Source: Qipengyuania aquimaris
GTDB lineage: Bacteria; Pseudomonadota; Alphaproteobacteria; Sphingomonadales; Sphingomonadaceae
NCBI RefSeq assembly: GCF_009827445.1
Contig: NZ_WTYI01000001.1
Location: forward strand, 2,494,381-2,558,380
DNA length: 64,000 bases
Direction: 5' to 3'
This document shows positions 1 through 64,000 of the stretch, in pieces. The position numbers were made by a program, and so were the translations under genes. The first letter of the stretch is position 1. Every line of letters starts with the position of its first letter. Under the pieces are notes generated by a model. The model worked only from the letters and a program-made list of their open reading frames with translations, did not search any database and was not told the origin of the DNA.

Positions 1-908
1 AGGGCCCGTGCCTTGCGGCGAGCAACTGGTCGAGCGATCCTGCGCTCTTCTTCACCAGCCAGTTCGAAACCGCGATTGTGGGCGAGGGCGAGGCCTTCGC
101 GACAGGCTATTTCGAGCCCGAAATTCTCGGCAGCCGGACAAAGGCGCCCGGCTACGAAGTGCCGGTCTACGCCCTCCCGTCCGACTTGGAACGCGGCTGG
201 CCCGCCGAAATCGCCGAGAGCGAGCGCACCGGTCGCCCGCCGCTTGGTCGTTACAATGAAGACGGCGAGTTCGTGCGCTATTACGAGCGGTCCGAGATCG
301 TGGCAGGCGCGCTGGACGGCAAGGTCCCGACGATTGCCTGGGCTGCCGATCCGGTCGAATTCTTCTTCCTCCAGATCCAGGGCAGCGGCCTGCTGCGCCA
401 GCCCGACGGCAGCGTGATGCGCATTGGCTATGCGGGCCAGAACGGCCGCGAATATGTCGCCATTGGAAGACCGATGCGCGAGCAGGGCCTGATCGGCGAC
501 GGGACGCAGTACCCGACCTCGATGCAGGGACTGATGGGCTGGCTGCGGGACAATCCGGACCGGGCGGACGAGATCATGAACCTCAATAAGAGCTGGATCT
601 TCTTCCGTGAACTGGACACCGACGGTCCGCTCGGCTCGCTCGAAGTGCCGGTTTACGGGCGCGACAGCATCGCAGTCGATCCCAAGTTCGTGCCCTATGG
701 CGCACCGGTCTGGCTCGACATGGAAAGCGATGTGGCGGACGGCCTCTGGGTCGCGCAGGACACGGGCGGGGCCATCAAGGGCGCCAACCGCTTCGACACC
801 TTCTGGGGCAATGGCGCGCAGGCCCGCGAAATCGCCGGTGGAATGAGCAGCAGCGGCACGGCCTATATCTTCCTGCCCAAGGGCACGCTCGCCCGCCTCA
901 AGCGATGA
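1..908 (+). CDS. mltA: Membrane-bound lytic murein transglycosylase A (5' end outside window)
   Basis: Peptidoglycan lytic transglycosylase that cleaves MurNAc-GlcNAc bonds in the periplasm to give 1,6-anhydro products. The reading frame is open from the first bases (codons in frame from base 3), and MltA-like residues precede the first ATG at 78, so the true start lies upstream of the window. Visible family features are the TGYFEPEI segment, the FFLQIQGSG stretch and a C-terminal AQDTGGAIKG block containing the catalytic Asp, followed by the RFDTFWGNG 3D-domain signature. The stop overlaps the start of the Smr gene by 4 bases, so the two are probably co-transcribed. The signal peptide or lipobox cannot be seen. 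Family assignment is secure; whether it is lipid-anchored is unknown. Confidence 0.93.
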   Translation, partial: GPCLAASNWSSDPALFFTSQFETAIVGEGEAFATGYFEPEILGSRTKAPGYEVPVYALPSDLERGWPAEIAESERTGRPPLGRYNEDGEFVRYYERSEIVAGALDGKVPTIAWAADPVEFFFLQIQGSGLLRQPDGSVMRIGYAGQNGREYVAIGRPMREQGLIGDGTQYPTSMQGLMGWLRDNPDRADEIMNLNKSWIFFRELDTDGPLGSLEVPVYGRDSIAVDPKFVPYGAPVWLDMESDVADGLWVAQDTGGAIKGANRFDTFWGNGAQAREIAGGMSSSGTAYIFLPKGTLARLKR

Positions 909-1453
909 GCGCGCCGCGCGGCCTCAGCGCGCAAGAAGCGGAAGCCTGGGAAAAGGTCGCCGCGACGGTCGAACCGCTTCACCCGCGCGCGCATGTGCGC
1001 AAGGTTGATGCCCCGATCGCGCCGAAGGTGACAGTCCCCAAACCGTCGCCCAGAAAGCCCGCGCCCTTGTCAGCGCCCCGGCCCGTTGCCACTCCCATCA
1101 AATCCGCCAATTCCCTCGATTCTCACTGGGATCGCAGGCTCAAATCGGGCGCGGTCCAGCCGGATTTCACGCTCGACCTTCACGACCATGGCCTCGACGC
1201 GGCCTACAACCGCCTGATCAGCGGCGTGGCGCAGGCGCGCTCGATGGGCGCGCGCACGATCCTGCTGATCACCGGCAAGCCGCGTCCTGTCGATCCGGCC
1301 GATCGCGGGCACAGGCGCGGGGCAATCCGGGCCAAGGTGCTGGACTGGCTGGCCGCCTCCAGCCACCATTCGGCCATCGCGGCCGTACGCCGCGCGCACC
1401 AGCGTCATGGCGGAGACGGGGCGCTCTACATCGTCCTCAGGCGCGAGCGCTGA
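905..1453 (+). CDS. Smr domain protein
   Basis: A 182-residue protein with a C-terminal Smr (small MutS-related) domain, a fold with nicking endonuclease activity in some members. The N-terminal ~70 residues are Pro/Ala/Lys-rich and probably disordered. The domain shows the LDLHDHGLDAA opening (LDLHG-type motif), ILLITGKPR in the middle and the RAHQRHGGDGALYIVLRR ending, matching H-x-x-x-x-G-G-x-G-A. The ATG overlaps the mltA stop by 4 bases. The 3' end overlaps the convergent membrane-protein gene by 17 bases. In alphaproteobacteria this gene commonly follows mltA; its cellular role is not established. Confidence 0.9.
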   Translation: MSAPRGLSAQEAEAWEKVAATVEPLHPRAHVRKVDAPIAPKVTVPKPSPRKPAPLSAPRPVATPIKSANSLDSHWDRRLKSGAVQPDFTLDLHDHGLDAAYNRLISGVAQARSMGARTILLITGKPRPVDPADRGHRRGAIRAKVLDWLAASSHHSAIAAVRRAHQRHGGDGALYIVLRRER

Positions 1454-2051
1454 CCAAGCGTCGCAAACCCAACAGGACCAAGCCGAAAAGCATGAATACA
1501 ACGGCGAGGCCCAGTATGTTGGCCAGGACCTGCCCGTAACCGAATTGCGAGACGTCGAGGAAGAAGTAGGCGTAAAACCCGCTTGCCTCTCCGTAAACGA
1601 GCGCGAAGAGGGTATAGAGCACAGGCGCGACCATTACCGTCGGCGCGCTTTTCCAACTGTTGTCTGCAGCTGCCTTAAAGACCAGCCACCATCCGATCAC
1701 GGCCAGCGGCACCAGAGTGTGGTGCATCTGGTTCGTGTACCAGTCGAGGCCCACTGGGTGGTGATCGGAGGCCAACAAGACATGGTAGACGATCGCGACG
1801 ATCGCCAGCGCGGTCGCAAGCGCGAATGGCAGGGATGGGTGTATCGATCCTCTGAAGGCGATCCAGCCCATCAGGATGGCTGCCGCGAGATTGCTCCAGA
1901 TCGTGAAGAACCGCATCAGTTGCGCGAAAGCGACAAGCGGACCGATGTCGGGGCCTGCTCCGATGAATGCCTGCGCAATAAGCGCGGCCCATGCCGCGAC
2001 CGCGATGAGACCTGCGAACAAGCGCGCGCGCTTGGTGAATTGGGTGTTCAT
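1437..2051 (-). CDS. Pr6Pr / FAR-17a-AIG1-like integral membrane protein
   Basis: A 204-residue polytopic membrane protein with about six hydrophobic helices, beginning with a short basic N-terminus (TKRAR). The segment around MRFFTIWSNLAA and the later DWYTNQMHHTLVPL stretch resemble the Pr6Pr family, which is related to the FAR-17a/AIG1 group; eukaryotic members of that group are serine hydrolases. Conserved-looking His residues fall in the SDHHP and QMHHT segments. It lies downstream of katG but is separated from it by a strong terminator, so it probably has its own promoter. Function in bacteria is unknown. Confidence 0.75.
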   Translation of the reverse strand: MNTQFTKRARLFAGLIAVAAWAALIAQAFIGAGPDIGPLVAFAQLMRFFTIWSNLAAAILMGWIAFRGSIHPSLPFALATALAIVAIVYHVLLASDHHPVGLDWYTNQMHHTLVPLAVIGWWLVFKAAADNSWKSAPTVMVAPVLYTLFALVYGEASGFYAYFFLDVSQFGYGQVLANILGLAVVFMLFGLVLLGLRRLVSARA

Positions 2052-2085
2052 CGGAATTGCCTAGCCATCGTGCGAGCCGAGTAAA

Positions 2086-2121
2086 GAAAAGAAAAAGCCC
2101 CCGACATTGCTGCCGGGGGCT
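2086..2121 (-). terminator. Rho-independent terminator of katG
   Basis: Perfect 8-bp stem AGCCCCCG (2096-2103) with CGGGGGCT (2114-2121) and a 10-base loop. Read on the minus strand it is followed by a T-rich run (complement of the A-rich 2086-2095). It lies 35 bases past the katG stop. Confidence 0.9.
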
Positions 2122-2155
2122 CCTTCTGCGGCCCAGGGGCTCAGTTCTGTTCTTT

Positions 2156-4372
2156 TTATTTGTGGTACTTTGCGTAGCTGAGGTCGAACCGGTCCGCGTC
2201 CATGACCTTGGTCCAGGCCTTGACGAAGTCGTTCACGAACTTCTGCTCATTGCCGTTTTCGGCATAGACTTCCGCCACCGCGCGCAGGCGCGAGTTGGAG
2301 CCGAAGACAAGGTCGGTGCGCGTTGCGCGCCACAGTTCCTTGCCGGTCTTGCGGCAGATGCCGACGAATTCCTCGTCGCCGCTGTCGTCGACCTCTTCCC
2401 AGATCACGCCCATGCCCAGCAGGTTCACGAACCAGCTGTTGTCGAGCTTGCCGGGGGTTTCGGTAAGGACGCCGATGCTGTTCCCGTGCTTGGCATGCTT
2501 GCTCACAGCGCCCATTGCGCGCAGCCCGCCGACCAGTGCAGTCATTTCCGGGATCGAAAGGCCCAAGAGGTGGGCGCGGTCGACCAGCATGTCCTCGGTC
2601 TTCACCGAAGCCTTGGTCTTGAGGTAGTTGCGGAAACCGTCGGCAAACGGCTCCAGCGGCTCCCAGCTTTCGGCGTCGAAGTCTTCGCGTTTCGCATCGC
2701 CGCGACCGGTGGTGACCGGAACGGAGATATCGAAGCCCGCATCCTTCGCAGCCTTTTCGACCGCAGCCGAACCGGCGATGACGATGGCGTCGGCCATCGA
2801 GATCGAGCCGCGGATCTCGTCGAGCTTGGCAAGGACCTTGCCCAGTTCTTCGGGATCGTTGACCGCCCAGTTCTTGATTTCATCGAAGCGGATGTGCGCA
2901 CCGTTGGCGCCGCCGCGATGGTCGGAATTGCGGTAGGTCGAGGCCGAGGCCCATGCCGCCTTCACCAGTTCCGAAACGGACAGGCCGCTGTCCAGCACCT
3001 TCGATTTGAAGGACGACAGGTCGCTGTCGGAAACCTGCGTTCCGGCGGGGACGGGGTCCTGCCAGATCAGGTCTTCGCTCGGCACTTCGGGGCCGAGGTA
3101 GCGGACCTTGGGTCCCATGTCGCGGTGGCACAGCTTGAACCATGCGCGGGCGAAGGCATCGTCCAATGCAGCCTGGTCGTCGCGGAAGCGTTCGGAGATT
3201 TTTCGATATTCCGGATCGCGCTTCAGCGCCATGTCGGCGGTCGTCATCATGGTCGGGACCTTCTTGTTCGGGTCCCTGGCGTCGGGTGCCATGTCTTCCG
3301 GATCGGGATTGATCGGCTGCCACTGGTTCGCGCCTGCCGGGCTCTGGACGAGCTCGTAGTCGTATTTGAACAGCAGGCGGAAATAGTCGCCGCCCCACTG
3401 CGTCGGGTTCGGGGTCCACGCGCCTTCGATGCCCGAAGTCGTGATGTGACCCTTGCCGATTTCATCGGGGTCGGTCAGCCAGCCGAAGCCCATGCGGTGC
3501 AGGGTTTCGCCTTCCGGAGCGCTGCCGAAAGTGTCGGCAGGCTTCGCGCCGTGGGCCTTGCCGAAGGCGTGACCGCCGGCGGTAAGAGCGACAGTTTCCT
3601 CGTCGTTCATGGCCATGCGGGCGAAGGTTTCCCGCATGTCGCGGGCCATGCCTTCCGCATCGTGCGGATTGCCGCCCGGACCTTCGGGATTGACGTAGAT
3701 GAGGCCCATCTGGATCGCTGCGAGCGGATTTTCGAGCGCCATGCCTTCATCCGGCTGAATGCGGGTTTCGGCGCCGGTATCGACCCACTTTTCTTCCGTG
3801 CCCCAGTAGACGGTTTCGGGATCGAAGACGTCCTTGCGACCGCCGCCGAAGCCGAACACGGGACCGCCCATGCTTTCGATGGCGACGTTACCGGTGAGGA
3901 TGAAGAGGTCGGCCCAGCTGATGTGCTTGCCGTATTTCTGCTTGATCGGCCAAAGCAGGCGGCGCGCCTTGTCGAGGTTGCCGTTATCGGGCCAGCTGTT
4001 GAGCGGGGCGAAGCGCTGCTGGCCGCTGCCGCCACCGCCGCGACCATCGCCGGTGCGATAGGTGCCGGCTGCGTGCCATGCCATGCGGATGAAGAACGGG
4101 CCGTAATGGCCATAGTCCGCCGGCCACCAGTCCTGGCTGTCGGTCATAAGGTCGGTGAGGTCCTGCTTCAGCGCCTTGTAGTCGAGCGCATTGAAGGCTT
4201 CGCAATAATCGAAGTCCTCGCCCATCGGGTCGGCAGCGCGGCCGCCCTCGGTAAGGATTTCCAGATCGAGTTGGTCGGGCCACCAGTCACGGTTCCGGCG
4301 GCCGAATAGGTCCCGGGTTCCGGCATTGCCGTGGAAAGGACAACCGCTGATATCTCCGGTTTTGGCGTCCAT
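2156..4372 (-). CDS. katG: Catalase-peroxidase KatG
   Basis: Bifunctional haem enzyme that removes hydrogen peroxide by catalase and peroxidase reactions. The length of 738 residues is typical. The N-terminal domain shows the distal haem pocket R96, W99, H100 in [12 protein letters not shown]. The Tyr of IYVNPEG and the Met of RMGFGW would complete the Trp-Tyr-Met crosslink, and the proximal His is in [12 protein letters not shown]. The C-terminal domain is the usual degenerate repeat. The ATG is preceded by a clear AGGAGAG ribosome site. It lies next to ahpF and ahpC, giving a peroxide-defence block in which each part has its own terminator. OxyR control would be expected but no oxyR is in the window. 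Confidence 0.98.
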
Positions 4373-4516
4373 GAATACTCTCTCCTAATAAAAAGACTCG
4401 GTCTCCCGTCCGAGAACCTGATGACGATGAACCTCGTCCGGTAATTCGTCCAATCGATTAAACGGTTCAAATTGATTGCTGGAAGCGATTGAGCGATGAA
4501 GCGTGGCGCACATGCG

Positions 4517-4553
4517 AAAAGCGCCGCCATCCGGTTGGAATGGCGGCGCTTTA
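4517..4553 (-). terminator. Terminator downstream of ahpF
   Basis: Perfect 11-bp stem AGCGCCGCCAT (4520-4530) and ATGGCGGCGCT (4540-4550), extended by A/T pairs, with a 9-base loop. On the minus strand it ends in TTTTCG. The plus strand also has a T-rich tail, so it may work both ways. Confidence 0.9.
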
Positions 4554-4574
4554 TTTATTGATCGAGAGCAAATA

Positions 4575-6164
4575 TCAGGCCGCTTGCGCGATCTCGTCCA
4601 ACGCTTCGGTACGGATGAGGAAATCGAAGGCGGAAAGGCCCGCTTTCGAACCTTCGCCCATCGCGACCACGATCTGCTTGTAGGGAACGTCGGTCACGTC
4701 GCCCGCACCGAAGACGCCGGGAAGGTTCGTGCGGCCTTCTTCGTCGGTTTCTATTTCGCCGAATTTGGTCAGCGCGAGACCGCTTTCCTTGAGCCACTCG
4801 GTGTTCGGCACAAGACCGATCTGGACGAACACGCCTTCCAATTCGATGCGGCGTTCGTCCCCGCTCTTGCGGTCTTTCAACACGAGGCCGTCGACCTTGC
4901 CGTCCTTGCCAGTGATCTCTGTCGTCTGGCCGCTGGTGACGATCTCCACATTCGCCATGCTGCGCAGCTTGGCCTGCAGGACTTCGTCAGCACGCAGCTT
5001 TTCGTCATATTCGATCAGCGTGACGTGGCCGACGATCTTGGCGAGGTCGATTGCCGCCTCGACGCCGGAATTGCCGCCGCCGATGACAGCAATGCGCTTG
5101 CCCTTGAACAGCGGACCGTCGCAGTGCGGGCAATAGGCTACGCCCTTGTTGCGATATTCGGCCTCGCCCGGAACGCCGAGGTTCCGCCAGCGTGCGCCCG
5201 TTGCAAGGATCAGGCTGCGGGCCTTAAGAAACGCGCCATTGCCGAGTTCCACCGTGTGGAGGCCACCTTCCTGCTTGGCAGGTACAAGCTTCACCGCCTT
5301 GGCGAGGTTCATCAGGTCGATGTCGTATTCGCCGACATGGCGTTCCAGCTCGCCGGCAAGCTTCGGGCCTTCGGTATAGGCCGTGCCCGGCAGGTTCTCG
5401 ATACCCAGCGTGTCGTGCAGCTGTCCGCCGAAGCGTTCCGCAGCGATGCCGGTGCGGAAACCCTTGCGCGCGGTGTAGATGGCCGTTGCTGCGCCAGCCG
5501 GACCGCCGCCGATCACGAGGACTTCGAACGGGTCCTTGGCGGCGAGCTTTTCCGCTGCCTTGGCATCGGCGCCGGTGTCGATCTTGGCGAGGATTTCTGC
5601 CAGTTCCATCTTGCCGTTGTAAAAGGGTTCGCCATTCAGGAAGGTCGCGGGCACGGCCATGATGTCGCGTGCGTCGACTTCTTCCTGGTAGGTCCCGCCC
5701 TCGATCAGGGTCGCGGTGATGCGCGGGTTTTCGAGCGCCATCAGCGTCAGCGCCTGCACCACGTCGGGGCAATTATGGCAGCTCAGCGAGAAATACATCT
5801 CGAAATTGAAATCGCCTTCGATGCCGCGGACCTGTTCGATGAGGTCGGCATCGACCTTGGGCGGGTGCCCGCCGGCCCACAGCAGGGCGAGGACGAGCGA
5901 GGTAAATTCGTGCCCCATCGGAAGGCCGGCGAAACGCACCCACTTTTCCGCGTCGCTGGCGCGGCGGATGATGAAGCTGGGCTTGCGGTCGTCGGTGCCG
6001 TCGAGGCTGGCGGTAACCAGCTCGTGGAGCGCGGCAATCTCTTCCAGCAGTTCACGGGTCTGCGTGCTCTTGGCGTCGTCACCCAGCGAGGCGACGAGTT
6101 CGATCGGCTCGCGCAGGTTGGCGAGATAGGTCGAAAGCTGTTGCTTCATTGCGGTGTCGAGCAT
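4575..6164 (-). CDS. ahpF: Alkyl hydroperoxide reductase subunit F
   Basis: NAD(P)H-dependent FAD disulfide reductase that recycles AhpC. The start at 6164 (MLDTAMKQQ) gives 529 residues, the normal AhpF length; a longer in-frame extension to 6377 would run through the ahpC-ahpF intergenic hairpin and is rejected. The N-terminal double-thioredoxin-fold domain carries the redox pair C129-H-N-C132. The thioredoxin-reductase-like part has a GGGPAG FAD motif, a GGGNSG NAD(P)H motif and the second redox pair C345-P-H-C348. The gene follows ahpC after a 143-base gap holding a strong hairpin, which suggests that ahpF is made at a lower level than ahpC. Confidence 0.97.
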
Positions 6165-6193
6165 GCACGGTCTCCGGATAGGATGGGGGACGG

Positions 6194-6236
6194 AAAAGGT
6201 CCGGGGCGGGGGGGGGAGGCAATTGCCCCGGACCTT
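6194..6236 (-). terminator. ahpC-ahpF intergenic terminator-like hairpin
   Basis: Perfect 12-bp stem AAGGTCCGGGGC (6196-6207) with GCCCCGGACCTT (6225-6236). The 17-base loop contains a run of nine G on the plus strand. The minus-strand transcript would end the stem with UUUU, as in a partial terminator or a 3'-end stabiliser of ahpC mRNA. Confidence 0.8.
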
Positions 6237-6307
6237 CCAGCGACCCGAGGTTCTCTCGGGCTCTCGGGCGGCGCCCCGGGGAAAGGTGCGCCGCCTGAAC
6301 ACTTCGC

Positions 6308-6874
6308 TTAGATCTTGCCAACCAGGTCGAGCGAGGGAGCCAGCGTTTCGCCGCCTTCTTCCCAGGCTGCCGGGCAAACCTGGCCGGGGTTGGCGCGAAC
6401 GTACTGGGCAGCCTTGATCTTGCGGGCCAGTTCGTTGGCATTGCGGCCGACGCCTTCGCAGGTCTGTTCCATGATCTGGATCACGCCGTCGGGATCGACC
6501 ACGAAGGTTGCACGGTCGGCAAGACCGACGCCTTCACGCAGTACGTCGAAGTTGCGTGCAAGAACGTGGTTCTGGTCACCGAGGAACGGGAACTGCAGCT
6601 TGCCGATCTTGTCGGAAGTGTCGTGCCATGCCTTGTGGCTGAAGTGCGTGTCGGTCGAGACGGCGTAGACTTCGACGTCCATCTTCTGGAGCATGGCGTA
6701 CTGCTCGCCGAGGTCTTCCAGCTCCGTCGGGCAGACGAAGGTGAAGTCGGCCGGATAGAAGAAGAAGACAGACCACTTGCCCTTCACGTCTTCGTCGGTG
6801 ACCTGGAAAAAGTCCTTGCCGGCCTGGAAGGCGGTGGCGTTGAACGGTTTGATTTCGCTTCCGATGATACCCAT
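6308..6874 (-). CDS. ahpC: Alkyl hydroperoxide reductase subunit C (typical 2-Cys peroxiredoxin)
   Basis: Peroxiredoxin of 188 residues that reduces hydrogen and organic peroxides in the cytoplasm with AhpF as reductant. The peroxidatic Cys is C48 in TFVCPTE and the resolving Cys is C167 in QVCPAAW; an extra Cys lies at 139. The Thr of PTE and the Arg of the DRATF segment fit the active-site constellation. It is the first gene of the ahpC-ahpF unit. The 254 bases upstream separate it from a divergent lipoprotein gene and are visibly A/T-richer than the surroundings, so they should contain both promoters. Confidence 0.98.
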
Positions 6875-7128
6875 GGTTTTCTCCGTTATTCGGGTTGAAA
6901 CTCGTGGGTGTCAGATAGGCGGTGTTGCGATGCACAAAAGCGATATGTTGCGATTGCGAGGATCGGAATAATCGATCAACTCGATGGAACTTTCCTAAAG
7001 TACAACATAAACGCAATTATCATGAGATTTTTGCAACCAACTCCTCAATATGCAGAAAGATACGAGAAATTGCTTCGCAGGCGGCAGTTATATGCTAATG
7101 CGAATTCTTCGCAATAAGAGGATTCGAA

Positions 7129-7632
7129 ATGCGTAAGTTTGCTATCGCCGCCGCCTTCACCGCCAGCACCCTCGCTCTCGCTGCCTGTTCGGGCGCAGAG
7201 GAAGCTGCACCTGCTGCCGATGAGCCTGCGGCTACCGACACTGTTAACGCGGATGCCGAAACCGCCAGCGTCCTCGACGCCAGCACCGCCACCGCCGATC
7301 AGCTTGCCGGGATCGATGGCGTGTCCGCCGAACTCGCCGCCGCCATTGTCGCAGGTCAGCCCTATGCCGACGTGACGGCGTTCAACGCAAAGCTGCTCGA
7401 AACGCTGTCGGCAGAAGAAGCCGCCGCCGTGCTCGAAACCGTGTTCGTTCCGGTCAACCTCAACGAGGCTACCGAAGAGCAGATCCGTCTGATCCCCGGA
7501 ATGACCGACAAGATGGTCCACGAATTCGAAGAATATCGTCCCTACGCCGACATGGGTGAATTCAACCGTGAAATCGGCAAGTATGTCGACGAGACCGAAG
7601 TCGCCCGTTTCCGCAACTACGTCACTCTCTGA
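7129..7632 (+). CDS. Helix-hairpin-helix (ComEA-like) lipoprotein
   Basis: A 167-residue exported protein. The signal sequence ends in the lipobox LAAC, giving an N-terminal lipid-modified Cys. An Ala/Glu-rich linker (about residues 22-55) follows. Two helix-hairpin-helix-like repeats come next: ATADQLAGIDGVSAELAAAI and LNEATEEQIRLIPGMTDKM, each resembling the ComEA-type N-x-A-s-x-x-x-L-x-x-I-P-G-I pattern, followed by YADMGEFNRE. ComEA binds DNA outside the cytoplasmic membrane, but this protein is only distantly similar, so DNA binding is inference. The 3' end overlaps the convergent msrQ-like gene by 16 bases. Confidence 0.85.
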   Translation: MRKFAIAAAFTASTLALAACSGAEEAAPAADEPAATDTVNADAETASVLDASTATADQLAGIDGVSAELAAAIVAGQPYADVTAFNAKLLETLSAEEAAAVLETVFVPVNLNEATEEQIRLIPGMTDKMVHEFEEYRPYADMGEFNREIGKYVDETEVARFRNYVTL

Positions 7633-8201
7633 CGCATTTGCAGCACGACCCTGATCGCCTCGATCGCGACCAATATGCCAACGTGGATCCACGCGGTGGT
7701 CGGATCGAAGGCGGACAGGACCCAGTGGACGAAGACAACGATCGCCGCCGGATAGACCAGGCGGTGCAAGGTCTTCCATGACCGCTTGAGTGCCCTCGTC
7801 GCGATATCGTTCGATGTCGCGGCGAGCGGTACGAAAAGGCCCAGCGCCGCCCATCCCGCAAGCATGTACGGCTCGCCCGCTTCCGAAAGAATGACGGCCG
7901 GGTCGACTTTCTTGCCCAGGTAAATGCCGGTGTGAAACGCGGCATAGGCGAAACTCGCGACACCCAGATCGCGCCGCCTGCGCATCAGCCAGACCGCCCA
8001 TTTCTGCTTGCGGAACGCGAGCCGTATCGGCGTCACCGCCAGCGTCACCAGCAGCAGCCAGGCCGCCCAGTCGCCGCTATCGGCGATCACATGGCCATAG
8101 CCATAGCTGTCGGGTGTCAAAACCCAGCGCCCCACCATCCAGAGCCCCGGCAAGGCGAGTAGCAGCCACAGCAGCGGGCGCGAATTGGCAAATGCTTTCA
8201 T
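7617..8201 (-). CDS. msrQ: MsrQ/YedZ-like haem b membrane protein
   Basis: A 194-residue protein with about six hydrophobic helices and a ferric-reductase-like transmembrane domain. His residues in helix positions (FAYAAFHTGIY, LHRLVYPAAIVVFVHWVL) fit the haem ligands of MsrQ, the partner that passes electrons to the periplasmic methionine sulfoxide reductase MsrP. No msrP is visible in the window, so either it is elsewhere or this is an orphan member of the family. It lies 28 bases downstream of aroC on the same strand and may be read through from it. Confidence 0.82.
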   Translation of the reverse strand: MKAFANSRPLLWLLLALPGLWMVGRWVLTPDSYGYGHVIADSGDWAAWLLLVTLAVTPIRLAFRKQKWAVWLMRRRRDLGVASFAYAAFHTGIYLGKKVDPAVILSEAGEPYMLAGWAALGLFVPLAATSNDIATRALKRSWKTLHRLVYPAAIVVFVHWVLSAFDPTTAWIHVGILVAIEAIRVVLQMRQRVT

Positions 8202-8229
8202 GAGTCTTCGGGAAATTCCGCCGCTTGGC

Positions 8230-9297
8230 TCAGCCGCATTGCGCGCGGTGGAGCAGTTTGTGATCGGCCAGCACCAGCGCCATCATCGCCTCGACGACCG
8301 GCGTGCCGCGAATGCCGACACAAGGATCGTGCCGCCCCTTGGTGCGCACCTCGGTCGCCTCGCCTTGTCGGTCTATGCTCGCAACGGGGGTGAGGATCGA
8401 GCTGGTCGGTTTGAAGGCAACGCGGCAGACCACCGGCTGGCCGGTAGAGATACCGCCTGCGATGCCGCCTGCATGGTTGGCCGCGAACTCCGGCCCGTTT
8501 TCGCCCGGTGACATGGCATCGGCGTTCTGTTCGCCGGTAAGGCGGGCGGCGTCGAAGCCGTCGCCGATCTCCACGCCCTTCACCGCATTGATGCTCATCA
8601 TCCCTGCAGCCAGGTCGCTGTCGAGCTTGGCATAGACCGGCGCGCCCCATCCTGCGGGAACACCGGTTGCCACGCATTCCACCACCGCGCCGAGCGAGGA
8701 GCCTGCCTTGCGCGCTTCGTCGACCAGCGCTTCCCAGCGCTTGGCGGCCTCTGCGTCTGGGCACCAGAAGGGGTTGCTGGCGATTTCCTCGCGGTCGAAA
8801 TTGGCGGGGTCGATCCGGTCGCCGCCGATCTCCGCGACATAGGCCAGTATTGCGACCTCGGGGATGGCCTTTCGCGCTACGGCGCCTGCTGCAACGCGCA
8901 TCGCCGTTTCACGGGCACTGCTGCGCCCGCCGCCGCGATAATCGCGAAAGCCGTACTTTGCGTCATAGGCAAAATCGGCATGGCCCGGGCGGTAGGTATT
9001 CGCGATCTCGGAATAATCCTTGGATCGCTGGTCCTTGTTTTCGATCAGCAGCGAGAGCGAGGTGCCGGTGGTCTTACCTTCGAACACTCCAGACAGGATG
9101 CGGACCTCGTCCGGCTCCTTGCGCTGGGTGGTGAACTTGTTTTGTCCCGGCTTCCTCGCGTCGAGGAACGGCTGGATATCTGCCTCGCTCAGTTCCAGCC
9201 CAGGCGGGCACCCGTCAACTACTGCGCCGATGGCAGGGCCATGGCTTTCCCCCCAGGTGGTGAAGCGAAGCACGCGTCCGAAAGTGTTCCAGCTCAT
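8230..9297 (-). CDS. aroC: Chorismate synthase
   Basis: Last step of the shikimate pathway: converts EPSP to chorismate, using reduced FMN. The 355-residue length is standard. Visible signatures are the N-terminal [16 protein letters not shown], the YRPGHADF segment, the [21 protein letters not shown] motif and the late [17 protein letters not shown] block. It is divergent from ruvA with only 78 bases between starts. The distant pheA in this window uses the same pathway end product. Confidence 0.98.
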
Positions 9298-9375
9298 GCC
9301 CGCCTTCCTGTCTCAACTGTGGGGCCAAGTCCACTAGGGCTGGACCAAGCCATTCTTGTAGCGCAAGAACAAACC

Positions 9376-9981
9376 ATGATTGCCAAGCTTAAAGGCCTGC
9401 TAGACGAAACCGGTTCCGACTGGGCGGTGATCGATGTCTCGGGCGTCGGGTATCTTGTTCATTGCTCGGCTCGCACACTCAGCCAGTTGGGCGAGACGGG
9501 CGAAGCCTGCACTGTCTATACTGATCTCCAGGTGTCGGAGAACGACATGCGATTGCTCGGGTTTGCCGAAGCTGCGGAGCGGGATTGGTTCCGGCTGCTG
9601 ACCCAGGTTCAGGGCGTGGGAAGCAAGGTAGGCCTTGCAATTCTGTCTGCTCTGTCGACTGGCGAGGTACAACAGGCGTGCTCCAGCGGCGACGCCGCCA
9701 TGATCGCGCGGGCGCAGGGCGTCGGGCCGAAGCTTGCCGGGCGCATCGTCAACGAATTGAAGGACAAGGCGGGCGCACTACCCGGTGGCAGTGCGGCTGG
9801 CGGAATGGCTGCGGCAGCTCCAGTGGGCGGTGCGAGCGCGGATGCGGTGAGCGCGCTGGAAAACCTCGGCTTCAAACCGGCGATTGCCGCGCGGGCAGTG
9901 GCTGCGGCGCAAGGCGAGTTGGGCGAAGGCGCGAGTGAGGGCGACCTCATCCGCGTCGCTTTGAAAAGGGCGGCTTCGTGA
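9376..9981 (+). CDS. ruvA: Holliday junction branch migration protein RuvA
   Basis: Junction-binding subunit of the RuvAB branch-migration motor. The start at 9376 (MIAKLKGLL) gives 201 residues, the normal length; the open frame extends upstream across aroC but without RuvA similarity. It shows the N-terminal OB fold ([13 protein letters not shown]), the paired HhH motifs ([16 protein letters not shown] and [16 protein letters not shown], followed by NELKDK), a Gly/Ala-rich linker and the C-terminal domain III that contacts RuvB. It opens a four-gene operon that ends with ruvB. Confidence 0.97.
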
Positions 9982-10373
9982 AAGCGGCCTGGCTTTGCCT
10001 CGGCATGGCGGCGTCCTTCGCCGCGACCTCTCCGGCTGCGGCTTGTCGCGGCGTCTTTTCGGAAACCCATGTATTCCTGCCCCAGCTTCCGGGCGACATT
10101 GCGCCGGATGCCATAGTGCTCAAGGTGAAGCCGCAGCCATCGGTCACAGCATCGAACAACGGTATGCAGGTTGCCGTGGCCGAAGTCGTGCAGGGGGATT
10201 GGCCGCGTGACACTGCGTGGATCGACTACGGCCTCTTCACTAGCTGCTCGCGGGTCCACCTGCCGGAAGAGGGCGCGCTGGTCGTCGGAATGCCGAGGGA
10301 ATATTCGCCCAACACGCTGGTGGCCCGTCAGTATTATCGCAGGGATTGGGAAGGAACGAATAATGGGAACTAG
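9978..10373 (+). CDS. Exported small protein in the ruvAB operon
   Basis: A 131-residue protein that I do not recognise. It starts at a GTG that overlaps the ruvA TGA by 4 bases. A hydrophobic N-terminal region ending near SPAAA fits a signal peptide, followed by a mature part with two Cys (CRGVF and SCSRVHL), which may form a disulfide. No catalytic motif is evident. The end overlaps the next gene by 11 bases. Translational coupling with ruvA suggests co-transcription, but a periplasmic protein has no obvious part in recombination. Confidence 0.75.
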
Positions 10374-10887
10374 GCTGTTTCGCGCGGTTTCAATGGCAGC
10401 GCTGGTATGCGCCGCGCCCGCTTCGGCGCAGGACATGAGCGCATTCAAACCCGGTCCCGTGTTCGCGCAATTTGGACCGCACGCGCCGGTCGAGGGGATC
10501 GGTAAAGTCCCCGGCGATACCGAATTCTCGATTGCCTTCGATGTCGCCAAACCGGCGGACGAGGGCGCGCGCAATCGCGGTTTCGAAAGCGCCGCGCGCT
10601 TCATCAACATGCACGTCGCGCACGGGGTGCCCGAAGATAACATCCGCATCGCAGTGGTCGTCCATGGCAAGGCGGTGAACGACTTGCTGGCGAAGCCCGA
10701 CAACACCTCTGCCGACATGGTGCAGGTGATGCTTGGCGAGGGCGTGCGCTTCATCGTCTGCGGCCAGAGCGCGGCGGCCTATGGGGTGACGCAGGACGAC
10801 CTCCTGCCGGGCGTCGAAATGGCGCTCTCCGCCATGACCGCCCACGCCCTGCTGCAACAGCGCGGCTACACGGTGAACCCGTTTTGA
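10363..10887 (+). CDS. Exported DsrE-family protein
   Basis: A 174-residue protein starting at ATG 10363 with a cleavable signal peptide (ending around PASAQ). The mature part has the alpha/beta pattern of DsrE/DsrF-like proteins: [16 protein letters not shown], then [15 protein letters not shown] with one Cys in the position where sulfur-relay members carry a reactive Cys, then a Met/Ala-rich helix. Sulfur transfer is known only for some cytoplasmic members; the substrate here is unknown. It is followed by ruvB after a single base, so it is part of the ruv operon. Confidence 0.85.
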
Positions 10888-10888
10888 T

Positions 10889-11917
10889 ATGACCGAACCC
10901 GTCCCCCTCCATTCTCCTGACCGGCAGCCGGAAGACCCGGATGCGGCGCTGCGGCCGAAATCGCTTGCCGAATTCGTCGGGCAGAAGGCGGCGCGCGAGA
11001 ATTTGCGCGTGTTTATCGAGGCGGCCAAGGGGCGCGGCGAGGCGATGGATCATGTGCTCTTTTTCGGTCCCCCCGGGCTCGGCAAGACTACGCTGGCGCA
11101 GATCGTGTCGAAGGAACTGGGCGTCGGCTTTCGAGCCACCTCCGGCCCGGTGATCGCCAAGGCGGGCGACCTTGCCGCGCTGCTCACCAATCTCGAGCCG
11201 AACGACGTCCTCTTCATCGACGAGATCCACCGGCTCAATCCGGTGGTCGAGGAAGTGCTCTATCCCGCGATGGAAGACCGCGCGCTCGACATCATTATCG
11301 GAGAGGGGCCCTCGGCACGCAGCGTGCGGATCGACCTGCCGCCTTTCACGCTCGTCGGCGCGACCACGCGTCAGGGGCTGCTGACCACGCCCTTGCGTGA
11401 CCGTTTCGGCATTCCGGTGCGACTCAATTTCTATACCGAGGACGAACTGCTCAAGGTCGTCACCCGCGGGGCAGGACTGCTGGACATGGGTATCGACGAA
11501 GGCGGCGCGCGCGAAATTGCCCGTCGTTCGCGTGGCACCCCGCGTGTCGCAGGCCGGTTGATGCGCCGCGTGCGCGACTTCGCCAGCGTGCTGGGCGAGG
11601 CTGTCGTCACGACGAAGGTGGCCGACGAAGCACTGACGCGCCTAGAAGTCGACAGCCTTGGCCTCGATGCGATGGACCGCCGCTATCTCACCATGATCGC
11701 GACCACCTACAAAGGCGGGCCCGTGGGCGTGGAGACGCTGGCTGCAGGCCTCAGTGAACCGCGCGACACGGTGGAAGAGGTTATCGAGCCCTACCTCATC
11801 CAGCTCGGCCTCATCGCCCGCACCGCGCGCGGCCGCATGCTCAACGATGGCGGCTGGTCGCATCTCGGCATGACCCCGCCCGGGTCCGCCAGCCAGTCCG
11901 ATATGTTCGACAAATAA
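10889..11917 (+). CDS. ruvB: Holliday junction DNA helicase RuvB
   Basis: AAA+ ATPase motor of the RuvABC system; 342 residues, normal length. Visible are the N-terminal [12 protein letters not shown], Walker [13 protein letters not shown], Walker [11 protein letters not shown], sensor [19 protein letters not shown], the arginine-containing [18 protein letters not shown] segment and the winged-helix C-terminus with GPVGVETLA. Its ATG follows the dsrE-like gene after one base. ruvC is not in the window. Confidence 0.98.
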
Positions 11918-12108
11918 ACTGAATCCACGGGTAACAAAGGCCGGATTCGTGGTCCCAAAGCGGGACATGGCGCTCGCAACCCTCGCAGGATTGCGGAAAA
12001 TTTAGTTTTGTAAGGGTAACAGGAAGTGTAAATTCGACCTTCGGGGATTCGCTAATTGCGCGTATCCGGTCGATGCGGGGCCTACCCGCACAACAGGAAG
12101 TGCAAGAT

Positions 12109-13317
12109 ATGTCGGTAAAAGCAGCACTTGCAAAATTGTCAGCCACCGCGGCGGGCGGCGCGCTCGTTGCGGGTGGCGCAGTGCATGTTGCCGAGCGGCC
12201 AATTACCGATTCTCCAAGCTACAAGAGCCAGTCGGTCAAGCAGATCAAAGCTCGCCCGATCAAGCGTGCGACACCGAAACCGCCGGTAAGGGCGGCTCGC
12301 GTCATTCCCAAGCGGGTGATCGAATGCGTGCCTTATGATTCGCCGGAAGCAGCGGTTGCGGATCCCGAAAACGTCTGCCCGCCGATCAGGCGCGTCGTCA
12401 TGGCCCCTGTTCCCGTGCCGCCTCTTCCGCAAGCCGCGCCAGTCGCGGGCGGCGGAGGCTCGCGCTCGATCCCGAGCGGCGGATACGGCGGAGGATATGG
12501 CGGCGGCTTCGGTGGCGGCTTCTTCGGCGGTTTCTTCGGCGGCGGGTCCAGCGGCGGCAGTGTTGTCGTAAACTCGACCACGACCACTGGCGGCGAAATT
12601 CCGGATATCGACATCGACGTGTCGACCTCAACCAGCACCAGCAATGGCGGTAGCTCGTCCAGCTCGTCGACCGGTTCGGTAACCTCGACGACATCGACGG
12701 GGGAAGTCAGCAGTTCCACGGGCGAGGTTTCTACCTCCACCGGCCAGGTCAGCACTTCTTCCTCGACCTCGACCAGCACCGGAGAGGTATCGACTTCGAC
12801 CGGCCAGGTATCGACATCGACGTCGACGAGCACGGGTTCGGTCTCCACCTCGACCGGACAGGTGAGTTCGACATCTACCTCCTCGTCTTCGGGCGATGTC
12901 AGCAGCTCGACTTCCACTTCGGGTGACGTGTCCAGTTCCACGTCCACTTCGACCTCGACGAGCGGCGATGTCTCCAGTTCCAGCTCGAGCTCCTCGTCGA
13001 GCTCCAGCTCTTCCTCGTCTTCCTCCAGTTCCAGTTCGAGCGGGGATGTCACCAGCACGTCCAGCTCATCGAGCGGGGATGTGTCGTCGAGCACCAGCAG
13101 TTCGAGCAGCTCCTCGACGAGTTCGTCCACAAGCTCCAGCACGTCGAGCTCGACTTCTTCGAGCAGCTCGACCAGCTCCAGCACCTCAAGCAGCACCAGC
13201 AGCGGCACTGAAGTCCCGGCACCATCGATGATGATCCTGTTCGGTATGGCCGCAGCGGCCATATTCGGTCGTCGCCGTTTCCGTGTACGTCGCGGCGCGA
13301 AGGGCGCGCAGGCCTGA
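12109..13317 (+). CDS. Ser/Thr-rich low-complexity surface protein with PEP-CTERM-like C-terminus
   Basis: A 402-residue protein; the start at 12109 has an AGGAAG ribosome site 9-10 bases upstream. The N-terminus (MSVKAALAKLSATAAGG) is a signal-like hydrophobic segment. A basic/Pro-rich stretch with two Cys follows, then a Gly-rich patch with GGG, YGG and FGG steps at about residues 125-155. About 200 residues built almost only from Ser and Thr with scattered GDVSS/GEVS/GQVS spacers come next. The end is V-P-A-P, a hydrophobic helix and an RRR cluster, the layout of PEP-CTERM exosortase signals. It is likely an exported, possibly glycosylated stalk. No exosortase is in the window. The repeat tract makes a long false antisense frame. 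Confidence 0.82.
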   Translation: MSVKAALAKLSATAAGGALVAGGAVHVAERPITDSPSYKSQSVKQIKARPIKRATPKPPVRAARVIPKRVIECVPYDSPEAAVADPENVCPPIRRVVMAPVPVPPLPQAAPVAGGGGSRSIPSGGYGGGYGGGFGGGFFGGFFGGGSSGGSVVVNSTTTTGGEIPDIDIDVSTSTSTSNGGSSSSSSTGSVTSTTSTGEVSSSTGEVSTSTGQVSTSSSTSTSTGEVSTSTGQVSTSTSTSTGSVSTSTGQVSSTSTSSSSGDVSSSTSTSGDVSSSTSTSTSTSGDVSSSSSSSSSSSSSSSSSSSSSSSGDVTSTSSSSSGDVSSSTSSSSSSSTSSSTSSSTSSSTSSSSSTSSSTSSSTSSGTEVPAPSMMILFGMAAAAIFGRRRFRVRRGAKGAQA

Positions 13318-13329
13318 GCCATTCCGCAA

Positions 13330-14046
13330 TCAGCGGTAGTTGCGGCTCCATTCTTCCTGCCGATACCACTGGGTAATCACGTATTTTTCACCGGCCTCGA
13401 CCGGTAGGGCGGCGTGTCGCGTGTTGCGATTGGGGCGGCCCTTTCGGGTCATATTGTCCCACGCGATCAGCAGCCCAGTTTCGGGGGTCACCAAAAGGTC
13501 CAGCTCGGGAAACTCCGTCTCCCCGCCCGCTTCGACTGTGTTGAGATAAACCATCGCGGTCCAGCTGCGCTGCCCGCCGCGGCGCCGCTCATTTTGCCAG
13601 TGCGGTCGTTCTTCGCGGAAATAGTCGCGGTGATGCAAATACTGCTCGCCCACGTGATAGCGCTGACCCTGGATCGTCTCCGCATGGGCGCAATCTATGC
13701 CGAGCGCCTCGTCGATTTTGCGCCCGAGCGCGATTGTCTCTGGCGCTTCATTGGAAAAGAAATGGGTCGAGCTCGTCCGCGCGCCCATCGTCTTGCGATC
13801 GGAAAACAGCTTCGATGGCTGAATGCGGCTTTCGATCGTGACGATCAGCCGAGCGCATTCCTGCGCCGTCAGGAAACCCGGCAGCAGATAGATATCCGCC
13901 TTGTCGCCGCCCTTGGCGATTGCGCGTGAATCCTGAGACAGGCGCTCACGAACGCTGTTGCCTATCGCGGCAAGGGTCGCGGGATCGGCCTTGGGGTCCG
14001 GTTGCTTGGTCCGGAAGATCCGGGCGAGGCGGGTCAGCAGGGGCAC
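13330..14046 (-). CDS. Prolyl 4-hydroxylase-like 2-oxoglutarate/Fe(II) oxygenase
   Basis: A 238-residue oxygenase. The double-stranded beta-helix shows the iron triad H139-x-D141 (in LHHRDYF) and H211 (in NTRHAALPV), and K221 (in AGEKYVITQWYR) for binding 2-oxoglutarate. The FPELDLLVTP and AGGETEFPEL segments match the P4H alpha-subunit group, which hydroxylates prolyl residues or related substrates; the substrate here is not predictable. There is no signal peptide, so it should be cytoplasmic. It is convergent with the Ser/Thr-rich gene, 12 bases apart, and downstream of acnA on the same strand. Confidence 0.9.
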   Translation of the reverse strand: MPLLTRLARIFRTKQPDPKADPATLAAIGNSVRERLSQDSRAIAKGGDKADIYLLPGFLTAQECARLIVTIESRIQPSKLFSDRKTMGARTSSTHFFSNEAPETIALGRKIDEALGIDCAHAETIQGQRYHVGEQYLHHRDYFREERPHWQNERRRGGQRSWTAMVYLNTVEAGGETEFPELDLLVTPETGLLIAWDNMTRKGRPNRNTRHAALPVEAGEKYVITQWYRQEEWSRNYR

Positions 14047-14087
14047 GGAGCGAGCAATCTCCTATCCGCGCCCCTGCGTAAACCGGC

Positions 14088-16763
<2,676 letters not shown>

Positions 16764-16979
16764 GCGGGCATTCTTCCTTGTGTTAGAAATGGGCCTTTCC
16801 CGACCAATGGACGGACGGGCACAATGTGCCGCGCACCTGCGCCGAACACCGCAAAAAATCAAGGCCCAGAGCCTCGGCAAAACGTCTGATGGGGAACAAA
16901 GACGGTGCTTCAGGGCTTATTAAGGCAAAATTAGGGCAAAGTCGCTGCTCGGCAGCAAGGCAGGAGCGCGAGGCCCGAT

Positions 16980-17159
16980 ATGGAGTTTGAAATGAAGTCT
17001 TCGGACACGGCACCCACGGCGTCGCGCCGCACCCTGAAATTGGCCGTCATGGCCGCAGTACTTGGCGTGGCGGGATGTTTTACCGCCGCGTTTTCCTTTG
17101 CCGGGACCGAAGCACAGGCAACCGAACAGGCCGAAACCGCACTTGTCGCCACGCGCTAA
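16980..17159 (+). CDS. Small predicted membrane or exported protein (59 aa)
   Basis: A 59-codon frame from ATG 16980 to TAA 17157-17159. An internal ATG at 16992 has a well-placed GGAG 6-7 bases upstream and may be the real start (55 residues, MKSSDTAPTASRR). A polar/basic N-terminus is followed by a hydrophobic stretch (LAVMAAVLGVAGCF) with one Cys, then a short acidic tail. This is the layout of a single-pass membrane or signal-anchored protein. It sits between divergent acnA and the convergent DMT gene, overlapping the latter's end by 4 bases. I do not recognise it; composition and end placement make a real gene plausible. Confidence 0.5.
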   Translation: MEFEMKSSDTAPTASRRTLKLAVMAAVLGVAGCFTAAFSFAGTEAQATEQAETALVATR

Positions 17160-18085
17160 AGCGCCGCTTGCGCCGGCTGCTTGGGCTTGCGCCGCGCCGC
17201 AATCAGGCAAGCACCCACGATGATGGCCGTGCCCAGAAGGGTCGTTGCGGTCACCTCTTCCTGAAAAAACAGCCAGCCGAAGAGCGAGGCCCACAGGAAG
17301 CCCGAATATTCCAGCGGTACGAGCGTCTGCGCCTCTTCTCGGGCATAGGCCCATGCCATGCCCATCGCGCCTGCGACGGTCAGCAGAGCCGCCATTGCCA
17401 GGTCGAACCAGATGGCCGCATCGGGCATATTGAAGGCGAAAGGCATCGCCAGCCCCAGCAGCACTACCGAGACCCCTGAGTGGAAGACCGCTATCTCGGC
17501 GGGACCGGCCATTTGCGACTGCCGCCGGATCAGGATGAAATTGTAGGCGTAGAGGAGGGCCGACACCAAGATGGAGGCTATCCCCAGTGCAGCATCGCTA
17601 TCGAAATCGTTGCGACCGATCTTGCCGCCGACGATCACCAGCGTGCCTGCGAAACCGATGATCGAGGCGATGATTGCCGATTTTCGGATGACCTCGCCCA
17701 ACAGGAGGCGGGCAAGGTACAGCGCAATCAGGGGCGCGATGAAGCTGATGGCGATTGCCTCTGCAATGGGCAGCTTTGTCAGCGCATAGAAGAACGTCAG
17801 CGCCATGAAGGTGGAGATCACACCTCGCCGGATATGCAGGCGCAGAACCTCCGGCCTTGGCCGCCTCCCGCCCCGGCCAAGCCACAACGGCAGGGCGATC
17901 GCGGTGCCGAGGGCCGAGCGCAGCCATGCCGCCGTAAGCGCGCCCAGCGCAAGCGCCGCGCTCTTCATGAATGCATCCATCAAGGACAGGCTGGCCACGG
18001 CAAGCATGGCCGCCAGGATGGGCAGGAAGGCATGGTGGCGTGTCATCGCGCCACGCATATGCGGCTGCGGCCCGCCCGTCATCAT
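17156..18085 (-). CDS. DMT superfamily (EamA) transporter
   Basis: A 309-residue inner-membrane protein with about ten hydrophobic helices in two EamA repeats; the junction is near GGKIGRNDFDSD at mid-length. The first repeat contains LSLMDAFMKSAAL and FMALTFFYALTKLPIAEAIAI; the second contains ATTLLGTAIIVGACLIAARR near the C-terminus. Family members export metabolites or amino acids, or act as drug carriers; the substrate cannot be told. The start is uncertain: 18085 gives the full frame, while an internal ATG at 18046 (MTRHHAF) also fits, and neither has a clear ribosome site. Confidence 0.88.
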   Translation of the reverse strand: MMTGGPQPHMRGAMTRHHAFLPILAAMLAVASLSLMDAFMKSAALALGALTAAWLRSALGTAIALPLWLGRGGRRPRPEVLRLHIRRGVISTFMALTFFYALTKLPIAEAIAISFIAPLIALYLARLLLGEVIRKSAIIASIIGFAGTLVIVGGKIGRNDFDSDAALGIASILVSALLYAYNFILIRRQSQMAGPAEIAVFHSGVSVVLLGLAMPFAFNMPDAAIWFDLAMAALLTVAGAMGMAWAYAREEAQTLVPLEYSGFLWASLFGWLFFQEEVTATTLLGTAIIVGACLIAARRKPKQPAQAAL

Positions 18086-18187
18086 GGTTCAGCATAAGGC
18101 AAGCAGATAGCGTGGATAAGGATGCAAACATTTGCTAGAAACACGGCGGATGCAGCGCGTGACTGCAATCGCCAAATGGTGGGCTGA

Positions 18188-19594
18188 ATGACACTTCGTA
18201 ATCTTCTTCTGACTGGCGCGAGTAGCGCGCTTCTTCTTTCAGGCGCTGCACAGGCGCAGAATAGTGCGCCCGAAAGCCTGCTTCCTGCCGAGCGGGTGGA
18301 GCCGGCACAGCCGGACGCACCTGCAAATGCGCAAAGCGTCGAGGAAGCCTTCGGCGATATCCGCATGCAGAGCGGCGAAGTTGTGCAGGAAGTACCCTCG
18401 CTCGAAGGCGAATGGACGCTCGAACAGGTCGAAACCCTCCTCGCCTATATCCCGAACATTTCAGCCGAAGGCCTCAATCCCGCCGATTATCGCGCTGACG
18501 AATTGAGCGCGCTGCTTACGGCGAATGGTCCCGGTGCAGAAGTGAATGCGCTGGCCAGTCAAATCTTCGTCTGGCTGGTCGAAGACCTGCGCGATGGCCG
18601 CACGCCGATGGAATCGCGCCGCCAGTGGTTCGTCGTCGATCCGGACGCCGACCGCATGCCCACGTGGAAGCTCCTTGAAGACGCGCTGGCGAGCGGGGAC
18701 ATCGTCGGCACTCTTGATAGCCTCAACCCGGTGCATCCCGACTATGCGCGTTTGCGTGACGAACTTGCTTCGGAAACGGATGCCGGACGGATCAAGCTGA
18801 TCCGGGCAAACATGGATCGCTGGCGCTGGCTTCCGCAGGACCTTGGCAAGCAATACCTGGTGACCAATGTGCCGGAATTCATGCTCCGCCTGACGGTCAA
18901 TGGCCGCATCATCAAGAGCTATCGCACCGTGGTCGGCAAGCCCGGCCGCACGGCGACGCCGCAGCTTGCTGAAATGGTAGAGGCGGTGATCTACAATCCG
19001 ACCTGGACCGTGCCGCAGTCGATCGTGAAGGGCGAAGGCCTTGGCGCGAAGGTCCTAAACAATCCCGGCTGGGCACGCAGCGCGGGCTACAAGGCGACCA
19101 AGGGCTCCAATGGCTGGGTGACCGTGGTCCAGCAGCCGGGCCCGCAGAACGCGCTCGGCCTGATGAAATTGGATATGCCGAACGAGCATGCCATCTTCCT
19201 CCACGACACGCCGAGCCGCCACCTGTTCGCTAATGAGAACCGCGCGCTCAGCCATGGCTGCATCCGTGTACAGGGTGCCCGCGAACTGGCCATGACCATG
19301 TCGCTGCTGGGCAATGCAAGTTCGAAGGACGAATTTCCCGCGATCATCGAGGAAGTGTCGGAAATCACCGGCAGCGGGGAATACACGCGCTACGCCATGA
19401 AGAAGCAGTGGCCGGTCTACATCACCTATTTCACGATGGCGACGGACGTCGACGGCAACCTCAAGACCTTCAAGGACCTCTACGATCGCGACGCGCCCGT
19501 GCTGGCAGCGCTGGATGCGCCGCGCCAGTCGGATCGTGCGCGCGAGACGAGTGAAGAAGCCGTCGAGATCATCGACGACATGCAGATCAGCTAA
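18188..19594 (+). CDS. YcbB-like L,D-transpeptidase (exported)
   Basis: Peptidoglycan crosslinking enzyme of 468 residues with a signal peptide (MTLRNLLLTG to AAQAQ). A helical peptidoglycan-binding-like region covers about residues 60-200. The YkuD catalytic domain follows, with the active-site motif S-H356-G-C358-I-R and upstream NLPEF-type features (YLVTNVPEFMLRL) typical of the large YcbB/LdtD class. It forms 3-3 crosslinks or attaches proteins to the wall in known members. It is convergent with a second L,D-transpeptidase-fold gene only 6 bases away. Confidence 0.92.
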   Translation: MTLRNLLLTGASSALLLSGAAQAQNSAPESLLPAERVEPAQPDAPANAQSVEEAFGDIRMQSGEVVQEVPSLEGEWTLEQVETLLAYIPNISAEGLNPADYRADELSALLTANGPGAEVNALASQIFVWLVEDLRDGRTPMESRRQWFVVDPDADRMPTWKLLEDALASGDIVGTLDSLNPVHPDYARLRDELASETDAGRIKLIRANMDRWRWLPQDLGKQYLVTNVPEFMLRLTVNGRIIKSYRTVVGKPGRTATPQLAEMVEAVIYNPTWTVPQSIVKGEGLGAKVLNNPGWARSAGYKATKGSNGWVTVVQQPGPQNALGLMKLDMPNEHAIFLHDTPSRHLFANENRALSHGCIRVQGARELAMTMSLLGNASSKDEFPAIIEEVSEITGSGEYTRYAMKKQWPVYITYFTMATDVDGNLKTFKDLYDRDAPVLAALDAPRQSDRARETSEEAVEIIDDMQIS

Positions 19595-19600
19595 ATCGGA

Positions 19601-20308
19601 TCAGAAAAGGCCGGGGTTGGCGCGCTCGAAAGTGCCGCCGCCCGGCCTGCGGATCAGGTCGGTCTGCGCAATCGGTGGGGTACGGCGGCTGCCGTCGGCC
19701 TGGATGCCGAGACTTTCCGCATACAGCAGGCGTCCGCCGCTTAGGCTCAGCAGGACCTTGGCGAACTGGTCGGGCCCAAGGGCGAAACAGCCGTTGGAGC
19801 GGCCGAGCCTGCCCCACCGGGCGATGTGTTCCGGGCGCGCATATTCGGCCGGATGCATGACGATGGCACGCGGCAGGGCGTTGGAATTGGTCGGGTCGAG
19901 CCCGTCGAGCCTGATCGAGGTGCCATAGCGCCCGCGATACCAGCTGCGCGTCATGTAGGCGCCGCGACTGGTCGCCTCGCTCCCCTCGATATTGGAATAG
20001 CGCTTGAGCCAGCCGTCGTGCTCGCTGTCGGACCCGGTACCATGCGTCACGAAAAAGCTTTCGACGCGTTCGTTGTCGAGATCGACGAAATGGAAGCGCT
20101 GGTTGGCGGAATGGAGGCCGAAATCGGCAATGCCGACGATGTCCTTCTTCCAGATGCCTGCGCCAACACGGTCGAGCTGGTCGCGCGCGATGGCGATAAG
20201 CTGGCGATCCCTCGAGGCCGTCGGATTGACCTCGGCAAACACGCGTGCCGGCAGCGCCGCTGCGGCGCCTGCGGCAAGGGTGCCCTTGAGAAGATCGCGA
20301 CGTTTCAT
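19601..20308 (-). CDS. Murein L,D-transpeptidase catalytic-domain protein with Tat signal
   Basis: A 235-residue protein. The N-terminus MKRRDLLKG followed by an Ala-rich stretch to RVFA is a twin-arginine signal. The mature part shows FALG-type features of the YkuD-like family PF13645: SFFVTHGTGSDSEHDG, the region around RAIVMHPAEY, and the catalytic Cys C174 in RSNGCFALGPDQF. The start overlaps the stop of the deacetylase-family gene by 4 bases, so it closes the minus-strand run that begins at ispG. It probably acts in peptidoglycan remodelling; the export route differs from that of its plus-strand neighbour. Confidence 0.9.
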   Translation of the reverse strand: MKRRDLLKGTLAAGAAAALPARVFAEVNPTASRDRQLIAIARDQLDRVGAGIWKKDIVGIADFGLHSANQRFHFVDLDNERVESFFVTHGTGSDSEHDGWLKRYSNIEGSEATSRGAYMTRSWYRGRYGTSIRLDGLDPTNSNALPRAIVMHPAEYARPEHIARWGRLGRSNGCFALGPDQFAKVLLSLSGGRLLYAESLGIQADGSRRTPPIAQTDLIRRPGGGTFERANPGLF

Positions 20309-21225
20309 CCTGCTCCATCCATATCACAGCCGAGGCTTACGGGAAATGAACGTTCGAAGCGTGCATTGGTGTCGGCGCAGGTGATCATCGAGCGGGCGTG
20401 GCGCTGCCCCACCTCGCGCGGATCCTTGCCGTATCCGCCGCCCAGCGCGCTGGCGATCGGCAAGCCGCGCCGCCGTGCCTGCTCGACCACGAAGCGGTCG
20501 CGCCGTTCGATGCCTGTGTCGGTAAGCGCCAGCCGACCGAGCCGGTCGTCGTCATGCACGTCCACGCCTGCCTGGTAGAGCACCATGTCGGGAGCGAAGC
20601 TCTCGAAGACGCGCGGCAAATGCCTGTCCAGCGCTTCGAGGAAGCCGTCGTCGTCGATCCCGTCGGCCAGCGGCACGTCGAGGCTGGAGCGGGCCTTGCG
20701 CACAGGGAAATTCTTCTCCGCATGGACCGAGAGGGTGAAGATATCGTCGCGCAGGGCGGTGAGGCTGGCGGTCCCGTCACCCTGGTGGACATCGAGGTCG
20801 ATCACCAACACCCGCTGAGCATCGCCTTCCGCGATCAACCGGTTTGCGGCCACGGCAAGGTCGTTGAACACGCAATAGCCCGCCCCCGTGTCGTAGAGCG
20901 CGTGATGGCTTCCCGCAGCCGAGTTCGCCGCATATCCGTGCTTCTTCGCCAGTTGGGCGGCGAGCCATGTGCCGCCATTGGTGTGCTGCACGCGCTGGGA
21001 AATATGCGGCGTGACGGGAAAGCCGATGCGGCGTTCCTTCACCTGCGGCACGCTGGCGGTGAAGACTTCCTCGACGTAATCGGGACAGTGGATCGCTTCC
21101 AGCCAGCGGCGCGGCATTGGCGGCGGCGCGTGTTCGACCAGCGGATAGCCGCTTTGGCGCAGCGCCTCCATCACCGCCATGTACTTGTCGAAGCGGAATG
21201 TCCCGCGCGTGGGCGCGGGGGCCAT
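20305..21225 (-). CDS. Histone deacetylase family protein
   Basis: Zn-dependent amidohydrolase of the class II HDAC/acetoin-utilisation/acetylpolyamine amidohydrolase superfamily, 306 residues from the only canonical ATG. Key features are the TRGTFRFDKY start region, SHHALYDTGAGYCVFND (tandem His, then Zn-site context), IDLDVHQGDGT (Asp and His Zn ligands) and GVDVHDDDRLG (third Asp). The frame is open for ten further codons upstream to a stop at 21262-21264 and encodes LHVVHHADY, which looks like the family's first strand. An ATT start at 21255 is therefore possible. Substrates in bacteria are acetylated small molecules or proteins; none can be assigned. Confidence 0.9.
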   Translation of the reverse strand: MAPAPTRGTFRFDKYMAVMEALRQSGYPLVEHAPPPMPRRWLEAIHCPDYVEEVFTASVPQVKERRIGFPVTPHISQRVQHTNGGTWLAAQLAKKHGYAANSAAGSHHALYDTGAGYCVFNDLAVAANRLIAEGDAQRVLVIDLDVHQGDGTASLTALRDDIFTLSVHAEKNFPVRKARSSLDVPLADGIDDDGFLEALDRHLPRVFESFAPDMVLYQAGVDVHDDDRLGRLALTDTGIERRDRFVVEQARRRGLPIASALGGGYGKDPREVGQRHARSMITCADTNARFERSFPVSLGCDMDGAG

Positions 21226-21261
21226 GTAGTCTGCGTGGTGAACGACGTGGAGAATGGCTTG

Positions 21262-22680
21262 CTACCCGCGCTTCGCCTCGGCCTGCGCCACGAGCTTTTG
21301 CAGATTGGTGACGGCGGCCATCGTCGCGGCAGGCATTTCCGCGGCGACTGCCAGCCGTTCGGGTGCATTCTCTTTCAACCAGCGCACGGTCGGTGCGCCC
21401 GGATCGAGCCGCGATTGCGACAGGAAGGCGGAAACCTTGGGATTGCTCGCCCAGAGGAAGCGATTCATGCCCGTGCCGAGCAGGGTCCCGGCATAGCCAT
21501 CGATATCGTCGACGAAGCTGACCGGCTTGCACAGCGCGTTCTTTTCTTCGTCGGTGTCGAAATTGGCCTCGACGAAAGCCGAAACTGCGGCGTTAAGCGT
21601 CACCAGCGGGACATGAAGCAGCTGGAGCGTGATCTTGCCTTCTTCCCACTGGGGGTAGACCGGCTTGGGACTGACGGCCGAAGCCGTGCAGTCGATGAAC
21701 AGCGTATTTTCGGGGACCGCTTCCTCGCCCTCGGCGAGAACCATCTTGCCGGAATCGATCTCGTGGACCCGACCCTTGCGCACTACGTTCTTGATCAGGC
21801 GCAGCCGCTTGACCTCGCCCTCGGAGATCGTGGCGTAATGGAACATCTCCGGCTCGACATCGGTATCGATACGCAGCATGGCCCCGTCCCTTTCCAGCTG
21901 GTGGAAGAGCGCAGGCACGCTTTCGGCTGTCGCGGCCGCCTTCATCAGCTTGATCTGGCCGCCAACAGTGCTTTCGAAAAATTGTTCGCCCGGCTGGGTA
22001 ATCGTCCGGTTGATCAGCCAGCTTTCGCGCGGCTTCACCCAGGTGATACGATCGGGTGCAATGCCCGCTTCGAGCAGCCAAACGCCGGCATCCATCGCGG
22101 TTTTTCCCGCGCCCAGGATGACGAAATGCTCCGGAACGCTTGCCGGGTCGCGCCATAGGTCCGGCAGCTTGCCGGGCACTTTGACCCGCACGCCCTCGCT
22201 CACCTCGAACTTGCGTTTGTGCGTGGTGGGCACCGAAGTGGCGAAATAGGTGGTGTCGACCAGCTTGCGCTTGACCGTCACGCCGGTCTCTTCCCCCGAA
22301 AGCACATTCCGGAAGCGGTGATCGCCAATGTACTCGCAATTGGGATAATAGCGGACGCGCCCGGTCGGCAGCAGGTGATCGCGCATGACTGACTGGAAAT
22401 AGGCGACGACTTCGGGACCGCTCGCCTGTTCGAAAAAGCCCTTGTTGGGCCCGCTTTCATCGATCCGGTCGGTTCCCAGCGGCACCCCCTCGACCCCGTA
22501 GAGAGCGCTCGGCTGGTGCAGGGCGACGAAGGAATAGGCGTCGTTCCAGTGACCGCCGGGCGATGAATGCTTGTCGACCATGACGACATCGCAATCAGGG
22601 TCCTGCGCCAGCAGCGTGTCGACGAAGGACAGTGCGGTCGCACCCGCGCCAATGACCAGGTAGTCGGTTTCAAGGGTCAT
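21262..22680 (-). CDS. FAD/NAD(P)-binding flavoprotein oxidoreductase
   Basis: A 472-residue flavoprotein. The start at 22680 (MTLETDYLVIGAG) has AAGGAA 8 bases upstream; a TTG start six codons earlier is less likely. The N-terminal Rossmann motif is GAGATALSF, followed by VMVDKHSSPGGHWNDAY, where the ribose-binding acid is the D of VDK. A second dinucleotide motif, GAGKTAMDAG, is near the middle. This layout is that of flavin-containing monooxygenase-like or lysine/ornithine-hydroxylase-like proteins, but I cannot name a substrate. It lies 22 bases downstream of a thioredoxin-like lipoprotein gene and immediately upstream of the deacetylase-family gene. Confidence 0.82.
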   Translation of the reverse strand: MTLETDYLVIGAGATALSFVDTLLAQDPDCDVVMVDKHSSPGGHWNDAYSFVALHQPSALYGVEGVPLGTDRIDESGPNKGFFEQASGPEVVAYFQSVMRDHLLPTGRVRYYPNCEYIGDHRFRNVLSGEETGVTVKRKLVDTTYFATSVPTTHKRKFEVSEGVRVKVPGKLPDLWRDPASVPEHFVILGAGKTAMDAGVWLLEAGIAPDRITWVKPRESWLINRTITQPGEQFFESTVGGQIKLMKAAATAESVPALFHQLERDGAMLRIDTDVEPEMFHYATISEGEVKRLRLIKNVVRKGRVHEIDSGKMVLAEGEEAVPENTLFIDCTASAVSPKPVYPQWEEGKITLQLLHVPLVTLNAAVSAFVEANFDTDEEKNALCKPVSFVDDIDGYAGTLLGTGMNRFLWASNPKVSAFLSQSRLDPGAPTVRWLKENAPERLAVAAEMPAATMAAVTNLQKLVAQAEAKRG

Positions 22681-22702
22681 CGGCGTATTCCTTTGCAATT
22701 CG

Positions 22703-23239
22703 TCAGCTGGCGAGTCGGGCGAGCTCGGCGTAGATTTCGTCTTCGCTCCGGCTGGCGGCGTTACGCCAGGTGGTTGCCGTCTCGGGATTTACGAGGGCGC
22801 CAGACCCGTCGATCACCAGCACATTCGGCGTGCCGGGCAATTCATCGAGACCGAAGCGCTGCGCAATTTCGAGATTATGGCCATCGCCCGTCTGCGGCAT
22901 CCCGACGTTCACGAAAACGAGTTCGTACTCGGACGCGATCAGGTCCTGGAACCGCGGCGTCTTCAGCCATCCGGCCAGAGCGCGGCTGTCGTGGCACCAA
23001 TTCGCGCCCATTATGAGGAGGACGTGCTTGCCGCTGCTGTTTGCGCGGTCGAGAGCATGGCCCACATCCGCTGAAGCGTCGCTAGAGACCACGAAGGACC
23101 GCGCTTCTGGGTGATCGGCAGTCGAGAGAGGGGGTACGCTGGCGCAAGAGATGAGCAGCAGGGGCGCTCCAAGCGTAAGCGCAAAAGCCTTGAAGGCTGG
23201 CGAGAGCCTTGCTGCTTGCGAATCTTGTACCGGCTTCAT
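22703..23239 (-). CDS. Thioredoxin-like lipoprotein
   Basis: A 178-residue protein from ATG 23239 (MKPVQDSQAAR). The signal segment ends in LLLISC, a plausible lipobox. A thioredoxin-fold domain follows with ANWCHDSRAL in the active-site position; the second Cys of CxxC is replaced by Ser, so it is not a standard disulfide reductase. The cis-Pro region is represented by ELPGTPNVLVIDGSG. Members of this group are often annotated as thioredoxin family proteins of unknown redox role. The upstream SUKH gene ends 10 bases before its start. Confidence 0.8.
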   Translation of the reverse strand: MKPVQDSQAARLSPAFKAFALTLGAPLLLISCASVPPLSTADHPEARSFVVSSDASADVGHALDRANSSGKHVLLIMGANWCHDSRALAGWLKTPRFQDLIASEYELVFVNVGMPQTGDGHNLEIAQRFGLDELPGTPNVLVIDGSGALVNPETATTWRNAASRSEDEIYAELARLAS

Positions 23240-23249
23240 TAGTGAGCGC

Positions 23250-23996
23250 TCAATTCCTGATATTGAAAAAGTACCGCTGCTCATCGCCTTCGTCAGGACC
23301 GATCCCGCGCTCCCCGACAGAATGCAGCAGTGCCGTCAGGCTAGGTGCGATAAGACGATATTCGCTTTCGTCCGGGCCAATCGCGATAATCTGTCCGACC
23401 GTTCCGCCTTCGGCGGGCGCCAAATCGATCGAAAGAGAATTGCCGCCGCCGTCTTTGGCCAGAGGTATCCATTCCGGACGATAGGAATAGGGTTGTATCG
23501 GATCACCCTCCCTGATTTCGGTCATGAAGTCATGGTCCAAAGACATCGCCTCGGAATTCCAATTTTCACTAATGAATGACCATTCTTGCCGTGCTTCCGC
23601 GAGCGACAGAAACTCGTAGGTGCCGAAAAAATTGCCTACATAGTCATCCTCGCCAAGTTCGACTGGATAGCCGAAACGGCGGCTGCCGTCCTCGCGAGGC
23701 ACTGCGTCGTGAAACGGAGAAATTTGCCCGTTCGCAACCAGGTAGAGTGCTTTCACGTCGCCGGGAAGTTCCTGGCCGACGTCTGCTTCAAACGCGGCGA
23801 TGGCTTCTGTCGTCGCGGGTGCATGCAGCTGCTCACGAATGCGAATTTTCCGCTCGTCGAAACGAGCGAGATAGGTCTCGAGACTGGCCTCGAAGCCTGC
23901 ATCTCCGGTCATGGACGATCCTTCGGTATCACCGGGAGCCCCGGCACTCAAAATCGGCGAACATGCGAACAAAAAAGCGGCAGTGATACGCTTCAT
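23250..23996 (-). CDS. Exported SMI1/KNR4 (SUKH) domain protein
   Basis: A 248-residue protein with a hydrophobic N-terminus ([19 protein letters not shown]) that looks like a signal peptide; a Cys at position 12 could alternatively be lipidated. The rest matches the SUKH fold: [31 protein letters not shown] (the I-x-x-F-E...LP-x-x-x-x-x-Y..NG pattern), a middle [12 protein letters not shown] and [23 protein letters not shown] proteins are best known as cytoplasmic immunity proteins against toxins, so an exported single member without a toxin gene nearby is unusual. It overlaps the ispG start region by 4 bases downstream of ispG. Confidence 0.82.
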
Positions 23997-25132
23997 GCCG
24001 TAGCCACCTTGTGCGGGTCGAATGCCTCAGCTTCGCCAGCCTCGATCTTCGCGGCCTTCTCCTCGACGAGGCGGACGATGTGGTCGAGCATGTCTTCGCT
24101 CTCGATATGGTGATCCTTCACGCCCGAGAGGTAGACCATGTGCTTGCCCGAACCGCCGCCGGTCAGGCCGATATCGGTTTCGCGGGCTTCGCCGGGGCCG
24201 TTGACCACGCAGCCGAGGACCGAAAGGCTCATCGGCGTCTTGATGTGTTCGAGCCGCTTTTCGAGCGTCTCGACCGTGCGGATCACATCGAAACCCTGCC
24301 GCGAGCAGCTGGGGCAGGAAACGACGCGCACGCCGCGTGTACGCAGGCCGAGGGCCTTGAGCATTTCGAAGCCGACTTTCACTTCCTGCTCCGGCTCAGC
24401 CGAAAGCGAAACGCGGATAGTGTCGCCGATGCCCGCCCACAGCAGGCTGCCGATACCGATGGAGCTCTTGACCGTGCCGCCGATCAGGCCGCCAGCTTCG
24501 GTAATGCCGAGGTGGAGCGGGCAGTCCACGGCCTCTGCCAGCCCATGATAGGCCGCGACTGCGAGGAATACGTCGCTGGCCTTCACCGCGACCTTGTATT
24601 CGTGGAAGTCGTGGTCCTGCAGCAGTTTGATATGGTCGAGCGCGCTTTCGATCAGCGCTTCGGGGCAGGGCTCACCGTATTTTTCGAGCAAGTCCTTTTC
24701 CAGACTGCCGGCATTCACGCCGATACGGATGGCACAGCCATTTGCTTTCGCGGCGCGGACCACTTCGGCGACGCGATCTGACGAACCGATATTGCCCGGA
24801 TTGATGCGCAGGCAGGCCGCGCCCTTGTCGGCCGCTTCGAGCGCGCGCTTGTAGTGGAAGTGGATGTCCGCGACGATCGGCACATTCGCCGCGCGGGTGA
24901 TCTTGTCGAAATTCGCCGTCGATTCCTCGGTCGGGCAGGACACGCGGATAATGTCCGCGCCCACGTCCTCGCAGCGGCGGATCTGGTCGATCGTCGCAGC
25001 CACATCCTCTGTCGGGGTGTTGGTCATGGTCTGGACCGTAATCGGCGCATCGCCGCCGACGGCGACGTTACCGACCATGATTTGGCGGGACTTGCGGCGC
25101 TCTATATCGCGCCAGGGGCGTACGGAAGACAT
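23993..25132 (-). CDS. ispG: 4-hydroxy-3-methylbut-2-en-1-yl diphosphate synthase (flavodoxin)
   Basis: Iron-sulfur enzyme of the MEP isoprenoid pathway converting MEcPP to HMBPP. The start at 25132 ([17 protein letters not shown]) gives 379 residues, the bacterial length; the frame continues upstream without similarity. The TIM-barrel part shows [21 protein letters not shown] and INPGNIG. The [4Fe-4S] ligands are C-P-S-C in [13 protein letters not shown] and the Cys of [15 protein letters not shown], followed by a family-typical Glu. It heads a minus-strand run of six closely spaced genes. Confidence 0.97.
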
Positions 25133-25202
25133 GGAGGGCGGTATAGAGACGCTTCGATGAAGGAGCAATGACAGGCAGCATGACTTACGGCATGAGAGCC
25201 AC

Positions 25203-26204
25203 ATGAGCGAAGCGACAGACGACGTAATGACCGATAGCGCGCTCCTGTTCGGGCGCGTGCTCGACGGGCAGGGCGGGGCGCGCCCGATCGAGTGGGAAGA
25301 GGCCATGGCCTGGCAACCGGCTGCGCCGGGAGAGGTGCTATGGCTGCATATCTGCCGCAACCGTCCGGGCGTGCAGCAATGGCTCCAGAACCAGCTGGGC
25401 GTTCCCGAACCCACGGCCGAACTGCTTACCAGCGACCAGACCCGTCCGCGCGCCTTCAGGGAGGGCGAGACGCTGGTCGGCACGCTGCGCGGGATCAACT
25501 TCAATCCGGGCGCGCAGCCGGAGGACATGATTTCCATGCAGCTATGGTGCGACGGCCGCCGGCTCATCACATTGCGTCGCCACCCGCTCCAGACCCCGCG
25601 CGAGGTCATGGCGCAGCTCGATCGCGGGGTCGGCCCACCGGACGCAGGCGCAACCATCACGCTGCTGGCAGAGCTGATGATTGCCCGCATGAGCCAGTCC
25701 ATCGTCGACATGAACTACGTGCTCGACGAGCTGGAGGATGACGATCCGGAAGAACATGCGGAAGCCATGCTCTCCCGCATTTCGACGATCCGCCGCAATT
25801 GCCTTGGCCTCAAACGGCATATGGCTCCGCAGCACGAGGCGCTGGAGCAGATCAGCCGCGAGGCCCCTTACTGGTTCGAGGAGCACGACCGGCGCGAAAT
25901 CGCCGAATCCATCGCGCGCCTGCGCCGCTATCTCGACGATATCGACATCAGCAAGGAAAGCGCACTGGTCCTGCAGGACGAATTGCGCGCTCGCAGCCTC
26001 GCCAGTAGCGAGCATGCGACCTACATGCTCACCATCGTGGCGGGCATCTTCCTGCCGCTGGGCTTTCTCACCGGCCTGCTCGGCATCAATGTCGGCGGGA
26101 TGCCCGGCATGGACGATCCCGACGCATTCTGGGCCGTGGTCGCGCTATGCCTGTTCCTTTTTGTCGCGCTGATTGTCGTCTTCAGGCGCCTGCGCTGGCT
26201 CTAA
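25203..26204 (+). CDS. zntB: CorA-family zinc/divalent cation transporter ZntB
   Basis: Membrane metal-ion transporter of 333 residues. A large cytoplasmic N-terminal domain with long helices (about residues 150-260, rich in Glu/Arg) is followed by two C-terminal transmembrane helices. The loop between them holds the GIN motif in [19 protein letters not shown], the ZntB/CorA signature. E. coli-type ZntB mediates zinc uptake driven by protons in some studies and efflux in others, so direction is not assigned. It is divergent from ispG with 70 bases between the starts and ends in a short terminator. Confidence 0.92.
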
Positions 26205-26223
26205 GCCGCTTTCTACGCGGCTT
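26203..26223 (+). terminator. Short terminator after zntB
   Basis: Perfect 7-bp stem AAGCCGC (26203-26209) with GCGGCTT (26217-26223), a 7-base loop and a short TT tail, overlapping the zntB stop. The weak T-run lowers confidence. Confidence 0.6.
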
Positions 26224-26353
26224 TAGACGGCTGCAAATGCAGGATCGCCCCGCTTCCGGTGCTCACGTGCATTTTGCACGCTGCGCTCCGGGTCGTGGCG
26301 TTCCCACATTCTCGCTCGTCTATCGCCTGCGCAGAAACGCGGCTTAGAACTCC

Positions 26354-28135
26354 TTAGCCCCCGGCCATCTGCGAGGGGATGAATTCCTCGCGCACTGCCT
26401 TGGCGATCAGGTCCAGCGGAATGATGCCTTCGCTGAGCAGGAAGTCGTTGAAAGCCCTCTCGTTGAAGGCAGCGCCCAGTGCGAGTTCTGTTTCCACGCG
26501 CAGGTCGATCAGTTTGCGATAGCCGTAGTAATACGACCCTGCTTGGCCGGGCATGCGGAACTGGTAGCGATCGAGTTCCTGCTTGGTCATGCCGGGCGAG
26601 AACAGCGCTTCTTCGCGCAAGATCCGCTCTGCCTCTGCGCGCGACATCAGGCCGAGGTTGAGCGCCGGATCGAGGAAGGCGCGAGCCGCGCGCAGCAGTC
26701 GGAACTGCTGCGCGATGAACTGGCCCTCGATCGGCTCGTGCGGCATCATTTCGGCTTCCGCATAAAGCGCCCAGCCTTCGACGTTCACGCTGTTGAAGGC
26801 GTAAAGCATGCGCGCAAGGCTGACGCCCTGTGCGACGAGGGCTGCAAACTGCATTTCGTGACCGGGGCGCGCTTCGTGGGCGCTGAGCGTCCAGCTGGCG
26901 GCGGGGAAGTTGAAATCGTCATAGGCATCTTCCGCGCTCGCCGTCGGGTTGCCGACGGTGAGGACGAATGTGCCCTGTTCTCCGGTATTCCCGATCAGGC
27001 GCGGCGGCCGCATGTGCGGGGCCGGCTGCGCAGCGCTTTCCGCCTGGCTCGCAACGCGCATGTTCATCTCGTAATCGGGGAGCGAGACGATGTCGTGCGC
27101 GCGGATCTGGGCTTCAAGCTTGGCGTTCACATCGCGGTAGAAATCCTCGATCTCGTCATTGGGAATGGTCATAGCCTTGAGGCCGGCCATGACCGAAGCC
27201 ATGTCCGTTTTTTCCCAGCCGTATTTCGCAGCGATCTGCGGTGCGAGCGCTTCCATCTGTGCACGCACTTCGTAGAAGCCGCGCCGTGCCTGGCTCATGG
27301 CTTCGCGCGGGTCCATTTCGATCCCGACCTCGCGCAGGCGCAGGGCATAGAGTTCTTCCGGCAGACGCGGATCGGTGCGTGCTGCAGGAACCACGGTTGC
27401 GGTGGTCCACTCTCCGTAATCGGTGAGCTGGGCCTCCATCGCATCCAGAGCCTCGTCCGCGCCTTCGATCTCGTACTTCGCAAACAGGTCGCGGATGCCG
27501 GCGACGAAGGTCGGGATCTTGCCGACCGATTCCTCCACCTCGACGCGGTAAGGGCCCATCTTGCCGTCGCCGCGGCTGGCTTCGAAGCGGGCCTTGGCCA
27601 GCTCGGTCATCGGCTGGGTATCGGGCCACAGCCCCGTGTAGCGCTGCAGCAGTTCCAGTGCCTTGGCGCGGCGATGTTCCGCAGTCTGGTCGGACAATAG
27701 CTGTCCGATATTGCCGAACATGGCCTGGCCGACTTCGGCGAATTCGAGCATTTCGCGATTGCTCAGCTCGATGCGCTCATTGTCCATTTCGAGCGAGTCG
27801 ATCAGGATTTGGAGGTCCTGCAGGACGTAAGGGTTGGTTTCGACCTGCTTGGCCGTTTCGTATTCCGCGCTCAGCGCGCGCGCGGCGGCGACATAGCGTT
27901 CGTCCCGGTCGAGCGACATGTCGTTGACCAGCCCGTCATACTGCTCATAGCCCGCCGATGACGCGCCGGTCGGGAAGAAGCTCGCCTGAAGAGCAATCGC
28001 CTTTTGCGTATAGGCGTTGCTGGTTTCCACCCAGTCGGGCGTAGCGGGTGTCTCGGCAGCATCCTGGGCCAGCAGCGGGGCTGCGGGCAGGGCCGATGCG
28101 GCGGCAAGGGCGATGGCGGCGGCGAAAGTCTTCAT
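26354..28135 (-). CDS. Exported DUF885 family metallopeptidase-like protein
   Basis: A 593-residue exported protein; ATG 28135 follows a strong AGGAGG 7-8 bases upstream, and the signal peptide ends at LLAQD. The DUF885 signature SAHEARPGHEMQ carries the H-E-x-x-P-G-H motif typical of this gluzincin-like family, and a Glu (YAEAEMMPHE) downstream could be the third metal ligand. A long helical domain with many Glu/Asp precedes it. Peptidase activity is inferred from family membership; natural substrates are unknown. The longer frame upstream to 28465 reads across the neighbouring anti-sigma gene and is rejected. Confidence 0.9.
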   Translation of the reverse strand: MKTFAAAIALAAASALPAAPLLAQDAAETPATPDWVETSNAYTQKAIALQASFFPTGASSAGYEQYDGLVNDMSLDRDERYVAAARALSAEYETAKQVETNPYVLQDLQILIDSLEMDNERIELSNREMLEFAEVGQAMFGNIGQLLSDQTAEHRRAKALELLQRYTGLWPDTQPMTELAKARFEASRGDGKMGPYRVEVEESVGKIPTFVAGIRDLFAKYEIEGADEALDAMEAQLTDYGEWTTATVVPAARTDPRLPEELYALRLREVGIEMDPREAMSQARRGFYEVRAQMEALAPQIAAKYGWEKTDMASVMAGLKAMTIPNDEIEDFYRDVNAKLEAQIRAHDIVSLPDYEMNMRVASQAESAAQPAPHMRPPRLIGNTGEQGTFVLTVGNPTASAEDAYDDFNFPAASWTLSAHEARPGHEMQFAALVAQGVSLARMLYAFNSVNVEGWALYAEAEMMPHEPIEGQFIAQQFRLLRAARAFLDPALNLGLMSRAEAERILREEALFSPGMTKQELDRYQFRMPGQAGSYYYGYRKLIDLRVETELALGAAFNERAFNDFLLSEGIIPLDLIAKAVREEFIPSQMAGG

Positions 28136-28209
28136 GGGTAATCCCTCCTGTTGGCGGAGGACTGCCGAGCCGCGCGCCACTTGGCAAGCGCCGGCCCGAC
28201 GAATGCGCT

Positions 28210-28857
28210 TTACCAGCGGACCAGCGGCGGAATTGCGAACCTGCCGACCAGCGCCATCAGGCCTACGGGCGCAATGTGCCACATGCCGAGGTGGTCGATC
28301 GTGTCGATCGGGCACGCAAGGCCATAGGCAAAGCTGCCGATCGCGCCTGCTGCAATGCCCGTGTATGTTCCTGCGGCATTGAGCGAAACCGGCGCACCGC
28401 GGCGCAGCCACAGCACCAGCGTTGTCGCAGTTACGAGGCCAAACGCCGCTCCGGCAAGAAAGCAATCGAGCCCGTAGGCGTCGTGCGACAATGCCGAGAC
28501 CAGGCCGCCTGCACCCAGCATGAGTAGCGCGGTCAGCGGTAGCAGAGCGAGCATTGCCGACGACCAGCGCGCGCCATCATGGGTGTTGCCGACGCGCGGG
28601 CTGGCCATGCGCAGGACGGCCAAGGCCGCTGCTGCTCCAACCATGCCGAGCATTCCGTTGGCGATGAAGAAAACCCCCGACGCCTGTCCGGATACGATGC
28701 CGTGCCAAAGTCCATCGAGCAATTCGACGAGTACAACGGTGGCCACAGCCGACAACGCCACCAGTGCGATACCGTGTGTAAGCCGGATCGGTTTCACCGG
28801 GGCGAGATCGCCCGCCAGATCGTCGATCAGGGAATTAGGAACCCGGTTCATTGTCAT
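28210..28857 (-). CDS. nrsF: NrsF-type (DUF1109) membrane anti-sigma factor
   Basis: A 215-residue protein with a short cytoplasmic N-terminus (IDDLAGDLAPVKPIR) and six hydrophobic helices, the layout of NrsF, the anti-sigma factor of SigF in Caulobacter. The only two Cys, C132 and C182, each occur in an AYGLxC context (AYGLDC and AYGLAC) at helix ends, where periplasmic Cys are reported to be needed for metal sensing in NrsF. The ATG overlaps the sigma-factor TGA (ATGA), so stoichiometric synthesis is likely. It would hold the sigma factor at the membrane until metal stress releases it. Confidence 0.88.
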   Translation of the reverse strand: MTMNRVPNSLIDDLAGDLAPVKPIRLTHGIALVALSAVATVVLVELLDGLWHGIVSGQASGVFFIANGMLGMVGAAAALAVLRMASPRVGNTHDGARWSSAMLALLPLTALLMLGAGGLVSALSHDAYGLDCFLAGAAFGLVTATTLVLWLRRGAPVSLNAAGTYTGIAAGAIGSFAYGLACPIDTIDHLGMWHIAPVGLMALVGRFAIPPLVRW

Positions 28858-29384
28858 TCGGCCTTTTCTACGAGCGCAGACAGTTTCTTCAGTCCGCGAT
28901 GGATATTCACTTTGACCAGGCTTTCGCTCTGGCCGGTCTTGGCGGAAGCTTCGGAGATGGTCAGCCCTTCGATCTTGACCAGCTCGATAACCTCGGCCTG
29001 CTTGTCGGGGAGATGGACGAACAGCCGCTCCAGGCTCATGCGGGCCATGACGGCTTCTTCCTCGCTGTCCTCCGGCGCGTCGTGATCGCCAAGTTCGTCT
29101 TCGGCGCTGCGATAGACTTTGCGCAAATGGTCGATCCAGCGATAGCGTGCGATCGCGGCAAGCCAAGGATAGAAGGCCCGCGTCGGATCCCAGGTGGCGC
29201 GCTTGGTATGCACGGCCATCATGACCTCCTGCACCAGATCATCGAGCTGGGCGGGGGCCACGCGCTTCCTGAAATAGCGCTCGAGCCACAGCTGAACTTC
29301 GGACAGCAGCGCGCGGTAAATTGCGCGATCGCCTTTCTGCGAGGCGGCCATCATCTGTGCCATTGTGGCTTCATCGGCGATCAT
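28854..29384 (-). CDS. sigF: ECF sigma factor, SigF type
   Basis: A 176-residue sigma-70 family protein with region 2 (LDDLVQEVMMAVHTKRATWD, then PWLAAIARYRWIDHLRK) and region 4 (LPDKQAEVIELVKIEGLTISEASAKTGQSESLVKVNIHRGLKKL, helix-turn-helix). No region 3 or extra domain. The start at 29384 has a good GGAGG site; the frame upstream is shadow. It sits in the minus-strand unit bufA1-doxX-sigF-nrsF and is followed by its anti-sigma gene with ATGA overlap. The SigF-type promoter sequences next to bufA1 suggest that it drives its own operon. Confidence 0.93.
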   Translation of the reverse strand: MIADEATMAQMMAASQKGDRAIYRALLSEVQLWLERYFRKRVAPAQLDDLVQEVMMAVHTKRATWDPTRAFYPWLAAIARYRWIDHLRKVYRSAEDELGDHDAPEDSEEEAVMARMSLERLFVHLPDKQAEVIELVKIEGLTISEASAKTGQSESLVKVNIHRGLKKLSALVEKAE

Positions 29385-29409
29385 CGCGCGTCCTCCCCCG
29401 ACCTTGCTA

Positions 29410-29868
29410 TCACTTGGCCCGCCGCGAGGCGAGCGGCGCATCGAGCGAGATCGCTCCTGCCCCGCGCGACACCAGCACTGCCGCCATCGCGACCCACACG
29501 ATGTGGGTGGTCCACCAGGCATCCGGGTAAACGAAGAACTGGATGACCAGCGTCATCACCAGCAGGGACAGTGCCGCAAAGCGTGTAAACAGGCCGAGCA
29601 CCAGCAGGACCGGGAAAACGTGCTCGGCATAGGTTGCCATCGGCGCAGCTATATCGGCCGGTATGGGCAGGCCGGTATACTCGTATTCGAACAGGAAATT
29701 GGCGTTATCGCTGATCGATAGCGCACTTCCTTCCTCCACCTTGGTGCGGCCGGACCTCCAGAAAATCCCGGCCAGCGCGATGCGGGTCAGCAGTAGCGCC
29801 AGGCCTTCCGGCAGGCGCGAAGCCAGCCAGTCGGTCAAGCGGTCGTAGGGGGTCAACAATCTCTGCAT
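29410..29868 (-). CDS. DoxX family membrane protein
   Basis: A 152-residue membrane protein with four hydrophobic helices. The segment LLLTRIALAGIFWRSGRTKVEEG and the later PMATYAEHVFPVLLVLGLFTRFAALSLL match DoxX. DoxX genes are frequent members of bufferin and related MNIO loci; whether they carry electrons through quinones or help place the precursor at the membrane is not settled. It lies 47 bases after bufA1 and 25 bases before sigF on the same strand. Confidence 0.9.
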   Translation of the reverse strand: MQRLLTPYDRLTDWLASRLPEGLALLLTRIALAGIFWRSGRTKVEEGSALSISDNANFLFEYEYTGLPIPADIAAPMATYAEHVFPVLLVLGLFTRFAALSLLVMTLVIQFFVYPDAWWTTHIVWVAMAAVLVSRGAGAISLDAPLASRRAK

Positions 29869-29915
29869 GCGTCACCTGTCGGCTGGCCGGTAGGGGAGGA
29901 ACGGCGAAGTAAGGC

Positions 29916-30203
29916 TCAGCGCTTGATCGCGGTCAGCGAGCCTTTGCCCTTGGGCGTCTGAATCGTTTCGCAGGTGCCCTTCTTGACCAGCTTCCAGGCA
30001 TTGCCCTGGTAATCGCGGGTGGATGTACCGGCGCAGCTTGTGCCCGGTCCGGCGGCGCAGTCGTTTTCGCCGGCTTTGGCGACGCCGTAACACTTCTCCA
30101 TAGCAGGGCGCTTCTGGGCCGCGGCCGGGCTGGCGACCATGGTGGTGGCAACGCCAGCGGTAAGGGCGAGCCCGGCAATACGGGCGATCGATTGGCTGTT
30201 CAT
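29916..30203 (-). CDS. bufA1: BufA1-type (DUF2282) bufferin precursor, copper-binding RiPP
   Basis: A 95-residue secreted precursor. The signal peptide ends around PAAAQ (residue 30). The mature ~65 residues carry four Cys at 38, 49, 57 and 78 in the DUF2282/BufA1 pattern: [20 protein letters not shown] and KGTC. In characterised bufferins the MNIO enzyme BufB with BufC converts Cys to thiooxazole groups, and the exported peptide binds copper. The start at 30203 has a GAGAGAG site; the frame upstream crosses the promoter. It is transcribed from a SigF-type promoter at 30260-30286 and leads into doxX-sigF-nrsF. Confidence 0.9.
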
Positions 30204-30259
30204 GGCAAGTCTCTCTCGAATGATGCGTCCGGGCGATTGTCGCCGGAACTGGCCTGTCA

Positions 30260-30286
30260 TTCGGGAGCGATCGCCGCACGGTTACC
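30260..30286 (-). promoter_or_regulatory. SigF-type ECF promoter of bufA1-doxX-sigF-nrsF
   Basis: On the minus strand GGTAACC (plus 30280-30286) and CGAA (plus 30260-30263) are separated by exactly 16 bases after GTAACC. This equals the GTAACC-N16-CGAA pattern I recall as reported for Caulobacter SigF. Transcription would begin near 30252, about 50 bases before the bufA1 ATG. Confidence 0.8.
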
Positions 30287-30308
30287 GGATCGGAAAATTT
30301 TTTCGGCT

Positions 30309-30334
30309 GTAACCGCTTCCGGGGCCGGCGCGAA
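30309..30334 (+). promoter_or_regulatory. SigF-type ECF promoter of bufA2-bufB-bufC
   Basis: GTAACC at 30309-30314, 16-base spacer, CGAA at 30331-30334, identical in spacing to the divergent promoter 23 bases away. Transcription would start near 30342, giving a leader of about 43 bases before ATG 30385. An ATG at 30352 falls inside that leader. Confidence 0.8.
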
Positions 30335-30384
30335 CGATCCTGTGTGCACCGATGCACGATCAAGATCACAAGGAACTGGATGCC

Positions 30385-30672
30385 ATGACACTCGCAACCC
30401 GCAAGACTGCCACTGCTGCTGCGGCGGCAGCTTTCGCCCTCAGCTCGATGAGCGCATTTGCTGCGCCTGCCCCCGCTGGTAGCAGCGGCGCAGCCATCAA
30501 TTCGGACGATGCGGTTCATTGTTATGGCGTGCACAGCTGTAAGGGCCAGGCCGACTGCGCGACCAGCGAAAACGCCTGCAAGGGCCAGAACGAATGCAAG
30601 GGCCACGGCTTCAAGGCGATGAAGGCCGGCGAATGCCTGACCAAGGGTGGCACCATCGGCGACATCGGCTGA
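30385..30672 (+). CDS. bufA2: Six-Cys bufferin precursor (BufA2-like)
   Basis: A 95-residue secreted precursor. The start at 30385 has AAGGA 10 bases upstream; an in-frame ATG at 30352 would only add a polar leader before the signal peptide. Signal cleavage is likely near AFAAP. The mature peptide has six Cys at 46, 52, 58, 65, 71 and 84, in [29 protein letters not shown] and GEC. This C-K-G-type spacing is that of the second bufferin precursor group maturated by the same MNIO enzymes. It shares the CYGV start with BufA1 in this locus. It is followed by a strong hairpin and then bufB, so precursor mRNA probably exceeds maturase mRNA. Confidence 0.85.
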
Positions 30673-30686
30673 CGTCCAACCTGTTT

Positions 30687-30754
30687 GGCGGCCCGGCAGC
30701 GGCGGAAACCGACCCCTTCTTCCGCCACGTCCCTCGCCGGGCCGCCATCCTTTT
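30687..30754 (+). terminator. Nested hairpin / attenuator between bufA2 and bufB
   Basis: Outer perfect 11-bp stem GGCGGCCCGGC (30687-30697) with GCCGGGCCGCC (30736-30746). Inner 7-bp stem GGCGGAA (30701-30707) with TTCCGCC (30720-30726). TTTT follows at 30751-30754. It may be a partial terminator or an mRNA-stabilising 3' end for bufA2. Confidence 0.75.
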
Positions 30755-30769
30755 ACGGGAGCCTCCTTC

Positions 30770-31618
30770 ATGAGCGTTATCGCGCCATTTCACGGATTCG
30801 GGCTGGCCCTGCGCCGCACGCATTATACCGACTTCCTCGAGACCCAAGTGCCGGTCGATTTCGTCGAGGTGATCTCGGAAAACTACATGGTGGAAGGCGG
30901 CAAGCCGCTGCGCATCCTTGAGGAAACTCGCGCCCGCCATCCGGTGATATTGCATGGCGTTTCGATGTCTGTCGGATCCGCGCAGGGACTGGACGAGGAC
31001 TATCTCGAACGGCTTGCCGCGCTGGCGCAGAGGATCGACCCGCTATGGGTTTCCGACCACTTGTGCTGGACCCGGACGAGCGCCCACAATTCGCACGACC
31101 TCTTGCCGCTGCCGTTGACGGCGGAAGCATTGGACGTCGTGTGCGCGAACATCGATCGCGCGCAGGAAAAGCTTGGCCGGGCAATGCTGTTTGAAAACCC
31201 GTCAAGCTACCTCACCTTTCCCGAGGACGAGATGAGCGAATGGGCTTTCCTGTCGGAGATGGCCCGGCGCACCGGCTGCTATCTCCTGCTCGACGTCAAC
31301 AACGTCTATGTCAGCGCACAGAACCACGGGTTCTCCGCGAGCGAGTATTTCGCGGGCCTTCCACTGGACCGGGTGCGGCAAATCCATCTTGCAGGTCACA
31401 CACCTGCGACGGGAGAACGATCGCTCGTGATCGATACCCACGACCGTGAAGTCTGTGACGAGGTCTGGGATCTCTTTCGTGAAGTCGCAGCACTGACCGG
31501 ACCCGTCGCGACCATGATCGAACGTGACGACGCGATCCCGCCGCTTTCTGAACTGCTGGACGAACTTGGTCGGGCGAGAAATATTGCTGTCAATGCCGAG
31601 CAGGCGAGGGCCGCATGA
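30770..31618 (+). CDS. bufB: MNIO family bufferin maturase BufB (DUF692)
   Basis: Multinuclear non-haem iron oxidative enzyme, 282 residues, expected to modify Cys residues of the bufferin precursors in the cytoplasm. The TIM-barrel metal ligands are visible along the chain: EVISENYM, VILHGVSMSVGS, WVSDHLCW with HNSHDLLPLP, the acid of LFENPSSYL, LLLDVNNVYVSAQNHG, QIHLAGH, DTHD and IERDD. The start at 30770 has GGAG 8 bases upstream; the open frame further upstream is the hairpin region. bufC starts within its stop (ATGA), as expected for a complex of the two proteins. Confidence 0.95.
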   Translation: MSVIAPFHGFGLALRRTHYTDFLETQVPVDFVEVISENYMVEGGKPLRILEETRARHPVILHGVSMSVGSAQGLDEDYLERLAALAQRIDPLWVSDHLCWTRTSAHNSHDLLPLPLTAEALDVVCANIDRAQEKLGRAMLFENPSSYLTFPEDEMSEWAFLSEMARRTGCYLLLDVNNVYVSAQNHGFSASEYFAGLPLDRVRQIHLAGHTPATGERSLVIDTHDREVCDEVWDLFREVAALTGPVATMIERDDAIPPLSELLDELGRARNIAVNAEQARAA

Positions 31619-32385
31619 GCACGCTTGCCGAACGTCAGGCCGAGATTATGGCGAGCCTGCTCGACGAAGATCGACCGCTTCCAGCGAACCTTGGCCGGCG
31701 GCACGAAGCGGGACTGCAAATCTACCGCAACAATTATCGCACTGCCCTGGTCGAGGCGCTGCGGTCGACATTTGAAAGGACGGAGCGTCTGGTCGGCGAG
31801 GCGAGCTTTGCGCGCGCCGCGGCGCACCACCTCATCACCACTCCGCCCTCCAGCTGGACGCTGGACCTCGCGGGGTGCGGGTTTGCCGATACCTGCGCGG
31901 ACCTGTTTCCGCACGATCGCGAAGTTGCGGAACTCGCCTGGCTTGAATGGGCGATGCACCTCAGTTTCGTCGCACGCGATTCCAGTCCGACGAACCTCGC
32001 CGGATTTGCGCAAGCGACCGCAGAATTCGGTCCCGCTGATTGGGAAGGCCTGGTCTTGCGGTTCGCGCCGGGCATTGACCTACGGACCGTGCACCACGAC
32101 CTGAAGGCGCTCTGGTCCTCGCTAAATGAGGGAGAGGGGGAGGCGGACATCGTCCCGCTCGACACTCCCGCCACTGTCATCGTATGGCGCGAAGCCGAGA
32201 GACCCGTATTCCTGGCTGTCACCCAGGCCGAGGGCGACGCGCTCGCGTCGATGATTGCCGGAGCGAGCTACGGCCAAGCCTGCGCCGCGATGGCCGAGGC
32301 GCTCGGGCAGGAGCAGGCAGTCGAAACCGCCGGCGCGATGCTCGGCCGCTGGCTTGGCGAGGGACTTGTCGAGGGACTCGCCTAG
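31615..32385 (+). CDS. bufC: BufC, bufferin maturation partner (DUF2063)
   Basis: A 256-residue protein of the DUF2063 family. The N-terminal helical domain (LGRRHEAGLQIYRNNYRTALVEALRSTFERTERLVG) is the PF09836 signature, originally called a putative DNA-binding domain; in bufferin and HvfABC-like systems such proteins deliver the precursor to the MNIO enzyme. The C-terminal part is alpha/beta and Ala-rich. ATGA overlap with bufB shows translational coupling. Its TAG shares bases with the stop of the convergent SDR gene (32382-32385). Confidence 0.93.
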   Translation: MSTLAERQAEIMASLLDEDRPLPANLGRRHEAGLQIYRNNYRTALVEALRSTFERTERLVGEASFARAAAHHLITTPPSSWTLDLAGCGFADTCADLFPHDREVAELAWLEWAMHLSFVARDSSPTNLAGFAQATAEFGPADWEGLVLRFAPGIDLRTVHHDLKALWSSLNEGEGEADIVPLDTPATVIVWREAERPVFLAVTQAEGDALASMIAGASYGQACAAMAEALGQEQAVETAGAMLGRWLGEGLVEGLA

Positions 32386-33344
32386 TAGGCGAAGGTCTCG
32401 CCGACCATTTCCTCGCTCATCGACCAGAGGCGGTCGGCCTTGTCGGGATCGATCGCATAGCTGCGCACACCGCCACCGGTGCTTTCGTCGTCCTGATCGG
32501 CGACATGGCAGTTTTCGCAGTAAAGACCGCCATTGCCTTCCAGTTCCTCTGTCGTCGCGGCCCAGCACGTGGTTGCCGCGCCTTGCGGGATGGTCTTGAA
32601 CGGCTCCGGCGTTTCGCCGCGCTCTTCTGCGTTCTTTCGGATCCGTTCCATGAGATCGGCCATGTCCTGATCGCTCATATGGCGGCCGAGGTTGGTCATG
32701 ATGCCGCCCGGATGGAGCGAATAGGCGTGGATGCCCTTGTCGGAGAGCCGCTTTTCAAGGCCTACGGCAAACAGGACATTGGCCGTCTTCGATTGTCCGT
32801 AGCTGATCCACTTGTCGTACTCGCGCGTCTCGAAATTCGGATCGTCGAAGTCGACCGGCGCGATGTGGTGGCCGCGGCTCGACAGGTTGACGATGCGCGG
32901 GTGCTCGCCCTTATCCAGCAGGGGGACAAGCAGATTGGTCAGCAGGAAATGTCCGACATGGTTGGTGCCGAACTGCATTTCGAAACCGTCGGCGGTCTTC
33001 GCCTGGTCGCAGGCCATGACGCCGGCATTGTTGATCAGGAGGTCGATCTTCTCGAAGCGCTCGTTCGCTTCGGCGGCCGCCTTGCGGATGCTGTCGAGCG
33101 AGGCGAGGTCGCATTTGAGCGTATCGACCGTCGCGCCGGTCTGTTCCGCGATGGCATCGGCCGCCGCAGACAGCTTGGTTGCATCGCGGCCGGACAGGAT
33201 GATGTGTGCGCCCTTCGCGGCCATTGCACGCGCGGTTTCCTGTCCCAGCCCGGAATAGCCGCCGGTCACCAGTGCGGTCCGTCCCGACAGGTCCTTGCCT
33301 TCAAGAACGTCGTCTGCCGTGCTTTCGAAACCGAATTCGCTCAT
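32382..33344 (-). CDS. Short-chain dehydrogenase/reductase
   Basis: NAD(P)-dependent oxidoreductase of 320 residues. The cofactor motif is TGGYSGLG, the structural motif is NNAGVM, and the catalytic Ser/Tyr/Lys are in NLSSRGHH and YGQSK. The Arg in LSGRDATK favours NADP(H). The length and the NFETREYDKWISYGQSKTAN region resemble the WWOX/retinol-dehydrogenase-like SDR group. Substrate unknown. It is convergent with bufC (4-base overlap) and not obviously connected to it. Confidence 0.92.
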   Translation of the reverse strand: MSEFGFESTADDVLEGKDLSGRTALVTGGYSGLGQETARAMAAKGAHIILSGRDATKLSAAADAIAEQTGATVDTLKCDLASLDSIRKAAAEANERFEKIDLLINNAGVMACDQAKTADGFEMQFGTNHVGHFLLTNLLVPLLDKGEHPRIVNLSSRGHHIAPVDFDDPNFETREYDKWISYGQSKTANVLFAVGLEKRLSDKGIHAYSLHPGGIMTNLGRHMSDQDMADLMERIRKNAEERGETPEPFKTIPQGAATTCWAATTEELEGNGGLYCENCHVADQDDESTGGGVRSYAIDPDKADRLWSMSEEMVGETFAY

Positions 33345-33383
33345 CGCTGTCTTCTCCCTTGTGTAGGCCAGCGTAGCAGAAAC

Positions 33384-33417
33384 GAAAAGGGGCGCGAGAG
33401 CTTTCGCCTCGCGCCCC
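33384..33417 (-). terminator. Terminator of the TM-helix channel-like gene
   Basis: Perfect 10-bp stem GGGGCGCGAG (33389-33398) with CTCGCGCCCC (33408-33417). On the minus strand it is followed by TTTTCG. Confidence 0.9.
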
Positions 33418-33454
33418 GATCCTGCGTCCCCTTGGGGTCTCGTTATAGCTGTGC

Positions 33455-34702
33455 TTATGCGCCCGGAGGCAGCGGATCGTCGCTCTTGGGAGCAGCCGCT
33501 TTCCGGCGCTTGGGCTTGGGCGCAGAAGCGCTGCCGCCGGCCAGGTCATCGTCCATCTGGTCGAGCTTGCGCGCAGCCCAGTCCCGGCCGCCGAGGCCGA
33601 AGGCAAGCGCGCCTGCAACCGCGATGCCTGCGATCAGGATCGTCAGCGCATTGGCCGGGATCATGCCACCGATGCCGGTGAACTGCAGGCCCATGAAGAC
33701 GAACAGGATGATCGTCGCCCAGCGCACGATGGTGGCTGCCGTCGAATTGCCTGCATCGCCCGCGATAAGCCGTGCGAGCATGTTGGCGATCAGGAAGCCG
33801 AAGGCGATAACCACCGCTCCGAAGATCACGCGTCCGCCCAGCTCTAGCAGCTGGTCGAGAATACCGGTCAGTTCCGGAAAGCCCAGGATGCGGGTGGCGG
33901 CAATAGCGAAGAACAATATGATCGCCACCTGCGCTATGCGCGCTATCACACCGCTGGCCGTCGTGCCTTCGGCAACGAGCCCGCTTTCCGAAAGCGCCCT
34001 GTCGACGCCGAGACCAGGCAGGACCTCCTTCACGATCTGGACCACGAACTTGCTGATGAGATAGCCGATGCCGAGCAGGATCGCCGCGGCGATAATGTTC
34101 GGGATGGCAGCGAAGATCATTCGCAGCATGTCCGATGCCGGATCGCTGATCGACTGGATTTCCAGCTGCTCCAGCGCCGCGATGGCGACCGGGATTGCGA
34201 TCAGGACATAGACGATCGTGCCGATGGTCTTGCTGATGGCGGTATTGCCGGTGACATTGTCCACACCGCCGCGATTGGCCCATTTGTCGAAATCCACCGT
34301 CTGAAGTGTGGTGACAACCAGATCGCGTACGATCCGCGCCACCATCATGCCGATGAAGAAGATGAGGCCGGCCCACAGCAGGTTGGGCACGAAGTCGACC
34401 ACGTTCTCAAGCAAGCTGTCGATTGGTCCCGCGACACCGCCGAGTTCCAGGATGTTCAGGATGATGAGCAAGCCGAACAGCCAGATAAGCAGTCCCACGA
34501 TTTTGCCGAGAGATTCGCCGAGGCTGGCACCGTTGCCGGTCCCGCGATTGAAGAATGCGACATTGTCGACGAGCTTGGCGAAAGCCCATTTCGCCGCTCG
34601 CGCGGCAAGCCATGTGATGACCAGGGCGATGACTGCGTAAAGCAGCTTCTCACCCAGCTCCATCGCGACCTGTTGGTCGAATTTGTATCTGTCGAAAATC
34701 AC
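33455..34702 (-). CDS. Mechanosensitive-channel-like TM-helix repeat protein
   Basis: A 415-residue integral membrane protein. The chosen start is GTG 34702 (MIFDRYKFDQQ) behind a GGGAGAGG site. It contains repeated blocks of the conserved TM-helix type (PF05552): pairs of hydrophobic helices followed by FDKWANRGGVDN-like or VDRALSESGL-like amphipathic segments, with ten or so helices in all. The end is LAFGLGGRDWAARKLDQM, a motif seen near the pore region of small MscS-like proteins, then a Lys/Pro-rich tail. A beta-domain as in classical MscS is not evident, so channel activity is inference. Confidence 0.82.
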   Translation of the reverse strand: MIFDRYKFDQQVAMELGEKLLYAVIALVITWLAARAAKWAFAKLVDNVAFFNRGTGNGASLGESLGKIVGLLIWLFGLLIILNILELGGVAGPIDSLLENVVDFVPNLLWAGLIFFIGMMVARIVRDLVVTTLQTVDFDKWANRGGVDNVTGNTAISKTIGTIVYVLIAIPVAIAALEQLEIQSISDPASDMLRMIFAAIPNIIAAAILLGIGYLISKFVVQIVKEVLPGLGVDRALSESGLVAEGTTASGVIARIAQVAIILFFAIAATRILGFPELTGILDQLLELGGRVIFGAVVIAFGFLIANMLARLIAGDAGNSTAATIVRWATIILFVFMGLQFTGIGGMIPANALTILIAGIAVAGALAFGLGGRDWAARKLDQMDDDLAGGSASAPKPKRRKAAAPKSDDPLPPGA

Positions 34703-34813
34703 GAAACCTCTCCCCTTATGGTTTCCGTAACGTCGCGCTCTACCACGATGACGCATTCATACAAAAAGCGCGTGGGGGGTGGAGTGGATAACTTTGCCTG
34801 CTATCACTCTCGC

Positions 34814-35917
34814 ATGAGAGGATTTTTCACCCGCTTCGCCCTCGTTTTCTCGGCTCTCGCGCTCACCGGACAGATTCCTGCGACGGCCCAGGATAGTGAA
34901 CCTGCCGAGACGCGCTGGTCCTTCGCCATCCATGGCGGCGCAGGCACTATTTCGCGCGAGGATATGACACCCGAAGAAGACGCGGCCCACCGCGCCGCCT
35001 TGCAGGCAGCGCTCGATGCGGGATCGAAAGTGCTGGACGAAGGCGGTACGGCGATGGACGCGGTCGAGGCCGCGATACTGCTGCTGGAAGACGAGCCGCG
35101 TTTCAATGCGGGCCGCGGCGCGGTTTATACCTGGGAAGGCAGCCACGAACTCGACGCCTCGGTCATGGACGGCGCGACCCGCGATGCGGGCGCGGTGGCG
35201 GGTGTCACCAACATCCGCAATCCGATCCTGCTGGCGCGCAAGGTCATGACCGATAGCCCGCATGTCATGCTGGCCGGCAAGGGCGCGGAGGACTTTGCTG
35301 TGGAGCAGGGCATCGAGATCGTCCCGCCGAGCTATTTCGACACCGAACGGCGGCGCGAGGCGCTGGAACGGATGAAAGCGCGGCAGCTGTCCTCGCTCGA
35401 TGTGGACCTCAAGTTCGGGACGGTCGGTGCAGTGGCGCTCGACCGCAATGGCAATATGGCTGCGGGTACCTCCACCGGCGGGATGACCGGCAAGCGCTGG
35501 GGCCGCGTGGGAGATGCACCGATCATCGGCGCGGGCACCTATGCCGACAACCGGTCTTGCGCCGTCTCGGCGACCGGCTGGGGCGAATACTTCATCCGCG
35601 TCGGTGTGGCGCATGAAATCTGTGCTTTGCTTAGGGCCGATCGCCAAGCGGCACGCAGCGCCGCGGAGTGGGACGCTGCGCGGGCGGCGGGACCGGACGC
35701 GGTCGTATTTGTTTCCGGAGTTGAGATGCCAGTCCGATTTGCGCAGGATGTCGCCGACGATGTCATGGACGACGTCAAAGAGCTCGGCGGCGATGGCGGG
35801 ATCATCTTGGTCACACCCGAGGGCCACGCGCTTTTCAGTTTCAACACTGCAGGCATGTACCGCGGCCGGGCGACGAGCGACGGGCTCAACGAGGTGGCGA
35901 TCTACGGCGACGACTAG
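34814..35917 (+). CDS. Exported isoaspartyl peptidase / L-asparaginase (Ntn hydrolase)
   Basis: A 367-residue Ntn-hydrolase with an N-terminal signal (start ATG 34814, cleavage near ATAQD). The alpha part begins FAIHGGAGTISRE and contains FNAGRGAVYTWEGSHELDASVMDG. The autocleavage site precedes the nucleophile Thr in KFGTVGAVALDRNGNMAAGTSTGG, followed by RVGDAPIIGAGTYAD, all family signatures. It hydrolyses isoaspartyl dipeptides or asparagine; the export signal suggests peptide scavenging in the periplasm. The open frame upstream to 34673 lies in the intergenic region. Confidence 0.93.
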   Translation: MRGFFTRFALVFSALALTGQIPATAQDSEPAETRWSFAIHGGAGTISREDMTPEEDAAHRAALQAALDAGSKVLDEGGTAMDAVEAAILLLEDEPRFNAGRGAVYTWEGSHELDASVMDGATRDAGAVAGVTNIRNPILLARKVMTDSPHVMLAGKGAEDFAVEQGIEIVPPSYFDTERRREALERMKARQLSSLDVDLKFGTVGAVALDRNGNMAAGTSTGGMTGKRWGRVGDAPIIGAGTYADNRSCAVSATGWGEYFIRVGVAHEICALLRADRQAARSAAEWDAARAAGPDAVVFVSGVEMPVRFAQDVADDVMDDVKELGGDGGIILVTPEGHALFSFNTAGMYRGRATSDGLNEVAIYGDD

Positions 35918-36115
35918 CGCCGAGTCGCAGCGACGCAGGGCAATGTAAGGCCAGCGCAAACAGGATTTTGAATCAGGCAATTAGTCTCCGCTTTTGACTC
36001 GGCTCGGGTTGAGGCGCACCTTGCCCCCAGCGTTGGGGGACATCCAGAAACTGTAGGGCCGCATGGTCCTGACGCCACTCACGGGTCGCAGCACTCGACT
36101 GAGAAGGAGTCAGGT

Positions 36116-36565
36116 ATGAAGCACCTTATCAAGACCGCAGTATTGGCATCCACGCTGGCCTTTGCCGTCCCGCAGGCGGCGCATGCGCAGGACGAGTATC
36201 CGTTGACCGGCGCAGAATGGATCGAGATCACCGGGATCGATATCCATGACGGTGCCGGATACAAGTACGCCACCCACCTTGCCGATGCATGGCGCAAGAA
36301 CATGGATTACTCGGTCGAACAGGGCTGGATCGAAAGCTACGAGATCTGGAGCAACACCCATGCCCGCAAGGGCGAGCCGGACCTGTGGCTGATCACCCGT
36401 TTCGACCAGTTCGCGACCAATGCGGAATACGAAGAACGCGGCCGGAAAGTACGCGCGATGATGCAGCGCACGATTACCCAGCTGAATTCGGAATCCGGCA
36501 ACCGCGCCGAATATCGCACGATCCTTGGCGATGTCCTCGCCAAGCGGCTGGTCTGGCGCGACTGA
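36116..36565 (+). CDS. Exported protein of unknown function (149 aa)
   Basis: ATG 36116 follows an AAGGAG site. The signal peptide ends at AHAQD. The ~125-residue mature part is rich in Trp, Tyr and charged residues (EWIEITGIDIHDG, WIESYEIWSNTHARKGEPDLWLITRFD) and has an alpha+beta pattern like a single ferredoxin-like or NIPSNAP-like domain. I cannot assign it firmly, and no catalytic motif or Cys is evident. The 198 bases upstream contain a small hairpin (CCCCCA with TGGGGG near 36025-36041) but no gene. Confidence 0.8.
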   Translation: MKHLIKTAVLASTLAFAVPQAAHAQDEYPLTGAEWIEITGIDIHDGAGYKYATHLADAWRKNMDYSVEQGWIESYEIWSNTHARKGEPDLWLITRFDQFATNAEYEERGRKVRAMMQRTITQLNSESGNRAEYRTILGDVLAKRLVWRD

Positions 36566-36583
36566 TGCAGTAATCCCCCCGGG

Positions 36584-36613
36584 AGGGCGGGCTGCCTGCG
36601 AGCGGCTCGCCCT
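36584..36613 (+). terminator. Terminator shared by convergent genes at 36.6 kb
   Basis: Nine-bp stem AGGGCGGGC (36584-36592) with GCTCGCCCT (36605-36613), one G-U pair, 12-base loop, TTT tail on the plus strand. It lies between the exported-protein gene and the end of pheA. Confidence 0.65.
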
Positions 36614-36622
36614 TTCCCCGGC

Positions 36623-37516
36623 TCAACCGCGCTTGCGCGCGCGCTGGTAGCTGCCGAGCAGGCGTACCGAATTGCACTGGAAAGACAGTTCCTCCAGCGC
36701 CGTATCGACGCGGGGATTTCCGGGTGCGCCCTCGATATCGCAATAGAACATCGTGGCGGCAAAGCTCGCACCCTTCTGGTAGCTTTCCAGCTTGGTCATG
36801 TTGACGCCGTTCGTCGCGAAGCAGCCCAGCGCCTTGTAGAGCGCGGCGGGCACGTTCTTCACCTCGAAGATGAAAGTGGTCATGGCCTCTTCATCGGCCA
36901 GCTCGTCTGCCGAGCGCGCATCCTTGGCGAGAACCACGAAGCGCGTGGTGTTGTCCTGCGCGTCCTCGACCGCGCTTTCCACGATCTTGAGGCCATACAA
37001 TTCCGCTGCCATCGGCGGGGCGAGGGCCGCAATGGTCGGATCCTGTTCCTCTGCCACGTAAGCTGCCGCGCCCGCGGTATCGGCGTGGCTCATCGGCACG
37101 ATGCCGCGCTCGCGCAGGTAGATGCGCGACTGGCCCAGCGCCTGGGGGTGGCTGTAGGCCGCCTCGAAAGGACCTTCGCCGGTCGCCATCAGCGCATGGG
37201 TGATCGGCATGAAATGCTCTGCCACGATGGACAGGCCGCTTTCCGGCAACAGGAAGTGGATGTCGGCAACCCGTCCGTGCTGGCTGTTTTCGATCGGGAT
37301 CATCGCGCAGCCTGCCGCACCGGTCTTCACTGCATCGAGCGCATCCTGGAAACCCAGAAAGGGCAGGGGCAGCGCTTCGGGCGCGAACTGCATCGCAGCC
37401 TGGTGCGAATTCGAACCGGGCGCTCCGCCGAACGCGATCGCGCGCTCCGGATGGGCTGCTGCGGCTTGGCGCATGGAATCGACCATGGCGAGTGCGGGCT
37501 TGGCGAAATTACGCAT
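36623..37516 (-). CDS. pheA: Prephenate dehydratase
   Basis: Phenylalanine biosynthesis enzyme (prephenate to phenylpyruvate), 297 residues, monofunctional without chorismate mutase. The PDT domain shows AFGGAPGSNSHQAA, IPIENSQHGRV, SHPQALGQ and the catalytic D-N-T-T-R-F motif. The C-terminal ACT domain (FEVKNVPAALYKALGCFATNGVNMTKLESY) contains the ESY-type allosteric segment, so feedback inhibition by phenylalanine is expected. aroC elsewhere in this window feeds the same pathway. Confidence 0.97.
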   Translation of the reverse strand: MRNFAKPALAMVDSMRQAAAAHPERAIAFGGAPGSNSHQAAMQFAPEALPLPFLGFQDALDAVKTGAAGCAMIPIENSQHGRVADIHFLLPESGLSIVAEHFMPITHALMATGEGPFEAAYSHPQALGQSRIYLRERGIVPMSHADTAGAAAYVAEEQDPTIAALAPPMAAELYGLKIVESAVEDAQDNTTRFVVLAKDARSADELADEEAMTTFIFEVKNVPAALYKALGCFATNGVNMTKLESYQKGASFAATMFYCDIEGAPGNPRVDTALEELSFQCNSVRLLGSYQRARKRG

Positions 37517-37649
37517 GGGGCCGTGCTGCTAAGCTGCGACTGTGCCTATCGCAAGCGCTATTGCGCAGCCTGCACTTGCGCGAGCGCGGAGAGGGCACTA
37601 GAGCGGCGCCCAACCACAGACCTTTCGGATTCTTGCAGGCTTTCAAGCA

Positions 37650-38354
37650 ATGGACGATCGTTTCAATACCGCTTCCGGTTGGGTGCTCTTCGCCGGTATC
37701 GTCGCTCTCGGGGCGTCGATCGCATCGGGAATGTACTTCCACGCCGACGACAACAGCTATCCCGAAGGCGAAGACTTCGGCTACTTCGTCAAGGGCGAAG
37801 AAGTTGGCCCCGAAGAAGCAGGGCCGGATCTCGGCACGCTTCTGGCCAGCGCGGATGCAGCAGCCGGCGAAAAGGTTTTCGCCAAGTGCACGGCTTGCCA
37901 CACGATCGACCAGGGCGGCGCGAACGGTATCGGCCCGAACCTCTACGGCGTGATGGGCGCTGCAATCGGCTCGCACGCTGCTGGCTTCGCCTACAGCTCG
38001 GCCCTTGCCGACAAGGGCGGTCAATGGTCGTGGGAAAACATGGACGCATGGCTCAAGAGCCCGCGCGGTTTTGCTGCCGGCACCAAGATGAGCTTCGCCG
38101 GTCTTTCCAAGCCGGAAGACCGGGCCAACGTCATGGAATTCATGGCCACCTATGGCGGCGCACCGGCCAAGCCGGAACCGGCTCCGGTCGAAGAAGCCGC
38201 TGCCGAGGGTGAAGATGCCCCCGGCGCAGGTCCCGGACCCGTCGAAGGTGCGGAAGCAGGTGCAGCCGAAGCAGCAGGCGCGATGAGCGCGGACCAGCCG
38301 GTCCCCGCTGCCAATGCGGCAGGCGACAACGAAGGCGCGACCAAGGTCGACTGA
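37650..38354 (+). CDS. Membrane-anchored c-type cytochrome (CycM-like)
   Basis: A 234-residue cytochrome. An uncleaved N-terminal anchor (GWVLFAGIVALGASIASGMYF) is followed by an acidic linker, then a class I cytochrome c domain. Haem attachment is C80-T-A-C83-H84 and the axial Met is in TKMSFAGL; the QWSWENMDAWL segment is typical of cytochrome c552/CycM, which carries electrons from the bc1 complex to a terminal oxidase. A Pro/Ala/Glu-rich tail of about 60 residues is probably disordered. It is divergent from pheA and ends in a strong terminator. Confidence 0.94.
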   Translation: MDDRFNTASGWVLFAGIVALGASIASGMYFHADDNSYPEGEDFGYFVKGEEVGPEEAGPDLGTLLASADAAAGEKVFAKCTACHTIDQGGANGIGPNLYGVMGAAIGSHAAGFAYSSALADKGGQWSWENMDAWLKSPRGFAAGTKMSFAGLSKPEDRANVMEFMATYGGAPAKPEPAPVEEAAAEGEDAPGAGPGPVEGAEAGAAEAAGAMSADQPVPAANAAGDNEGATKVD

Positions 38355-38382
38355 ACCTTCGCTATTGCGATTTTAAGGAAAG

Positions 38383-38403
38383 CCCCGCTCCGGCGGGGTT
38401 TTT
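38383..38403 (+). terminator. Terminator of the cytochrome c gene
   Basis: Six-bp GC stem CCCCGC (38383-38388) with GCGGGG (38393-38398), TCCG tetraloop and a T5 run. Confidence 0.9.
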
Positions 38404-38425
38404 CGTATCTGGCGCAGGCGCCGCG

Positions 38426-39088
38426 TCAGTCGCCCTTGAAGCCCTGCGCGATCACGTACCACTCGCTCGAGCCTTTGCGGCTTGCAGGCGGCTTGGCGTG
38501 TTTCACAGTCTTGAAGTGCTTCTTGAGCAGGTCGAGCAGGTCCTTGTCGGTGCCGCCCGCAAGCACCTTGGCGAGGAAAGTGCCGCCCTTTTCCAGATTC
38601 TCGACGGCAAACCATGCGCCTGCCTCGACAAGGCCCATAGTGCGCAGGTGGTCGGTCTGCTTGTGGCCCACAGTGTTGGCGGCCATGTCGCTCATGACGA
38701 GGTCGGCCTTGCCGCCCAGCGCCTCTTCCAGCACGCGCGGCGCATCGTCGTCCATGAAATCCATCTGGAAGATGGTGACGCCTTCGATCGGCTCCACTTC
38801 GAGCAAATCGATGCCGACGATATCGGCCTTGGGGACGACCTTGCGTGCGACCTGGCTCCATCCGCCCGGAGCGATGCCAAGATCGACGATCCGCTTCGCT
38901 CCTTTCAGGATGCCGAATTTCTCGTCCATCTCGATCAGCTTGTAGGCGGCGCGGCTGCGATAGCCGTCGGCCTTCGCCTGTTTGACGTAAGGGTCGTTGA
39001 GCTGGCGCTGGAGCCAGCGTGTCGAGGACTCGCTGCGCTTCTTGGCGGTGCGCACCCGCGTATCGCGATCCTTGCCCGAACGGCTCAT
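38426..39088 (-). CDS. rlmE: 23S rRNA (uridine-2'-O)-methyltransferase RlmE
   Basis: FtsJ/RrmJ-type enzyme that methylates the 2'-O of U2552 (E. coli numbering) in 23S rRNA. The start at 39088 (MSRSGKDRDTRVRTAKKR) gives 220 residues with a basic N-terminal extension. The SAM site is LGIAPGGWSQVA. The catalytic K-D-K-E tetrad can be traced through YKLIEMDEKF, VMSDMAANT, FLAKVLAGG and SEWYVIA. The ATG overlaps the stop of the upstream ppx/gppA gene by 4 bases, so they form one unit. Confidence 0.95.
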   Translation of the reverse strand: MSRSGKDRDTRVRTAKKRSESSTRWLQRQLNDPYVKQAKADGYRSRAAYKLIEMDEKFGILKGAKRIVDLGIAPGGWSQVARKVVPKADIVGIDLLEVEPIEGVTIFQMDFMDDDAPRVLEEALGGKADLVMSDMAANTVGHKQTDHLRTMGLVEAGAWFAVENLEKGGTFLAKVLAGGTDKDLLDLLKKHFKTVKHAKPPASRKGSSEWYVIAQGFKGD

Positions 39089-40317
39089 ACGTCCTGCTCC
39101 CTCATGCGTTGCAGGGCGACGCGGCTGCGCTCCCCGTCGGCATCTGCGGCCATCAGGCTGCGCAGGATGCCCTCGCGAATGCCGCGATCGGCCACGCCCA
39201 GCGTTTCGGACGGCCAGATATCGAGGATCGATTCCAGGATCGCGCATCCAGCCACGACCAGATTGGCACGGTCGTCACCGATGCACGGCAGTTGCTGGCG
39301 CTCCTGCCCGCTCATCCGCGAAAGGCGGGTCGAGATATTGCGCATCGCCAGCGATTCCAGGATCAGCCCGTCGACTGCCCGTCGGTCGTACTGCGGCAGT
39401 TCGAGATGCAGGCTTGCAAGGGTTGTTACGGTGCCGCTCGTGCCGAGCAGGCGAATGGGGTGCTCGCCCCCGATATGGCTTTCGATACGCTTGGCGAAGT
39501 CGGCGAAGCTGTCGCGGACAGTCTGGCGCATCCGGTTATAGCGGTCGAGCCGTGTTTCGAGGCTTTCGTCCGACCCTGTGACCGTATCGGTAAGGGAGAC
39601 GACGCCCCACGGCACACTCATCCAGTCGAGGATGCGCGGGACCGCGCCGCTCGGTTCGACGAGGACCAGTTCGGTCGACCCGCCGCCAATATCGAAAATC
39701 ACCGCAGGCCCCGGCCCGTCTTCCAGCAGGATATGGCATCCAAGGACCGCGAGGCGCGCTTCTTCCTGCGCCGAGATGATGTCGAGCACGATGCCGGTTT
39801 CTTCGCGCACGCGCTCGATGAAGGCTTCGCCATTCGAGGCACGGCGGCAGGCTTCGGTGGCGACCGAGCGGGCGAGGTGGACATGGCGGCGGCGCAGCTT
39901 TTCCGCGCAGACGTGCAGTGCGGCAAGCGTGCGCTCCATCGAGGCATCGGACAACTTGCCGCTGGCCGCAAGACCTTCGCCCAGCCGCACCACGCGGCTG
40001 AAGGCGTCGATAACGGTGAAATTCTCGCCCGAAGGCCGCGCGATCAGCAGGCGGCAGTTATTGGTGCCGAGATCGAGCGCGGCATAGGCCTGCCGGCGCT
40101 GGTGCGGACGGGCTTGCGGCTGCTGTTGGGGTTTGTCGAAGGGATTTCGCGGCTTTTCCCCGGCACGCGGTTGCGCCGCGCGGGAGGCCGGCTTGCGGCC
40201 TTTCTTGCCATCGGGCCGGGAAGGGCGCTTGTAGCGAAAATCGGCTACCTTGCCGGACGTGCCGCCCCTTTTACTCCCATGCCCCCTTTTACTGTCCGGC
40301 GGAGATTGATCCGCCAT
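39085..40317 (-). CDS. Ppx/GppA family exopolyphosphatase
   Basis: Sugar-kinase/Hsp70-fold phosphatase that degrades polyphosphate or pppGpp. The start at 40317 (MADQSPPDSKRG) gives 410 residues. The first ~75 residues are a Lys/Arg/Pro/Gln-rich extension, absent from shorter homologues. The catalytic core follows: AALDLGTNNCRLL, the general-base Glu in SAQEEARL, VIFDIGGGSTELV and LGTSGTVTTLA. It is single-domain compared with long E. coli Ppx. The basic tail may bind polyanions (inference). Co-transcribed with rlmE. Confidence 0.93.
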   Translation of the reverse strand: MADQSPPDSKRGHGSKRGGTSGKVADFRYKRPSRPDGKKGRKPASRAAQPRAGEKPRNPFDKPQQQPQARPHQRRQAYAALDLGTNNCRLLIARPSGENFTVIDAFSRVVRLGEGLAASGKLSDASMERTLAALHVCAEKLRRRHVHLARSVATEACRRASNGEAFIERVREETGIVLDIISAQEEARLAVLGCHILLEDGPGPAVIFDIGGGSTELVLVEPSGAVPRILDWMSVPWGVVSLTDTVTGSDESLETRLDRYNRMRQTVRDSFADFAKRIESHIGGEHPIRLLGTSGTVTTLASLHLELPQYDRRAVDGLILESLAMRNISTRLSRMSGQERQQLPCIGDDRANLVVAGCAILESILDIWPSETLGVADRGIREGILRSLMAADADGERSRVALQRMREQDV

Positions 40318-40494
40318 GGGGTATCTTCTTTCTATCCTCCCGCACGAACCATCGCGCACGGGGACTTGGCCGTGATGCTAGCGACGAGAGGCCTTGGGGG
40401 CAAGCACAAGGGTTGACCTTGGGAATGAGCGAAACTAAGTGCGCCTCCTCTCCCGGCATCGCTTGCGATTCTCGCGCATGGCCGGTGATGATGA

Positions 40495-40568
40495 TGCCCC
40501 GTCGTCTAATGGTAAGACTACGGACTCTGACTCCGTCAATTGAGGTTCGAATCCTCACGGGGCATCCA
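40495..40568 (+). tRNA. tRNA-Gln (anticodon CTG), island attachment site
   Basis: Complete cloverleaf: acceptor stem TGCCCCG (40495-40501) with CGGGGCA (40558-40564), discriminator T40565 and encoded CCA at 40566-40568. The D arm contains TAATGGTAAGA, and the T arm contains GGTTCGAATCC. The anticodon stem ACGGA/TCCGT encloses the loop CTCTGAC, giving anticodon CTG. Its 3' 49 bases recur at 55823-55871 as the far end of an integrated element, so the 3' half seen here was supplied by the element. Confidence 0.96.
40520..40568 (+). repeat. attL: 49-bp direct repeat in tRNA-Gln 3' half
   Basis: Bases 40520-40568, from the anticodon stem through CCA, are identical to 55823-55871. The flanking base differs on each side (T versus C before; A versus G after), which fixes the limits. 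It is the typical core of a tyrosine-integrase site in a tRNA gene. Confidence 0.93.
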
Positions 40569-40629
40569 ATTATTCTGATATATTTCAATAAGTTATGGTT
40601 TGTCCGGGGCGCCGATAAGGTTTACCGCC

Positions 40630-40660
40630 GATTTCCGCTGATTCCCGCCGGATTCCGCGG
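40630..40660 (+). repeat. Three phased GATTyCCGC repeats next to attL
   Basis: GATTTCCGC at 40630, GATTCCCGC at 40640 and GATTCCGCG at 40651 repeat at 10-11-base spacing, i.e. on one face of the helix, about 65-85 bases inside the left end. They could be integrase arm-type or accessory-factor sites; that is inference. Confidence 0.45.
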
Positions 40661-40745
40661 GTTCTCATAAACTTTCGGCGAGTCCGTGCGACACACATGC
40701 GACATGACGAATCATGTCGGGGTTTCTTTGGAGTTTTGCGCAGGA

Positions 40746-41072
40746 TTAATTAGACACTTCCAACAAGGCGTCTCGTCGACCGTTCAGATAAGCTAAGCAG
40801 ACCTCCATGACGTGGGAAAAGCTGCCGAGCTGCGGCCTCCCCTTGAGCTGAGCCCGAACTCGCTGAGGCCAATCTTCTGTATGTTTTGTGGCGCTCCTGC
40901 AAAGGTCAAGACGGGCTTCTTTCAGATCAGGCGCGGCCAGTCGTGCAATTGCAGACTCAACTGCAGAGGCAACCTCTGCATCCATCTCCTGCGGTTCTGT
41001 TTGCGAGATCGCCGGTGTTGCGGGCATCAAGCTCGCGGTCAAAAACAGTGAAGTAGCCAGCAATTTATTCAT
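40746..41072 (-). CDS. Small exported protein at the end of the hsd operon
   Basis: A 108-residue protein with a clear signal peptide (MNKLLATSLFLTASL to PAISQ). The mature ~85 residues are helical and charged, with two Cys (LDLCRSATKH and MEVCLAYLNG) that could pair. The start lies 8 bases inside the end of hsdM, so it may be co-translated. I do not recognise it. A hairpin CGACATGA/TCATGTCG with a CGAA loop lies downstream at 40700-40719 and may mark the transcript end. Confidence 0.7.
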   Translation of the reverse strand: MNKLLATSLFLTASLMPATPAISQTEPQEMDAEVASAVESAIARLAAPDLKEARLDLCRSATKHTEDWPQRVRAQLKGRPQLGSFSHVMEVCLAYLNGRRDALLEVSN

Positions 41073-42528
41073 TCAGCGCTATCTCTTCCTTAGCGGCAGT
41101 CTCCAGTTCTTCGGTCATGCCTCTGAAGTGCTCCAGAGCAGCTTCCAAATTTTCCACGATCTCCCGTGCCAGCACATCGGGTTCGGGCAGGCTGTCGATG
41201 TCCTCTAGGCTGTCGTCCTTCAGCCAAAAGATATCGAGGTTCAGCTTGTCGCGTTCGATCAGCTCGTCATAGGTGAAGCGCCGGAAGCGTTCAGTCTCTT
41301 CACGAGCCTGATAGCATTGAACAAAATCATCGAGGTCGGAACTGGTCAGGCGCTTAGCCTTGAGCGTTTTGTGGACATTGGTGCGGTAGTCATAGACCCA
41401 CAGCTCCTTCGTTTGCGCCTCCTTTGACGCAGGGCGCTTGTCGAAGAAGAGGACATTGGCCTTCACGCCGGGGCTATACCAAATGCCGGTAGGGAGGCGC
41501 AAAAGCGTGTGAAAGTTGAAGCCTTCCAGCAGACGTTTCCTGATCCCTTCTCCTACGCGATTGGCCTCAAACAGAACGTTATCAGGCAGCACCACCCCTG
41601 CGCGGCCATTCGCTTCCATGATCGTCATGATGTGTTGCAAGAAGTTCAGCTGCTTGTTCGAGGTGGTGAACTTGAAATCCTCACGCTCGTAGTTTTCGCG
41701 TTCACTAGTGACGGTGCCATCCTCACCGACGACCTTGTAGCTCGACTTCTTACCGAAGGGCGGATTGGCGATCACTACGTCAAAGCGCTCGCCGGGATCG
41801 CTTGCCAGTGTATCTGCCTGTTCGACCGGGCTGCCGCCATTGCCCACGCCGTGCAGGTAGAGATTCATGGCGCAGAGCCTCACAACCTCATCGACGATGT
41901 CGTAGCCCTTGAACGACTTATGTCGCAGATCGCGCAGCTTCTCGCGATCCTGGCTCTGCCCCTTCATGTGGTCGTAGGCGGCGAGAAGGAAACCCCCGGT
42001 GCCGCAGGCGGGGTCGCAGACCGTCTCGCCGATCTTGGGATCGACACATTTTACGATCGCCTCGATCACCGGCCTCGGGGTGAAGTATTGCCCCGCACCG
42101 GACTTCACCTCAGAGGCGTTGCGTTCGAGCAGCCCCTCGTAGATCTCGCCTTTCACATCGACGCTATGGCCGATCCAGGGCCCCTCCTTGTCGATTAGGC
42201 TGACGACCCGTTTCAGCTTGGCCGGGTCGGACAGCTTGTTTTGCGCCTTGCGGAAGATAGTGCCGATCAGGCCGTCGGCCGTGGCGAGAGCTTCAAGCGT
42301 GTGGCGATAATGTAGCTCAAGCGCGTCGCCGTCTTTCCCGGCTAGCGCGGGCCAACGCCATTCGGACGGAATCGACGACACTTCGTTCAGCAGTTCGTCT
42401 CGCTCGTGATCCATTTTGAGAAACAGGAGGAACGTGATCTGCTCGACATAGTCGCCGTAGGAGATGCCCTGATCGCGCAGGACATGTGCATAGTTCCAAA
42501 CCTTAGAGACGAGTTGGTCGTTGCTCAT
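41065..42528 (-). CDS. hsdM: Type I restriction-modification DNA methyltransferase subunit HsdM
   Basis: N6-adenine methylase subunit, 487 residues. The N-terminal helical HsdM domain includes VWNYAHVLRDQGISYGDYVEQITFLLFLKM. The catalytic domain shows AGQYFTPRPVIEAIV, the SAM motif DPACGTGGFLLAAYDHM and the catalytic NPPFGKKSSY. A C-terminal coiled region ends near the stop. It should methylate the target together with HsdS and protect the host. In the operon it is the fifth gene transcribed, after hsdR, hsdS and two nuclease-like genes; its ATG overlaps the preceding stop by one base. Confidence 0.96.
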   Translation of the reverse strand: MSNDQLVSKVWNYAHVLRDQGISYGDYVEQITFLLFLKMDHERDELLNEVSSIPSEWRWPALAGKDGDALELHYRHTLEALATADGLIGTIFRKAQNKLSDPAKLKRVVSLIDKEGPWIGHSVDVKGEIYEGLLERNASEVKSGAGQYFTPRPVIEAIVKCVDPKIGETVCDPACGTGGFLLAAYDHMKGQSQDREKLRDLRHKSFKGYDIVDEVVRLCAMNLYLHGVGNGGSPVEQADTLASDPGERFDVVIANPPFGKKSSYKVVGEDGTVTSERENYEREDFKFTTSNKQLNFLQHIMTIMEANGRAGVVLPDNVLFEANRVGEGIRKRLLEGFNFHTLLRLPTGIWYSPGVKANVLFFDKRPASKEAQTKELWVYDYRTNVHKTLKAKRLTSSDLDDFVQCYQAREETERFRRFTYDELIERDKLNLDIFWLKDDSLEDIDSLPEPDVLAREIVENLEAALEHFRGMTEELETAAKEEIALNE

Positions 42529-43442
42529 CAGCTTTCCTCGTAGGAGCGGAGGACCAGAGGCTTCGCCCGCTCCAAATCCTCATGTGAACCGATCGTGAGT
42601 TCGAGATCGCCGGTCCCGAAGTGGCCGATCTTGCGCACATCGCGCGAGAAGCCTTCTTCCAGATCGACCGTATCGGGATCGATCTTCAGAAACATTTTTA
42701 ACTGGTTAAGGGTAGGGCGCACCTCCAAGCAAGCGAAGTTCTTGATCCGGCGGTAGGCGAGGTAGAAGCGCGTGACCTTCTTCGTCACGTCGTCTCCGCG
42801 GCCAAGCAGGAAGGTCTCGACGTCCGAGAAGAGCTCAGCAAGCTGCGGCGAGATGTCATCCATATATTCGGAGACGGTCTTGTAGCTCGAGCTGCCGCCA
42901 CCCGCCAGCTTGGTTGGCGAAGCCGCCTTGGTCGATACCGAGGCTGAAACGGCTGTCAGCAGTTCGAGCAGCAAGAGGTCATCGCCGAACTTTCGGTAGC
43001 GCACCAATTCGATGTTCCGGCCCATCTGTTTGACGGCATGTTCGTCATACCTCGTGAAGTCTGCCGCAATGCAGATCAGGCGCGGAGCGCTCCACTCGAT
43101 CTGCTCGGCCGCTGCCTTACCGTAGCGATTGAGCACAAGCAGCTCGAAGTCGCCGCGGTGGTCCATCAGCCAGTCGAGATAGAACAGTCCCTGGTTGATG
43201 ACGTTTTCGGACCGGTCCCGCTTGTATTCGATGATTACCGGGTAGCCGTTCTCGTCGATACCCAGCGTGTCCATGCGTCCGCCATGGGTGGTGACGTATT
43301 CGCTGGCGAGGAAGCGCACGCCGAGCAGTGTTTCGAGGTTCGTCTCAAACTGCGTCTGGAGGCCCTTCTCCAGCGGCGCTGATGAGCTTTCCAGCTCGCT
43401 CATGGTCCCCGCTTGGGTTTGGAATAGCTTCAGATCGCTCAT
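42528..43442 (-). CDS. PD-(D/E)XK nuclease-like protein with C-terminal DUF5655-like domain
   Basis: A 304-residue protein (start ATG 43442, MSDLKLFQ). The N-terminal part holds a PD-(D/E)XK-type core: E25/E33 region in a helix, then GGRMDTLGIDENGYPVIIEYK with D58, E72 and K74. The DWLMDHRGDFELLVLNRYG region follows. The C-terminal third (SEYMDDISPQLAELFSDVETFLL through the KIGHFGTGDLELTI end) matches the predicted-transport/DUF5655 type. Such proteins accompany type I R-M and other defence genes, but activity is not established. Translation is coupled on both sides (4-base overlap upstream, 1-base downstream). Confidence 0.8.
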   Translation of the reverse strand: MSDLKLFQTQAGTMSELESSSAPLEKGLQTQFETNLETLLGVRFLASEYVTTHGGRMDTLGIDENGYPVIIEYKRDRSENVINQGLFYLDWLMDHRGDFELLVLNRYGKAAAEQIEWSAPRLICIAADFTRYDEHAVKQMGRNIELVRYRKFGDDLLLLELLTAVSASVSTKAASPTKLAGGGSSSYKTVSEYMDDISPQLAELFSDVETFLLGRGDDVTKKVTRFYLAYRRIKNFACLEVRPTLNQLKMFLKIDPDTVDLEEGFSRDVRKIGHFGTGDLELTIGSHEDLERAKPLVLRSYEES

Positions 43443-43903
43443 CGACAATCTGCTCCTTTGTGAACTGCCAGGGTAGAAGTCACCGGGTCCAGTTCCCAAA
43501 GCTCGACATCGCTCGGGATCAGGTGCGCCTTCGTTCTGGCGAAGTAGCCCAGCAACGACTCTTCATATCCCTTCCGCAAGCTCCGCTCGACAACGAAAAG
43601 CTTGCGATAATCGGAAGGCGCCGTGTGGAAGTAGAACATTGCCTCCACCCAGGTCGTTAACTTGGCGCTTGGGATGTTCCCTCCCACCGTCCAGGTGTGG
43701 CTCTTGCACTCGACAATAACCTTCGGATCGTCAGAGCCGAGATCGAAGCTATGTAGTTTCCTGGTGATTTCCAGCCCGCAATGGACCCGGTGGTTGGCCT
43801 CCAGTTCCACCCCTTGATCGGCAAACAGCCTCTGGACGAGCAACTCGAAATCGCGCCCGACGTGCGCATTGCTGACTGAACCTTCGCGCTGAAAGTTGGT
43901 CAT
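43439..43903 (-). CDS. Small PD-(D/E)XK nuclease-like protein
   Basis: A 154-residue protein whose core reads GRDFELLVQRLF (helix with E20), HSFDLGSDDPKVIVECKSHTW (D54, E65, K67), then a Trp- and Lys-rich helix. This order of E, D and E-x-K is that of restriction-endonuclease-like folds. It overlaps hsdS by 4 bases upstream and the next gene by 4 bases downstream, so it is a full member of the hsd operon. It could cut DNA, or serve only as a DNA-binding accessory. Confidence 0.8.
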   Translation of the reverse strand: MTNFQREGSVSNAHVGRDFELLVQRLFADQGVELEANHRVHCGLEITRKLHSFDLGSDDPKVIVECKSHTWTVGGNIPSAKLTTWVEAMFYFHTAPSDYRKLFVVERSLRKGYEESLLGYFARTKAHLIPSDVELWELDPVTSTLAVHKGADCR

Positions 43904-45330
43904 GCCGCCGCCTTCTTGCGTTTGGCTTTGGGCTTTTCAGCACGAGCCGTGCGGATGCGTTCGAGCAGTTTTTCGGCGGGTTGGTCGGAAGGATCTTGCG
44001 GGACGAGCTTGCCAGAGAATGCGTCCTTCAGGATCGACTGACGAAGGGCTGCGGACCGCTCCAGTTCTCGCTCCAGCCCTCGCTCGATGACCATGCTTGC
44101 GCCAACCAGCGTTGTCACCTTGTCAGCTATCTCCTTCTGCTCTTCCGCAGGGGGTAGTGGGACAGCGACGTTATTAAGCGTGTCCAAATTGATGTTCTTC
44201 TGCGCAGTCGCTGGCGCAAAGCGATCGAGGTCTGCTTTGGCCGTGCGGATGAACAGTTCGATGTAGGACCCCTCAATATCTTCATGCGGCACGAGCCCCA
44301 CGACGCTGTCCGGGAAGCACGCGTCTATTTCGAGGATGCCAGACTCGGCGATGTTCGCTGCGATGGTGATGCAGACAGTTCCAGCTGGCCAGAGCTTCGA
44401 CTGTGCAAGTCCGAAATCGCTGTAGAGCTTGTCGTATTCCGAGATGCGTCCAGAGCTGTTTCGAACTCGCCCTGTTTGGAGAAAGGGATATTTGCCACCT
44501 TTATATAGCTTGGGGTCACCCCGAGGGCGGTGTTTGGATTTACCGCGTCCAAACTCACCTAGCATTGGCATGGTTGCCCACACCCACCCTTCCGGCAATT
44601 CCGGCAGTCCAGCGGTGTCCGGCTCCGCCGGCTCCTTGTATTTGCCTCGGCCTTGCCAGGTTTCGCGGCGGATTTTCAGGATGCGGGCGAGCAGGTCTGC
44701 GCCGTTTTCCTGTGGCGGGCCGTTGGCGGCGCGCCAGTAGGCGGTGAGGGTTCCGGTGACGGCGGCTTTCAGGACCGACTGGCGGTAGCGCGCGAGCAGC
44801 TTCTGCACCTCGCGCAGCGCCTCCTCGCCCTTGTCGAGCTCGGCGAATAGAGTCTCGATCTTCTCGACGATGCGCTGCTGTTCGGGGAAGGGGGGGACAT
44901 TTATTGGGTGAGCAAGAAACGGCTTCCGATTGATGTGCTTCATAGTGGAGCCGTGCAGATGCTCCGAGTTGATCAGTTCGGAGATCGCTTTTTTCAGCGC
45001 AAATTCCACGAACCGATCGTCGAGGTGTTCCGTTGGGAGGACCTTGAAGATGTGCTGGTTCACGTAAGCAAGCGGGCCACCCCATCGAAACACGTCGAGT
45101 GTCGCTGACCAGCTAACCAGAATGTCGCGCTTTCCGATGTGATATTTTGGATCGACCTCGCGCTGCGTCACATTCAACCGCTTATCAGGATCAGTGAGGT
45201 TTTGAATCCGCACGATGGGGGTGCCGGTGTCGTGCCAATCAGTCGGTTTGAAGGCGCAGCCATTTATGTATTCGCCTAGATCATCAACAGTTGCAGCGGC
45301 CCAACCAGCCGGAAGCTCATGGTCGTCCAT
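43900..45330 (-). CDS. hsdS: Type I restriction specificity subunit HsdS
   Basis: A 476-residue target-recognition subunit with two recognition domains and two conserved helical spacers. The first domain opens PAGWAAATVDDLGEYINGCAFKP. The first spacer is PPFPEQQRIVEKIETLFAELDKGEEAL. The second domain opens LPEGWVWATMPMLGEFGRGKSK, and the second spacer is PLPPAEEQKEIADKV. The C-terminus is basic. The two domains define a bipartite site that cannot be predicted from sequence alone. Overlaps hsdR by one base at the start. Confidence 0.95.
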   Translation of the reverse strand: MDDHELPAGWAAATVDDLGEYINGCAFKPTDWHDTGTPIVRIQNLTDPDKRLNVTQREVDPKYHIGKRDILVSWSATLDVFRWGGPLAYVNQHIFKVLPTEHLDDRFVEFALKKAISELINSEHLHGSTMKHINRKPFLAHPINVPPFPEQQRIVEKIETLFAELDKGEEALREVQKLLARYRQSVLKAAVTGTLTAYWRAANGPPQENGADLLARILKIRRETWQGRGKYKEPAEPDTAGLPELPEGWVWATMPMLGEFGRGKSKHRPRGDPKLYKGGKYPFLQTGRVRNSSGRISEYDKLYSDFGLAQSKLWPAGTVCITIAANIAESGILEIDACFPDSVVGLVPHEDIEGSYIELFIRTAKADLDRFAPATAQKNINLDTLNNVAVPLPPAEEQKEIADKVTTLVGASMVIERGLERELERSAALRQSILKDAFSGKLVPQDPSDQPAEKLLERIRTARAEKPKAKRKKAAA

Positions 45331-48086
45331 TACGCCACCAATGCCGTCTGAAGCTCATCCATCGTCTCGATGAAGCGTGGGTCGAACAGCTGACGCGCTT
45401 TCAGTATGCCGCCCTTATCGGACAGGCTGGGCGCTTCCATGAAATCGGTCGGCGCAATTTCCGCATTGGCGGCCACGAAACTGGCGATCATGCGCAGCCA
45501 TTCCTCTTGTTCAGGTGTGTAATGACGCCCCGCCTTCTTCTCGCGGCCGAGCCACAGGTTGAAGCGTTGCTCGACAACGTTGGAGAATGGATCCAGCGTA
45601 TCCACCTGCCCTAGTGCAAAGCGCACCAGGCTGACCACCTCGGTCAGCTGTTCATCCACCGGCGCCCCGCGCACGCTCGCTGCATCCAGGCGCTTGTATG
45701 CCTGCCACACATTGGCGGTAGTGAGGTAGGGCGGCTTGTCGCTCATCGCTGTCACAAGCTCTCGGATCGCCGCATAGGTCAGTTTCTGTTTGCCGAGCGG
45801 CTGGTTGTATAGAATTTGCAGCGCGGTCAGCTCGTCGCGGTTGTCTTCGATGAACTGCTTGAAGCTGGTGATGGTCTCTTCAGACCGTTTCAGGTCGAAA
45901 TCTGCGCTGATCACCTCGTCGGTGGTGATCTCGTCGATGACGATGTCGGTCTTTGCTTTGATGTCTTTCAGCAGGTTGCGAACGGCGGGCTTGTCGAAAG
46001 GCTGGCAGGCGGTGTTGGCGAGCTGTTCGATCACCGCGTCTTCCTGCTCCTTCGATGCCATGGGGCCATGTGCGGCGGTGATGGTCTCCTGCTGCTTGTC
46101 AGGATCGATGGCGTCGAGCAACGCGTTTGCCAGATCGCGCGGCGTGCTGCCGCCAGTTGCCTCGGCGATGCGCTGGCGGTCTTCATCACCGAGCTTGCGA
46201 TCGAGCGCGGCCAGTCGTGCGGCGAGTGAGGACATGGCATCCTCATCGCGCCGCCCCATGGCGATCTGCTCCATCAGCGCCTCGAAGCTCACGCCCTTCT
46301 TGCGCTCCAAGGGCTGGCTGGCGTTTTTCTTCGTCTCGGACACGCCGACCGCGTCGATCAGGACGAAACGGGTCTTGGTCTTTGCGTCAGGGGTGACAGC
46401 CTTGAGGTCGGCATCAGGGATGGTGCGCACCCCGCGGCCCTTCATCTGCTCGTAATAACCTTCCGATTTCACATCGCGCATGAAGATCAGCACTTCGACC
46501 GGCTTGATGTCTGTGCCGGTAGCGATCATGTCCACGGTGACGGCGATGCGCGGGAAGGGATCGACGCGGAACGCCTTGATCAGCTCCTTCGGGCTTTCGC
46601 CGGTGTTGCGGTAGGTGATCTTCTTCGCGAAGTCGTTGCCCTCACCAAACACCTCGCGCACCTGGTGGACGATTTCCTCGGCGTGGGCGTCATCCTTGGC
46701 GAAGATCAGCGTCTTGGGTAGCCATTCGCCGGTGCGACCGGGGAACAGTTCAGTGAAGACCCGCTCCTTGTAGGTCTGGAGCACGGTTCGGATCTGGTTC
46801 GGGTTGACCACCGAACGGTCGAGATCCTTGCCCTCATATTCGAGATCGGCATCCAGCTCCTCATAGCGCACCTTGCGCGTGCGTTTGTCACGCACCGGGA
46901 CAGGAAAGCCTGGCTGACCCTCTAGCGTCGCCCCTTGCTCGGTCACCTTGGTGCGAATGCGGTAGACCTCATAACCGACATTCACCCCGTCCGCGACGGA
47001 ACGCTCGTAAGGGTATTCGGCCACGAGGTTCTGATTGAAGAAGCCCAGCGTGTGTTTGGATGGTGTGGCGGTGAGGCCGATGATGCTGGCGTCGAAATAC
47101 TCCAGCACCTGCCGCCACAGGCCGTAGATCGAACGGTGGCATTCGTCGGTTACGATGAAGTCGAAGGTCTCGATGGGAATGTCGGGATTGTATTCGACCG
47201 GCGGATGCTCGGCGTCAGCCCTTTCCCACTTCTCGAAGGCGGACTCTTCCTCGTCCTCCGCATCTAGTTCCCTGCCGCGCAGCATTGAATAGAGCCGCTG
47301 GATCGTTGTGATGACGACCTTGGCATCAGGGTCGAGCCGGTGGGAATGCAGGTGCTGCACGATGTAGGTGTCTGTGAAGCGGTTCGCTGCACCTGGCGGG
47401 TGGAAGTTCTGAAACTCCTTCAGCGTCTGATCGCCGAGGTTGTTGCGATCGACCAGGAACAGGATGCGTTTGGCCCCCGCTTCCTTGATCAGCCGGTAGG
47501 AGAAGGAACACGCCGTGAAGGTCTTCCCCGCGCCGGTAGCGAGCTGGATCAGCGCACGCGGTTTGTCTTCGGCGAGCGACTTCTCCAGCCCCTCGATCGC
47601 CTCGATCTGGCAGTCGCGCAGCCCTGTCTTGATGAGTGGGGGCATGTTGCGCAGCCGGCCCCGTAGAGTATCCGGCTGGAGCAGCCATTCGCGCAAGGTT
47701 GCCGGCTGGTGGAACGCGAAGAGACGTCGCGACCGGGGCTTTGGGTCGCGCATGTTCCTGAAGAAGGTTTCGTCGCCGGTGCTCTCGTAATCATAAACGA
47801 GAATATCGTCCCACCGCGCGAGATGGTCCGGCAGCCTAGCCATGTATTTCTCGGACTGCTCGGCAACGCCGCTCAAGGTGACGCCGGTCTTCTTGGCCTC
47901 GATGACACCAGCCGCTTTGCCGTCGATGAAAAGTAGATAGTCACAGGGGCCAGCGGGAAGCTGAAATTCCCGCACTGCCACGCCGAGCGAGGCGTTGCGG
48001 TCGAACTGGTCCCGATCCTGCAAAACCCAACCAGCCGCTTCGAGCAGCTCGTCGATCTTCTTTCGCGCTACTGCTTCTGGCCACAT
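45330..48086 (-). CDS. hsdR: Type I restriction endonuclease subunit HsdR
   Basis: Translocating restriction subunit, 918 residues from ATG 48086 (MWPEAVARKKIDELL); a TTG 14 codons upstream is possible but adds no family sequence. The N-terminal nuclease is visible in CDYLLFIDGKAAGVIEAKK (D then E-A-K). The SF2 helicase motor shows Walker A TGAGKTFTA, the DECH box TDECHRSIYG, motif III LTATPSK and motif VI MKGRGVRT. The C-terminal helical region (IEDNRDELTALQILYNQPLG) matches the EcoEI-type R_C domain. First gene of the operon. Confidence 0.96.
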   Translation of the reverse strand: MWPEAVARKKIDELLEAAGWVLQDRDQFDRNASLGVAVREFQLPAGPCDYLLFIDGKAAGVIEAKKTGVTLSGVAEQSEKYMARLPDHLARWDDILVYDYESTGDETFFRNMRDPKPRSRRLFAFHQPATLREWLLQPDTLRGRLRNMPPLIKTGLRDCQIEAIEGLEKSLAEDKPRALIQLATGAGKTFTACSFSYRLIKEAGAKRILFLVDRNNLGDQTLKEFQNFHPPGAANRFTDTYIVQHLHSHRLDPDAKVVITTIQRLYSMLRGRELDAEDEEESAFEKWERADAEHPPVEYNPDIPIETFDFIVTDECHRSIYGLWRQVLEYFDASIIGLTATPSKHTLGFFNQNLVAEYPYERSVADGVNVGYEVYRIRTKVTEQGATLEGQPGFPVPVRDKRTRKVRYEELDADLEYEGKDLDRSVVNPNQIRTVLQTYKERVFTELFPGRTGEWLPKTLIFAKDDAHAEEIVHQVREVFGEGNDFAKKITYRNTGESPKELIKAFRVDPFPRIAVTVDMIATGTDIKPVEVLIFMRDVKSEGYYEQMKGRGVRTIPDADLKAVTPDAKTKTRFVLIDAVGVSETKKNASQPLERKKGVSFEALMEQIAMGRRDEDAMSSLAARLAALDRKLGDEDRQRIAEATGGSTPRDLANALLDAIDPDKQQETITAAHGPMASKEQEDAVIEQLANTACQPFDKPAVRNLLKDIKAKTDIVIDEITTDEVISADFDLKRSEETITSFKQFIEDNRDELTALQILYNQPLGKQKLTYAAIRELVTAMSDKPPYLTTANVWQAYKRLDAASVRGAPVDEQLTEVVSLVRFALGQVDTLDPFSNVVEQRFNLWLGREKKAGRHYTPEQEEWLRMIASFVAANAEIAPTDFMEAPSLSDKGGILKARQLFDPRFIETMDELQTALVA

Positions 48087-48411
48087 CACGTAAGGTTTGT
48101 GCCGCGGCCCAGAGCAATAGGCAACCAATACAGAGCGATACTTCGATAAAAAGCTTTACACGAAGCGGTATTCCAGTTCGTGTAAAGCTCCTAAGGTTAG
48201 TTGACGATCATGCATTTTCGCCAAGCCCTCGTGGGCTGCAAGCGCAGCAGGAATGCCGGCAACGAGCGACTGGGCGCGATGCAATGCTTCGCGCGATTGA
48301 GGTTTACGGCAACTTGACTCGATGCAAGTGTCTGACCGTTTTGGGGTCAGGCGGATAGGCAGCATAGGGGTAAGCAGAAGAGGAAAAAGCTAGGACTTTC
48401 TCCTCCATGCA
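48087..48411. other. hsd operon upstream region (325 bases), no confident gene
   Basis: Must contain the hsdR promoter. A 69-codon minus-strand frame (48156-48365) is open but has no ribosome site and no recognisable similarity, so it is not called. The AT content is higher than in the flanking coding sequence. Confidence 0.5.
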
Positions 48412-48687
48412 TCATTCATCCGGCCATTCTTCATCGAAAGGACTTCGCTTCCACCCACTGCTCGACAGATTGGCGAATCCCGTCTGATCTTTTGCCATCA
48501 GAGCTTCCAGACTTTTCGTTTCAGGTAGAAGATCAGGATCGGTCTGGAACAATGCGAAGTTCATCGTAGGAAGATAACCGAAAGCACGAAGGATTGCGAA
48601 GTGGAACTCCGCGACGGCATCTTTCCGATTGTCCGTCATGATCAGGATGGGTTCGAGTTCGAGATCTTGGATTTGATAGATGTTCAT
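48412..48687 (-). CDS. Small acidic protein of unknown function (91 aa)
   Basis: ATG 48687 (MNIYQIQDLELEPILIMTDNRKD) follows an AGAGG site. The composition is acidic with an alpha/beta-looking start and a polar tail (SSSGWKRSPFDEEWPDE). I do not recognise it. The N-terminal region reads like a small adaptor domain rather than a membrane or secreted protein. It lies upstream of the hsd operon on the same strand with 325 bases between, so it could be a separate transcript from the structured non-coding region behind it. Confidence 0.65.
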   Translation of the reverse strand: MNIYQIQDLELEPILIMTDNRKDAVAEFHFAILRAFGYLPTMNFALFQTDPDLLPETKSLEALMAKDQTGFANLSSSGWKRSPFDEEWPDE

Positions 48688-49165
48688 TTGAAAACCTCTT
48701 GTTGCTGAGGTCTGCACAATGATCGATGCTTTGATGGATTGCGGGTGGGCAATACCTTTGGTTCATGGGAAATGAGTTTGCGGCACTTCTGGATGTGATC
48801 ACCGGAGGTAAGAAAGGGGTGGGGGCGGAGTGGCGGAAGCCTTGAGCGTAGCGAAAGGCTGACAAAGCGAGGGTCTCCACCCCTTAGTGTCTCGCGCGTA
48901 GCGCGGGACACACAGCCAATCTATCGGACCAATCTATCGGACCGCTGACTATGAGGTTCCCATCGCTGCGCTCAGGGAACGACCTTCGTCAGACACCCCC
49001 GCTCCGCTCGCGTTGCTCGTTGCGCGCTGCCGTCTTCCTCGGTTTGGTCTTTACCTCGGCGTTCGCGAGGGTTGACTGAGAATAGATAAAGTTCGCTGCC
49101 ACGAATTCCACGGGGTGTTTTGGGGTCCGCCACTATGCGATGCCGCGCATTCTACGGGGTCGTTC
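48688..49165. other. Structured non-coding segment of the island (478 bases)
   Basis: No gene seen. It contains an inverted repeat AGCCTT/AAGGCT (48838-48860), a 10-bp hairpin TGTCTCGCGC/GCGCGGGACA with a GTA loop (48888-48910, one G-U pair) and a perfect tandem repeat of 13 bases (CCAATCTATCGGA at 48916-48928 and 48929-48941). This density of inverted and direct repeats is typical of an origin, a transfer origin or a regulatory hub, none of which can be proven here. Confidence 0.6.
48888..48941 (+). repeat. Hairpin plus 13-bp tandem repeat
   Basis: The hairpin at 48888-48910 is followed 5 bases later by two abutting copies of CCAATCTATCGGA. Together they form iteron-like architecture on a small scale. 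Confidence 0.7.
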
Positions 49166-50125
49166 TCACGGGGTCTCGAATGACCACATCCCCCAAATCG
49201 GACCGTTGCCAAGATCTATCTCTAGTTTTGGCAGGCGGCTTCGCAGGTCCTCGCAAATACGGGCGTGTAGGGTAGTAATTCTGCTCCCACCGGCGCGCCC
49301 TTCCTTCGCCAGCAAAGATGCGATTTCTCGCCCGGAGGGTTGCTCCCCCGTTTGCTTCATGAGCTCGATTGCCCACCAGACGTTGGCGAGGCGCCTACAA
49401 CTTTTCTCGGGAAGCTTCCTTATCCATGGCGGGGCCCCTTGCGCCTGACGGAGGCGATTGAGGTGTCTGGCGCGGCGTTCGCACTCATCGTTAAGAGCCT
49501 GGAAAAACGCGTCCGAGAGGCGGTCCCTACCGAAGTGTCGGTCAAGGTCAGCTTGTAATCTGTCAGCCGCCCGCCGTTCTCGCCGTTTGCGGTTAATCTC
49601 GTCCCTTTTGTTCAGATCGTCCAACCTGATCTGATCATCGTTAACCGTGGTCCATCCACCGTGATCTTCGATCGCAGAGAGAAATGCACGCCAAAGAATA
49701 CCCCTAATGCCAACATACGATGCGTTGGTCCCGACGAAGCCTGTCGTCTTCTTGCATTTGACCCACCAAGCGTCGAGAGCAGCCATAGCCTCTGGGGCCG
49801 ATCGAAGACGCTCGTCTGCTACGTCCATGCACGCATCGAAAAGGGGGCAGCGATCGCACCTCGTTTTCCCTCGCTTTGGCACACCGTATTCATTGATTGG
49901 TCCAAAAGGGCGACCACGCTCTAGACCGCCCCGCACCGCTCTTTCCGGTCGTCCGAAGCAATCTTTCCGGCGATATAGCGGGACAGCGAGAATGTTGCCC
50001 TCACCGTCAGTCTCTACATCGCTCGGCGTGAACGAAGCGGCGTTGGACAATTTGTAGGGGCTTCCGTCTTCGTTGCGGTAGGGCTTGTAGCCGCCCAACC
50101 TGCGCACTTCGGCGGTATAGGTCAC
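49166..50125 (-). CDS. Island protein with Cys cluster, function unknown
   Basis: About 319 residues. The GTG at 50125 overlaps the stop of the HTH gene and has GGAGGAA 6 bases upstream, so it is preferred to the GTG at 50131. A C-x2-C-x4-C cluster (TRCDRCPLFDAC) near residue 93 suggests a small Zn or Fe-S site. The middle is very basic and helical (KRDEINRKRRERRAADRLQ), and the C-terminal half includes a possible HTH (GEQPSGREIASLLAKEG). I do not recognise the family. Coupling to an excisionase-like gene suggests a role in replication, excision or regulation of the element. Confidence 0.7.
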   Translation of the reverse strand: MTYTAEVRRLGGYKPYRNEDGSPYKLSNAASFTPSDVETDGEGNILAVPLYRRKDCFGRPERAVRGGLERGRPFGPINEYGVPKRGKTRCDRCPLFDACMDVADERLRSAPEAMAALDAWWVKCKKTTGFVGTNASYVGIRGILWRAFLSAIEDHGGWTTVNDDQIRLDDLNKRDEINRKRRERRAADRLQADLDRHFGRDRLSDAFFQALNDECERRARHLNRLRQAQGAPPWIRKLPEKSCRRLANVWWAIELMKQTGEQPSGREIASLLAKEGRAGGSRITTLHARICEDLRSRLPKLEIDLGNGPIWGMWSFETP

Positions 50126-50382
50126 TAGCACTTCCTCCGCTTGATGTAGCCCGTCGCACTGAAACCATTGAGCGACAGCTTTCGGGTGTGAGATTGCGAA
50201 TGTTCCGATTTCGCGGTGAATGCGCGTTCCAGCTCGGACCGACGGAAATAGAGCCTCCGCCCCTTTCGAGTGTGGGGTATTCGTCCTTCGTCGACGAGAC
50301 GGTAGATTTTCCGGCGAGTGAGACCGGTGAATTCCGCAGCGCTATCCGCGCCGTCCAATAGATCGTTTTGCAAAGCCTTCTC
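50125..50382 (-). CDS. Excisionase-like / AlpA-type helix-turn-helix protein
   Basis: The core AAEFTGLTRRKIYRLVDEGRIPHTRKGRRLYFRRSELERAF is the HTH_17/MerR-like winged helix of excisionases and AlpA-type regulators. The start is uncertain: TTG 50382 behind AAGGAAGG gives 85 residues, while the open frame extends to 50523 across the divergent promoter region. The Lys/Arg-rich tail ends KRRKC. It is divergent from the 50481 gene with an 18-bp palindrome between them, and its stop overlaps the next minus-strand gene. Confidence 0.8.
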   Translation of the reverse strand, partial: EKALQNDLLDGADSAAEFTGLTRRKIYRLVDEGRIPHTRKGRRLYFRRSELERAFTAKSEHSQSHTRKLSLNGFSATGYIKRRKC

Positions 50383-50445
50383 CAAAAAGTAACCTTCCTT
50401 TTCCAAAGTCCGCCCTAGACAAGTGAAGCAAAGTCTGTCAATCAG

Positions 50446-50463
50446 AAAAGGAATATTCCTTTT
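50446..50463. promoter_or_regulatory. 18-bp perfect palindrome, candidate operator
   Basis: AAAAGGAATATTCCTTTT at 50446-50463 is a perfect inverted repeat, placed between the divergent HTH gene and the 50481 gene. Related AAGGAAGG-type half-sites occur closer to the minus-strand start. Probably a repressor site controlling both directions. Confidence 0.7.
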
Positions 50464-50480
50464 TATCTGGAGTCTACGGT

Positions 50481-51128
50481 ATGCAGTTGGGCGCGCGCCA
50501 AGCCGAACAGGTCTTAGCCACAAGGTTTGGGATATCAGAGGACCGGCTGTTGCGATTTAGAGGGCGTATCGATCGGCTCCGGCAGCTCGATTGTCCTCAG
50601 GGGATCAAAACTGGGAAGGGCCGGCCTGCGATCTTTGAGTGGCAGCAACTGCTCGAGCTTGCGGTCGCCGTTTCCCTGCTCGATGTTGGAATTGCGCCAG
50701 AGCATGTCGCCGCGGTCGTAAATCGGCACGCTACTGACATTCACCTTGCAGTCGCGGAGTTTGTCGAGAACGCGCGGAAGGACGGCAATTTTGACGCGGC
50801 ATATGGAGCAGAAGATTGGCCAACTGAGCGGTCGCTGGCTCTCGTGGGTTCAAGCTTTGCAATTGCAGGAATGAGATCGTCGGGTGATCTCGCTGAGCCT
50901 GTAATCGATTGCGTTGAGCAGTCTGATCTGGCTGCTTGGCTCCAGGATCTAGGAGATCCGCTCCGATCAATCTTCTTTGTGGATCTCGGCGCGACATTAC
51001 TAGCTCTCATTTTCGGCCTTCAACGCATGGGCGCGGCGAATCTCGACCAAATCTTAGCGGCGATTGAAAAGACAGCTTTGACGTCGGTTGAAAGTGTTCT
51101 CGAGGGTCTTGATGACCTCAATCCGTAA
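50481..51128 (+). CDS. Regulator-like protein upstream of the integrase
   Basis: A 215-residue protein; ATG 50481 has GGAG 8 bases upstream. The N-terminal half contains a MerR-like winged-helix pattern (ATRFGISEDRLLRFRGRIDRLRQL, then RPAIFEWQQLLELAVAVSLLDVGIAPEHVAAVV). The C-terminal half is acidic and hydrophobic, ending with helices that overlap the integrase start by 17 bases. I suggest a DNA-binding regulator of int, translated together with it; it may be the protein that recognises the 18-bp palindrome. Not a known family by eye. Confidence 0.72.
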   Translation: MQLGARQAEQVLATRFGISEDRLLRFRGRIDRLRQLDCPQGIKTGKGRPAIFEWQQLLELAVAVSLLDVGIAPEHVAAVVNRHATDIHLAVAEFVENARKDGNFDAAYGAEDWPTERSLALVGSSFAIAGMRSSGDLAEPVIDCVEQSDLAAWLQDLGDPLRSIFFVDLGATLLALIFGLQRMGAANLDQILAAIEKTALTSVESVLEGLDDLNP

Positions 51129-52269
51129 ACGTTCTTGGAAAAACTCTGCCGGTGCGTGCAAGTCTGCCTGGCAGGTAGATTATAAGGACCAAGCTGGGCG
51201 TCGTAGATCAAAGCAATTCGCCCGAAAGAAGGATGCTGAAGCTTGGGCGGTGAATGCACTCTCTGAAGTGCAGAAGGGAGTCCATACTCCAGACAGTGTG
51301 TCGATTACCGTCGCAATGGCTGCAGAGCTCTGGTTGGAGAGTGTTCGCAATAGCAATAGGGAGCCTACAACGATCGCTTCCTATGAACAGCACATCCGTC
51401 TGCACATTGTGCCACGATGTGGCGCGCTGAAACTCTCGCAGCTTACCGCGCCAAAGGTGCGGGCATTGCTGGATGGTTGGTTGGCCGATCTCTCCAGACC
51501 CATGGCTACCCGTGTGTTCAGGAGCTTCAAAGCCATCTTGACCGACGCGCAAGGGAGGGGCGCGATAGCCCAGAACGTTGCGCTGGCCGTGAAGGTGCCT
51601 AACGCTCCGCGCAAGAAGGGCCAAGTCACTCCACCGAGCAAAGCTGAAATTCGTGCCATTCTGAATGCTGCGCGCGCTGCGAACGACCTGATGGCACGAG
51701 CCCTTGTAGAACTCATCATTTACACAGGCATGCGAGCATCAGAACTGAGAGGTCTATCATGGCCAGCAGTCAATCTGGGAGCCTGCCATGTCACTGTAGA
51801 ACAGCGCGCCGACGCTCGTGGAGTTCTGGGTCCTCCGAAGTCGGCCTCTGGGTTTCGTGTAATCCCACTTCCTAACAGTGTGGTTTCCACACTTCGCGAG
51901 TGGAAACTGGCATGCCCCCAGCATCCCTTGGCTCTAGTCTTTCCAAGTCCGAAGGGAAGGGTGCTTTCTCACGGCGTCATGGCCAAGAATTACCTCAATC
52001 CTATCCTGATTTCCGCTGGTGTGACAGCGGGTGGCGATGGCGAAGATAGCGCCGTGGCGAAATATACGGCGCATAGGTTCCGACACGCAGCTGCGTCGCT
52101 TTGGATCGACGCCGGACTGAATGCGAAGCGGATTCAGACTCTAGTTGGCCATGGCTCGATCCAAGTGACCTTCGATACCTACGGTCACCTTTTCGAGGAA
52201 ACGCAAAGGGAGGCTGAACATCGTAATGCGATTGAGCAGGCGCTATTCGGAACGAGTTCTGGACTGTGA
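51112..52269 (+). CDS. int: Tyrosine site-specific integrase
   Basis: A 385-residue phage-type integrase. It has an N-terminal arm-binding region (SAWQVDYKDQAGRRRSKQFARKKDAEAW), a core-binding SAM-like domain (TIASYEQHIRLHIVPRCGALKLSQLT) and a catalytic domain with R208 (GMRASELRG), H321-x-x-R324 (AHRFRHAAAS), a His in VGHGSIQ and nucleophile Y357 (FDTYGHLF). ATG 51112 is preferred to the TTG at 51088. It would catalyse integration into the 3' end of tRNA-Gln at the 49-bp repeat. It lies 3.5 kb from the right end, not directly at it. Confidence 0.95.
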   Translation: MTSIRKRSWKNSAGACKSAWQVDYKDQAGRRRSKQFARKKDAEAWAVNALSEVQKGVHTPDSVSITVAMAAELWLESVRNSNREPTTIASYEQHIRLHIVPRCGALKLSQLTAPKVRALLDGWLADLSRPMATRVFRSFKAILTDAQGRGAIAQNVALAVKVPNAPRKKGQVTPPSKAEIRAILNAARAANDLMARALVELIIYTGMRASELRGLSWPAVNLGACHVTVEQRADARGVLGPPKSASGFRVIPLPNSVVSTLREWKLACPQHPLALVFPSPKGRVLSHGVMAKNYLNPILISAGVTAGGDGEDSAVAKYTAHRFRHAAASLWIDAGLNAKRIQTLVGHGSIQVTFDTYGHLFEETQREAEHRNAIEQALFGTSSGL

Positions 52270-52398
52270 CCTCCCTTCCCGAATTCTGGCGAGCAGGTGC
52301 AGCTTGAGCGGATGCTTGTAGTCCGATTCGACCTCTGATACGGGTTGCTTTTCAAGGGGCTCGCGGATGCGCGGGGGAGGCTTAAAGGCTCAACGGTG

Positions 52399-54900
52399 AT
52401 GCAACGGCTGGCTGAAAATTTAGGTGCTTGGTTCGGACTTGCTCCTGTTACGATGTTCGCGAATGCTGAACGCGACGATGGTCGCCATCATATACTTCTT
52501 GATGGCGGTTTGGGCAGTTTCGCGTTGTCTGAAACGAATGAACGGATCTGGCGAGATCCCCGCGCAGCCAATTATGCCTGGTCGAGTGGTGTGCCACACC
52601 ACGTGACCGTAACCGACAAGGAAGTGGCTGTCGTCCGGTGGGATAAGGTCAAGCCAGAAGAGTTTTCTCGGCGAAGCGTAGAGAATGACCGAAGCGCGTT
52701 TTATGCCTATTTGGTGGCAGATCGCGTTCGATCGACCCGTAGGGTCGTGGAGCATTTGGTAGATGTTTTCCGCCGGACCCGCTCTCTCGTGCAAAAAGAT
52801 GTAGGGGACCATGCTTCGGTCCGAGCATATCTTGGCATACTCGCCACTGCGATCAATCGCGTATCTGATTGCGAAATAGCAATAGTTCCAGATCCTCAAT
52901 TGATCGCTGATTTGCCAGATGCGACGGTCGAACTCTTGATAGAGGAGATTATTTCGTCATCCGGCCTTCCCACGGCGAAGGCAGGCATCAGCATGCTCCC
53001 AGACCTTGCAGTTCGCCATGCCGGATCAGAGATATTTCAGGAAGCGCACTTCGCCCTGACGTCGTCGGGGGACCGCGATTTATTCGATTGGATTTCGCCT
53101 GCGACGTCTACGGTGCGAACGAGAGGCACTAGCCATTTTACCCCGCCTGCATTGGCGCGGAGTCTAGTTGAGCAATCTTTTAAAGAAATTGGCGACCTTC
53201 CTTCCCTCGCAAGCTTAACTGTGCTCGATCCAGCCTGTGGGTCTGGTTCTTTCCTTTATGAGGCTATCAGAACGGCGCGACGGCTTGGCTTTAATGGGGA
53301 ATTGAAGGTCGTCGGCCGCGACATCTCTATCGCCGCGGTTGATATGGCCAGGTTCACTCTCAAGTTCGCAGCGGGCGATTGGACGCCAGCAGGTGGTATC
53401 TTGATTGATATTCAAGCCGCTGACGCGCTTGACGCCCCACTTCCCAAAGCGGACGTCGTGCTGATGAATCCGCCTTTTATGGCTTGGACAGCCATGACCC
53501 GTGAGCAACGCGACAAGGTTAGGGAAGTCCTTCAAGGAATGACGAAAGGCAGAGTGGACCTATCCATGGCCTTTGTCTCACGTGCGCTCGACGCTGTTCG
53601 GCCTGGTGGAGCCATTGGAGCTGTCATGCCTGCAAGTGTGCTTGCATCGAGCGCCGCAGAAAGTTGGCGTTCCGAGATACGCGAGAAGGCAGACCTTCGG
53701 CTCATCGGTTCCTTGGGAGAGTATGGCCTGTTCGCTCACGCCACAGTAAATGTTGCGGTTGTCGTTGCGCGCCGTCGAGAAGAAAACCAGGAAGCTGATA
53801 AGCAGCAGGTCCTTGCAGTCGTTTCTGGGCGATCGTCAGAAGCTACCGGAGATGCACTACGAGCCATCCGAGGCGCTACCGATATTCCTGTGAGCGAGAC
53901 GGCGGAGAGCCGCTGGCAGATTTTTCACATGTCACAATCGTTCTTGGATGCTGCTCCAAATTGGAGGCCTGTTGCTCCCGAAGTCGTTGAGGCGATCGAA
54001 CGGACGGAAGCCCTTGGCCTTACTCGCCCGCTAGGTGACATTTTCGAGGTCTTGCAAGGTGCGCGCACCGGGTGGGTCAAGGGCTTTGTATTGAGTGAGG
54101 CAGAGATTGCCTCGCTTGGCGGACAAGATAGGCGGTTTTTCCGACCGGCGGCTATGGGCGACAATATCGTCGAAGGACACCTTAAGCCGGATCAAATGGT
54201 ATTTTTCCCGTATTCCTCCGAAGGCCTGTTGCTTGGGTCGGAGGAAGAATTGGAGAAAAAAGCTCCGTCCTATTTCGAGCGTTACTTGCAGCCGAATAAA
54301 AAAGATCTCTCTAGTCGGACCACACATAAGGGCCGAGCGGATTGGTGGACTTTGGCTCGGCCGAGAGGTTGGAACTCGTCGTGCCGCCCCCGTATCGTGT
54401 CAAAATACTTTGGTAGCGTAGGAGGGTTCGCTCTCGATCCAGAGGGCGCATTCGTCGTTGTCCAAGGATTCGGATGGTTTCTACGTCGAACCGAGAAGCC
54501 GACCACACCTGAAACAGATTATGCTTTTCACGAGGATTCGTCCGAGGAAGAAGCAGCGGAATATTTAGAGGCAGAAGACGCTACCGCGACATCGGAAATG
54601 TCGGAGATCGATCTTTTGGCCGCGTATGTTGCGCTGTTCAACTCGACGGTCTTCGAGAAGCTGTTGGCTACTTTTTCATCTCATGTTGCCGGCGGGCAAT
54701 ATGATTTGAGCTGGCGATTTGTGCGCGCAATTCCTGTCCCGGATTTTGCTGGGATGTGGCGTAATGAGGGGAGGGCCTCGGAAATAGCACGCTTGGTTGA
54801 ACTAGGCCGAGCCCCCGCGCCAGAAGATCGCGTCTGGGCCCGCCAAGTCGAGCGGTTACTGTATGGCTTCTATGGAGCCGACCTTCTCGACAGCTTGTAA
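52399..54900 (+). CDS. Large N6-adenine DNA methylase with built-in target-recognition region
   Basis: An 833-residue class I methyltransferase. The start at 52399 (MQRLAENLGAWF) has AAAGG 10 bases upstream; TTG 52345 would add 18 residues. The N-terminal ~250 residues are helical with no clear nuclease motif. The catalytic domain shows HFTPPALARSLV, motif I D277-P-A-C-G-S-G-S and motif IV N357-P-P-F. The C-terminal half (DIFEVLQGARTGWVKGF through the Trp-rich FVVVQGFGWFLRR segment) looks like the type IIG/Eco57I-type specificity region. It is separated by 4 bases from a 251-aa partner gene. It could be a stand-alone protective methylase or the modification part of a defence pair. Confidence 0.88.
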   Translation: MQRLAENLGAWFGLAPVTMFANAERDDGRHHILLDGGLGSFALSETNERIWRDPRAANYAWSSGVPHHVTVTDKEVAVVRWDKVKPEEFSRRSVENDRSAFYAYLVADRVRSTRRVVEHLVDVFRRTRSLVQKDVGDHASVRAYLGILATAINRVSDCEIAIVPDPQLIADLPDATVELLIEEIISSSGLPTAKAGISMLPDLAVRHAGSEIFQEAHFALTSSGDRDLFDWISPATSTVRTRGTSHFTPPALARSLVEQSFKEIGDLPSLASLTVLDPACGSGSFLYEAIRTARRLGFNGELKVVGRDISIAAVDMARFTLKFAAGDWTPAGGILIDIQAADALDAPLPKADVVLMNPPFMAWTAMTREQRDKVREVLQGMTKGRVDLSMAFVSRALDAVRPGGAIGAVMPASVLASSAAESWRSEIREKADLRLIGSLGEYGLFAHATVNVAVVVARRREENQEADKQQVLAVVSGRSSEATGDALRAIRGATDIPVSETAESRWQIFHMSQSFLDAAPNWRPVAPEVVEAIERTEALGLTRPLGDIFEVLQGARTGWVKGFVLSEAEIASLGGQDRRFFRPAAMGDNIVEGHLKPDQMVFFPYSSEGLLLGSEEELEKKAPSYFERYLQPNKKDLSSRTTHKGRADWWTLARPRGWNSSCRPRIVSKYFGSVGGFALDPEGAFVVVQGFGWFLRRTEKPTTPETDYAFHEDSSEEEAAEYLEAEDATATSEMSEIDLLAAYVALFNSTVFEKLLATFSSHVAGGQYDLSWRFVRAIPVPDFAGMWRNEGRASEIARLVELGRAPAPEDRVWARQVERLLYGFYGADLLDSL

Positions 54901-54904
54901 GTCG

Positions 54905-55660
54905 ATGTCAGATCTGAAGCCATTCCAAGTGCCAGAGAAGGCAATCGCTGCTCATTTCTCGTCGGTTGAGGAAATCTTGCGTGGTGCGCTCGATCCGTCA
55001 GTCCAAGTCGCGCTGGTTGTGGATCAGCTTGAGTCAAAACTGGTGGCTGGCTTATCTGGGGCCGGCTTGGAAATTACTAACCGAAACAGGGGTGGCCAAG
55101 TGGTTCGGACCGCGCCACTTCTACATCTTCGTGATGGGCTCTGGGCATTTCTTGGATACCAAGAAGAATGGTCACGTATGCCCGATCGCAGAAGCAAGGC
55201 TTTATTTTTCCGTTCCAGTTCGATCGGTATCCATTTTGGATATAGAAATATGGATCCGAAGCCGCAGATCTTTCGAGCGGAATGGGCTGGCTATGATTTT
55301 CGGGGTGGCCAGTATCGGTTCCAGGGAGGTCTGGCGGGCCATCCTCACTGGCAGTTTGATGCTTTGGAGAGTCTCCTTTCAGATGAGAAAGTCGATAAGG
55401 CAAGCGAACTAGCGGAACTGCTGCGGGAAGAAGCAGGAGGGCGACCGCCGCCTGACTTTTCTCCTCATGGCCTCGGTTTGCTCGATACTGATGTTCACGA
55501 TGTGATTTCATCAAGGAAGATAGCTGCGATGCACTTCGCAAGCGCGGCGATGTGGTGGAATGAGGCCCAGCACGCGCATGCGCCGAAAAACACGATCAAT
55601 ATAAGAGATTGGCTGAAGCGATCACTAGCTTACATCGTTCAGGAACTTGACCGGGTCTAG
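54905..55660 (+). CDS. Methylase-associated protein of unknown function (251 aa)
   Basis: The ATG lies 4 bases after the methylase stop. The N-terminal half is helical (EKAIAAHFSSVEEILRGALDPSVQVALVVDQLESKLVAGL). The middle contains beta-like segments with aromatic clusters (GIHFGYRNMDPKPQIFRAEWAGYDF) and a GHPHWQFDALESLL stretch with His and Asp residues. The C-terminal part has WWNEAQHAHAPKN. The His/Asp/Trp pattern could form a metal or nucleotide site, but no known fold is evident by eye. Tight linkage suggests it acts with the methylase, possibly as effector. Confidence 0.78.
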   Translation: MSDLKPFQVPEKAIAAHFSSVEEILRGALDPSVQVALVVDQLESKLVAGLSGAGLEITNRNRGGQVVRTAPLLHLRDGLWAFLGYQEEWSRMPDRRSKALFFRSSSIGIHFGYRNMDPKPQIFRAEWAGYDFRGGQYRFQGGLAGHPHWQFDALESLLSDEKVDKASELAELLREEAGGRPPPDFSPHGLGLLDTDVHDVISSRKIAAMHFASAAMWWNEAQHAHAPKNTINIRDWLKRSLAYIVQELDRV

Positions 55661-55661
55661 G

Positions 55662-55802
55662 GTGGAGCGTCTATCCAAGTATAGCTGCGCCGGGGGTCAA
55701 ATCCGGACAGCAGGAGAGCTTCATGCCGAATGTTTGCTGGATCGCGACCTGGGCGACTACGATCTCGTCGCAGCATGGATGCAGCACGGCTTCAACGAGT
55801 GA
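55662..55802 (+). pseudogene. Short coding-like remnant at the right end of the island
   Basis: A 46-codon frame from GTG 55662, ending in a well-formed helix-like sequence (ELHAECLLDRDLGDYDLVAAWMQHGFNE) just before attR. It reads like the C-terminus of a longer protein truncated at the element boundary. It could be an intact small gene; no ribosome site supports that. Confidence 0.35.
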
Positions 55803-55822
55803 CGCTTTTCTGCGACCTCTTC

Positions 55823-55871
55823 ACGGACTCTGACTCCGTCAATTGAGGTTCGAATCCTCACGGGGCATCCA
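55823..55871 (+). repeat. attR: second copy of the 49-bp tRNA-Gln 3' repeat
   Basis: Identical to 40520-40568 but not preceded by a tRNA 5' half, so it is not a functional tRNA gene. It marks the chromosome-element junction; the MFS transporter gene follows 104 bases later. Confidence 0.93.
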
Positions 55872-55974
55872 GTTTTTACGCCCGCACATCCAGACAGCGA
55901 CTACATATTGTCGCTTTCTTTCAAGCGCGCTTGCTCGCCAGGCGCGATCAAGGCTCCGGGAAGGAGCTTGCCTG

Positions 55975-57348
55975 ATGGGTGCAATCGTCGATGATCCGAA
56001 GCTGGTCTATCGCAGGACCCTGTGGTTCTACGCGCTGACCACGATCCCGCTCACAGCGATGGGCACCTTCTTCACAAATTTCTATTTCATCTACGCCACC
56101 GATGTCCTGTTGCTGGCCCCGGCGGTCGTGGGATCGCTGATCGCTTTTGCCCGCATCTATGACGGTATATCCGACATAGTGATCGCGACCTGGAGCGACC
56201 GCAGCGAAAGCAGGCACGGCCGGCGCCGGCCGTTTATCCTGGTCGGGGGCCTGATGTGTTCGATGCTCTGGGTGCTGTTCCTGCTCCCAGACGGCTTGAG
56301 CAACATGCAGAAGATCCTCTGGGTGTTCGTCGGGCATATCTGGTTGCAGACCGCCTTGACGCTGCGCAGCATCCCGATCCGTGCGCTGGGTATCGAATCC
56401 GGCAAGACTGCTCAGCAGCGCACCATGTTCGGGATTCTCATCCCGTTCCTGACCATCCCTGCCGTCGTTGCAGTCAACTTCGCCGGCCAGGGCGCGCTGC
56501 AGTCCGACGACCCTGCTGCGACGATCGCGCCCTGGGTCATCGCCGGAAGCCTGTTGCCAGCGATCCTGACGCTCATTGCCTTTCCGCTGCTCAAAGAACT
56601 CCCCACGCGCCATCGCAGCGTCGAACGCAATGTCTGGAAGATGATAAAGGAGGTGCTGGGCGTCGGATACCATCGCCAGCTTATCGCCGTGCAATTCGCC
56701 GAAAGTTTCGCCTTCACCAGCCTCGCTTTCAGCGTGCCCTACATGCTGCGCTATGTCCTCGATCGCCCGGACATGATCGCGGTAATTTTCGTGACCTATC
56801 TCGTCATCCAGCGGATTGTCGGGTTTGCGTGGTACAAGATGATCCCGCGCTGGGGCATGCGCGCGATCTGGAGCAAGGGGCTGTGGATGTGGTTGCTGGT
56901 GTTCGCCTGTATCCCGCTGGTCCCCTGGGGTGGCTTCCCGCTCTACTTCGCGCTCGCCGCGCTCGCAGGCATCGCCGGAGGGGCGGCAGCGGTGAACTAC
57001 GCGATGCTCGGCGATATCGCCGACTATGACGCACGGGTTTCCGGGCGCCAACGCCAGGGTATCTATATGACGGTCTATCGCCTGGTCGGGAACATCGGCG
57101 GGGCGGCGACAGGCTTTGCGCTCGGATGGCTGCTCCAGCTCAGCGGCTACGTGCCGAACGGCGAACAGGGTGAAACGACCATTGCCGCTATCATCGCTTC
57201 ATCCAGCCTCTTGCCGATCATCGGCGTGGCGATCGGCCTGCTTATCCTGTCACGCTACAAGCTGTACGAACGCGAAGGGATGAGCGACGGCAAGCGTGAA
57301 GAGGACGGCGCGCCAGGCGCGGGTTTCGGTAGCCGCGCACCGGCCTGA
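55975..57348 (+). CDS. GPH-type MFS transporter (sugar:cation symporter family)
   Basis: A 457-residue membrane protein, start ATG 55975 behind AAGGAG. It shows about twelve hydrophobic helices. The first loop motif is ARIYDGISDIVIATWSDRSESRHGRRRPFI, the GPH signature (D-P...G-x-x-x-D-x-x-x-x-G-R-R-R-P) with the RHGRRRP element. A central loop holds FGILIPFLTIPAV, and GDIADYDARVSGRQRQGIYMT is in the fourth quarter, also typical. Substrate unknown. It is the first complete chromosomal gene after the island and is followed after 50 bases by an AraC regulator, which may control it. Confidence 0.9.
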   Translation: MGAIVDDPKLVYRRTLWFYALTTIPLTAMGTFFTNFYFIYATDVLLLAPAVVGSLIAFARIYDGISDIVIATWSDRSESRHGRRRPFILVGGLMCSMLWVLFLLPDGLSNMQKILWVFVGHIWLQTALTLRSIPIRALGIESGKTAQQRTMFGILIPFLTIPAVVAVNFAGQGALQSDDPAATIAPWVIAGSLLPAILTLIAFPLLKELPTRHRSVERNVWKMIKEVLGVGYHRQLIAVQFAESFAFTSLAFSVPYMLRYVLDRPDMIAVIFVTYLVIQRIVGFAWYKMIPRWGMRAIWSKGLWMWLLVFACIPLVPWGGFPLYFALAALAGIAGGAAAVNYAMLGDIADYDARVSGRQRQGIYMTVYRLVGNIGGAATGFALGWLLQLSGYVPNGEQGETTIAAIIASSSLLPIIGVAIGLLILSRYKLYEREGMSDGKREEDGAPGAGFGSRAPA

Positions 57349-57398
57349 AAACCCATTGAGATTTGACTCAGGTGGTGCGGCGCGCATGATGCGGGCCA

Positions 57399-58265
57399 AT
57401 GCAGATTCCCATTCGCATGCCCGACGAGCGTCTTGCCGCCTACGTCGATGTATACGGCCATTGGCCGGTACCGATGGAGAACATCTCCACCTTTTCGCCG
57501 GGCCTCATCGCATTCAACCTGTCCGGTGTGCACCTCGAAGTGAATGGCGAGGTCCGGACCGAGCCGGTCATCATGGGGATTTCGACCGAGCCGACCCATA
57601 TTCGCTACACGATCGATGGCGGTGATCTCGTCTCGCTCCGGGTCCGGTCCAGTGCGTTCGACCTGTTGTTCGACATCGATCCCAGCGTCCAAAGCGGTCT
57701 CGTGGCCATGGATCCTGTACGCCATCCCCGTCTCTTGCAAATCTACGACGCGTTGAAAGCGGCCCCATCCAACGTCGAAGGATGGTTCGGTGCGCTCGAC
57801 CGTGCCCTTCTGGACCTCCTGCCACTCGCCAAGCCATCGGGTCTTGTCGGCAGAATGATCGAGACCAGCATCGAGACGGAAGGCACTCTCGGCGTTTCCG
57901 AAATGGCTGACCGGCTTGGCTGCACTGTCCGCACGCTTGAAAGGGCCTGCAAGAAGCGTTTCGGTCGTTCACCGAAACGATTGCTGAGGGGCCATCGTCT
58001 CAGCCTCACCATGCAACGGGAGGCTCTGGCCAACGAGCGCGTCGAGCTGATGCCCGATTTCGCCTATGCCGACCTGCCGCATTACCTCAACGAGATGCGC
58101 AAGATGACCGGCCTCAACCGCAAGCAGATGAGCGATGCAAAGCTGCTCGGCAACGACTTTCCTTATGTCTACGTCTGGCCCGACGGATCAGTGGCCGAAA
58201 CACCGGAGGACCAGGATCGATGGCACGCGGAGATGGGGCGTCGCTACCGCACCAATCCGGGTTGA
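57399..58265 (+). CDS. AraC family transcriptional regulator
   Basis: A 288-residue protein. The N-terminal ~150 residues are a beta-rich sensor (MENISTFSPGLIAFNLSGVHLEV; TEPTHIRYTIDGGDLVSLRV). The C-terminal double helix-turn-helix is VSEMADRLGCTVRTLERACKKRFGRSPKRLLRGHRLS, then the second HTH around MPDFAYADLPHYLNEMRKMTGLNRKQM. The second HTH lacks the canonical GF-x-S-x-S-x-F-x-R-x-F but has the F-A-Y-x-D-x-P-H form seen in this subgroup. Likely target: the MFS gene upstream or its own promoter (inference). Confidence 0.9.
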   Translation: MQIPIRMPDERLAAYVDVYGHWPVPMENISTFSPGLIAFNLSGVHLEVNGEVRTEPVIMGISTEPTHIRYTIDGGDLVSLRVRSSAFDLLFDIDPSVQSGLVAMDPVRHPRLLQIYDALKAAPSNVEGWFGALDRALLDLLPLAKPSGLVGRMIETSIETEGTLGVSEMADRLGCTVRTLERACKKRFGRSPKRLLRGHRLSLTMQREALANERVELMPDFAYADLPHYLNEMRKMTGLNRKQMSDAKLLGNDFPYVYVWPDGSVAETPEDQDRWHAEMGRRYRTNPG

Positions 58266-58365
58266 TCAGCCTCCCGGTCGACGCGATCGCCGAGTGGCAG
58301 GCGGCAAGCACGCATGGGTGACGTGACTGTGCTGGACTCGGCCTCGCCACAGTTCTAGAGAATTG

Positions 58366-61681
<3,316 letters not shown>

Positions 61682-61749
61682 GCGCCAACACCTATCGACG
61701 GCATATCGTGATTGATCGCATTTGGCGCTACGGATGGATTACCTGTCGG

Positions 61750-61857
61750 CTATTCTGCCGGAACCAGCTTCTCCACCAGCGCCCTGAGTTCGCTCGGCGT
61801 GGTGTGGCCGGCGACGATCTCGTGATAGCCGATGCCCGCCTTGCGTGTCCTTGGCAT
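61750..61857 (-). CDS. Possible small protein or gene remnant (35 aa)
   Basis: ATG 61857 to TAG 61750-61752 encodes 35 residues: a basic start MPRTRKAGIGYHEIV, then AGHTTPSELRALVEKLVPAE, which looks like a genuine amphipathic helix. A GGAG-like site is 7-9 bases upstream. It could be a real micro-protein or the retained end of a lost gene. It lies in the otherwise gene-free 61.7-62.1 kb stretch. Confidence 0.35.
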   Translation of the reverse strand: MPRTRKAGIGYHEIVAGHTTPSELRALVEKLVPAE

Positions 61858-62089
61858 CCTATCGCTCCGCTGCTTGAGGATAGGCTTCCTTGCTTACCGC
61901 GCTTCCTTCGAAACGCGCTTCTTTGCTTGTTTGAGAAGCCGCACTCCCCATCTTAGGGATAGCTACCTGTCGTTTCCGACGGTCCTCTTCCCGTTTCCAC
62001 GGGAACCGCTCCCCCGCCAGCTTTCGCCACTTAGCCCGCGCATGAGCGGCCGCTCCTGGCTGCCCGCGTTTCTTTGAAAGGACCAACCG
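61858..62089 (+). other. Structured leader of the cold-shock-like gene
   Basis: No gene. Several plus-strand hairpins occur in series: GCTTCT/AGAAGC around 61919-61942, GTCG/CGAC with a TTTC loop near 61970-61981, and TTCCCGT/ACGGGAA with a TTCC loop (61988-62005). The csp-like ATG follows at 62090 with AAAGGA upstream. Confidence 0.5.
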
Positions 62090-62299
62090 ATGATTCACTA
62101 TGGAAAAGTCGAGACCTACGACAGCGAAGCACAGCAAGGCACGATACAGCCCAATGCCGGAGGCCAACCGCTGTCGTTTCGCCGGGTCGACCTTCAGCAG
62201 CAGGCTGGAGAACCGCGATGCGAAACGTATTTCGGATATGAGACCTGGACAAAGGACGATGGCGAAACGGTTGCCGTCCACCTGCGCCAGCTTTCCTGA
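62090..62299 (+). CDS. Cold-shock-domain-like protein
   Basis: A 69-residue protein with an AAAGGA site. The sequence follows the cold-shock OB-fold pattern: HYGKVETYDSEAQQGTIQP (K-x-x-x-x-D-x-x-x-G-x-G-x-I replaced by a shorter form), GGQPLSFRRVDLQQQ, then YFGYETW and a V-AVHLR end. It lacks the canonical RNP motif KGFGFI, so nucleic-acid binding may be weaker or different. Frequent in Sphingomonadales as a stand-alone gene. A hairpin with G-U pair follows at 62314-62340. Confidence 0.82.
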   Translation: MIHYGKVETYDSEAQQGTIQPNAGGQPLSFRRVDLQQQAGEPRCETYFGYETWTKDDGETVAVHLRQLS

Positions 62300-62313
62300 A
62301 CAGATGCAGGAGA

Positions 62314-62340
62314 CGCCCCGGGTCGATACGATCCGGGGTG
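62314..62340 (+). terminator. Terminator after the cold-shock-like gene
   Basis: Stem CGCCCCGG (62314-62321) with CCGGGGTG (62333-62340), one G-U pair, 11-base loop and a CTCTTT tail. Confidence 0.65.
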
Positions 62341-62434
62341 CCCTCTTTCGCAGATTATCGCCACGGGAGGCCGGGAAGGCGCTCGATCCGGGTCAATCCG
62401 GCGCCGGTCGATGCGGGCGCGGAGGGCTAGCCCC

Positions 62435-62566
62435 TCAGGAGTTACGCATATTCTCCAGGCCCGCAATCGCACCGGGCTTGGTGCTGGGGTTGGAGGCGTT
62501 GGTCTTGACCTTTTCCTTCTTGGGCTTGCGCGCTTCGCGGCTCTTCTTCTGTTGGCCTTTGGCCAT
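62435..62566 (-). CDS. Small basic protein (43 aa)
   Basis: ATG 62566 with GGAAAAG upstream, ending TGA 62435-62437. The sequence starts MAKGQQKKSREARKPKKEK and ends with NMRNS; about one third of the residues are Lys or Arg, concentrated in the first half. I recall similar MAKGQ-start Lys-rich micro-proteins from other Sphingomonadales genomes, which supports a real gene; the role (nucleic-acid binding?) is unknown. Confidence 0.65.
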   Translation of the reverse strand: MAKGQQKKSREARKPKKEKVKTNASNPSTKPGAIAGLENMRNS

Positions 62567-62662
62567 GGTCTTTTCCAATCGGGGCGGAATGCCCCAGTCC
62601 CTCTATGGGCCGATTGCAGGGAATAGATAGCGAAACCGGCGGGCGCAGCTGCCTCGCCGGGC

Positions 62663-62840
62663 TCATCCGCGCCCCAGCTTCACCAGCACCCGGTCCAGTG
62701 CCTGCAGGAAGTTCGACCGTGCGGGTGGCCTTTGGCCGTCTTCGCCTGCGGCTCCGACTCCCGCCTTGCTGAACGGCGGCGGGCCTCCGCCCACTCCGTC
62801 CATTCCGGCGCGCAGGTCTTCGATGATCGCGCGGGTGGCC
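62663..62840 (-). pseudogene. Decayed copy of the 3' end of a DUF188 (YaiI/YqxD) gene
   Basis: The minus-strand frame reads RAIIEDLRAGMDGVGGGPPPFSK, then a 13-codon in-frame insertion (GVGAAGEDGQRPPA region), then RSNFLQALDRVLVKLGRG. This is nearly the same as the partial gene at 63859-64000. Similarity stops at about 62840; upstream sequence is unrelated. Most likely a duplicated and degraded fragment. Confidence 0.8.
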
Positions 62841-62919
62841 CGAAGGAGTCGGGGGCCCTGCCGATGCTGACTGCGTCGAAGGGCTTGCCAACACATTCTC
62901 AGCGATTACACACGTCATC

Positions 62920-63636
62920 ATGGACGGAAACACATCCCCGCTCGCCAGCCTTCTGAAGGTCGCCGCGCTGGCTTCGCTCGCCTCGGCGATCACCACCGCC
63001 ACACTCATCTACGGGCCCGACGCTGCTCCTGCCGAGGGGCTGGAGGTGCAGGCGCGGTTATCGGGCGACTGGTCCTATCTCTACAAGCCATGGGTGCTGT
63101 TCTTCCATCCGCAATTCGCCTTCGTTGCGGCGCTGGGTGCGGCGGCGGTCTTGTGGCGGGCGCGGCCGGCGCTGGTGGCGATCGGCCTGTTCTACCTTGC
63201 CCTGTGGGCGACGACCGAGATGACGCAGCAGGCCTATATCATCGATGCGCTCAACCAGTTTTGGCGGCCCGGCTATCTCGGCGCCGAGAATGCGGCCGAG
63301 CGCGCGGGATACGAGACGCTGTTGACCGGCTTCCGGGCGATCTCGGACAGCCAGTATTTCGTGCTGCTGTTCGGCTTCGGCATGGGCTCGGTGCTGCTGG
63401 GCGCGGCATTCCTGTCGAGTGACGCGCTGGGCAAGGGCGTGGGCGTGGTCACGCTGTTCCTGGGGGTGGTGAGCCTTGCGGCGTTTGCGGGCTATTATTT
63501 CGGTCCGGCTGCGGGGGTAACCGGAGTTACAGGATGGATTTACGCCAACCTTTATGGCCCGCTGCAGACCGGCGTGCGGCTGGCGCTCGCGTGGTGGCTC
63601 TGGCGGCAGGCGATGCGGCATCGGGGCGCCAGCTAG
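62920..63636 (+). CDS. Polytopic membrane protein of unknown function
   Basis: A 238-residue protein with about six hydrophobic helices: LASLLKVAALASLASAITTATL, FAFVAALGAAAVLW, LVAIGLFYLALWATTE, FVLLFGFGMGSVLLGAAFL, VGVVTLFLGVVSLAAFAGYYFG and the C-terminal amphipathic end. A periplasmic or cytoplasmic loop carries DALNQFWRPGYLG. I do not recognise the family. It is the only gene between the two DUF188 fragments, so it may have come with the rearrangement. Confidence 0.75.
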   Translation: MDGNTSPLASLLKVAALASLASAITTATLIYGPDAAPAEGLEVQARLSGDWSYLYKPWVLFFHPQFAFVAALGAAAVLWRARPALVAIGLFYLALWATTEMTQQAYIIDALNQFWRPGYLGAENAAERAGYETLLTGFRAISDSQYFVLLFGFGMGSVLLGAAFLSSDALGKGVGVVTLFLGVVSLAAFAGYYFGPAAGVTGVTGWIYANLYGPLQTGVRLALAWWLWRQAMRHRGAS

Positions 63637-63858
63637 CAGCGACCGCTTTCCTACTCCGCCCAAACCTGCCCAATCTTCGTGGATGAGCACACGGCGAAGC
63701 CTTGCCCTTTCGCTTCCCGCCACCGGTCACGATGGCCGGGCCGCCCGGGACGAGGGAGGTTTGCTCGCGCCATGTGTCAACTTCGCGCGAGAGACTTAAA
63801 AGCGCGCGATCATGCGGGTTTGCGGCGGGAAATATCGGGTGACACGGTGTCGCCTATG

Positions 63859-64000
63859 TCAACTTCGCCCCAGCTTCACCAGCACCCGGTCGAGCGCCTG
63901 CAGGAAGTTCGAGCGGTCCGCCTTGCTGAAAGGCGGTGGGCCTCCACCCATTCCGGCCATCCCGGCGCGCAGGTCCTCCATGATCGCGCGGGTGGCGATG
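63859..64000 (-). CDS. DUF188 (YaiI/YqxD) family protein, C-terminal part only
   Basis: The minus-strand frame runs off the right end of the window. The visible 46 residues are ATRAIMEDLRAGMAGMGGGPPPFSK, then ADRSNFLQALDRVLVKLGRS. The GGP-x-P-x-S...D-R-x-x-F-x-x-x-L-D motif is that of the YaiI/YqxD family of PIN-like proteins. The gene proper continues beyond 64000. The 222 bases between it and the membrane-protein gene contain nothing recognisable. Confidence 0.85.
   Translation of the reverse strand, partial: IATRAIMEDLRAGMAGMGGGPPPFSKADRSNFLQALDRVLVKLGRS

Follow-up and report, generated by a model that had tools for sequence, protein, structure and literature searches.

A divergent bufferin locus of Qipengyuania in which one Buf2-type BufBC pair probably serves two precursor families

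The closest described counterparts of the locus considered here are the bufferin operons of Caulobacter vibrioides (sigF-nrsF / CC3254-3257 and CC2907-2905), which share with it the SigF/NrsF pair, a DUF2282 precursor, an MNIO, a DUF2063 partner and DoxX (PMC3511200, PMC8224329). In Caulobacter, two bufferin operons are placed under one SigF by GTAACC-N16-CGAA promoters identical to those found here (PMC3511200), but each precursor has its own BufBC at a separate locus, whereas the locus analyzed here combines both precursors with a single pair. The bufferin BGCs described by Antoine et al. 2025 are built of the same gene families and include tandem precursors; the status of genomes with multiple precursors and one MNIO-PME1 pair was posed there as an open question, and sigma/NrsF genes were assigned to Buf1 but not to Buf2 BGCs (PMC12452194). 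In contrast to the latter assignment, many of the loci analyzed here combine Buf2-type bufABC with sigF-nrsF, in some cases in the immediate order sigF-nrsF-bufA2BC. The captophorin (5-thiooxazole) systems FonABC and BufA2B2C2 likewise employ an MNIO-PME1 pair on Cys-Lys precursors and, as in the BufB described here, contain an Asp directly after the catalytic base; the available text of that work considers neither the use of one pair for both Cys-Lys and DUF2282 precursors nor the loss of this Asp upon loss of the Cys-Lys precursor (Gadgil et al. 2026, PMC13097082). The gig/dax operons of Cupriavidus and Legionella are similar in being metal-induced bufferin operons, and the descriptions of these bufferin BGCs in the papers that cite them mention no paired Buf2 arm (PMC8224329, PMC12452194).

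Profile searches of a 64,000-nucleotide stretch of the genome of the marine bacterium Qipengyuania aquimaris (Erythrobacteraceae), hereafter the window, delineated a divergent bufferin locus at positions 28210-32385. The minus-strand arm, bufA1-doxX-sigF-nrsF, encodes a Buf1 precursor of the DUF2282 family (29916..30203; PF10048, E 1.4e-25), a DoxX/HvfX-like membrane protein (29410..29868; PF07681, E 3e-18; NF050144, E 2e-16, below the cut-off of that model), an ECF sigma factor with Sigma70 regions 2 and 4 (28854..29384; PF08281, 1.2e-12; PF04542, 3.6e-11) and the membrane anti-sigma factor NrsF (28210..28857; PF06532, E 3.7e-37), with a 4-nt overlap between sigF and nrsF. DoxX/HvfX-like membrane proteins are a component of bufferin clusters. 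The plus-strand arm consists of bufA2 (30385..30672), bufB (30770..31618) and bufC (31615..32385). Thus, the identities, order and orientation of all seven genes in the original prediction are borne out by profile matches, and so are the two precursor classes that it distinguished, with four and six Cys, respectively, each 95 aa long. The genome (99.99% complete) encodes one MNIO, one DUF2282 protein, one BufA2, one NrsF and one DUF2063 protein. The canonical Buf1 order bufABC was not found at this locus: because bufA1 is directly followed by doxX rather than by bufB-bufC, and the sole MNIO is encoded on the opposite strand, we classify it as a mixed Buf1/Buf2 locus.

Both precursors contain signal-peptide-like N-termini, which in BufA1 is, by inspection, hydrophobic and ends in ...SPAAAQ. 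BufA1 is recognizable as a Buf1 precursor by a DUF2282 domain with four conserved Cys, which are retained in all 89 sequences from shared loci and all 16 from loci lacking BufA2, and it evolves under purifying selection, with dN/dS of about 0.1. BufA2, with its six Cys and three Cys-Lys motifs, belongs to the Buf2 precursors as judged by the NF050166 score (101.2 bits, E 2.7e-29, against a cut-off of 60 bits) and by bufBC downstream.

BufB scores above the threshold of the MNIO bufferin maturase model (NF050167, 375.8 vs a cut-off of 310 bits) and contains the near-invariant MNIO residues, with Asp253 in the catalytic base position and Asp254 in the substrate-contact position; the Asp that follows the catalytic base has been proposed to contact a Lys of BufA2 (PMC13097082). 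In the phylogenetic tree, the MNIOs of Buf1 operons form one branch (support 99/100), and every MNIO from the divergent loci falls with the Buf2-type MNIOs (support 97/92). BufB is therefore of the Buf2 subtype on account of both its grouping with MNIOs of Buf2 operons and the Asp after the catalytic base, and, given this phylogenetic placement, the bufA1 arm is reminiscent of a Buf1 operon devoid of its own bufBC. A sequence search of BufC against the PDB retrieved no relative; its DUF2063 domain is recognized by PF09836 (E 1.2e-16), and the folded model (pLDDT 94.5) shows similarity to TglI, to 3DEE and, weakly, to an RRE (5v1u). BufC is a PME-type-1 partner in which DUF2063 is fused to an RRE-like C-terminal domain.

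The original prediction had considered this arrangement non-standard and called for a survey of genomes with two precursor classes and one BufBC pair. The rarity of the layout is ruled out by such a survey: among 198 genomes, 17 of the 42 Buf2 loci of Sphingomonadales are divergent in the same manner, 24 genomes of the sample combine both precursors with a single MNIO, and the exact layout recurs in 34 of the 80 nearest named relatives. A co-directional version of the dual-precursor layout is present in Dyella and Luteibacter. Among bufferin clusters, this is a widespread variant.

The intergenic region (30204-30384) contains one exact SigF-type motif per strand, as expected from the shared promoters of the original prediction: GTAACC-N16-CGAA at 30260..30285 on the minus strand, in front of bufA1-doxX-sigF-nrsF, and at 30309..30334 on the plus strand, in front of bufA2-bufB-bufC. 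These two back-to-back sites compare with 0.08 exact matches expected in the window, and the motif is the one mapped for SigF of Caulobacter (PMC3511200). Furthermore, it is found on both arms, with at most one mismatch, in 87 of the 87 divergent BufA1|BufA2 loci (vs 12 of 1040 shuffles), which makes control of both arms by SigF, as originally proposed, plausible at the sequence level. The sigma factor and its PF06532 anti-sigma neighbor constitute a recognizable SigF/NrsF pair, considering these promoters and the two conserved Cys of NrsF, Cys132 and Cys182, which are located approximately where the Caulobacter protein has the conserved C131 and C181, whose roles have been described (PMC3511200). 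Genome-wide, there are 13 exact N16 matches, the majority within reading frames; only the two at this locus and one pair near 1.769 Mb are promoter-like, and therefore we dropped the delineation of a SigF regulon from the motif alone. The designation of the locus as a self-contained module turned out to be too strong because sigF-nrsF is retained in close relatives without bufferin genes, for which reason SigF probably has targets beyond this locus. An alignment of the sigF promoter of these relatives with the bufA1 promoter revealed no clear homology, and derivation of the former from the latter was rejected.

The reading that we favor, with a probability of about 0.7, is that BufA1 and BufA2 are both modified by the single Buf2-type BufBC, with the two arms under the control of SigF/NrsF. 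The presence of a single MNIO and a single DUF2063 protein in the genome, together with a comparative signature of dual use, speaks for the originally predicted sharing of the pair. Under this scheme, metal stress, most likely copper, by analogy with Caulobacter, would release SigF from the membrane-bound NrsF, and the SigF-RNA polymerase would initiate at the two back-to-back promoters, yielding the bufA1-doxX-sigF-nrsF and bufA2-bufB-bufC transcripts. The lone BufBC would then convert Cys of BufA2 and BufA1, probably to thiooxazoles, prior to Sec export, and both peptides might bind copper in the periplasm, a function carried over here from Caulobacter (PMC8224329, PMC12452194). The minus arm would represent a Buf1 operon (A1-B1-C1-DoxX-SigF-NrsF) that lacks B1 and C1.

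The comparative signature comes from Erythrobacter and relatives, in which BufA2 is missing between A1 and B, and BufA1 is encoded opposite the same Buf2-type BufBC. The BufA2 model has no match in seven of these genomes, each with one MNIO, although divergent Buf2 precursors can be missed by this model, as it has no match in the Caulobacter control either. Position 254 of BufB is Asp in 104 of the 107 loci with BufA2 vs 4 of the 16 without; it changed 6 times over a tree length of 3.57 in the absence of BufA2, compared to 3 times over 27.0 in its presence (p 1.5e-4), a comparison that nearly reduces to one loss, given that the lineages without BufA2 form, in essence, a single clade of related species. 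Asp254 is thus relaxed where BufA2 was lost, being the second most accelerated among 222 BufB columns, after G215, and residues 118, 191, 206 and 223 of BufC shift in the same lineages. Three BufA2-bearing loci lack Asp254, and in two of these BufA2 has three Cys-Lys motifs. Three other candidate BufA2 contacts were set aside: N39 of BufC, which is Asn also in Buf1-type BufC, and G215 and L259 of BufB, for which there was no prior reason to name them.

An unlikely alternative is that BufBC modifies BufA2 alone. BufA1 would then be exported unmodified, to act simply as a Cys-containing metal-binding or stress protein, and would be retained in the operon because it is SigF-driven. Asp254 is a Buf2-type residue, compatible with this possibility, and unmodified precursors have been named as an alternative by Antoine et al. 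(PMC12452194). However, Erythrobacter retains the Buf2-type BufBC with BufA1 as the sole recognized precursor, even as Asp254 is relaxed, and the pattern of the four Cys in BufA1 is identical to that in Buf1 operons with a BufB of their own. The force of this comparison would vanish if the BufA2-less species kept BufBC for another, unlinked precursor; we consider this improbable, even though MNIO clusters include unknown precursor families (PMC12452194) and the search covered gene neighborhoods and known families. Within 3.5 kb, no other plausible signal-peptide Cys-rich ORF was detected in these species, bufA1 and bufB have retained their head-to-head arrangement, SigF motifs are for the most part preserved on either side, and the orphan second precursors in the three Erythrobacter genomes examined are BufA1-like.

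It seems very unlikely that the plus arm is independent of SigF, with bufA2BC controlled by some other copper-responsive regulator and a motif that persists as a relic. The loose motif (spacers of 14-19) is about as frequent genome-wide as its reversed control (31 vs 32), as such a relic would allow; nevertheless, nearly all relatives preserve the motif with its exact 16-bp spacing on either side, in agreement with the mapped promoters upstream of both Caulobacter bufferin operons (PMC3511200). With sharing of the pair as the preferred reading, we lean, with less assurance, toward a scenario in which a bispecific Buf2-type pair took over Buf1 precursors across Sphingomonadales, with Asp254 and the four BufC residues serving BufA2 only. 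Erythrobacter, which has lost BufA2 and retains the Buf2-type pair opposite BufA1, would then represent the completed handover, with an enzyme dedicated to BufA1.

Whether one MNIO-partner pair can mature different precursor families is described as unresolved in the bufferin literature (PMC12452194), and this locus and its relatives bear on the question by providing matched natural cases, in which the two precursors co-occur with either one pair or two, or BufA1 alone is accompanied by a Buf2-type pair. The locus and its relatives point to specific residues for swapping, which makes pair sharing experimentally testable, and the case bears on how RiPP enzymes switch substrates.

Gene calls and family matches confirmed the seven genes of the original prediction at their described positions (window 28210-32385): bufA1, doxX, sigF and nrsF, in this order, on the minus strand, and bufA2, bufB and bufC, in this order, on the plus strand. 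The observation of a bufferin locus with both precursor types was correct: BufA1 and BufA2 are each 95 aa long and contain 4 and 6 cysteines, respectively, with three Cys-Lys motifs in BufA2. The host genome, a single contig of 2.66 Mb that is 99.99% complete, carries exactly one gene each for an MNIO (the BufB maturase family), DUF2063 (BufC), DUF2282 (BufA1), BufA2 and NrsF.

The layout had been considered non-standard, a claim that does not hold: it is a widespread form of a system already known. Among 198 genomes of the order Sphingomonadales, 42 encode BufA2 above the cut-off, and 17 of these combine a single MNIO with minus-strand nrsF and bufA1 facing plus-strand bufA2 and bufB; others of the 42 have the alternative order with only bufA1 on the minus strand, followed by nrsF, bufA2 and bufB on the plus strand. 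Altogether, 24 surveyed genomes encode BufA1 and BufA2 together with just one MNIO. Of the 80 closest BufB relatives from named genomes, the nearest of which belong to Qipengyuania, the exact seven-gene layout is found in 34, sigF lies on the plus side in 12, and bufA2 is absent in 10. A further 10 (Dyella, Luteibacter and Pseudomonas edaphica) show a co-directional bufA1-doxX-bufA2-bufB-bufC array; given that Dyella and Luteibacter genomes encode two or three MNIOs each, the single-pair argument is limited to Sphingomonadales. The same seven genes in the same layout are also present in records of Microbulbifer halophilus and M. litoralis (L143, L145), with BufB 78-79% identical to that of the window; the GC content of 62% in the L143 locus, within flanks of 45-46%, suggests horizontal transfer.

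Sigma factor and NrsF genes have been reported to accompany Buf1 but not Buf2 clusters (PMC12452194), a rule contradicted by the divergent loci described here, in which sigF-nrsF occur with Buf2-type genes. Four other Sphingomonadales loci (L085-L088), with sigF-nrsF-bufA2-bufB-bufC all in one direction, also conflict with it. In the BufB tree, all MNIOs from Buf1 operons group in a single branch (support 99/100), and those of the divergent loci, including the window's, all fall within a Buf2-type branch (97/92). Because Buf1 operons in the same family run A1-B1-(C1)-DoxX-SigF-NrsF, with C1 mostly too divergent for our search to detect, the minus arm of the window looks like a Buf1 operon without B1 and C1, a direction of change that we infer. 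In one genome (G100, L075), bufA2-bufB-bufC lies head to head with a Buf1 operon that contains a bufB of its own, whose Buf1-type product is on a long branch; this arrangement may resemble an earlier state. The sigF-nrsF genes of G100 are located elsewhere.

Between the arms of the window locus, GTAACC-N16-CGAA, known as the SigF motif from mapping in Caulobacter (PMC3511200), occurs twice as an exact match, once on each strand. With at most one mismatch, it is found on both arms of 87 divergent loci, of which 59 have sigF to the left and 28 have it elsewhere, counts that include some duplicates (same genome reached by two routes); block-shuffled upstream regions reach this level in 12 of 1040 cases. 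Copper induces Caulobacter SigF, and mutation of sigF makes the bacterium sensitive to copper (PMC8224329). Given this response and the conserved arm motifs, SigF likely controls both arms. A second, overlapping SigF-like motif pair in the window's genome (G000:C1:1769191-1769264; L010 4190-4266) is flanked by genes for a pyridine nucleotide-disulfide oxidoreductase and an NAD-epimerase-like protein. Three bufferin-less genomes of the same genus (G103, G120 and G184; L134, L135 and L137) retain sigF-nrsF, immediately preceded by a SigF-type motif. The pair adjoins the SDR and mscS genes also seen in the window (28210-33344) and, in G103 and G184, the same DUF885-like neighbor; this is a version of the window site without doxX-bufA1-bufA2-bufB-bufC, and SigF presumably has other targets there.

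BufA2 has been lost in the Erythrobacter group: in seven sample genomes and in named Erythrobacter (NAP1, longus, rubeus), bufA1 lies directly opposite bufBC, with no BufA2 in between, and a BufA2 model search of the seven yielded no match. Each BufA2-less genome of this group encodes one MNIO, and a scan of small cysteine-containing ORFs within 3.5 kb of the BufA2-less loci revealed no other convincing precursor. The four core cysteines of BufA1 are kept everywhere, and BufA1 evolves under purifying selection. Three Erythrobacter genomes examined (L129, L130, L133) encode an additional BufA1 located apart from bufB; its N-terminus resembles a lipoprotein signal (LAAACSGG).

In Gadgil et al. 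(PMC13097082), the residue following the catalytic Asp is proposed to read the neighbor of the modified cysteine; it is Asp in MNIOs for Cys-Lys precursors, contacts the BufA2 lysine in a model, and corresponds to Asp254 in our BufB alignment. Asp is present at this position in 104 of 107 MNIOs adjoining bufA2 and in 4 of 16 where bufA2 was lost (the others being E in 7, G in 4 and A in 1), and this is the only substantially relaxed column among the 87 that are at least 95% conserved with BufA2. On the tree, Asp254 changed 6 times per 3.57 branch-length units without BufA2 versus 3 times per 27.0 with it (p = 1.5e-4, the site having been picked beforehand from the literature); without prior choice, it ranks second of 222 columns, after column G215. 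BufC positions 118, 191, 206 and 223, conserved in Buf2-type and variable in Buf1-type BufC, relax as well; three of these map to the C-terminal region. As a whole, the predicted BufC fold matches TglI and 3DEE, and an RRE weakly. This correlation, in which the BufA2-less species are close relatives, fits a BufB-BufC pair that would be constrained by two substrates and partly freed once one is lost.

The functional reading of the locus, a SigF-run bufferin module with a shared maturase, is likely but unproven, being drawn from sequence comparison, with the presumed thiooxazole chemistry carried over from Caulobacter Buf1 and related systems. The locus puts the question of whether one Buf2-type BufBC pair modifies both BufA1 and BufA2 within direct experimental reach.

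What the first reader, a model, noticed from the sequence alone, without database searches (positions are those of the whole stretch)
30260..30334. Back-to-back ECF promoters with identical GTAACC-N16-CGAA architecture
The minus strand has GGTAACC, 16 bases, CGAA (30286 down to 30260); the plus strand has GTAACC, 16 bases, CGAA (30309 to 30334). Both are exact to the base in spacing and only 23 bases apart at their -35 elements. They agree with the pattern I recall for Caulobacter SigF and with the sigma gene in the same locus. The close spacing raises possible interference or joint occupation.
Basis: partly seen in the sequence, partly recalled or inferred. Interest (0 to 1): 0.7.

Follow-up and report, generated by a model that had tools for sequence, protein, structure and literature searches.

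The report
Paired stress promoters of copper-buffering genes
Two mirror-image promoters for the same stress sigma factor sit back to back and switch on, in opposite directions, the genes for two copper-binding peptides and for the sigma factor itself; the arrangement is already known in other bacteria, but the distance between such promoter pairs appears to jump in steps of about one DNA helix turn, which I found reported nowhere.

Summary
Minus: GTAACC 30285-30280, CGAA 30263-30260. Plus: GTAACC 30309-30314, CGAA 30331-30334. N16 spacers, 23 bp between -35s. These are very probably ECF16 (SigF/NrsF) promoters of a bufferin (copper RiPP) locus. Minus operon: Buf1-DoxX-SigF-NrsF. Plus operon: Buf2-BufB-BufC. 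Divergent ECF16 promoters are already known in Caulobacter, S. meliloti and Brucella.

New from comparing about 160 loci:
(1) An A/T tract 11-16 bp upstream of the -35 marks paired and unpaired SigF-type promoters. Here one tract (30294-30303) lies between both.
(2) Gaps between the -35s cluster at 23-24, 33-34 and 42-44 bp, which suggests helical phasing. Support is strong with moderate phylogenetic collapsing and lost with severe collapsing. A small, partly prospective set gave p=0.05 (0.15 collapsed). It remains a hypothesis.
(3) A second SigF-type pair, face to face, lies at C1:1769191-1769264 between a disulfide-reductase-like flavoprotein gene and an SDR gene. Such a pair occurs in 22 of 60 genomes of the genus.

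No start site or SigF dependence has been measured in this organism.

The parts
30280..30286 (-). -35 element (GGTAACC) of the promoter reading left
30260..30263 (-). -10 element (CGAA) of the promoter reading left; start predicted near 30253
   Evidence: start site inferred from a mapped relative that starts 6 bp after the -10 box (PMC3420878)
30309..30314 (+). -35 element (GTAACC) of the promoter reading right
30331..30334 (+). -10 element (CGAA) of the promoter reading right; start predicted near 30341
   Evidence: start site inferred
30294..30303 (.). A/T tract AAAATTTTTT between the -35s, within the upstream-element distance of both promoters
29916..30203 (-). Buf1-type bufferin precursor (DUF2282), signal peptide, four Cys after it; start at 30203 with GAGAGA upstream
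   Evidence: (PF10048, 88.8 bits)
29410..29868 (-). DoxX / HvfX-like membrane protein
28854..29384 (-). ECF sigma factor, SigF-like (likely start at 29384)
28210..28854 (-). NrsF anti-sigma factor, Cys130 and Cys180 only
   Evidence: (PF06532)
30385..30672 (+). Buf2-type bufferin precursor, six Cys; start at 30385 behind AAGGAA
   Evidence: (NF050166, 100.7 bits, cut-off 60)
30770..31618 (+). BufB, MNIO bufferin maturase
   Evidence: NF050167, 375.8 bits, cut-off 310
31615..32385 (+). BufC, DUF2063 partner protein

Best explanation
The region is a divergent pair of SigF (ECF16) promoters. When a periplasmic stress such as excess copper inactivates NrsF, SigF is released and transcribes both operons from this 75-bp stretch. 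Leftward it makes Buf1, DoxX, more SigF and more NrsF (autoregulation). Rightward it makes Buf2 and the maturase BufB-BufC, which probably matures both precursors. The A/T tract between the -35s probably acts as an UP-like upstream element for both promoters, so that at a gap of 23 bp the two polymerases have one tract between them. Shown here by computation: the motifs, the genes, the conservation of the pair, the fixed position of the tract. Inferred from relatives: SigF dependence, metal induction, switching by NrsF. Inferred only: contact of the tract with the polymerase alpha subunit, and maturation of both precursors by one maturase.
For: Exact motif on both strands. Same motif mapped by 5' RACE for SigF targets in Caulobacter and for the sigma operon and its adjacent target in Brucella. 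SigF, NrsF and bufferin genes flank the pair. An exact back-to-back pair stands at SigF or bufferin loci in many Alpha-, Beta- and Gammaproteobacteria. The A/T tract is found 11-16 bp upstream of the -35 in unpaired promoters too: 0.78 A/T against 0.40 overall, shuffled maximum 0.53. Copper induces the SigF regulon and a sigF mutant is copper sensitive in Caulobacter (PMC8224329).
Against: No transcript, mutant or binding data in this organism. In Caulobacter the sigF promoter is only partly SigF dependent (paper, found), and rpoQ of Cupriavidus was reported to depend on the housekeeping sigma factor, so the leftward promoter may be used by another sigma factor as well. In S. meliloti the tested metals did not induce RpoE7.
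Confidence: 0.88

Rival explanations
1. Helical phasing, an extension of the best explanation: back-to-back SigF promoters are kept a whole number of helix turns apart (gap about 24, 34 or 44 bp, so -35 centres about 30, 40 or 50 bp apart). Both holoenzymes and their A/T tracts then lie on one face of the DNA and can share alpha-subunit contacts or bend the DNA together.
For: Gap histogram of 141 loci has R 0.66 at a period of 9.9 bp. One value per SigF clade and mode: p below 0.0002 at 33-54 blocks, 0.001-0.006 at 21-42 blocks. Close relatives with the same layout differ by about 10: within clusters of at least 70% SigF identity the gaps are 22-26 and 35, 32-33 and 43, 23-25 and 33, and 24-26 and 33 in one genus of the order searched.
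Against: p is about 0.15 when collapsed to 16-35 blocks. Changes between phylogenetically paired loci show no clear steps: 7 of 8-12 bp and 7 of 3-7 bp. The partly prospective set gave p 0.048, or 0.15 with one genus collapsed. Loci with gaps of 28-31 and 36-37 exist.
Confidence: 0.4
2. Mutual interference: the two promoters compete for the single A/T tract or for space, so that one fires at the expense of the other and the ratio of sigma factor to maturase is set by competition.
For: One tract is common to both promoters at gaps of 22-26 bp; predicted start sites are only about 88 bp apart.
Against: If each polymerase reaches only to about -40, the upstream edges would leave about 8 bp, so joint binding is possible (my estimate). 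Both operons belong to one response. No occupancy data.
Confidence: 0.2
3. The preferred gaps are only inherited: a few ancestral loci happened to have gaps near 24, 33 and 43 bp and their descendants kept them.
For: Gap follows layout and clade: Buf1|Buf2 mostly 22-26, Buf1|SigF mostly 32-34 or 42-44; significance is lost with severe collapsing.
Against: Jumps of about 10 bp between close relatives; the same three values recur in Alpha-, Beta- and Gammaproteobacteria.
Confidence: 0.5
4. Chance matches to a short motif without promoter function.
For: Single matches are barely above the reversed control in this genome (13 against 7).
Against: The pair is conserved with its spacing and gene context across genomes, control 0.
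Confidence: 0.02

Closest known systems
Caulobacter crescentus SigF-NrsF regulon (CC3252-CC3257 and CC2907-CC2905)
   Same: Motif GTAACC-N16-CGAA mapped by 5' RACE; targets DUF2282, DUF692, DUF2063 and DoxX genes; NrsF with two conserved Cys; copper-induced (PMC3511200, PMC8224329).
   Different: In the window sigF and nrsF lie downstream of Buf1-DoxX in one apparent operon, and a Buf2-BufB-BufC operon faces it; in Caulobacter CC3254-CC3257 holds its own DUF2282, DUF692, DUF2063 and DoxX genes.
Sinorhizobium meliloti RpoE7 (ECF16) locus
   Same: Sigma operon and a divergent four-gene target operon, with predicted ECF16 motifs upstream of both (PMC6180224).
   Different: Target genes are orthologues of CC3254-CC3257; no induction by H2O2, Cd or chromate was seen there.
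Brucella melitensis BcrS-AbcS (ECF16) and bcrXQP
   Same: ECF16 promoters mapped by 5' RACE at both the sigma operon and the adjacent target operon (PMC8315932).
   [quoted passage not shown] inducer is hypochlorous acid, not copper.
Cupriavidus metallidurans gigPABT / rpoQ-rsqA divergon
   [quoted passage not shown] copper and gold induced (PMC10304878).
   Different: rpoQ reported to depend on the housekeeping sigma factor; no RpoQ-dependent promoter shown.

Membership tests
ECF16 (SigF) promoter | GTAACC-N16-CGAA | tested here: met
   Exact on both strands
ECF16 (SigF) promoter | Cognate ECF sigma with an NrsF (DUF1109) anti-sigma factor in the genome | tested here: met
   PF06532 and sigma-70 region 2 and 4 hits in the same locus; NrsF Cys130 and Cys180. 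The NCBIfam equivalog models are hit below their cut-offs, so orthology to Caulobacter SigF/NrsF at that level is not claimed.
ECF16 (SigF) promoter | Transcription starts there and depends on SigF | not testable with these tools
   Needs 5'-end mapping and a sigF deletion
Bufferin biosynthetic cluster | Precursor with signal peptide and conserved Cys (Buf1 four, Buf2 six) | tested here: met
   DUF2282 hit and BufA2 equivalog hit above cut-off; Cys counted in the translations
Bufferin biosynthetic cluster | MNIO maturase and DUF2063 partner | tested here: met
   MNIO_BufB 375.8 bits against cut-off 310; DUF2063
Bufferin biosynthetic cluster | Modified peptide binds copper | not testable with these tools
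   Needs purification and metal binding
UP element (alpha-subunit binding DNA) | A/T-rich DNA in the region just upstream of the -35 | tested here: met
   Tract 11-16 bp upstream of the -35 in paired and unpaired promoters; 30294-30303 in the window
UP element (alpha-subunit binding DNA) | Stimulates transcription through the alpha C-terminal domain | not testable with these tools
   Needs mutation and in vitro transcription

The most novel reading that the evidence does not exclude
Divergent SigF promoters are rotationally phased: their spacing is restricted to about 24, 34 or 44 bp so that two polymerases sit on one face of the DNA around one shared tract or in-phase A/T tracts, which couples the firing of the sigma gene and its target operon.
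Probability: 0.4. Interest if true: 0.65.

Novelty: new member of a known kind. Interest (0 to 1): 0.42.

Why it matters
The locus adds a bufferin cluster in which a Buf1 and a Buf2 precursor are placed under one stress sigma factor by one compact divergent promoter. If the spacing rule is real, it is evolutionary evidence that two polymerases at back-to-back promoters interact or share upstream contacts, and many natural spacers are at hand to test it.

Tried and rejected
Housekeeping promoter for sigF: a GGCAnAAT element oriented towards sigF recurs in betaproteobacterial gaps of 42-44 bp, but I saw no -35 at the proper distance, so it stays a lead. MsrA site at C1:2137772: rejected, because the motif overlaps an inverted repeat (GGTGTGCC...GGCACACC) and an exact-type pattern found nothing in 10 relatives. 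The other single genome matches (L001-L007, L011) lie inside genes or too close to start codons. The ORF start at 30260 for Buf1 overlaps the -10 and was rejected in favour of 30203. Searches for papers on helical phasing of divergent or ECF promoters found no precedent, but the library lacks most subscription journals.

Full report
1. Observation. Single exact motifs are not rare in the genome (13, against 7 for the reversed pattern). The back-to-back pair is: 27 of 396 genomes of the order have one, the reversed control none.

2. Genes. On the minus strand: Buf1 precursor (DUF2282), DoxX, ECF sigma, NrsF. On the plus strand: Buf2 precursor, MNIO maturase BufB, DUF2063 protein BufC. NrsF has only two cysteines, C130 and C180, matching the pair needed for NrsF/OsrA function in Caulobacter and Bradyrhizobium. 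The window's genus is probably Qipengyuania: two genomes listed as the same genus share identical gap sequences with named Qipengyuania contigs (G366 with L111, G159 with L072).

3. Known background. Caulobacter SigF uses GTAACC-N16-CGAA, mapped by 5' RACE. The ECF16 consensus is tGTAACc-N16-CGAA. Brucella BcrS has mapped ECF16 promoters at its own operon and at the adjacent target operon. S. meliloti RpoE7 activates a divergent operon. The SigF regulon of Caulobacter answers copper, and a sigF mutant is copper sensitive.

4. Comparison across species. After profile annotation, 151 of all collected loci had a SigF-type neighbour. Main layouts: Buf1|SigF (74 loci) and Buf1|Buf2 as in the window (31 loci).

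5. The tract. A/T-rich DNA lies 11-16 bp upstream of the -35 in pairs with gaps of 42-44 bp, in the shared centre of pairs with gaps of 22-26 bp, and in 25 unpaired promoters. In the unpaired set the A/T fraction there is 0.78 against 0.40 overall, and no shuffle exceeded 0.53. It is thus a third element of the SigF-type promoter and not a by-product of pairing. In the window one tract, 30294-30303, is within reach of both promoters. That it works as an UP element is inference; synthetic A/T-rich UP elements in the -35 to -60 region have been used to make ECF promoters from GC-rich genomes work in E. coli (PMC3817407).

6. The spacing. The gap between -35s peaks at 23-24, 33-34 and 42-44 bp, with R 0.66 at a period of 9.9 bp. 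Because relatives share gaps, I collapsed loci by SigF clade and mode: p below 0.0002 with 33-54 blocks, 0.001-0.006 with 21-42 blocks, about 0.15 with 16-35 blocks. Phylogenetically paired loci did not show clear steps. Eight further bufferin loci gave p 0.048, or 0.15 when one genus was collapsed. Three of these eight come, made before the rule was written down, so the test is only partly prospective. I hold phasing as an open hypothesis.

7. A second pair. The same genome has a face-to-face SigF-type pair at C1:1769191-1769264. Each promoter points through the other into the gene beyond: a pyridine-nucleotide-disulphide oxidoreductase on one side and an SDR-family protein on the other. An exact face-to-face pair occurs in 22 of 60 genomes of the genus with no control match; in all 8 loci examined it lies beside the same oxidoreductase gene, with the SDR gene next to it or nearby. 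Its gaps, read from the matches (about 21-27, also 33 and 35), show no obvious steps. It is a likely addition to the regulon, though another ECF sigma factor with a similar motif is not excluded.

8. Mechanism and limits. I think SigF polymerase fires both ways from this region when NrsF releases SigF, with the common tract aiding both. Whether the promoters help or hinder each other is unknown. Nothing here measures transcription.

Noticed in passing
G000:C1:1769191-1769264 (L008 1501-1574): Face-to-face pair of exact SigF-type promoters between a disulfide-reductase-like flavoprotein gene and an SDR gene; such a pair occurs in 22 of 60 genomes of the genus, reversed control 0.
   Followed up: yes
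[quoted passage not shown] Buf1 here has no maturase of its own beside it, so BufB-BufC may mature both.
   Followed up: partly
Betaproteobacterial loci with 42-44 bp gaps, e.g. L061, L086, L110, L121: A recurrent GGCAnAAT element between the promoters, always oriented towards sigF in the cases looked at; possibly a housekeeping -10, in line with the RpoD dependence reported for rpoQ in Cupriavidus.
   Followed up: partly
window 29916-30260: The longest ORF for Buf1 begins inside the -10 element of its own promoter; automatic annotation may place the start too far upstream (30203 is more likely).
   Followed up: yes
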